Notes under the pieces: model-generated
The model's input: only the letters and a program-made list of their open reading frames with translations
Told to the model about the DNA's origin: nothing
Databases searched by the model: none
Shown: positions 1 to 30,890 of the stretch, in pieces
Layout: the number at the start of each line of letters is the position of its first letter
Numbering within the stretch: the stretch's first letter is position 1
Source: a virus
IMG/VR virus record: IMGVR_UViG_3300021364_000112
Location: 1-30,890 of that record
Strand: one strand, 5' to 3'
DNA length: 30,890 nt
Position numbers and translations under genes: made by a program

Positions 1-274
1 TCTCTGTATTAACGAAGTTGGTTCCTGAATTGTAAGACAGAGTGAAGTTAGTTGTGGTTCCATTGAATCCACTAGAGATATCATCCAGAATTCTAAACTC
101 TGTAATGCTATCACTTAATACTTCTACAATACTTTCTGTTCCACTCTGGTCTTTCTTGAGATAAATTTTCCCATCAAAAGTATTAATTGCTACCTCGCCT
201 AAATCGAGTTGAGCAGTTGTGGGTACTGCCCCTTGAGTAGCTGAACGCCTCAAGCGTACTACTGGTGCTGCCAT
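1..274 (-). CDS. Tail-fibre-like protein, N-terminal part (runs off left edge)
   Basis: The reading frame starts at an ATG at 274 and stays open to the window edge, giving 91 visible residues. It begins MAAPVVRLRRSATQGAVPTT and continues with AQLDLGEVAINTFDGKIYLK. This 'VPTTAQLDLGEVAINTFDGKIY' type of N-terminus is familiar from phage tail-fibre and appendage proteins, where it is thought to anchor the fibre to the tail. Further on, LDDISSGFNGTTTNFTLSYN looks like the start of a beta-rich shaft domain. A clear ribosome-binding sequence (AGGA in TAGGACACATCAATG) supports the start. It lies 18 bases after the 69-residue coiled-coil gene, with no promoter visible between them. The first four codons are identical to those of the fibre gene at 2302. 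The receptor-binding end lies outside the window, so the exact class of fibre cannot be settled. Confidence 0.8.
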   Translation of the reverse strand, partial: MAAPVVRLRRSATQGAVPTTAQLDLGEVAINTFDGKIYLKKDQSGTESIVEVLSDSITEFRILDDISSGFNGTTTNFTLSYNSGTNFVNTE

Positions 275-292
275 TGATGTGTCCTATGTAGG

Positions 293-502
293 TTAGTATG
301 TACCAGCATCCTTGACAGTATCTACTGCCTTTTTACGGGATGTTGATTTTTCCAATTCAGAAACTTTATCTGAAAGTTCCGTTAATTTTTTAGTCAAAAT
401 AAGATTTTTTGCTTCAAGCATAATATTATCATTAACTAAAGAAGAGACCTTGCTTTGATAAACTGAAAGCAAGGTCTGTCCGTCAAGTTGAATTTCTTCC
501 AT
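293..502 (-). CDS. Small leucine-zipper protein with C-terminal GTY tail
   Basis: This 69-residue protein has no recognised family. Residues 10-52 look like a continuous amphipathic helix with leucine or valine at roughly heptad spacing (LILTKKLTELSDKVSELEKS), so a parallel coiled coil is likely. A short basic linker (STSRKK) follows, and then the tail VKDAGTY-stop. The same GTY tail ends the 590-residue fibre just upstream and the 91-residue protein at 2338. It lies between two fibre genes and has a late-promoter-like GATAAATA about 21 bases before its ATG. T4 gp57A, a small coiled-coil chaperone for fibre trimerisation, is a loose precedent in size and fold, but I see no sequence match, so assembly factor or minor virion component is inference. 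No strong ribosome-binding sequence precedes the start. Confidence 0.75.
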   Translation of the reverse strand: MEEIQLDGQTLLSVYQSKVSSLVNDNIMLEAKNLILTKKLTELSDKVSELEKSTSRKKAVDTVKDAGTY

Positions 503-523
503 TCACATAATCATAACTAAATC

Positions 524-531
524 TATTTATC
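524..531 (-). promoter_or_regulatory. Late-promoter-like element GATAAATA
   Basis: The minus strand reads GATAAATAG, seven of eight matches to the T4-type late promoter TATAAATA. It overlaps the stop codon of the 590-residue fibre gene (TGA at 532-530) and lies 21 bases before the ATG of the 69-residue gene at 502. Its position between genes favours function, but AT-rich DNA produces such matches by chance. Confidence 0.45.
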
Positions 532-2302
532 AATATGTTCCGCCGTCGATAATTACGTTGATTACGTTCTTACTTGAATCAACAACCTCATTAGTATCAG
601 TGCTTGGGTCTCCAATATATAAAGCACCAACGGCAAAGTTAGCAAATGAGCTAACCGCAATCGATGGGTCTGCATTACCAGATCCTGCAGTTTCAGTGAT
701 CTCAGCAGCAGCAACTAAAGCAATATTATCTAACCAAACAAGAGCAGATTTCTTTGCGGATGAATCGGTATGATAATTAAATGCAATAGCACTATCCCAA
801 GTTGTATTTGCTGTTGGAGCAGCACCATTAACTAAACCTAATTCAATAACTCTATCTTCAACTAGAAGTTGATTTGTATTTACAGTTGTAGTAGTTCCAG
901 AAACGGTGAGATCACCATCAACAACCAGATTATTCTTAACGGTTGTAGTACCTGATGCAGCACCAATATCAATAGTAGTAGCAGCACCACCAAAATTAAT
1001 TGTTGTTGCGGTAGTATCTAATAGACTAAATGTTGTATCGTCTGTTGATAGAGTTGCTCCATTGACGGCAAGTGTTCCTGTGACAGTTACGTTATCAGGA
1101 AGACCAACTGTAAATGTTTGATCTACTAAAGCAACATCAACTTCAGATGCGGTGCCTTGAATTGTAAGTGTTTGGGATGTGGTTACTGTACTAGTAGTAG
1201 TACCATCACTCAAACCAGTTTCTACATCAACATTACCAATAGAGGTATCAACATAATCAATAACTGCCGCAGTTGTTGGTAGTGAAGTATCATTATCACT
1301 TGAAGCTAAACCTTCCGTTTCAGTTACGATTGCAGTACCTGCAAAATCAGCAACTTCTACGTTTGAGAGTGAGTTACCACTTGCGTTCGCATCAAATGTC
1401 TTGTTAGTGAAGGTATCTGTGGTTGCTTTACCAACCAGAGTATCAGTTGCTGCTGGGAGAGTTAGTGTTCCTGAAGCAGTTGCTGATGCTGCTAGTACAG
1501 TGGTTCCAGATGAAGAACCATTGTATGTAATACCACCAGCAGTGCTGATTGCACCGTCTAGAGTTTTATTACTTAAAGTTTGTGTATGTGCTTCAAATAC
1601 AAAAGTATCATTAGCAGTTAGAACTGGTAGGGTTACTGTTCTATCAGCACCAAGGTCTCCCGAAGCAAAGATGTACTGGTGATCCGCAGCACTATCGTTA
1701 ATCTGTGGAGTAGTTAATACTGGGGATGTTAGTGTTTTATTAGTAAGAGTTTGTACGCCATCATTAGTGGTAACAGTGTTATCAATATCAATCGTCAGTT
1801 CATTATTTGCAGCTGAATATGATGTAGCAATACCAGTACCACCAACAAAATCAACTGTGAGACCAGTTGTGATACTCTCTGTATCTCCAGTATCAGCTTG
1901 AATAGTCCATCCAGTGTATCCAGAAGTTTGTGCTACCCAGGAAGTATTTCCTGAACCATCTGTCTGTAAAACAAATCCACTAGTACCACCGCTATTTGGC
2001 AGAGTGAAGTTATAGGAAGCAGCAAGAGCAGGAACTTGAATAGTTACAGCATCTGTTCCTGAACCAGTTTCTTCTAGTAGAATAATACCAGCAGACGTAC
2101 CAGCAGTAGTCTCTCTTAAAATTGCGGTTGCTGCCGAAGTTGCTGATGCACTAGCAACAGCAGTACCTGCTCCGCTACCAGTCCCACCAGCATCTCCAAG
2201 ATATAAAATCTTTGCTGTGGTATCATATGCTGGTTCTGCAGCATAAAAAATACTTCCGGGAGTTGTAGTTCCCTTTTTAAATTGTAGAATTGGTGCTGCC
2301 AT
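530..2302 (-). CDS. Tail fibre / appendage protein with TLTNKT repeats
   Basis: This 590-residue protein is rich in Thr, Ser, Ala and Gly, nearly free of Cys and Met, and typical of a trimeric phage fibre shaft. Residues 1-37 (MAAPILQFKKGTTTPGS, then EPAYDTTAKILYLGD) resemble the N-terminal attachment region of phage fibre proteins. The motif TLTNKTLTSPVLTTPQI near residue 186, TLSNKTLDGA near 242 and TFTNKTFDAN near 300 form a degenerate repeat common in phage fibres. SLPTTAAVIDYVD follows near 345. Residues 466-490 carry VSGTTTTVNTNQLLVEDRVI, a segment I associate with marine T4-like fibre proteins. The C-terminus is VIIDGGTY-stop. The start is supported by AGGG eight bases before the ATG. 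A weak late-promoter-like ACTAAATA lies upstream at 2335. The likely role is host contact or a structural appendage on the tail; the receptor is unknown. Confidence 0.82.
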   Translation of the reverse strand: MAAPILQFKKGTTTPGSIFYAAEPAYDTTAKILYLGDAGGTGSGAGTAVASASATSAATAILRETTAGTSAGIILLEETGSGTDAVTIQVPALAASYNFTLPNSGGTSGFVLQTDGSGNTSWVAQTSGYTGWTIQADTGDTESITTGLTVDFVGGTGIATSYSAANNELTIDIDNTVTTNDGVQTLTNKTLTSPVLTTPQINDSAADHQYIFASGDLGADRTVTLPVLTANDTFVFEAHTQTLSNKTLDGAISTAGGITYNGSSSGTTVLAASATASGTLTLPAATDTLVGKATTDTFTNKTFDANASGNSLSNVEVADFAGTAIVTETEGLASSDNDTSLPTTAAVIDYVDTSIGNVDVETGLSDGTTTSTVTTSQTLTIQGTASEVDVALVDQTFTVGLPDNVTVTGTLAVNGATLSTDDTTFSLLDTTATTINFGGAATTIDIGAASGTTTVKNNLVVDGDLTVSGTTTTVNTNQLLVEDRVIELGLVNGAAPTANTTWDSAIAFNYHTDSSAKKSALVWLDNIALVAAAEITETAGSGNADPSIAVSSFANFAVGALYIGDPSTDTNEVVDSSKNVINVIIDGGTY

Positions 2303-2334
2303 CTATTTGACCCTATAGACAATACTTCTAGTAC

Positions 2335-2342
2335 TATTTAGT
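2335..2342 (-). promoter_or_regulatory. Weak late-promoter-like element ACTAAATA
   Basis: The minus strand reads ACTAAATAG, six of eight matches to TATAAATA, with 32 bases between it and the ATG of the 590-residue fibre. It overlaps the stop codon (TAA at 2340-2338) of the preceding 91-residue gene. Spacing resembles that of the two perfect elements at 26707 and 28735, but the match is poor and function is inferred only. Confidence 0.3.
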
Positions 2343-2613
2343 AAGTTCCATAATCTATAACATCATCATCCACGCCATCAGCACGATCTACCACTTCAAA
2401 TGCTGGTACATATTCGTGCTTTTGTGTAGTAGCATTCCAAATTAGAACATAATTATCTGCTCTATTTGTTGCATCTACATCATCTAGATTTGCTAGATTT
2501 GCTTCTAGAGTGGTTGGTGCCTCATCTACATCAACAATCTTTCTTCTCTCAGTTCTAGGAAAGGTCACATTATACTTACTAGTACTACTGAGTGTGACTT
2601 GATACTTACTCAT
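2338..2613 (-). CDS. Small virion-associated protein with GTY tail
   Basis: This 91-residue protein has a Thr/Ser-rich N-terminus (MSKYQVTLSSTSKYNVTFPR), then LANLDDVDATNRADNYVLIW and NATTQKHEYVPAFEVVDRAD. The pattern 'LDDVDAT..ADNYVLIWN..TQKHEYV' resembles short repeats in phage fibre and appendage proteins ('DG.VLVWD....KW'). The C-terminus, DDDVIDYGTY-stop, shares its last three residues with two neighbouring proteins. Its ATG overlaps the stop of the 123-residue gene as ATGA, and AGGAG lies five bases upstream, so the two are probably translated together. I do not recognise a named family. A small structural or adaptor protein of the tail appendage is the best guess from context. Confidence 0.75.
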   Translation of the reverse strand: MSKYQVTLSSTSKYNVTFPRTERRKIVDVDEAPTTLEANLANLDDVDATNRADNYVLIWNATTQKHEYVPAFEVVDRADGVDDDVIDYGTY

Positions 2614-2981
2614 AGAACTCCTGGATTAACAGTTAGAACTCCTTCAAATACTTTATCTTTTGACCCACCACCTGATGTGATGAACACATTATAGACATAA
2701 CGACCAGCCTTCAAACTTGCTGTTGATGGTTGGTTTGTTCCTACAACTGTGATGTTTCTAGATAAAGACAAAGCAATCAGTCCCTGAGTTGGATTTGCAC
2801 CAGACCCAGAGACATCAAAACTATACTTTGGTTTGCTTGAGGTAAAACTTCTAGCGAAGTATGCCTCAATGGTATGGGAAGACAAATCAATGTAATCCCC
2901 GTTCTCATCACGGAGATTAAACTCTACACTAAAATCTGCTCCCTGTTCTACGGTCAGATTAATTGGTACTGCAGTTGCCAT
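2610..2981 (-). CDS. Small beta-rich structural protein, Ig-like or baseplate-adaptor-like
   Basis: This 123-residue protein begins MATAVPINLTVEQGADFSVE, then FNLRDENGDYIDLSSHTIEA and YFARSFTSSK. The pattern 'I.QGADF...F..RD.NG..IDLS..TI.A..R' followed by 'LKAGRYVYNVFITSGGGSKD' and 'VFEGVLTVNPGV' recalls small beta-sandwich proteins near phage baseplate or fibre genes. A beta-sandwich fold is inferred from the alternating strands and turns, and I do not assign a family. The gene follows a hairpin (2991-3017) with a late-promoter-like sequence in its loop; the 3' arm of that hairpin, GGAAGGG, lies about ten bases before the ATG and may be the ribosome-binding site. It overlaps the next gene by four bases. 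The likely role is an adaptor or decoration protein in the tail appendage. Confidence 0.78.
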   Translation of the reverse strand: MATAVPINLTVEQGADFSVEFNLRDENGDYIDLSSHTIEAYFARSFTSSKPKYSFDVSGSGANPTQGLIALSLSRNITVVGTNQPSTASLKAGRYVYNVFITSGGGSKDKVFEGVLTVNPGVL

Positions 2982-2990
2982 AGAAAATAT

Positions 2991-3017
2991 ACCCTTCCCA
3001 AACTATTTAGGAAGGGT
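2991..3017 (-). terminator. Hairpin between genes: terminator and/or start-site sequestering stem
   Basis: The minus strand has ACCCTTCC, an 11-base loop (TAAATAGTTTG) and GGAAGGGT, a perfect 8-bp stem with five G-C pairs, followed by ATATTTTCT and the ATG at 2981. It begins six bases after the stop codon of the coiled-coil gene. The U-rich run is short and broken, so termination may be partial. The 3' arm could also serve as the ribosome-binding site of the 123-residue gene, in which case the stem would hide it. Confidence 0.65.
3004..3011 (-). promoter_or_regulatory. Late-promoter-like CCTAAATA in hairpin loop
   Basis: The minus strand reads CCTAAATAG, sharing the TAAATA core of the T4-type late promoter. 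It sits across the loop and top of the stem at 2991-3017, 22 bases before the ATG at 2981. A transcript starting a few bases downstream would lack the 5' arm of the stem. The match is six of eight, so this is a candidate only. Confidence 0.35.
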
Positions 3018-3022
3018 GGATA

Positions 3023-3202
3023 TTACTCTGCTGGAGGTTCAGGAAGTTCTCCTTTATCCAATAGGTCTAGAGTTTCCAACCCCCCAATAAGTTTTGTCCT
3101 AAATTCTCTAGCACGTTCTAGATCACTTTCTATTCCTTCTAGAGTATCGTTAATTTTTTTCAGTTGCGCTTCAAAATTCTCACGCAGTTTAGATGTTTCC
3201 AT
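3023..3202 (-). CDS. Small coiled-coil protein of the tail gene cluster
   Basis: This 59-residue protein starts METSKLRENFEAQLKKINDT. It is rich in Glu, Leu, Arg and Lys, with heptad-like hydrophobic spacing over about residues 5-45, so it is probably one long helix forming a coiled coil. The acidic Pro-rich end is ELPEPPAE. The ATG at 3202 is chosen because it is the first ATG and lies seven bases after the stop of the 2208-residue gene. A longer frame starting at 3238 would need a TTG and would overlap the upstream gene by 29 bases. It is followed by the hairpin at 2991-3017. Small coiled-coil proteins beside phage fibre genes can act as assembly chaperones (T4 gp57A is the known case), but no homology to it is visible and the role is inferred. 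Confidence 0.75.
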   Translation of the reverse strand: METSKLRENFEAQLKKINDTLEGIESDLERAREFRTKLIGGLETLDLLDKGELPEPPAE

Positions 3203-3209
3203 AGTTTGA

Positions 3210-6200
3210 TCAAGCAATTTTAAATAACCATTCAGCAAATGTTTTGCCTAGAATTCTACCGAACTCACTGGTATATTTAGGGAAGACTGAAACACTATCT
3301 GGTCTGGCAAACCCTACATATCCATTTACAACACCAACATTAGGTTTATCTAATGTAATTTGTGTTCCAGCAACAGATACTATTACTGCACCTGGAGCAA
3401 TACCTTCACCATATACACCAATACCAGATGGATCGCCAATAGGACTACCCTCATCATCGTATATTGCATCAGTTAAATTTGAACTAATATCAGTAGAAGT
3501 TGTAATAGTAGTTGAGTTAAATGATCCAGTCGCTAAAGAACTAAATCCTAACTGGAAGAATATTGCACCTCCAGTTTCTTTAGCAAGACTAACATGATCC
3601 CATCCAAAAGTATCTCCAGTTAATTGAATTTCTCCGGAAAAAGCTGTATCCTCATTTAAAATTTCTGTTGGGTTGCCAGGATCAAACTGTGCAAAAACTG
3701 GAGATACTGATCCACCAGATCCTGCATTTGTATCTGGGAATATCTTGATAGTCTGATCTGTAAAATCAATAAGTAAATCATTATCAACTGATATTACAAA
3801 TCCACCAAATGTCGAAACAGTTACATCAGTAATTAAAGTTCCTGCAGGGAATATATTTCCAGATCCCCCAATCGTTTCAATTTCTGCACCAACTTTAGGA
3901 GATTCTCCAACAGGAGTTACACCAGTTACACGAATTGATCTTCCGCCAGCTAAGTTATCACTGAAAGTATAATTTGTGGAACTTAATGTATTTGTTAGTG
4001 GAATATCTAAAGTTGCATAATAGTAAAATGGTGTTTCTGATGGGTCATCGACACCACTATTATACAAACTTTCTACTCTGATCGTATTGGACGCAATACC
4101 AGTACCATTTACATATTGTCCTGGTGCCAAGTCATTTAAATTAGTTACATCAAGAGCAATAGCATAACTACCAGCAACTCCGGTTGTAAATGTGAAATCT
4201 GCACCACCTCCACCTTGTCCAGATGATAATACATAGATATTTCCGCCAGCATCAACTAGTCCTATTTCCCCAGTAGATGCAATAAAATTATCAACATATG
4301 CTGGTCCATTAGCACCAGTATCAATACCAGTACCAGTGACGTTCATGCCCCTAACAATACCTTCATTTGCTCTAGTTCTTCCACCACCTCCACGGATTGT
4401 TAATACACTACCATTTGCAGTAGAATTGCATCGTTTGACTACTGTTGCTGGAGCTGCTCCCCCAGTAGAAATATTAATAGATTGCTCATCATTGATTAAA
4501 TCTGGACCAGCTGATAGTGGTGGTATCTGGAAAGTAAATATGGTTTGGGATATAGGTTCCTCTACTAGTGTCTTCACACCATTGTAATCTTCTGAAGTTA
4601 CGCCGCTAATACTAATCGTATCTCCATTTGACAAATTATGAGGACTCGCTCCACTAACTTCTATAATTGCATTTTCTGTAGTCTTATCATAAGTTGCACT
4701 TACAATATCTAGAGACCAGGATATTGGAGTTCCACTTCTATTTGGTGATAACTGAAGTGTCAAATAATTTGGATTATTATTTACATCTTTATCAACTGTT
4801 ACTAGATAATAAGTTGTTGATGAATTTACTCCGGGGAATCCTTTCAGATTTACCAACTTAACAAGGTCCTGTGACACTCCACCATCGGGACCAAAATATG
4901 TATCTGTAATTGGATTGGATCCAACATCAATTTGTTTATCCACCGTACCAGTTGCGCCCAACGCATCTAGTGGAGCATTGTTGTTGGGAAGTGTTCTACC
5001 ATCTCTGTAAATTGCATATCTAAATTTTGTCGTACTGATTACATTAGTAACTATATCCGGAGCAGCGTTACCAGATGTTGGGGTTTCATAATCACCAGCA
5101 GATCCAGCCCCAGTACCTGGAACTCCACCAGTAATGTTCAGTACAAATCTATTTCCAGCAAACATTCCATGAGGTGTTGATGTAGTAACCTCATATTCTA
5201 CTGTTTCTGGAATAACAACTATACTATTAATGCCATCTAAATTAGTTTGCTTGTCTGTAATTACAATTTCATTTGATGATGTGATATAAAAATAATGCTT
5301 ATCACCATCCTGAACTTGGAGGTTGTCATTTGATATTTGTCTAAAATTAATATCTCTCACCAGGAAATCTTTTGTTTTGTCTGGAGGAATTCCATCCTGC
5401 TCTGTATCTGTTGTATTAACAAATACAATTCTGTAAAAATCTTTTGTATATACTCCACCCAAAACTTTAATATAGGGGTTAGTTACCTCTCCAGTTCCCG
5501 CAATAACAGTTCCTATATTTCCGGATAAAGTTTTTGCGAATGCAAATTGAGTAGTTGGATCTGTTAAAACCGCATTGGTTGTTAAATCAACAGTTGCTTT
5601 TCCTGTGTTATAATCAAAAGGTCTGGTCCCTACAATTCCACTAACTCTAATCTCATCGCCATTTGATAGTCCATGTGGTTCTGATGTGGTTACAACAATT
5701 CGATTTACATCACCCACAGCATTAGAAACAAATCTGAGATATGGATATACTGGATCATTACTTGGTGTATTTAAATTTAGATATAATTTATTTGAATAAA
5801 CTGCAAACGTATCATTAATAACATCTGGAGATACGTTAATTACCTGACCACCGGTAGAATAAATTCCCGGATCTGCAAGTTGATCGTATTTTAATGTTGT
5901 ATTGCCAACTACCTGTGCAACTTTCCTTCCATTAAAACTTCCTTCTGGATTTCCAGTAGCAGTAATATCTTTAACGACAATATCGACGGTAGTTCTTCCT
6001 AATGGAGGAACAAATCCGTGAGGAGTTGTTGTCACTAAAGTTACATTTGAGTTATTAATAATTTCTCTAACTTCAATAATTAAATCATTTGTTGTTCCCA
6101 ATACTTCATAAGTCGCCTGCGTAGTAGCAGCAATTCCGGATATGATACCCGTATCTCCAATTTCATATCCATTTCCTGGGTTATTAACTTTTAAAGTTAA

Positions 6201-9200
6201 TATATCTAATTCCCCACTAGTTGTTGTAGAAAAATCAAAAGTTAAATTTCCATCACCGGTTCCTGTCGAAACTGTTGTGCTTACACCCACATAATCTTGA
6301 TCAGTCGGATATCCTGATCCATTTTCAGTTCCTCCTGCTCCGGTTAATGCGAAGCGCACAAATCTCGAACCACCAAGATCATATCCGGGAATTGTTATGA
6401 TTTCTGATACTTGGAAATCTCCACCCGGATCAAATAATTCAACATTATAAAGACCAGTTACTGTTTGGGTAACTATAAATGCAGCTCCTGTACCTTCAAA
6501 ACTACCAGCAATATTAGATACTGTAAATGACTGAGTTCCTATCACAGAAACTCCAGTAAATACAAATCCTAGCTCAGCAATTTCAGTTTCTCTATTCCAA
6601 ACGGCACTCAAAACATTTACTGGTGGATTAGTAATTTCTGATGGAGTTAAAATATCTCCCTTACTGTATCCATATCCAGTAAAAGTAACACTGACATCTG
6701 TTGCTCCTTTTCCTGGTTGCTCAGTTTCCAATGCAGTAAATTGTGCATCCGTAATTGAAATATCCTTGAAGTTATTAGTTTGTTTTACAAATACATTAAT
6801 TTGTTTGTCATTTCTTGGGAAACAAAATGCTACAGTTGCGTTATTGATATTACTTACAATTTCCTTACTTAAAGTAACATCATAATTAGGATTATTATCA
6901 ACAATAGTATTAGAAGTTACTTGAGTTTTTGATGCAAGTGTATCGGGATTTGACCAAGTATCATTTTCATTTGCCTCAAAAAAATTATCATTTGCTGATA
7001 AATTATCTGGGTCTATAATTTCAATAGTCCAATTATCAGTTCCCCAATCATCAATATTTTTTAATAGAACATTTGCTGCTACTCCCAAAGATCCTCCTGT
7101 TGGAGGTTGTATAGTGACTATATCACCTGGAGTGTATCCGGTTCCCCTATAAGATGGAGTTGCTGGAATCGTATATGGTGTTTTACTTAAAGACGCACTC
7201 ACTACAACCCCGCTATCAACTTCTATATCAAGTTTTAGTCCTGATCCTGTACCGCCACTTACATCTACAGCATCAGCAAAGAATGTTGTTTCAGCAGAAG
7301 CATTTTGATATCCAGTTCCTCCGGATTGAAGTTCAGTAAAATCTCTACCAAGATCTCTCCCTTCATCCTCAAAAAATTTAACATTTGTGATAGTAGCACC
7401 AAATCCAGCGGATGTTGTTACATCTGCTGTGTATTCTATAGGATAGAATATGATTGGAATTTCTTCTCCTGGAGTTACCTCAGCCTCTGTAGTTGTTCCT
7501 GGATCCAGTAGATCATTTGGAGTTCCTTTTGAAATATCTCTTATAGTTATAAATGCTTCCCCTGGAGCAATATTTGTTGTCTTAACTCTAAATTTTATAT
7601 CTCTTAAACCATCTACTGGATATGCAAAATATGGTATGCCAAAAGCATCAGTAATTGGAAGATCCACAAAGAAATCTCCAACTGGATACGAGGAGAAGTA
7701 CTGTAATGTTCCTGTAGTTTCTGATATTCTTAAAGTAACTAAAATTTCTTTTCTATCAAGTCCTGTACCAACCCCAGGTGGTTCAGATAATTCAAACTCC
7801 GTTGGAGTTGCAGAAATAGTTCTAGTATCATTTACACTAGTTGGATTAACATAATTAAACGTAGATTTTCTATAGAAACCTGTCGGAACATTTAATAATG
7901 AAGTCACATTGAGAACATATCCCAACTCATCAAAGTTTGTAATTGGAATTATTGTTCCAACATTATTTGGATATAAAAAATAGAAATTTTTGCTATCAAC
8001 AACTACAATGTCTCGTAATCCTTCTAGTTCTGCTGCACCAACCGCAACAATATTTTTTAATCTAATTCTTAACTCATCTAAAGGGTTGCCAAGTTGATGA
8101 TCATAGTAAGTAGTTATTCTCACAGATCCTACGGGATCTCCAACTGCGTTATATTGAACTTGTGAAATTGGAACTCCAATTCTGGCAGTCACCACTTCGC
8201 CTTTTAATGGTGTGAATCCTCTGGGATCTCCTTTGATTCCATCTGTACTGTCTTTTCTAAAAGTCTGAATTTCATTCTGACAAATTTCATTATTCTCTCT
8301 TGCGAAGGATCCACCAATTACTCCAATCCAGTATCCACCCGCATTATTGACTGTCTCTATAGTATCCAAAACTGAATTACTTGGAGTTGAAGATCCTCTA
8401 CTTCCTCTACTGGAAGATCCAGTTACACCTTGAGAATCCGTTGCTGAAATATAAAGTAAAGCTGCTCTACCTGTGCTGGTATAATCACCACCAATTCCAA
8501 CACCCCTCTGAATTCCTAAAGTTTTGATTAAATTATTAAATGTGTCTTCTTGTGAAAATACATCATCAGAACCAATAAGTTGTAGAGTAGTTCCTGTATC
8601 AACACTTCCGCCAATGTATAGAGTTTGAACTCCATCCGGTTCTAAGTTTTGATCCCACCCATCTAATGTTCCGGTTGGATTGTATGATGCCCAAAAATAC
8701 TTTAATCTGGCATCACCATAGACGTAATAATTTGTAGGTAGTTTTACAACTTGTGATTCTATGACCGCACCAGCATTTAAAAAACATTGGGGAGATCCAG
8801 CAGCAGCTGTAGTACCGATAGGCAATACAATATCATTCTGTGGATTCCTTAATTCGGTAATTACAGTTACTCCAGATTGATCACTCGTAAAAGTATTAGA
8901 TGCAATAATCTGATTTGCTACTCTATTATACACAGATATTATGGTCCCTGTAGGAATCCCTGGTCCAGTTATCGTTTGTCCAACAGCAAATGTTCCGGAA
9001 GTTGTTGTCAAATTTAAATCAATAACATTAGACCCATTATTATATGAAGCTCCTTGGATCGATCCTCTTAAAGTTTCTGTTAATAATAACTCATTTGTTA
9101 TCTTATAAAATTTTCCTGGTATTTGGAATGTATCTCCAGCAAGAGGATCTGTTGTTGTTATATATGTTATGGAAGTACTAGTAACGTTAGTTAAAACATA

Positions 9201-9836
9201 AGTTCCATTAAGTGATGTTGATGTTCCATTTGTGGTAAGTTGGTTATCAAGAATTACAACACTGTCGCCAATTTGTATATTATTTCCTGTGCTTGTTGCC
9301 TGAGTAAAAGCTTGCAGATTTTCTCTGCTATCTGTGTTTAGTACAACAGTCCATGTACTATCTCCATTGTCCGTAATACTTTGAACGCTATCAATAAGAA
9401 TGTTTTTTTCCCTTACAATTCCATATATTCTATATTGTTTTCCTTGAGATTGCCCATCTAGTGTTCCAAATGGCAGTGCATTTGATTCAAACTCTAGTAT
9501 ATCATCTTTGTTAAATGTTCCATTTGTGGGATCAATTGGATTTTGAAATTTTGATACAATCAAATTTCTCTGTACAATTCTTTGACCCTCACTCATCGTA
9601 GTGAAAGCAAATTTATTAGACTGGTTTGGGTTGAATTCATCAGTATCAACCCTACCAATCTGATTTTCTATCAGTGCGTCATTAAAACTAGTGACAACAG
9701 TATTGTCTGCCAACCAACCTTGAAATGGTTCAGTACCGACAGCATCATCTGTAGCAAAAATTGCATTGATTTTTAATGCACCTCTAAGAGTAGTGTTTGG
9801 ATTTCTACTCCGTATAAAATTAAATGGAACTGCCAT
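3210..9836 (-). CDS. Giant virion structural protein (2208 aa), modular and beta-rich
   Basis: This very long protein starts MAVPFNFIRSRNPNTTLRGA, is poor in Cys, and is rich in Thr, Gly, Asn and Val, as expected of an extended fibre or baseplate-associated protein. Two module types recur. The first is 'GxGYxxGDxxxI': GGTGYQNAS near residue 840, GTGYTPGDIVTI near 900, GYGYSKGDIL near 1056, GSGYPTDQ near 1175 and GNGYEIGDTGII near 1222. The second is 'PHGLSNGDxIxISG': near 1272 (PHGFVPP), 1389 (PHGLSNGDEIRVSG), 1557 (PHGMFAGNRF) and 1732 (PHNLSNGDTISISG). The latter is known in many phage structural proteins. A Ser/Arg-rich stretch (GSSSRGSRGSSTPSNS) lies near residue 480. The C-terminus is GRILGKTFAEWLFKIA. 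The ATG follows the stop of the 2846-residue gene after only three bases, in the same frame, with GGAA upstream, so coupled translation is likely. A tail appendage or baseplate-periphery protein is inferred; I know no precise name. Confidence 0.85.
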   Translation of the reverse strand: MAVPFNFIRSRNPNTTLRGALKINAIFATDDAVGTEPFQGWLADNTVVTSFNDALIENQIGRVDTDEFNPNQSNKFAFTTMSEGQRIVQRNLIVSKFQNPIDPTNGTFNKDDILEFESNALPFGTLDGQSQGKQYRIYGIVREKNILIDSVQSITDNGDSTWTVVLNTDSRENLQAFTQATSTGNNIQIGDSVVILDNQLTTNGTSTSLNGTYVLTNVTSTSITYITTTDPLAGDTFQIPGKFYKITNELLLTETLRGSIQGASYNNGSNVIDLNLTTTSGTFAVGQTITGPGIPTGTIISVYNRVANQIIASNTFTSDQSGVTVITELRNPQNDIVLPIGTTAAAGSPQCFLNAGAVIESQVVKLPTNYYVYGDARLKYFWASYNPTGTLDGWDQNLEPDGVQTLYIGGSVDTGTTLQLIGSDDVFSQEDTFNNLIKTLGIQRGVGIGGDYTSTGRAALLYISATDSQGVTGSSSRGSRGSSTPSNSVLDTIETVNNAGGYWIGVIGGSFARENNEICQNEIQTFRKDSTDGIKGDPRGFTPLKGEVVTARIGVPISQVQYNAVGDPVGSVRITTYYDHQLGNPLDELRIRLKNIVAVGAAELEGLRDIVVVDSKNFYFLYPNNVGTIIPITNFDELGYVLNVTSLLNVPTGFYRKSTFNYVNPTSVNDTRTISATPTEFELSEPPGVGTGLDRKEILVTLRISETTGTLQYFSSYPVGDFFVDLPITDAFGIPYFAYPVDGLRDIKFRVKTTNIAPGEAFITIRDISKGTPNDLLDPGTTTEAEVTPGEEIPIIFYPIEYTADVTTSAGFGATITNVKFFEDEGRDLGRDFTELQSGGTGYQNASAETTFFADAVDVSGGTGSGLKLDIEVDSGVVVSASLSKTPYTIPATPSYRGTGYTPGDIVTIQPPTGGSLGVAANVLLKNIDDWGTDNWTIEIIDPDNLSANDNFFEANENDTWSNPDTLASKTQVTSNTIVDNNPNYDVTLSKEIVSNINNATVAFCFPRNDKQINVFVKQTNNFKDISITDAQFTALETEQPGKGATDVSVTFTGYGYSKGDILTPSEITNPPVNVLSAVWNRETEIAELGFVFTGVSVIGTQSFTVSNIAGSFEGTGAAFIVTQTVTGLYNVELFDPGGDFQVSEIITIPGYDLGGSRFVRFALTGAGGTENGSGYPTDQDYVGVSTTVSTGTGDGNLTFDFSTTTSGELDILTLKVNNPGNGYEIGDTGIISGIAATTQATYEVLGTTNDLIIEVREIINNSNVTLVTTTPHGFVPPLGRTTVDIVVKDITATGNPEGSFNGRKVAQVVGNTTLKYDQLADPGIYSTGGQVINVSPDVINDTFAVYSNKLYLNLNTPSNDPVYPYLRFVSNAVGDVNRIVVTTSEPHGLSNGDEIRVSGIVGTRPFDYNTGKATVDLTTNAVLTDPTTQFAFAKTLSGNIGTVIAGTGEVTNPYIKVLGGVYTKDFYRIVFVNTTDTEQDGIPPDKTKDFLVRDINFRQISNDNLQVQDGDKHYFYITSSNEIVITDKQTNLDGINSIVVIPETVEYEVTTSTPHGMFAGNRFVLNITGGVPGTGAGSAGDYETPTSGNAAPDIVTNVISTTKFRYAIYRDGRTLPNNNAPLDALGATGTVDKQIDVGSNPITDTYFGPDGGVSQDLVKLVNLKGFPGVNSSTTYYLVTVDKDVNNNPNYLTLQLSPNRSGTPISWSLDIVSATYDKTTENAIIEVSGASPHNLSNGDTISISGVTSEDYNGVKTLVEEPISQTIFTFQIPPLSAGPDLINDEQSINISTGGAAPATVVKRCNSTANGSVLTIRGGGGRTRANEGIVRGMNVTGTGIDTGANGPAYVDNFIASTGEIGLVDAGGNIYVLSSGQGGGGADFTFTTGVAGSYAIALDVTNLNDLAPGQYVNGTGIASNTIRVESLYNSGVDDPSETPFYYYATLDIPLTNTLSSTNYTFSDNLAGGRSIRVTGVTPVGESPKVGAEIETIGGSGNIFPAGTLITDVTVSTFGGFVISVDNDLLIDFTDQTIKIFPDTNAGSGGSVSPVFAQFDPGNPTEILNEDTAFSGEIQLTGDTFGWDHVSLAKETGGAIFFQLGFSSLATGSFNSTTITTSTDISSNLTDAIYDDEGSPIGDPSGIGVYGEGIAPGAVIVSVAGTQITLDKPNVGVVNGYVGFARPDSVSVFPKYTSEFGRILGKTFAEWLFKIA

Positions 9837-9839
9837 TGT

Positions 9840-12800
9840 TTATTCCGAATCTAATGTGCTAACCGAATATATAATTTTTCCGTCAGTTATGTAATAACTA
9901 ACTACAAATTCTGTACCTCTAATATAATTAACTGCATTGCCAAATTCTTGATCGATGCTAGTCCAAGTGTTATCAATTGGTTTCCAGATATTTGTTGGGG
10001 CAACAAATGCCGCATTCACTGCTGTTGGGAAAGTAACAAAAATTTGTCCTGCCCTGCCATTATATGTTGCTAGGTTTGTATTATTTACCTCATCTATAGG
10101 AGATCCTAAAGGAATACCCAATGTGTCATTAGTAGCATCATACCATCTTTCGTCAATCGGATTAATACCAGTTACTCTGAAATTAACAGATTTAGTCAAT
10201 GTATCATTAATATCCACATCACCAACATTAGTTGAGTTATTATATGTAGTTTCTGGTTTATAATTAACTACCCAATCAACAGGGGTAGAAGGAATGAGCG
10301 AATTGACATTTGCCCAATCCGAAAGGTCTGTTGGTGAAATAAATGAATCTGCGAGAGCTTTATATTCAACACTTGCTGAATCATTGTTGAACCAATTAAT
10401 AGGTGCCCTACGAGTAAATCCAAATTTGTCTTGTCTAGCAACTGGGAAATTTTCTTCATTTTCAAACACATTGTTCGAAATGCTAATCTTATTGTTGATC
10501 TTCAGAGTTCCTGCAGTTAAGATAGAAGATTCAATGTTGGATGACTTGAAGGAGTTTCTTTGTGCTTCTTGAATTGCCTGAAGTTCGTTTGTAAGAACTG
10601 CAGAGAAGGAAGATGGATTAAATGAAGCAGTAGAACTATTGGATGCAAGAGAGTCTAGATTAGTATAATCAATGAGTCTATTTTCAGCAGATGTTTTAAC
10701 CCTTGGGAAGTTAAGTGTATTACTTTGATTTCCTTTTGCGTCAATAATTTGGTTTCCAATATAGAAATCACCAACCGAGTTTGTACCAGAAGAAGCAACA
10801 AATCCACCACCTCTTTCTGAAGTTTGTGAATTAATTGTTTCTTGTTGAGTTAGAGTAATGTCTTGGAATTGTGGTAAAGCAGTTGAGTAGTTACCTGGAC
10901 CAAATCCCACATATTCCCAAGTATGAGAAGAAGCGCGGATGATAGATGGTCTATAGAACGAGACAGGAATTGCTTTGTTAAAAGTAATGCATCTGTCTGT
11001 AAAAATGGGAACATTTTGTGCGGTAAATTCTAGGACGGCGGACTTGGAAACTCCATATTCATTTCTTGTATCTCCAGTTCCATATGGTGCTTGCATCTCA
11101 GTGTCTGTGACTGTTGTTACGCCAGCACCAAACACAGATTGCAAATCAATTTCTGCAAAGGTTCTGCCAGCGTATCCATTGGCATTGAGAATTTCATTTA
11201 GAACTTTCTTTGTGGATTCAGCAGTAATTGAATACTGACTGATTCTTTCATACCCATCAGCGAGTAGTGTGTTATCTCTAATGACGGTGTTGCCAACATC
11301 TTTTCTATATACGGTAACTGATGGTTTTGGATTCCACTTTGGATTGTCCAAATCAGTTTCTGGGTATAGATAATTAATATTTTGATTGTATCCAATACCC
11401 TCAAGTAATACTTCTTTTGTATTATAAGAAGCCTTAGTTGGTTCTGCATAAACTACAGCACTCTTGTACCAAAGTATATTATCAGAAATGGGGGAGGTAA
11501 AATTGACATCTAACTGATACTCGATTGTATCATTTGGTGCGCCAGTGGTAATATCACCAGCAGTGATTACAATTTCTTCTCCATTAAATGCGGGATTTTG
11601 TCCGCCAAATATTCTGATTGTTTCATTTGGTTGAATGGCTCCAGTTGGGACTTCAAAAGTTGCTGTCTGTGGAATGACTCCAGAACTTACTACTGCTTGA
11701 TTTGCATTCAAAATATCACTGAATATTGTATAAAGAACGTCAATAGCAGAACGAACGCTGTCACACTTACTATCCGTAGATTGATCGTAGTCAATAATAA
11801 CTGAATTATCAAACACTGGTTTTGTTGTGTATGCGGTGGCATCATTCCAGTCTGGACCCATACCAGTATTCATGACAAATTTTATGACCAATTCTGTATT
11901 AGAAGCTCTATTAGATGCTATCCTGGTATCTCTATCTTGAGTATCATATACAGTAATTGTAAATGCAGATCTATCAATCTCACCAACATATCCAAGAACT
12001 TGACCAACCCCACCAACACCATTACTTAGTGACGCCTCGGCAGTTGCGTAGGATGCAGCATCTGATGGCAAATTAGATCCAGTTGCCTCATATATTGCCA
12101 TACCTTCAACAATACCATCCATTTCGGAAGCATTTGCAAATGCGTATGTAGATGATGAGGGAGAACTGGATGCCTGTACATAGAACTGCCAGTTTCTCAT
12201 AGCAGCAATTGCTAGATGCTTTGCATATCCAAATGTTGCTAATGTTTGTGGTAGTTCTGTTTCAATAAATTGTTGGGTTCCCGCAGAGAAATAATATTGT
12301 GCTGTATTGATTATATTGTTATTTCCACCCAAACGCAAATCTTTGATAAGTGCATTTAGAAGGTAACCAACATCACGCTTACATCTATCATTATCTGGAT
12401 TTACAAATCCAGCAAACTGCTGCCCCGTTTGAGACTCAGCAATTAAATAACCAGCCGCTTCTTCTTGAATGAACAGTCTATTCTTTTCAATTAGATCTGA
12501 ACCATCTTGCTTGAGATGATTAATTTCATCCGGAATACCATCACCATCTAGTTCCTCTAGACCGATGAGACGCTGTTTTCCATATACAATTTTCTTAGTA
12601 TTATTTTCGATAACACCATTTACAAGTTCCTCATAGACATTGGCATCTAGTAACGTCAGTAGATAGTAACCATCTCTAACATTATATTCATACTCAACAA
12701 CTGGTTCTACTTTCTGTACATAGAATGCCTTTGGATAAGTAGTAACAGATTCCCTTACAATAACAACAGTACCGCCAGGCAGTGTTAATCTATCTCCATC

Positions 12801-15800
12801 ACTATATCCACTACCTCCAGTTTTAACGATTACTTCTGTAGCAGTAACGTCAAATGTGGCACCTGATGGCACTAAATTGTCTGCGCCTATGGAGTCTATA
12901 TTATCAATTTGATCGTAATTCACATAAGCATCAGATCCACCTCTACGAACAGACTTGAAAAATTCTTGTGCATCTGGTGCAACATCTGTTTGGGGCGAAC
13001 CTAAAGATACCACTTCAACAGATCTGATCAGACCAATCTTTGCTGAATCATACACAAATGGATAGTCCATAGTGTCATCATCATATGATAGTGCTGGATC
13101 TTTAATGTGTAAGATGAATTTTACTTCTGGTGCTCTAAGTTTAATATTATTATATCCATCTTTAGGAATTTTACAAATTGCTCTCCAAATTAGTTCGCTA
13201 TTGCCATTCGATGCTCTCGAATCTTGAATTCTCTTAACATAGAGAGATGAGACAATGTTGTCATTAAATTCGAAAGAGTCTCTAATGTTGTCGAGAGTAT
13301 TTGAACCATCTGTATCAACTCTCTGTGTAATTCTTCTTAGTAAAGATAACGTTACGTTATCTACCGCATCCCCAACTGGATAGTTAAACGTATTTTCTTC
13401 TAATGAAACAGATTCATCATATGGTGTATAATCAACTCCCAACGCACTACCTTGTAGGTATCCAGCTTCCTTAAGTGAGGAGGCACCATAAAGTTGGTTT
13501 GCTCTTGTTACTAGATTATTTGGGTCATTTGGATCAATTTGAAATTCTACGGAATCGTATTGTGGTAGGAAAGGTGTTCCAGTTCCAGTATCAACAAATA
13601 TTCTATCATCAAATGATAAATTAGATCCAGATTTAGTCCAACCAGTAGTATAGTCCTGCTGCGCTGCACCAATTACATAATCAAAAGGATACACTGCTAG
13701 AATTTGACCGGATCCATTAACAATGTTTCCAATCGTAGCTTTGATAGGTATAGTTTTGGATTCTGATATTCTTTGAATTGTGGATCCACCACCAACTTGA
13801 TTCCAAGTTGTTGGTAATGATGCTCCGTCAGGAACAGAAATTACAACACTAGAAAGTGGGTTGTCTCTATCTAATACTTTATATGTTCCATCCAAAGAGG
13901 CACCGCCCCCAGCAGTAGTTGAAACATTATTAATAGTAATCTCGTTTCCTTTGAAGAATGGATGCTCTGGTTTGTCAGCTGGATTTGTTAAATTAATTCT
14001 AAATGTTCCATCTGTAAGATTAGTTACACTAGTGATATCCCTACTGAATACCAATCCAGATCTTGTAGTAGCAGTTGCATTATTAACAGTTGTACTAGCG
14101 GAATAACCATCAAATGTTTCGCCATTGTTTGTGTAAGCAAAAGAACCTGGAATACCTACAATACTTGTTATACCATTAACTCTTTCATCATCAACTAGAA
14201 GAACTAATCTTCCATAGTATTCTCCATCAATAGTTCTTGCAAATTCCCATCCATAGTATCTTCTCTTTGGTGTGGTGCCATCATCATTATAATTTAATGT
14301 GGAAATAGTGGCACCACCAACTGATGTTATAGTAACAGTAAAATCATTATTATTATCTGAACCACCAAGTTTTACTCCAGGGAATTTAATTAAATTGAAT
14401 CCCGCATCTGCGCTAAAACCGGAACCTCCAAGGATTCTAATTTTACGAAAAACTGTAGATGGGATTCCAGCAACAGTACCAATACTAAACGATCCAAGAT
14501 TTTCCCAAGGTGTATCCCCTGAAGTTTCTCTTAGACTAAATGAATATTCTGCATCAAAACCTCCACTGGCAATAGTATAATCTACATCTTCAATTGAATC
14601 GTATGTTTCAAGTTCGTTAGTTTCAATAAATACCTGATTCCTTAAAGTTGCATCTGTGCAATAAATTCTTAATTCTTCAGTATTTGCGGGGGTTACACTA
14701 TCAACAAAATTAACCTTAAAATCTCCAGCAGAACCCCTACCAATATCAGTTCCACTTGAAGGTGTTTCAGTTACAAAAATGGTTATGTTATTTCCGGGAG
14801 TTGCATCCTCTGGTTCCCCATCAATACCACCAAGCAGGGATCCTGGGATAGTAAAACTATCCCCTACATTATAAGTAACACCAGTGTTTATAATTCTAAC
14901 CGCATATTCTGTACTGGAAGCACATCTTAGGATTTCGAATTGAGCTCCAGCACCATTGTTATTTGAAGGATCATTTACCTGCACTCCGTTTGCATATGTA
15001 ACTGCATTATATGTGTATTGTACCTGATCACCAGTAGCAGCTACAGTTGCTACATAAGAGACATTTTCTGTTGGTAAAGTTGGAGATACAGCAACACCTT
15101 TAACTGCAATACCAGCAATAGGACCTTCTGCGGGAACAATCTTATATGTTGATAAGTTATTACCAACAATAATTTTTAGTCTAATACTAGATCTAATTGT
15201 TGGGGATCCTGTAGTTGGATTGCCAAAATGTGTAGCACCTGTTGATAGATTGGTCAATGTGCCAGCATCAACAAATCCTGGATCTCCCGGTTGATCTGTA
15301 TTTGATCCCGCAAGAACAACAAAGTTTTTCAGAGAAGTTCTAATAGCTGCTGGACCAGGAGCTGTTCCTGTTAGTGAAGGATTTTCGCCGGTAATTTTTC
15401 CCTCACTGTATTCAGGTCTTGGATCATAAACGTCGGGAGAACCACCAATATAATTAATTTCTCTTAATCTTGCAGCAAATGTTGATAAAGTAGAATCATC
15501 GAAGTTCTTTGGTAAATTTGCGTAAATTGCTTCTGGGTATCCATCGCTGTATGTTCTCTTACCCATCAGATAATTTACATCATCTAATATAAGTTCTGCT
15601 TGTGGAGTTGATGTTCCTGGTACTAAAGAATAGTATTCTGGAATTCGTCCTTCTTTGATTAAAGATTCTCCACCAACCTTTACATAAATTTTTCTAAATC
15701 CAGCGGGACTAGCTTTCTCTGCCGCATCATACTTAGCTAAAGTAGTTCCATAATCAATATTGTAAATATTAACAGAACTTTCTTCATTGGGATCGAGTCC

Positions 15801-18380
15801 TCTTGGTGGAACTAATCCAGTAATAAATGCCCCATTGTCTTGCTTGAATACTTCAGTTCTGTGATTAACAGCAATTAAAGATTGATTACCGAAGTTTGAG
15901 TTAGAGTTTGTAATTGAATGGTCTGCACCAGTTTCTACTGTGAAGTGATCCGCTTGTCCCACAGCAAACACAGATACAATCTGTAAGAAGGAATCGTTTC
16001 TGGACTTAATGTGGAAATGTCTCCAATCTTCTCTATACTCAGAAAGGGAGTTTGAATGTCTCTCGTCAGGATTCTCTATCTGATCTGTTGTGACACCGTT
16101 TAGAATAAACGCTCTATCATCCCTCTGTAGGGAGATTCCAGTGTATTGCGCCAACACCATGGAGCGAAGACCTGTAGATTGAGCACCATCGCTCAGAAGA
16201 CCACAGAGACCCCACACAGAGCGTAGTGAGATGTTAAACACATATGGAGATGCTGAAGCAACAGTATCAGAGAGGTACTTGTTTTGAACGAAACCAACGA
16301 TTCTGTTCTCTTCAATTCTCTGGTTGTAGTCCTCTTCACCAGTAGGTCCAGTTCCTGCCCCCACTGGAACTGCTGGAGATCCATCAATAATAGATTGAAT
16401 TGTGTCAATTAGAATATTCCATAGAACATTAATAGAAGATACAACATTCGCACAGTTTGCTGGATCCGTATTATCATCCAAATCATAACCAGTGCCAGAA
16501 ACTGTAGTATCTGGAGAAATGCTAAAGTCGTAAGACTGAGAACTGACAGTAACTCCTGCTGCTTGGGCGGTTGTGCTAGATGCCGCTGTGGATAGAGGCA
16601 CAGTAAAATTAGCATCATATGCAGCAAGTGCAGCAGCAACTAAACCGTCTTGATCAGCAAGAATATCATAGTTTCTAATTGCAAATTGCGACAGAATATT
16701 TGCCACCGCAAATACATCTACTGTCTCTTCTCTTTCCTGACCAGATAGTAAAGGACTGTCGATGTAAATTTGTGCAGCTGCAGCAACTCGATTGTTACCA
16801 CCATGAGATAAATTATATCCAAGTTCTACTAGAATATCTGCAACGTCATCTACACAAGCAGTACCAAATGTTCCAGTTCCTGCTCCTGGTGGAGTGTTGC
16901 CGACGTACTCATCAAACTGATTTACTCCACCAGGAGTTCCATCAGCAATCGCTTTTTCGACAACATAAGATACTGCAAGTTCTGCAATAAATCTTTTGTT
17001 TGCTAACAGTAGATTCTCTGCATCGTAGAATCTTTGTCCTGGTGGGGAAGTAGTTTCATCTAATCTACTATACTTATCAATTTTTCTGTAGTAATCTTCT
17101 AACTGCTCGTAGTTTGCATATTCAAAAGCGGTTAGTTTATGATGACTCCCATTTGCATTGGGTGTAAATTCGAGAAGAGCATCCTTGATTGTAAATTGCC
17201 AGATGTAACAAGCACCTGTCAGTCTGAACATAGAAGATCTGCCAACAGAATCATCTGCGGGATCTGGAACATACTTTGGTCTAATCAAAGTTTTGCGAAG
17301 GTCTAAACCTACAATAGAAGTACCTCTAGGTACAATAAGTCCGCCTTGAGGTGGATTAAACTTGTATAATTCATTTGCTACAGAAGAAGATGTAGCATAT
17401 GCTTCATTGGGTTGAGTTTTTATCTCTTCTGAAATATCTGCTGCTGTAAAAGCATTTCCTAATTCATTAACACCAGGTCTGTTGTCAATAATATATTCAC
17501 CAGGAAACAGAAGAATTGTGAAATTTTCAAATAAGTCGGATCCAGATTCTCCCTGCTCAGTTCCTTCTCCGGGTGCAACATAACTTCTTTTCGACGCTTC
17601 AATTAATGCCCTTTCAATTGACTTGAATGGTTTGTTAATATTACTACCATCATTTGTTGGTAGGTCAGAAGCATTCTCGTCATTTGCACTAACATACAAG
17701 ATTTTTTTGTTGTTAGTTACATTAATACTAGCTCCAGTATCTATTGCTGTTGCTAACTGAATTAATGATTCTTCGTTAAGAGCAATTCTTGCTTTCTCTT
17801 CTAATTTAATTAGATTTTTTTGGATATCAACCGGAGGACTTGTAGCAGCAGTTCTTAATCTACCTGTAACTCTTGCAGTTCTAGATTGAGAGTGAGCATC
17901 TACATCAGTATTAACGTTAAAAACATACTGACCAGTTCCATCTGGATCAGCGTTTCTGTTTCTAACATCACCCTTTATATTTGCCGCTCTAAGTTCTTTC
18001 TTATTTGGGTTATAACTTAATCTATCTTCTGTATCTCCATTACCAAAGTCATACTTAACACGGGAATAATCTAAACCTTGTGGATTAACGGCGTTTGGTT
18101 TGTCGAAAGATGCTTGATCTTTAAAGGAACCAGTATCCGCAAAAAGAAGTCTTTGATCTTGTGTGTATTGAGGTTGTCCGTCATTAATTTCATCAATAAA
18201 AATATCATCGACGGGAGATTCGATAACTTCGTTGATAGCATCTACAAGATTAGCACGACCAGAAACTGACAGATTAGTAGTATCTAACTGGGCTCTATCT
18301 CCAGTATCATCAGCAAGTAGGTTGATTTCCTCACGCTGCTGCTCAAAGGTAAATGATCTTTTTACTTCTCTTTTAGCCAT
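9840..18380 (-). CDS. Giant virion structural protein (2846 aa), beta-helix-like, with internal duplication
   Basis: This is the longest gene in the window. It starts MAKREVKRSFTFEQQREEIN. Near residues 225-250, ILYVSANDENASDLPTNDG and NKPFKSIERALIEASK are typical of the entry to a right-handed beta-helix (pectin-lyase-like). Next come LLFPGEYIIDNRPG and GGLIVPRGTSIVGLDLRKTL (about 290-355), then FRLTGACYIWQFTI (about 385). A helical module at about 453-664 (ANKRFIAELAVSYVV, CVDDVADILVELGYNLSHGG, NCANVVSSINVLWNILID) is echoed at about 1958-2227 (NRLFIQEEAAGYLIAE, CKRDVGYLLNALIKDLRLGG, KCDSVRSAIDVLYTIFSD). Near 2487-2545, WEYVGFGPGNYSTALPQ and GGGFVASSGTNSVGDFYIGN mark a second beta-helix-like part common in marine T4-like phage proteins. 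GGSGYSDGDRLTLPGG lies near 1860. The ATG overlaps the stop of the 65-residue gene as ATGGCTAA. A large tail or baseplate appendage is inferred; the host contact is unknown. Confidence 0.87.
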   Translation of the reverse strand: MAKREVKRSFTFEQQREEINLLADDTGDRAQLDTTNLSVSGRANLVDAINEVIESPVDDIFIDEINDGQPQYTQDQRLLFADTGSFKDQASFDKPNAVNPQGLDYSRVKYDFGNGDTEDRLSYNPNKKELRAANIKGDVRNRNADPDGTGQYVFNVNTDVDAHSQSRTARVTGRLRTAATSPPVDIQKNLIKLEEKARIALNEESLIQLATAIDTGASINVTNNKKILYVSANDENASDLPTNDGSNINKPFKSIERALIEASKRSYVAPGEGTEQGESGSDLFENFTILLFPGEYIIDNRPGVNELGNAFTAADISEEIKTQPNEAYATSSSVANELYKFNPPQGGLIVPRGTSIVGLDLRKTLIRPKYVPDPADDSVGRSSMFRLTGACYIWQFTIKDALLEFTPNANGSHHKLTAFEYANYEQLEDYYRKIDKYSRLDETTSPPGQRFYDAENLLLANKRFIAELAVSYVVEKAIADGTPGGVNQFDEYVGNTPPGAGTGTFGTACVDDVADILVELGYNLSHGGNNRVAAAAQIYIDSPLLSGQEREETVDVFAVANILSQFAIRNYDILADQDGLVAAALAAYDANFTVPLSTAASSTTAQAAGVTVSSQSYDFSISPDTTVSGTGYDLDDNTDPANCANVVSSINVLWNILIDTIQSIIDGSPAVPVGAGTGPTGEEDYNQRIEENRIVGFVQNKYLSDTVASASPYVFNISLRSVWGLCGLLSDGAQSTGLRSMVLAQYTGISLQRDDRAFILNGVTTDQIENPDERHSNSLSEYREDWRHFHIKSRNDSFLQIVSVFAVGQADHFTVETGADHSITNSNSNFGNQSLIAVNHRTEVFKQDNGAFITGLVPPRGLDPNEESSVNIYNIDYGTTLAKYDAAEKASPAGFRKIYVKVGGESLIKEGRIPEYYSLVPGTSTPQAELILDDVNYLMGKRTYSDGYPEAIYANLPKNFDDSTLSTFAARLREINYIGGSPDVYDPRPEYSEGKITGENPSLTGTAPGPAAIRTSLKNFVVLAGSNTDQPGDPGFVDAGTLTNLSTGATHFGNPTTGSPTIRSSIRLKIIVGNNLSTYKIVPAEGPIAGIAVKGVAVSPTLPTENVSYVATVAATGDQVQYTYNAVTYANGVQVNDPSNNNGAGAQFEILRCASSTEYAVRIINTGVTYNVGDSFTIPGSLLGGIDGEPEDATPGNNITIFVTETPSSGTDIGRGSAGDFKVNFVDSVTPANTEELRIYCTDATLRNQVFIETNELETYDSIEDVDYTIASGGFDAEYSFSLRETSGDTPWENLGSFSIGTVAGIPSTVFRKIRILGGSGFSADAGFNLIKFPGVKLGGSDNNNDFTVTITSVGGATISTLNYNDDGTTPKRRYYGWEFARTIDGEYYGRLVLLVDDERVNGITSIVGIPGSFAYTNNGETFDGYSASTTVNNATATTRSGLVFSRDITSVTNLTDGTFRINLTNPADKPEHPFFKGNEITINNVSTTAGGGASLDGTYKVLDRDNPLSSVVISVPDGASLPTTWNQVGGGSTIQRISESKTIPIKATIGNIVNGSGQILAVYPFDYVIGAAQQDYTTGWTKSGSNLSFDDRIFVDTGTGTPFLPQYDSVEFQIDPNDPNNLVTRANQLYGASSLKEAGYLQGSALGVDYTPYDESVSLEENTFNYPVGDAVDNVTLSLLRRITQRVDTDGSNTLDNIRDSFEFNDNIVSSLYVKRIQDSRASNGNSELIWRAICKIPKDGYNNIKLRAPEVKFILHIKDPALSYDDDTMDYPFVYDSAKIGLIRSVEVVSLGSPQTDVAPDAQEFFKSVRRGGSDAYVNYDQIDNIDSIGADNLVPSGATFDVTATEVIVKTGGSGYSDGDRLTLPGGTVVIVRESVTTYPKAFYVQKVEPVVEYEYNVRDGYYLLTLLDANVYEELVNGVIENNTKKIVYGKQRLIGLEELDGDGIPDEINHLKQDGSDLIEKNRLFIQEEAAGYLIAESQTGQQFAGFVNPDNDRCKRDVGYLLNALIKDLRLGGNNNIINTAQYYFSAGTQQFIETELPQTLATFGYAKHLAIAAMRNWQFYVQASSSPSSSTYAFANASEMDGIVEGMAIYEATGSNLPSDAASYATAEASLSNGVGGVGQVLGYVGEIDRSAFTITVYDTQDRDTRIASNRASNTELVIKFVMNTGMGPDWNDATAYTTKPVFDNSVIIDYDQSTDSKCDSVRSAIDVLYTIFSDILNANQAVVSSGVIPQTATFEVPTGAIQPNETIRIFGGQNPAFNGEEIVITAGDITTGAPNDTIEYQLDVNFTSPISDNILWYKSAVVYAEPTKASYNTKEVLLEGIGYNQNINYLYPETDLDNPKWNPKPSVTVYRKDVGNTVIRDNTLLADGYERISQYSITAESTKKVLNEILNANGYAGRTFAEIDLQSVFGAGVTTVTDTEMQAPYGTGDTRNEYGVSKSAVLEFTAQNVPIFTDRCITFNKAIPVSFYRPSIIRASSHTWEYVGFGPGNYSTALPQFQDITLTQQETINSQTSERGGGFVASSGTNSVGDFYIGNQIIDAKGNQSNTLNFPRVKTSAENRLIDYTNLDSLASNSSTASFNPSSFSAVLTNELQAIQEAQRNSFKSSNIESSILTAGTLKINNKISISNNVFENEENFPVARQDKFGFTRRAPINWFNNDSASVEYKALADSFISPTDLSDWANVNSLIPSTPVDWVVNYKPETTYNNSTNVGDVDINDTLTKSVNFRVTGINPIDERWYDATNDTLGIPLGSPIDEVNNTNLATYNGRAGQIFVTFPTAVNAAFVAPTNIWKPIDNTWTSIDQEFGNAVNYIRGTEFVVSYYITDGKIIYSVSTLDSE
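11698..12505 (-). repeat. Second copy of a duplicated helical module in the 2846-aa protein
   Basis: Encoded residues of about 1958-2227 match the module at about 453-664 in order and spacing of key residues: N..FI.E....Y, then C..DV...L..L...L..GGNN, then AA or TA.QYY or QIY, and a later KCDSVRSAIDVLY against NCANVVSSINVLW. The similarity is at protein level and was judged by eye. Confidence 0.6.
16387..17020 (-). repeat. First copy of a duplicated helical module in the 2846-aa protein
   Basis: Encoded residues of about 453-664 contain ANKRFIAELAVSYVV, CVDDVADILVELGYNLSHGG, NNRVAAAAQIYID, AIRNYDIL and CANVVSSINVLWNILID. Each has a counterpart in the same order in the copy at 11698-12505. 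A single-protein duplication or module acquisition is the simplest reading. Confidence 0.6.
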
Positions 18381-18570
18381 GTCGTTTTATATGCTCCAGT
18401 AACAGAAGTTTAAGTTCCCGTATTTCTTCCTTCAAACTATTTATGTCATCCGACGTTGAATCAAAATGCTTTTTTATTGTGTTGCGGCTTGGTTTTTTGG
18501 TGGTAAATATAGCACCAGTATTTGGGTCACGATATAAATTATCGTGACCTTCTACTTTATAATAATCCAT
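18373..18570 (-). CDS. Small conserved T4-like phage protein, KVEGHxNLxRD type
   Basis: This 65-residue protein begins MDYYKVEGHDNLYRDPNTGA, then IFTTKKPSRNTIKKHFDS. The N-terminal signature 'YKVEGHxNLxRDxxTGAI.T' is one I recognise from many T4-like marine phage genomes, where its function is not known. The second half (DDINSLKEEIRELKLLLLEH) is a predicted coiled coil with leucines in heptad positions. The ATG overlaps the preceding stop as TAATG (18572-18568), and its own stop lies inside the start of the 2846-residue gene (ATGGCTAA). It is therefore an overlapped middle gene, probably translated by coupling. A small tail or assembly protein is inferred from its neighbours only. Confidence 0.85.
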   Translation of the reverse strand: MDYYKVEGHDNLYRDPNTGAIFTTKKPSRNTIKKHFDSTSDDINSLKEEIRELKLLLLEHIKRHG

Positions 18571-19049
18571 TATGAAGAAGCAACTATTCTTATATCTTGT
18601 AGTTTTGGAGTGAAGACTGGAGTATCTGTTTTCAATATAACTTTTACTTGATATCTTGTGTATTCAGGTAAATCGTTTGTATAGTATTTTAGTTCCTGGT
18701 AATCTTCTCTAGTTTCAAGAACTCCAGAAACACTATCTTTCTTGGAGAATCTTGCTGTAGATAGATCTAAATCTAAATACTCCCACTTAATTGAAGAGAG
18801 TGATTCTTGAGCATCAGAATCTAAAATTCTATACATGACAATTATATCCGATGCGGATCTGCTATTTGCTGTCAGTCTTACATCCAGACTTGTTGCTGGA
18901 ACATTTAATGAGACTTCCTTAGTTAAATATTTTGCAGATGAAGAAGTATCCGTAATTTCAATATCTCCTTTGTAATCAACACCGTTAGTAAAGTCTATTG
19001 ACTTCACTCTAATTTGTCCTGGAATTCCATAGGAAATGTAATCATTCAC
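18570..19049 (-). CDS. C-terminal part of the DUF4815-type protein, downstream of an in-frame UGA (or separate 159-aa protein)
   Basis: Taken alone this is a 159-residue frame starting at a GTG at 19049 with no clear ribosome-binding site. The same frame is open upstream for 98 more codons, back to the UGA that ends the 2442-residue protein, and contains no ATG, GTG or TTG before 19049. The region from 19343 to 18570 therefore encodes 257 residues continuous with the giant protein. Its end (AKYLTKEVSLNVPATSLDVR, LPEYTRYQVKVILKTDTP, VFTPKLQDIRIVASS) has the pattern 'YITK.V.L..P...L.V.....LP.FT...IK.V.K...P...P.I.D.R.I' that I associate with C-termini of large structural proteins of marine T4-like phages. 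It is thus more likely a C-terminal domain than an independent gene. It overlaps the next ATG by one base. Confidence 0.7.
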   Translation of the reverse strand: MNDYISYGIPGQIRVKSIDFTNGVDYKGDIEITDTSSSAKYLTKEVSLNVPATSLDVRLTANSRSASDIIVMYRILDSDAQESLSSIKWEYLDLDLSTARFSKKDSVSGVLETREDYQELKYYTNDLPEYTRYQVKVILKTDTPVFTPKLQDIRIVASS

Positions 19050-19346
19050 TCGGAATATATCTTTCTGTTGTTCTGATAAAGATGATGCTCTTCCATATTC
19101 AGTATTTGGTTCGGAAGCACTAACAAAATTATCATTAATCGGTTGCTTCTCAACTTGTAAAGTAAGTAGTCCGGATATGGAATCCCAAACAACAACAGTT
19201 CCATCAATTATAGTTTCGTACTCAATACCTGCATCAATACTATATGCAATAACTTTATCACCAATATCAAAAGATGGTACTAGTCTGGAAGTAGGAGATT
19301 CTATGGAAATATAAACGGATGGTACATTATATGCAACATCAACTCA
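19050..19346 (-). other. In-frame UGA and 98-codon open link between the 2442-aa protein and its apparent C-terminus
   Basis: The minus strand at 19355-19341 reads CTATTAACATGGTGAGTT (with its surroundings), ending ...GELLTW-UGA-VDVAYN. All 98 codons from 19343 to 19050 are sense. They read VDVAYNVPSVYISIESPTSR, later FDIGDKVIAYSIDAGIEYET and WDSISGLLTLQVEKQPINDN. The 'IGDKV...G.V..WDS..G.L.L' pattern resembles the module just before the UGA (GAEGRIIQVNGSTLTVRM). No in-frame start codon serves this stretch. Confidence 0.8.
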
Positions 19347-22300
19347 CCATGTTAATAGCTCACCAGATTCAAAAATACCGTTATTTAGCATTCTAACTGT
19401 AAGAGTGCTGCCATTTACTTGAATAATTCTTCCTTCTGCTCCAGAATTTACACCAACAATAGACTGATTATTAGATATTGCGCTAGCACCAACTATAGAC
19501 ATAGTATATACAGGCCAGAACTCAAGAACTTCATATCTCTTTCCATATCTATCTTCTTTTCCGGAACCATTTTCAACTCTTGTTGAATATGTTTTGACAG
19601 TACAGTTATTTAAATCCACAACGGGAGTTAAGTAATCTACTTGAGAAGATAATTTTAATTTGTATGATAATGATTTTCCAGTATCATTAAGAAGTTCATT
19701 TATCTTAGAAGTCACAAATTTTTGATTTTCGAAATACTGCTCTTCATTTAAAAATGTTGTTTGATAATCAGAGACTGAATATGAAGTATAAACAGCGGAA
19801 GTGGAATCAATTGGAACTACATTTACAGTCTTGATCGTGGAATCGATCTTAGTTTTTGGTAATTGTAAATTGTAAATATCTGCATATAATTTTTCATACT
19901 TGATATTTTTTGGAGCAAATATTCTAGCACCACCAGCTTTCTTAGACTCTGCCGCTCTGGAAGCAGATGTCACTGTAAATGTATCTAAACCGACTGAAGA
20001 AACTTTATACAGTTCTTTAGTAAATTGAGTTCCGGAAATTCCGGAGAAATTATCAACAAATTTAAAGAATGTTCTTGATTTTCCTGAAGATTCGAATCCA
20101 TGATCACGTTGCGTAACTTTGATAATTGAGTTATTGTTTTTAAATAATTTCGAAGTTGCGCTAGCGTTTGAGGTCGCACTAGTTTGTAGTGGATTTGTAA
20201 TTAACTTTTGGTATGCAGTATCATCATTAACTAGTGTAATTTCAGAATCTATTGCTGTATCAAATTTAGCTCTATTTAAGGTAAATTTAACATCTTCAAA
20301 AATATCCTCAACCCAAGTATCAGTATTTTGTGACTTATAGAGAGATCCAAGTGATGGTTGGGAACTTACCTTAACACCACTAATTTTTTCCAATTCTCCC
20401 AATCTGGAAGTCCATAGTGCATATTCTGTAGAATCAGTTTCTATTTGCAATGCATAATCTGTATCATTTTTTAGATAAACTGGGTAGTCGAACTTGAATT
20501 TTGTTAGAGTTGTAGAATCCGAATTTGTACCATCATCTACAGCAATACCCATTCTAACAGCAAAGGTGTCGATTTCTAATATTGCTCTAATTGAAGCTCC
20601 AGTCGCTCCGTTACCAATTCCCTTAATGATAACTGATGGAGGGGATGTGTATCCAGATCCTGGAATAGCAACCTCAGCATTATAAATGATACCCTCAGAT
20701 ACGGATAGTGAAGCAACTGCTAAACTTTCTCCTGGTAATTGTGGGCTTTCTACTGTAACTACAGCACCCTGATAATTTGATCCGACGTTATCAATTACGA
20801 ATTTTTTAATTTTACCGTAATTTTTTGTAATTTTTACACTAATATTTGAATTTTTTACATTGTTATATTCAGCAATTTTAGCAGAAGACAGATTCTCGTC
20901 AGGGATAAACTCTTTTCCGTTGTGGTTTGATAATACAAATGTGTATATCTGCTCATTATTTAAATTATAATTTAAATCATTAATCAATGCGATTTCGTTT
21001 CCATTGGAGTCCAAAATCTTTTCAATTGGTCCTGAACATCCAGAAGAAACTCCACTGATTATATCATTTTTTTCTATCGTGATATTTCCAGAAACTGTAA
21101 CTTTCAAGAAAGTTTTGGGCAGCATTACGACTTCTGTTCCTGGAACAATATTTTTGCCAGGTTTTCCAATAGACATATCAGAGATATAAGCTTTGATTGG
21201 AATCTCTTGACTCTTCTTATTAAAGAATAGATCTACAGAAGTAACAAAAACACCACCATCAAAATTCTCAATTCTAAAAGTTTGTGCAAGTGGATTTGGT
21301 TTTAGTGGGTTGTCAGTGTTGCTTGCAATAAATTGTACGCCTTCGTTTGCCTTGAAGTAAGAAGGTTGAGTGGAAATAATGTCTGATGGATTTTGTACTT
21401 TACTTCCCTTAGAATAGAAAATAACTTCAGAGTAAGACTCAACGTTATTTTTAGATTCATTAGTTTTACTTGTTGTAAATCTAATGCTCTTTTGACCAGA
21501 AGTAAATTTAATTATTTCTCCTCCTGTATCGTATTGAACATCAAAAATATTTCCATTCCAAGATGTTCCCTGTACTGGTGGATATCCACTTGGTAGTAAA
21601 ATAAGACCACTAGCGTTACCATATTCATCAGTTACAATTTCAGTTCCAAATGCAGTCAAAGAAGACGTTGGAATTCCACTAAACTTAGAATCTGGGCAAA
21701 CCCATCTACTAACATCTCTTCCATCAATAAATGGATAGATGACAGTCTTTGGTTTCATTCTAGTAACAGTAAATTTGATAGGTATTGATCTAGCAAATAA
21801 CTGAAGTGAAGATGAGATAGATGCATCGCCAATAGTATTTGCTGCCAATCCTTTACCAATTTCGTTATTATTAGGATTAACATTAGAGGAGCTACTAATG
21901 TAAGAGTCTTGAGATTTTGATAGAGAACTATTAGTATTTTGCTGAGACAGTGGATTAATTGATAGGAATGATTGATTGACACCTACCCAATTGATCAAGA
22001 ACGAATTTGATATCGATGCAAACGCTTCTCGTGGATTATCTCCCTTCGCAATGAAAACGTTAAAAATATTTGTGTTCGTATTAGTAACTAAAGGAATAGT
22101 ATCTAAATCGAACCATTGATCAACCGTTGGCGATACTTTTATATCACCAACATATTGTAAGACAACAAATGGGTTTGGATTGATTAAACTAGTTGCTGAA
22201 CTATTTCCCAACAAAGTTGTTGAAGTAAATGGTAAAGTCACAATATTGTTATTCACTACATAACCATCAAAAAATCTTTCATCCTCTCTTGTGTTTGCTT

Positions 22301-25300
22301 CAATTAAATTGATGTTATCTTCATATGCTTCCGGTTTCAATACCGATTGTTGTGGATCAATCGAGCAGACGTATTCACTTGAAGAAATATCACCAACACC
22401 ATGAGACTCAAAATTATCAACCAAAAATCCACTCTTAAATCGATCAAATCCAAAATCATCTTTAATCTGCATGTTTAGAGCCTGTTGCTCAAGTATGCTT
22501 AGAGATGTATAATATTCAAGTCTTTCGATTCGCTTTTCCAACTTAGCGATATCTTTCATTGTAAAACGCTTATTATCAACAGGAACAAGTTTTACATCTT
22601 TTGATGATTTTGTTAGTGATGGTAAATAAATGTAGTACAGTGGTATTGCGTCTTCTAGCGAATCTGGTCTAGATGGATTCTTGGATGAGTTACCTTTCTT
22701 CAGAACAAAACTTCCATCCTTGGACAAGAATAGCGCATCAATTCTATCCAAGTAACTGGACTCATCAAATTTAAATGTATATTCTATTCCACCAGAAGCG
22801 GGAGTTACTGATGGTGCTCCTCCATCACCAATAAATGATGTGTAATTTCCTGATGATAAAATTGAACTATTTTGATAACCACTAGTAGTTTGTGTTGTAT
22901 CTACTTTTGGTCTAAAGTCAATTACATCACCAAGAGATATTCTTCCATCTTTTGAATTGTAGGTTGGAATATCTGCAATATCTACTCCAGATTCGTGGTT
23001 ATATGAATCAACAGTACAGAATTGACCTTGAGAATGCTTGAAATAATCAAATCCAATTACTAATTGTCCAGTTGGTGATGGGAATCCGGGTTTCAGAATC
23101 AATCTTGATACATCATAGAATGTGTCTCTTTGCCCGTCATCAAACACAAAATAATCTGTAACATCGTTTCCTTCAACTAGAATACCGCTAGCATCAACTG
23201 AAGGTGGAGAAGTAACAGTTCCTTCATAAACATATCTTAGTTTATATACATCAGAGTAAGAGAAAACCCCAACATCACCAGTATCGTAGTCTTGTCCTCT
23301 TATTGGAACAACCTTGTCCAATGCTGAAGCAACTAAAATTCTCTTATTTTCTACTGAAGTTTTTAATTTTGGTTTTGCCTTTGATACTTCTAAAGTAGCG
23401 GTAAGTTTTATCTTTGGATATGTAGTTAAATTTGATCCAAAAAATTCAGATGGGAATGTTACAGTTACTGAACCCGCAACTAAACCAGTATTACTGTCTG
23501 AAGATTGGACTATGTTAATATATTCAGACTTTAGATAAACAATATCTCCTTTTGCAAAAGATACAGTTTGTCCTTGACCGGGATCTAGAACAGTTATCAG
23601 ATAATTCTTTTGATTAAACGCCGCAAATCTTTGTGTTCCGAATGGCAACTGCGCTGCAAATGTGATATCCCCAGCAGCAGAAGTTCCCTCAGAAACAAAA
23701 TCTCTTCTGAAGAAATATGATATTTTAGAATCAGTTATATCTTTAACGAGACTTTCCACATCTTTACTACCAGTTGGCACTAGTAGAGATGATGATGGAT
23801 TCTCCACAAATGTGGAAATTTTTGTCACCACAGAATTAGTAACTGAAACATCAAGAGTTCGATTTAAATAAATTCTTGCTTGCTTATTTGTAAATGTAGA
23901 AGTTGCATATCTAACACTTGTTTTGATAACCTTTCCCTCATCATCTACAAACTGAATTATATCCCCTTTCTTTAAAAATTTGTTTAGGTCTTTAGATAAA
24001 GCATTTACTGTAATGTAATTAAAACCTTCCTTTCCAGAGAAAGTGGAATCAGTAACGTTTTTGAAAATTGCGTATCTGGAATTATCCGATTCGATATTTG
24101 CAGTAAAGATGTTTTCACCTTGAGATCCAGATCCATAACGTGCATACAAAGATTTTACTTGAGATGAGTTATACTTTGTAATTACATCTTTATGGAGTAC
24201 GGCACTAACAATAGCTCCATTTCCTGTAGAAATAGAAATTGTTGGTGGATTTTCGTATGTGGTTTCTTTTACTGACTCATCAACAAAATCTATAGTCACC
24301 ACAGATTCAGTAATTGTATTTACAGAGATCTTAGATCTATCATAGGTGATGCCATCTAAAGTAATTTGTGATCCTGAGCTATAGTCATCTCCTCCAGAAT
24401 GGACAACAAAATGGGAGATTGTATTGTTTTTAGCAATCTTTACAGTATTATTGTTTTCGTCAATAAGGGTCTCCCCCTCCACAAACGTCCCCTGTTGCAC
24501 TTTTAAGTGCAATGTATCCGTAGAACTATAATAACCACCTCTGATGCCTTCTACGACTCCGTAGGCACCACTGGTGGATCCTGTGACATAGCTTCCTGGT
24601 TCAAATCCAGCAGTAATTAGATTTTGTAGAGTTATTTTGGTGAAGTAAGTTGCATTAAAATACTTGTAATTAAAAATTCCATTATATACTTCTACATTAT
24701 TTTCTTTTCCCTTAGACGCTACCTTGTCGCTAATAGGATTAAATCCTGCTCCGGTTTCCACAAAAGCAAAATCAGAAGGTTTGCAAATACCAATAAGTGG
24801 TGATTTAGTAGAAGTATAATCTACAATACTACCCCAGTAGTAATTAGCAGGAACGAAACCAGTCTCTGGATCAATATCATTAATGTCAAATGCAGATGAT
24901 TGACTTAAAAATACTCTCCTTCTTCCATTTGGATCAGAAAGATCATAATCTTTATAATATGCATCTATAATGTCTCTTCTACCAACGATGTCCATTTCAA
25001 CAAAAAGTTTTGTTGATACGGTATTTCCAGCAATAATTTGACTTCGTGTTAATTTACTATTTAAAATACGAGCATAATTAACTAGAGCAGTTCTTGGATT
25101 ACCTGTTCCTTCTTCGGTTTGCACTAACTGAATGATCCAAATATATGAACCATTTGGTGGTAAGTATAATGGATCCGGAGAACCAAGAGTATCCCCATTT
25201 ACTGTCCCCAAAGGAGATCTTTCAATTAGAATTGTCTTAACGCCAATATCAGAAGGATCCAGATCTAGTTCAACACCATCAATAATGTCACCTTCATGAA

Positions 25301-26672
25301 TCAACTTACCTCTGTTGTTATTAAAAACATCGAATAAAAATACTGAAGGATATGAACTCAATTCAACACCTTCAGCATTAACTGGAATAGTTCCATGTAC
25401 ATTGGTGACATAGAATGAACTTAGTCCAGAAAAAGTCAAGCGAACATCATTTCTGGTAATTGTATCTGTCGCTTTATCGAGTGTAATATATTTTGTTTCT
25501 TTGTTAATTACTTCGAAACCTTTTACATATGCCTTACCAGTTCCTACGGTTCCTAGTAATTTAGAATTAGCTTCCGATTCAGTGAGACCATTTACTAATC
25601 CTGTATTATTAGATTTTGCAAAGACCCCACCATTGTTATCTTTTTGATAGTACTCTCTAACATCAAAATCAAAATTAGATACTACATAATCACCAGACTC
25701 ATCATATGTTCTTCTTGCTAAAGTAGTTTCAATTAGCGAATATTCATCTCTAGTAACTTTTTTCTCTACAGATCCATTTTTAATAGATAGTAATAAAATA
25801 CTATTTTGTCCCAGTGTTTGTCTGTATCCGTATTTTTTTGCAATAAGATCTATCTTTAATCTATGTGCTCCTGGAGCACTAAAATTAGAACTTCCTCTAG
25901 AATTGTCGAATAGAGAAGAATCTTCTTCCGGAGTAACAATAGATTCTTCAATATCAAAAGCAATTTTTCCAGATGCTCTATTATTATATGCGTCTAAAAT
26001 TACAAGTTGCTCTCTGTTAGTAACAAAAAATCCATTTACGAAATAAACACCTTCCTGAATAGATACGCCAGAGGAAAATCCTAGTGCAGGACTAACTTGA
26101 GTTCTTACTTCGCCAGTATCTATATTTTCTATTTCAATAAAATTAGGAAGAACGGCACCGTCTGTACCAACCGTTAGAATTGGAGTATTGACTCCATCAA
26201 CAACCTCAAGATTCTCTCCTTGCCTGAAGGTTGCTTCTAAGTTAGAGTCTCCGCTTGAAATATATGAAACAAAAATAGTGTCCGACGACTCTTCTGTTTC
26301 ATACTGAGTTTTTAATACAATAGCTTGAACACCAGAAGTAATGCCAACTAGTTTCTCGCCAACTAGTTGTGCGATATCATATTTTTTAAATACAATTTCT
26401 CCGTCTTCGTTTATGGGAACTTCAGAAACCGAAGAAATTTTTACATAATTTAATTGAGTGTTTAGTCCAACTTCACCAGGAATAACTAGTTGTCCCTGCT
26501 TAAATTGGTAATTTCCATATTTTTCAATTTGATCCTGAAGGATACTCTGTAAAGTAGTTAATTCCCTACTTTGAACAGAGTATCCCGGTCTGAACAAAAC
26601 TTTATAAAAGTTTTTGTTTGGATCGTAGTCGTCATAATATGGAGAGACATTAAGGTTAGTATTCTGTGCCAT
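19344..26672 (-). CDS. Giant virion structural protein, DUF4815 type (2442 aa to a UGA)
   Basis: The protein begins MAQNTNLNVSPYYDDYDPNK, then NFYKVLFRPGYSVQSRELTT, the 'SPYYDD...NF.K.LFRPG..VQ.RELT.LQ..LQ.QIE..G' signature of DUF4815 proteins of T4-like marine phages. Other typical parts are IAKLEKRIERLEYYTSLSIL near residue 1375, FTVTRMKPKTVIYPFIDGRD near 1634 and PLAQTFRIENFDGGVFVTSV near 1800. A Ser/Asn-rich linker (QQNTNSSLSKSQDSYISSSS) lies near residue 1575. GxxY modules occur near 1963 (GSNYQGAVVTV) and 2007 (GSGYTSPPSVII). A perfect late-promoter octamer lies 34 bases before the ATG. The frame ends GIFESGELLTW-UGA, yet stays open for 257 further codons. The full product would be about 2700 residues if the UGA were read through. 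Role: virion structural protein, probably tail or baseplate appendage, with no enzymatic motif seen. Confidence 0.88.
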   Translation of the reverse strand: MAQNTNLNVSPYYDDYDPNKNFYKVLFRPGYSVQSRELTTLQSILQDQIEKYGNYQFKQGQLVIPGEVGLNTQLNYVKISSVSEVPINEDGEIVFKKYDIAQLVGEKLVGITSGVQAIVLKTQYETEESSDTIFVSYISSGDSNLEATFRQGENLEVVDGVNTPILTVGTDGAVLPNFIEIENIDTGEVRTQVSPALGFSSGVSIQEGVYFVNGFFVTNREQLVILDAYNNRASGKIAFDIEESIVTPEEDSSLFDNSRGSSNFSAPGAHRLKIDLIAKKYGYRQTLGQNSILLLSIKNGSVEKKVTRDEYSLIETTLARRTYDESGDYVVSNFDFDVREYYQKDNNGGVFAKSNNTGLVNGLTESEANSKLLGTVGTGKAYVKGFEVINKETKYITLDKATDTITRNDVRLTFSGLSSFYVTNVHGTIPVNAEGVELSSYPSVFLFDVFNNNRGKLIHEGDIIDGVELDLDPSDIGVKTILIERSPLGTVNGDTLGSPDPLYLPPNGSYIWIIQLVQTEEGTGNPRTALVNYARILNSKLTRSQIIAGNTVSTKLFVEMDIVGRRDIIDAYYKDYDLSDPNGRRRVFLSQSSAFDINDIDPETGFVPANYYWGSIVDYTSTKSPLIGICKPSDFAFVETGAGFNPISDKVASKGKENNVEVYNGIFNYKYFNATYFTKITLQNLITAGFEPGSYVTGSTSGAYGVVEGIRGGYYSSTDTLHLKVQQGTFVEGETLIDENNNTVKIAKNNTISHFVVHSGGDDYSSGSQITLDGITYDRSKISVNTITESVVTIDFVDESVKETTYENPPTISISTGNGAIVSAVLHKDVITKYNSSQVKSLYARYGSGSQGENIFTANIESDNSRYAIFKNVTDSTFSGKEGFNYITVNALSKDLNKFLKKGDIIQFVDDEGKVIKTSVRYATSTFTNKQARIYLNRTLDVSVTNSVVTKISTFVENPSSSLLVPTGSKDVESLVKDITDSKISYFFRRDFVSEGTSAAGDITFAAQLPFGTQRFAAFNQKNYLITVLDPGQGQTVSFAKGDIVYLKSEYINIVQSSDSNTGLVAGSVTVTFPSEFFGSNLTTYPKIKLTATLEVSKAKPKLKTSVENKRILVASALDKVVPIRGQDYDTGDVGVFSYSDVYKLRYVYEGTVTSPPSVDASGILVEGNDVTDYFVFDDGQRDTFYDVSRLILKPGFPSPTGQLVIGFDYFKHSQGQFCTVDSYNHESGVDIADIPTYNSKDGRISLGDVIDFRPKVDTTQTTSGYQNSSILSSGNYTSFIGDGGAPSVTPASGGIEYTFKFDESSYLDRIDALFLSKDGSFVLKKGNSSKNPSRPDSLEDAIPLYYIYLPSLTKSSKDVKLVPVDNKRFTMKDIAKLEKRIERLEYYTSLSILEQQALNMQIKDDFGFDRFKSGFLVDNFESHGVGDISSSEYVCSIDPQQSVLKPEAYEDNINLIEANTREDERFFDGYVVNNNIVTLPFTSTTLLGNSSATSLINPNPFVVLQYVGDIKVSPTVDQWFDLDTIPLVTNTNTNIFNVFIAKGDNPREAFASISNSFLINWVGVNQSFLSINPLSQQNTNSSLSKSQDSYISSSSNVNPNNNEIGKGLAANTIGDASISSSLQLFARSIPIKFTVTRMKPKTVIYPFIDGRDVSRWVCPDSKFSGIPTSSLTAFGTEIVTDEYGNASGLILLPSGYPPVQGTSWNGNIFDVQYDTGGEIIKFTSGQKSIRFTTSKTNESKNNVESYSEVIFYSKGSKVQNPSDIISTQPSYFKANEGVQFIASNTDNPLKPNPLAQTFRIENFDGGVFVTSVDLFFNKKSQEIPIKAYISDMSIGKPGKNIVPGTEVVMLPKTFLKVTVSGNITIEKNDIISGVSSGCSGPIEKILDSNGNEIALINDLNYNLNNEQIYTFVLSNHNGKEFIPDENLSSAKIAEYNNVKNSNISVKITKNYGKIKKFVIDNVGSNYQGAVVTVESPQLPGESLAVASLSVSEGIIYNAEVAIPGSGYTSPPSVIIKGIGNGATGASIRAILEIDTFAVRMGIAVDDGTNSDSTTLTKFKFDYPVYLKNDTDYALQIETDSTEYALWTSRLGELEKISGVKVSSQPSLGSLYKSQNTDTWVEDIFEDVKFTLNRAKFDTAIDSEITLVNDDTAYQKLITNPLQTSATSNASATSKLFKNNNSIIKVTQRDHGFESSGKSRTFFKFVDNFSGISGTQFTKELYKVSSVGLDTFTVTSASRAAESKKAGGARIFAPKNIKYEKLYADIYNLQLPKTKIDSTIKTVNVVPIDSTSAVYTSYSVSDYQTTFLNEEQYFENQKFVTSKINELLNDTGKSLSYKLKLSSQVDYLTPVVDLNNCTVKTYSTRVENGSGKEDRYGKRYEVLEFWPVYTMSIVGASAISNNQSIVGVNSGAEGRIIQVNGSTLTVRMLNNGIFESGELLTW

Positions 26673-26706
26673 ATTAAATTGTTATGCACTTAAGTTTTCC
26701 TAACCT

Positions 26707-26714
26707 TATTTATA
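26707..26714 (-). promoter_or_regulatory. T4-type late promoter TATAAATA
   Basis: The minus strand reads AACTATAAATAAGG, an exact match to the T4 late-promoter octamer, in the 60-base gap between gp8 and the DUF4815-type gene. The distance from octamer to ATG (26672) is 34 bases, close to the 37 bases at the gp8 promoter. Confidence 0.8.
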
Positions 26715-26732
26715 GTTAAGAACCTGAGTTAA

Positions 26733-28697
26733 TCAGAATTCAATAACTAGTTTAATGTCTTCAATTTGGTCAGCAGCACGAGTGATCAGTCTTCTGTTTT
26801 CAACATAGATGATTTCACCAGTGTTTGGTTCGAGCTCTGGATAGAGTTCTGGATCTGTAGCAAATGTTACGTTTGCAGTAGCGGCCGCCGGAGTGCTAGT
26901 AGCACCAGACTCGTCACCAATAACATCAGCAATTGCTGTTACATCACCAGCAGCAGCACTGTGGAATTGATATACAGTTCCATTATCTGCTGCGTGGAGC
27001 ACTGGATCCTGATAGAATCTTAAAGTACCACCCTCTGCTGGATCTGCATCATTAGTTGGTAACCACTCAACAACTTTTCCTTTAGCAAATACGTTAGTAC
27101 CGGCAATTGTTAGTTCTTGAGAGATCTCTTCGTCTGGGAGGAAATTAACAGTTAGTCCAACATCTGCACCAAACTTGACTGCGTATGTATTACGGACAGT
27201 TTGATAACTATCTGAATTTGCATTAGTAATTTCTGTACCAACTCCATCGCCTGCATAAGCATATGGATCCTTGAGAAGACCAATTCTTCTGAAGTCGTTG
27301 GTAACAGGGAAGTCACCAGTACCCTCACCAAATGTTAGGCGAATGTTTGCCATAACACGCTTAGCATTGAGTTGCTGTTGGAGTGGCTCAAGTCCTCCTG
27401 CGTTTGAAGTTCCGTAACCACCTGGGGGTGGGATAATTACTTCTAGAGCAGCACCAGATCCACCACCAGCTGCAGCAGTCAGACCAGCATCTGTGAAGAT
27501 ACCACTTTTAAATGCTTGAGGTCTTGTTGGATCTCCAGGATTTGTATTGATGCTAGCATATGTATATGCAGGATCATTTTGATATCCAGCTTCGCCAGCA
27601 GCAAGAACCCTTGCGCCAGTAATTACACCACCAGAAACAGTAAGTTGTGCTACCTTATAGTTGGTGCCATCAACCTGACCGTCACCATTGATTGGTGCAT
27701 ATAGTGGTACATTGGGATAACCAGATCCACCACTAGTAACAACAATTACCTCAGGTCCAACGGTATTTGTTGCTTTTGCAACACCAAGTCCATTGGTATA
27801 TGAATAGTTAGATGGGGGTAGAGGAATAAACTTCTGTGACTGGAATCTGATAACATCATTGGTGCTCATAGTATAGAGATACTTCCATCTGTAACCGGCA
27901 GTTGTCAAGAATGTTTGAGTAGCTGCGGTGTATCCCACTGCATCTGGATCATTTACATCACCACCACTGGTTCTTGGACCTGCAGCTACAGCGTCTGGCA
28001 CAGCACCATTATTGTTATCAATACACATCCATACTTCATAGTCAGAGTTTCTGACTACCATTTCTAGGTCTGCATATGCAACGTTGCCGGTAGCGGCAGC
28101 TTTTCTGAAGTTTGCTGTGTCTTGATAATCATGACGCCACATATCGTATGGAGCGGTGCGAGGGGCCCCAACCTCAGTTAGTCCGTAATCAAGTCTCTGA
28201 ACTACTGATCTTACATAAGAACCATCTGGAGAAGCTCCTGTGTTTTGACCATCAGTATTATCATAAATTCTCTTAGCAGCAACAATTTCTCTGTATGTGC
28301 TGTACTTTTCCTCGTAGTTATCAGCGGGGAATAGAGGAGCATCTTCGTTAGCAACTCTTAGTCTTAGGAAACTGACGCTTACTGCTCCAACAGAAATTGT
28401 GGCACCAACATCTTCCTTTCCGGCAGTTGCTGGATCTAGACCGCTTACTAGTAATGATCCGGATCCATCTCCGTTATCAGTTACTGCGGTAACGGTTCCA
28501 AGTCTTCCGCTAGTAAGAGTAACTGTATTGCCAGGTGCAGGAACTCCTGTTGCACCGTAATATTCTAGTACGGTATCCCACTCCGCTGAACGACCAACAA
28601 AAAAGTAATGATTAGTTGAAGTCGTTTCGTCAAACGACTCCAGAAATTGTTTAGCGTTAAAGACTCTAAACTTGTCTGTGATTAGGGGTGCTGACAT
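26733..28697 (-). CDS. 8: Baseplate wedge protein gp8
   Basis: This 654-residue protein begins MSAPLITDKFRVFNAKQFLE, then SFDETTSTNHYFFVGRSAEW, the usual N-terminus of gp8 in T4-like marine phages ('TDKFR..NAKQFVESF......YFF.GR..'). Further signatures are YDMWRHDYQDTANFRK near residue 187, YEVWMCIDNNNGAVP near 219, YRWKYLYTMSTNDVIRF near 272, and the C-terminus GEIIYVENRRLITRAADQIE followed by DIKLVIEF-stop. In T4, gp8 forms a dimer in each of the six baseplate wedges and contacts gp10, gp7 and gp6. T4 gp8 is about 334 residues, so this is a long marine version. The extra length includes GGSGYPNVPLYAPINGDGQV near 320, a module also found in the giant proteins here. A perfect late promoter lies 37 bases upstream. 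No ribosome-binding sequence is visible. Confidence 0.9.
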   Translation of the reverse strand: MSAPLITDKFRVFNAKQFLESFDETTSTNHYFFVGRSAEWDTVLEYYGATGVPAPGNTVTLTSGRLGTVTAVTDNGDGSGSLLVSGLDPATAGKEDVGATISVGAVSVSFLRLRVANEDAPLFPADNYEEKYSTYREIVAAKRIYDNTDGQNTGASPDGSYVRSVVQRLDYGLTEVGAPRTAPYDMWRHDYQDTANFRKAAATGNVAYADLEMVVRNSDYEVWMCIDNNNGAVPDAVAAGPRTSGGDVNDPDAVGYTAATQTFLTTAGYRWKYLYTMSTNDVIRFQSQKFIPLPPSNYSYTNGLGVAKATNTVGPEVIVVTSGGSGYPNVPLYAPINGDGQVDGTNYKVAQLTVSGGVITGARVLAAGEAGYQNDPAYTYASINTNPGDPTRPQAFKSGIFTDAGLTAAAGGGSGAALEVIIPPPGGYGTSNAGGLEPLQQQLNAKRVMANIRLTFGEGTGDFPVTNDFRRIGLLKDPYAYAGDGVGTEITNANSDSYQTVRNTYAVKFGADVGLTVNFLPDEEISQELTIAGTNVFAKGKVVEWLPTNDADPAEGGTLRFYQDPVLHAADNGTVYQFHSAAAGDVTAIADVIGDESGATSTPAAATANVTFATDPELYPELEPNTGEIIYVENRRLITRAADQIEDIKLVIEF

Positions 28698-28734
28698 TGT
28701 GATATTTGAATAAACGACTAACTTTATCTAGATT

Positions 28735-28742
28735 TATTTATA
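28735..28742 (-). promoter_or_regulatory. T4-type late promoter TATAAATA
   Basis: The minus strand reads CTTATAAATAAATC, an exact match to the T4 late-promoter octamer, in the 52-base gap between the 193-residue gene and gp8, 37 bases before the gp8 ATG. Such promoters need the phage sigma factor gp55 and clamp gp45 in T4; those genes are not in the window. Confidence 0.8.
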
Positions 28743-28749
28743 AGAGTAA

Positions 28750-29331
28750 TTAAATTGAAAAACTCCGTAAATAATCACCGGGCGCATGAGTTCCGAGTGA
28801 TGTACCATCTTGCGCCCTAGAAACACCCAATAAAGTATTAGCTGTTTTGGACGAATATGATATGACTTCTCTATTTATCTGAATTTTTCCTTGACTTGGA
28901 AATTTTTCTAATGGATTGGAACCACCAACTGATTGTTGTACGGTTAATGTACTTCCAACAATCGAATCAAAAAGAGCTCCGGAAAGATTAATTGATGGAA
29001 TCCCAAAAGAATTATTTCTATTTGATACAGACAATCTGGATTTTTGTCTAGTTGCAAAATCTTCCAGAGTAGTTATGGGGTCTTGATCGTAAATTGTATT
29101 ACCACTAATTGAAATCACGGGAGGAGATGCATCCCCATTAATGTCAGAAATTGCTTGATATGTTATAGTACCCTTTTCATGTAATTGATTTTTATCGAAA
29201 ATTTCATTATAACCAACGCTAGTTGTAACACCATATTCCCGTGCCTGTTTTGTTGCAGCACGTTGATTTTTTACGGTAATTTCCGTATTATCTTGTAATA
29301 ATATTTTTACTGGTCTGCTGAAAGAAATCAT
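28750..29331 (-). CDS. Tail/baseplate-type structural protein (193 aa)
   Basis: The protein begins MISFSRPVKILLQDNTEITV, then KNQRAATKQAREYGVTTSVG, and appears mostly beta-stranded. Its last 46 residues (GKIQINREVISYSSKTANT, then LLGVSRAQDGTSLGTHAPGD) carry the 'I.I..E.I.Y.......L.GV.RA..GT....H..GD' pattern found in various phage tail proteins. It lies between the repeat protein and gp8, with 13 bases to the former and 52 bases to the latter. It belongs to the gene group upstream of gp8 and probably to the baseplate wedge region. I do not recognise a named family. No good ribosome-binding sequence precedes its ATG. Confidence 0.8.
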   Translation of the reverse strand: MISFSRPVKILLQDNTEITVKNQRAATKQAREYGVTTSVGYNEIFDKNQLHEKGTITYQAISDINGDASPPVISISGNTIYDQDPITTLEDFATRQKSRLSVSNRNNSFGIPSINLSGALFDSIVGSTLTVQQSVGGSNPLEKFPSQGKIQINREVISYSSKTANTLLGVSRAQDGTSLGTHAPGDYLRSFSI

Positions 29332-29344
29332 GGAAATTAGATGG

Positions 29345-30890
29345 TTATGGATTTATGTCTATGTCTGCTGGATCAATCAATTCATTAAATTGATCTATTG
29401 CACCATTATCAATAGTAGTATCAATATCTATTTCGGTACTAATTGCGCCATAAGTTCTGGCATCAGTATTAATTTCAGAACTAATTTCAACTGTACTTTC
29501 ATCAAGATCAACCTTATTAGTTATGATATCCTCAGGAATCTTAGTAATTTCTTGAGATCTTCCTAATGTATTTCCAAGAGGAACAGGATCAATACTCTCT
29601 ACTATAGATACAGATTCAAATGTGGTCAGTTGATTCAGTGCAACATTAATCAGTGATACATCATCTGGAACTTCAGGTGCCTGTGTTAGTTCAACACTCG
29701 ATGCATCAACTACGTCACTGAAGGATACGGATGCAAGATTTGTTACATCCTCTGGTCTTTCAACGATTGATGTTACTTCAATTGTTCTGGAGAGATCTAG
29801 AGCATAGAAGGAATCTGGTTCAATTACCGATAGAGACTCAGTTGTGGTCAGTTGATTCAGTGCAACATTAATCAGTGATGCATCATCTGGAACTTCAGGT
29901 GCTTGTGTCAATTCGACACTAGATGCATCAACTACGTCACTGAAGGATACAGAAGAGAGGTTTGTTACATCCTCTGGTCTTTCAACGATTGATGTTACTT
30001 CAGTTATTCTTGAGAGGTTCAGAGCATAGAAGGAATCTGGTTCAATTGCGGATATAGATTCAAATGTGATCAGTTGATTCAGTGCAACATTAATAAGTGA
30101 TACATCGCTAGGTACTTCAGGTGCCTGAGTTAGTTCAACACTCGATGCATCAACTACGTCACTGAAGGATACAGAAGAGAGGTTTGTTACATCCTCTGGT
30201 CTTACGATAGTTGATGTTACTTCAGTTATTCTGGAGAGGTTCAGAGCATAGAAGGAATCTGGTTCAATTACCGATAGAGATTCTGGTAACAGATCAATTG
30301 TTGATGCATTGATAATTGAAGTCTCAAGTAGTTTATTGAGGTCTGATCTTAGTCCGAGCGATTCCTGAATTGGTTCAGTAACAAACTCATAGAATATAGA
30401 AACATTAGATTCTCTGATACCAGAAATGTCTCTGGTTAATATATCAGGGAGAATGTATTCAGTATATTCGGAATCAATTTCTAGTGCAGATAGGTTGAGT
30501 ATGGATACATCAGTAGGTACTTCTGGTTGCTGCTCAACCTCTGAATCTACAAGGTAACTATCTGTTATTGGTGTTAATGTAGATGCCACTGATCCAACGA
30601 AGAATTCGAAGAATCTCTCAGATGTAGATGCGACACTAACTAATGTCACACTAAACTGCGAATCTACGATAGATAGAGATTCTAATGTAGATACATCAGA
30701 CATTACGACGTTGATTAGCGATACATCGCTAGGTACTTCAGGTGCCTGTGTTAGTTCAACACTCGATGCATCAACTACATCACTAAAGGAAACTGCACCA
30801 AGATTTATTGCGAAGCTAGGTGTTTCGAAGAATATCTCTACTGCATTTGATGCAGAGAGATCTAGAGCATAGAAGGAATCTGATTCAATT
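29345..30890 (-). CDS. Repeat-rich acidic virion protein, C-terminal 514 residues (runs off right edge)
   Basis: The frame is open from the right edge (first full codon at 30889) to a TAA at 29345. An internal ATG at 30703 is not the start, because repeat sequence continues upstream of it. Residues of three consecutive 74-residue units read ESLSVIEPDSFYALNLSRIT, then RPEDVTNLSSVSFSDVVDAS and SVELTQAPEVPSDVSLINVA. A more diverged unit (SFYALDLSASNAVEIFFETP) lies at the edge, with a further echo (VEQQPEVPTDVSILNLSALE) at about 30490-30545. The protein is very acidic, almost without lysine, and its tail (AIDQFNELIDPADIDINP) has no basic residue. It is followed by the 193-residue gene and gp8; if gene 6 lies to the right, this is where T4 carries gene 7, but no sequence relation to gp7 is visible. 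A structural or baseplate-associated role is inferred from context. Confidence 0.78.
   Translation of the reverse strand, partial: IESDSFYALDLSASNAVEIFFETPSFAINLGAVSFSDVVDASSVELTQAPEVPSDVSLINVVMSDVSTLESLSIVDSQFSVTLVSVASTSERFFEFFVGSVASTLTPITDSYLVDSEVEQQPEVPTDVSILNLSALEIDSEYTEYILPDILTRDISGIRESNVSIFYEFVTEPIQESLGLRSDLNKLLETSIINASTIDLLPESLSVIEPDSFYALNLSRITEVTSTIVRPEDVTNLSSVSFSDVVDASSVELTQAPEVPSDVSLINVALNQLITFESISAIEPDSFYALNLSRITEVTSIVERPEDVTNLSSVSFSDVVDASSVELTQAPEVPDDASLINVALNQLTTTESLSVIEPDSFYALDLSRTIEVTSIVERPEDVTNLASVSFSDVVDASSVELTQAPEVPDDVSLINVALNQLTTFESVSIVESIDPVPLGNTLGRSQEITKIPEDIITNKVDLDESTVEISSEINTDARTYGAISTEIDIDTTIDNGAIDQFNELIDPADIDINP
29618..30283 (-). repeat. Three tandem 222-bp repeats, in frame
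   Basis: Units lie at 30283-30062, 30061-29840 and 29839-29618, each 222 bp and 74 codons. They look about nine-tenths identical by eye, and the phase is held exactly. A broken fourth unit begins at 29617 (ESVSIVES). Strong copies of part of the unit recur at about 30715-30800 (shared run GATACATCGCTAGGTACTTC, plus strand). Confidence 0.9.

Follow-up and report, generated by a model that had tools for sequence, protein, structure and literature searches.

A lone in-frame TGA in the DUF4815 virion protein gene of a T4-like viral contig is very probably a one-base error or a very recent nonsense mutation

Introduction

The cyanophage gene annotated as 'virulence-associated structural protein' (T4-GC 828; P29B0810_086 in S-WAM2, p084 in S-PM2 and Syn1_097) is a single unbroken ORF sited after gp8, and it is followed, where annotated, by the small gene described below. 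A shorter DUF4815 protein, ORF65 of Staphylococcus phage phi812 (about 1,150 residues), is present in the solved baseplates 9euf and 9eui. A search of the literature on DUF4815 yielded nothing useful. Among bacterial stop codons, UGA is the leakiest. A described case of a virion gene with an in-frame stop followed by a long open extension is that of Q-beta, in which the readthrough stop of the coat gene is UGA (PMC8067240) and the extended A1 protein is a minor form by design. Here we describe a DUF4815 gene that carries one in-frame TGA in an IMG/VR fragment of 30,890 bases (the window) from a marine T4-like phage, and we compare it with these systems.

Results

The ORF listing and its translation revealed a minus-strand frame of 2,700 codons (26672-18570) that ends in TAA (18572-18570) and contains one internal stop, a TGA at codon 2443. 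The features considered below are as follows.

18570..26672, minus strand: gene of a DUF4815 / phrog_358 virion (likely baseplate) protein, complete but for one TGA interruption (ORFs, Pfam and PHROG profiles, tblastn, and phi812 ORF65 as remote homologue)
19344..19346, minus strand: in-frame TGA; GGA (Gly) in the 93%-identical relative L002, while other relatives encode an amino acid there, Ser or Gly in most
18570..19343, minus strand: the 'extension', which is the normal C-terminal 257 residues of the DUF4815 protein (phrog_358 end match; dN/dS 0.138 versus L002)
18373..18570, minus strand: 65-residue gene, phrog_473, whose start overlaps the stop of the DUF4815 gene (TAATG), a junction conserved in relatives

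The 2,442-residue ORF (26672-19344) ends in ...GELLTW, and 257 sense codons follow the TGA in the unchanged frame up to the TAA. Beyond the TGA, 98 codons pass without an ATG, GTG or TTG before a GTG at 19049 offers the first in-frame start. An open stretch of this length exceeds chance, since none of 20,000 base shuffles remained open. The sequence-only reading that preceded this work had described the single TGA, the 257-codon continuation and the start-less link in the same terms, and ORFs and translation confirm that description.

All of the frame belongs to a single known gene (DUF4815, phrog_358, cyanophage T4-GC 828, "VrlC-like"). The Pfam profile PF16075 matches its N-terminal and middle parts with 155 bits, which confirms the DUF4815 assignment proposed earlier, and the PHROG profile phrog_358 matches with 1734 bits, C-terminal end included. 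The last 140 residues or so, which lie 3' of the TGA, match positions 1934-2054 of the 2056 of phrog_358 and are also common to pelagiphage Mosig. In tblastn searches, residues 1-2699 aligned with the single genes of cultured cyanophages at 47-49% identity. The usual layout of the family, one unbroken ORF of about 2,700 residues downstream of gp8, is reproduced in the window except for the single TGA, and we take this departure as a lesion in a member of DUF4815 / phrog_358 rather than as a sign of non-membership. A sequence search of the PDB returned one relative, phi812 ORF65 (E = 2.8e-24), and because this protein belongs to solved baseplates a baseplate role is likely for the family. The phi812 protein is much shorter than the 2,700 residues of the window protein, and although its baseplate 9eui was the only PDB hit of the modelled C-terminal region at E<=0.001, the global fold overlap of that model was weak (TM 0.16).

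The neighborhood is a T4-like virion module, with gp8 upstream (PF09215, phrog_438) and, downstream, the 65-residue gene, a 2,846-residue tail-fibre-like gene and more structural genes. The coupling through TAATG into the 65-residue gene (18570-18373), which in turn overlaps the 2,846-residue gene, is real, as the sequence-only reading had it. The further proposal that the level of readthrough sets downstream expression found no support: an overlapping ATG is present at the same junction in 67 of the 127 loci scored, and the coupling is a family-wide gene junction that has no connection with the TGA and needs no readthrough to account for it. Elsewhere in the module, three otherwise unlike small or structural proteins of the window (293-502, 530-2302 and 2338-2613, minus strand) share a GTY end (...KDAGTY, ...IDGGTY and ...IDYGTY), which was absent from the S-WAM2 module genes checked and could be a C-terminal assembly or attachment signal. 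The minus-strand gene at 3210-9836 encodes a predicted structural protein of 2,208 residues with no Pfam or PHROG match.

In the relatives examined, a sense codon stands where the window has the TGA, and the remaining frame of the window gene is intact. All 16 relatives from phage records, cultured or single-cell-derived (S-WAM2, S-CAM1/3/4, ACG-2014e/h/i/j, S-RSM4, S-PM2, Syn1, S-H9-2, S-RIM32, Sf-FR1, Sf-CH3 and the single-cell AG-345-P14), contain one ORF of 2,694-2,820 residues with no internal stop. More than 130 IMG/VR loci were also gathered by profile, and the comparison of 150 related loci over a 441-residue region showed it unbroken in 144, cut by contig ends in five and frameshifted elsewhere in one (L143). 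None of the 150 has a stop at the equivalent position, where serine (69 loci) and glycine (31 loci) prevail over glutamine, threonine, glutamate and others, and GGA is among the two commonest codons. A search of prokaryote genomes revealed no relative.

The 1,928-residue form in Synechococcus phage S-B43 (MN018232.1; 116561-122347 and 162953-163321) was considered as a precedent for a short C terminus and rejected, as a further gene segment lies on the other strand about 41 kb away. Its DUF4815 match ends at residue 1920 and resumes on that opposite strand for residues 1941-2064, which suggests that an inversion or an assembly break falls within the gene. A second gene of the DUF4815 type lies near 26-31.6 kb in the same record.

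The only close relative found, L002 (IMGVR_UViG_3300018421_007711), shares 93% identity with the window in the C-terminal region, and the two can be aligned over 1,767 codons with no gap. Where the window reads ACA TGG TGA GTT GAT, L002 reads ACA TGG GGA ATT GAT, so that the stop codon differs from a glycine codon by a single G-to-T change. Between the two sequences dN/dS was 0.073 over the 1,509 codons 5' of the stop; the 224 codons immediately 5' of it gave 0.145 and the 257 codons on its 3' side 0.138. These values average the whole divergence and do not date the stop. Purifying selection on the extension is of ordinary strength and matches that on the sequence preceding the stop, which indicates that for most of the divergence between the window and L002 the C terminus was translated and kept under selection. 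Around the stop, divergence from L002 exceeds that of the gene on average, with 9 differences (counted by eye) in about 60 nucleotides versus 387 in the 1,509 codons. When contigs carrying the exact flanking sequence of the window were searched for, two window-specific patterns gave no match and a degenerate pattern matched L002 only; the collection may lack records very close to the window, and the searches could thus have missed a population fixed for TGA.

In an AlphaFold model of the C-terminal 441 residues (mean pLDDT 72, pTM 0.57), the stop falls at model residue 184, just past a strand in a mostly well-predicted, beta-rich stretch (about 121-300), with no clear domain boundary there. 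According to this model, which is of moderate quality, the 2,442-residue product would probably end inside a folded region.

Discussion

The most satisfactory explanation, and one that we hold with strong confidence from the sequence comparisons, is that of an ordinary single gene for a T4-like baseplate or virion protein of about 2,700 residues in which one G-to-T change would have turned a glycine codon (GGA) into TGA, either through an error or through a very recent nonsense mutation; we infer that the TGA is not part of any mechanism. It could have arisen by base calling or assembly, or could represent a minority variant where coverage was thin; it could also be a real nonsense mutation, very recent or at low frequency. 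The assembled sequence would fit either origin, and we lean somewhat towards an error or thin-coverage variant, since a genuine nonsense allele of a conserved virion gene would rarely be expected to reach the consensus. If real, the TGA would truncate the protein in a predicted beta-rich region and remove a conserved C-terminal domain. The sequence-only reading had offered three explanations, of which a nonsense change or a base error is supported and programmed readthrough is not, given that homologues carry a sense codon at the site and L002 carries GGA.

Programmed readthrough would resemble that of Q-beta A1: as an innovation of its own, this lineage would make a 2,442-residue protein and, in smaller amounts, a version extended at the C terminus. 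The extension is intact and constrained in the same frame, and the stop is both the leakiest one and the one read through in the Q-beta coat gene. However, the stop is not conserved: no relative examined, the 93%-identical L002 included, has a stop at the site, and the alignment of homologues that had been proposed as a check shows them reading through, mostly with serine or glycine, which speaks decisively against readthrough. Sequence on either side of the stop varies more than the gene as a whole, whereas a conserved readthrough signal would make it vary less; no stable RNA fold was found at the stop (z = +1.4, weaker than shuffles), and the site had no Rfam match. Moreover, the C-terminal end is widely shared, and therefore the long form is the ancestral, normal product. 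In contrast to Q-beta, the stop of the window gene is private to one contig among the relatives examined, and all of those relatives have the extended form as their normal product. Readthrough of this kind is thus very unlikely, and a real lineage-specific leaky UGA yielding truncated and full-length forms of a T4-like baseplate protein is likewise very improbable.

Reading of the codon as tryptophan or another residue, through reassignment of UGA (code 4) or suppression by a phage or host tRNA, would account for a frame that stays open and constrained past the TGA, but we regard it as extremely unlikely. TGA is the true stop of gp8, as noted before, and of three more genes of the window (at 530, 2610 and 3210), it occurs in frame just once in the coding DNA of the window, and TGG is used as usual, with 12 occurrences in the DUF4815 gene and 20 in the 2,846-residue gene; since UGA ends four other genes and TGG is normally used, the code is unchanged. 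The relatives, which are cyanophages, use the standard code, and no tRNA gene lies within the 30,890 bases. A selenoprotein UGA was also considered, but no cysteine occurs at the roughly 149 homologous positions, which argues against it; such a codon would also go with a SECIS stem-loop, and no Rfam match was obtained.

An ordinary boundary between two genes, with the C-terminal part translated from the GTG 98 codons past the stop, is exceedingly improbable, as no relative examined is split there, the GTG sits within the conserved frame without a visible Shine-Dalgarno sequence (AAAGATATATTCCGA-GTG), and the 98 codons of the link are conserved between the window and L002 as well (dN/dS 0.21).

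A lone lesion in this gene is not exceptional. Two others, unrelated to it, were found in 133 IMG/VR loci (182,316 codons), a rate of about 1 per 90,000 codons that corresponds to about 0.1 expected per 30-kb window of coding DNA, and therefore one such lesion among many scanned windows is unremarkable. Lone nonsense codons and frameshifts occur in about 1-2% of metagenomic contigs of the DUF4815 gene at scattered positions, and thus an in-frame stop that is not conserved in relatives is not evidence of recoding. Naive annotation would split the gene into two false genes. Locus L082 has an isolated TAG at its codon 49, where the window protein has tyrosine. In L143, a 2-bp deletion near 3762 relative to contig L023, which is otherwise 99.93% identical over 7.4 kb, breaks the DUF4815 frame.
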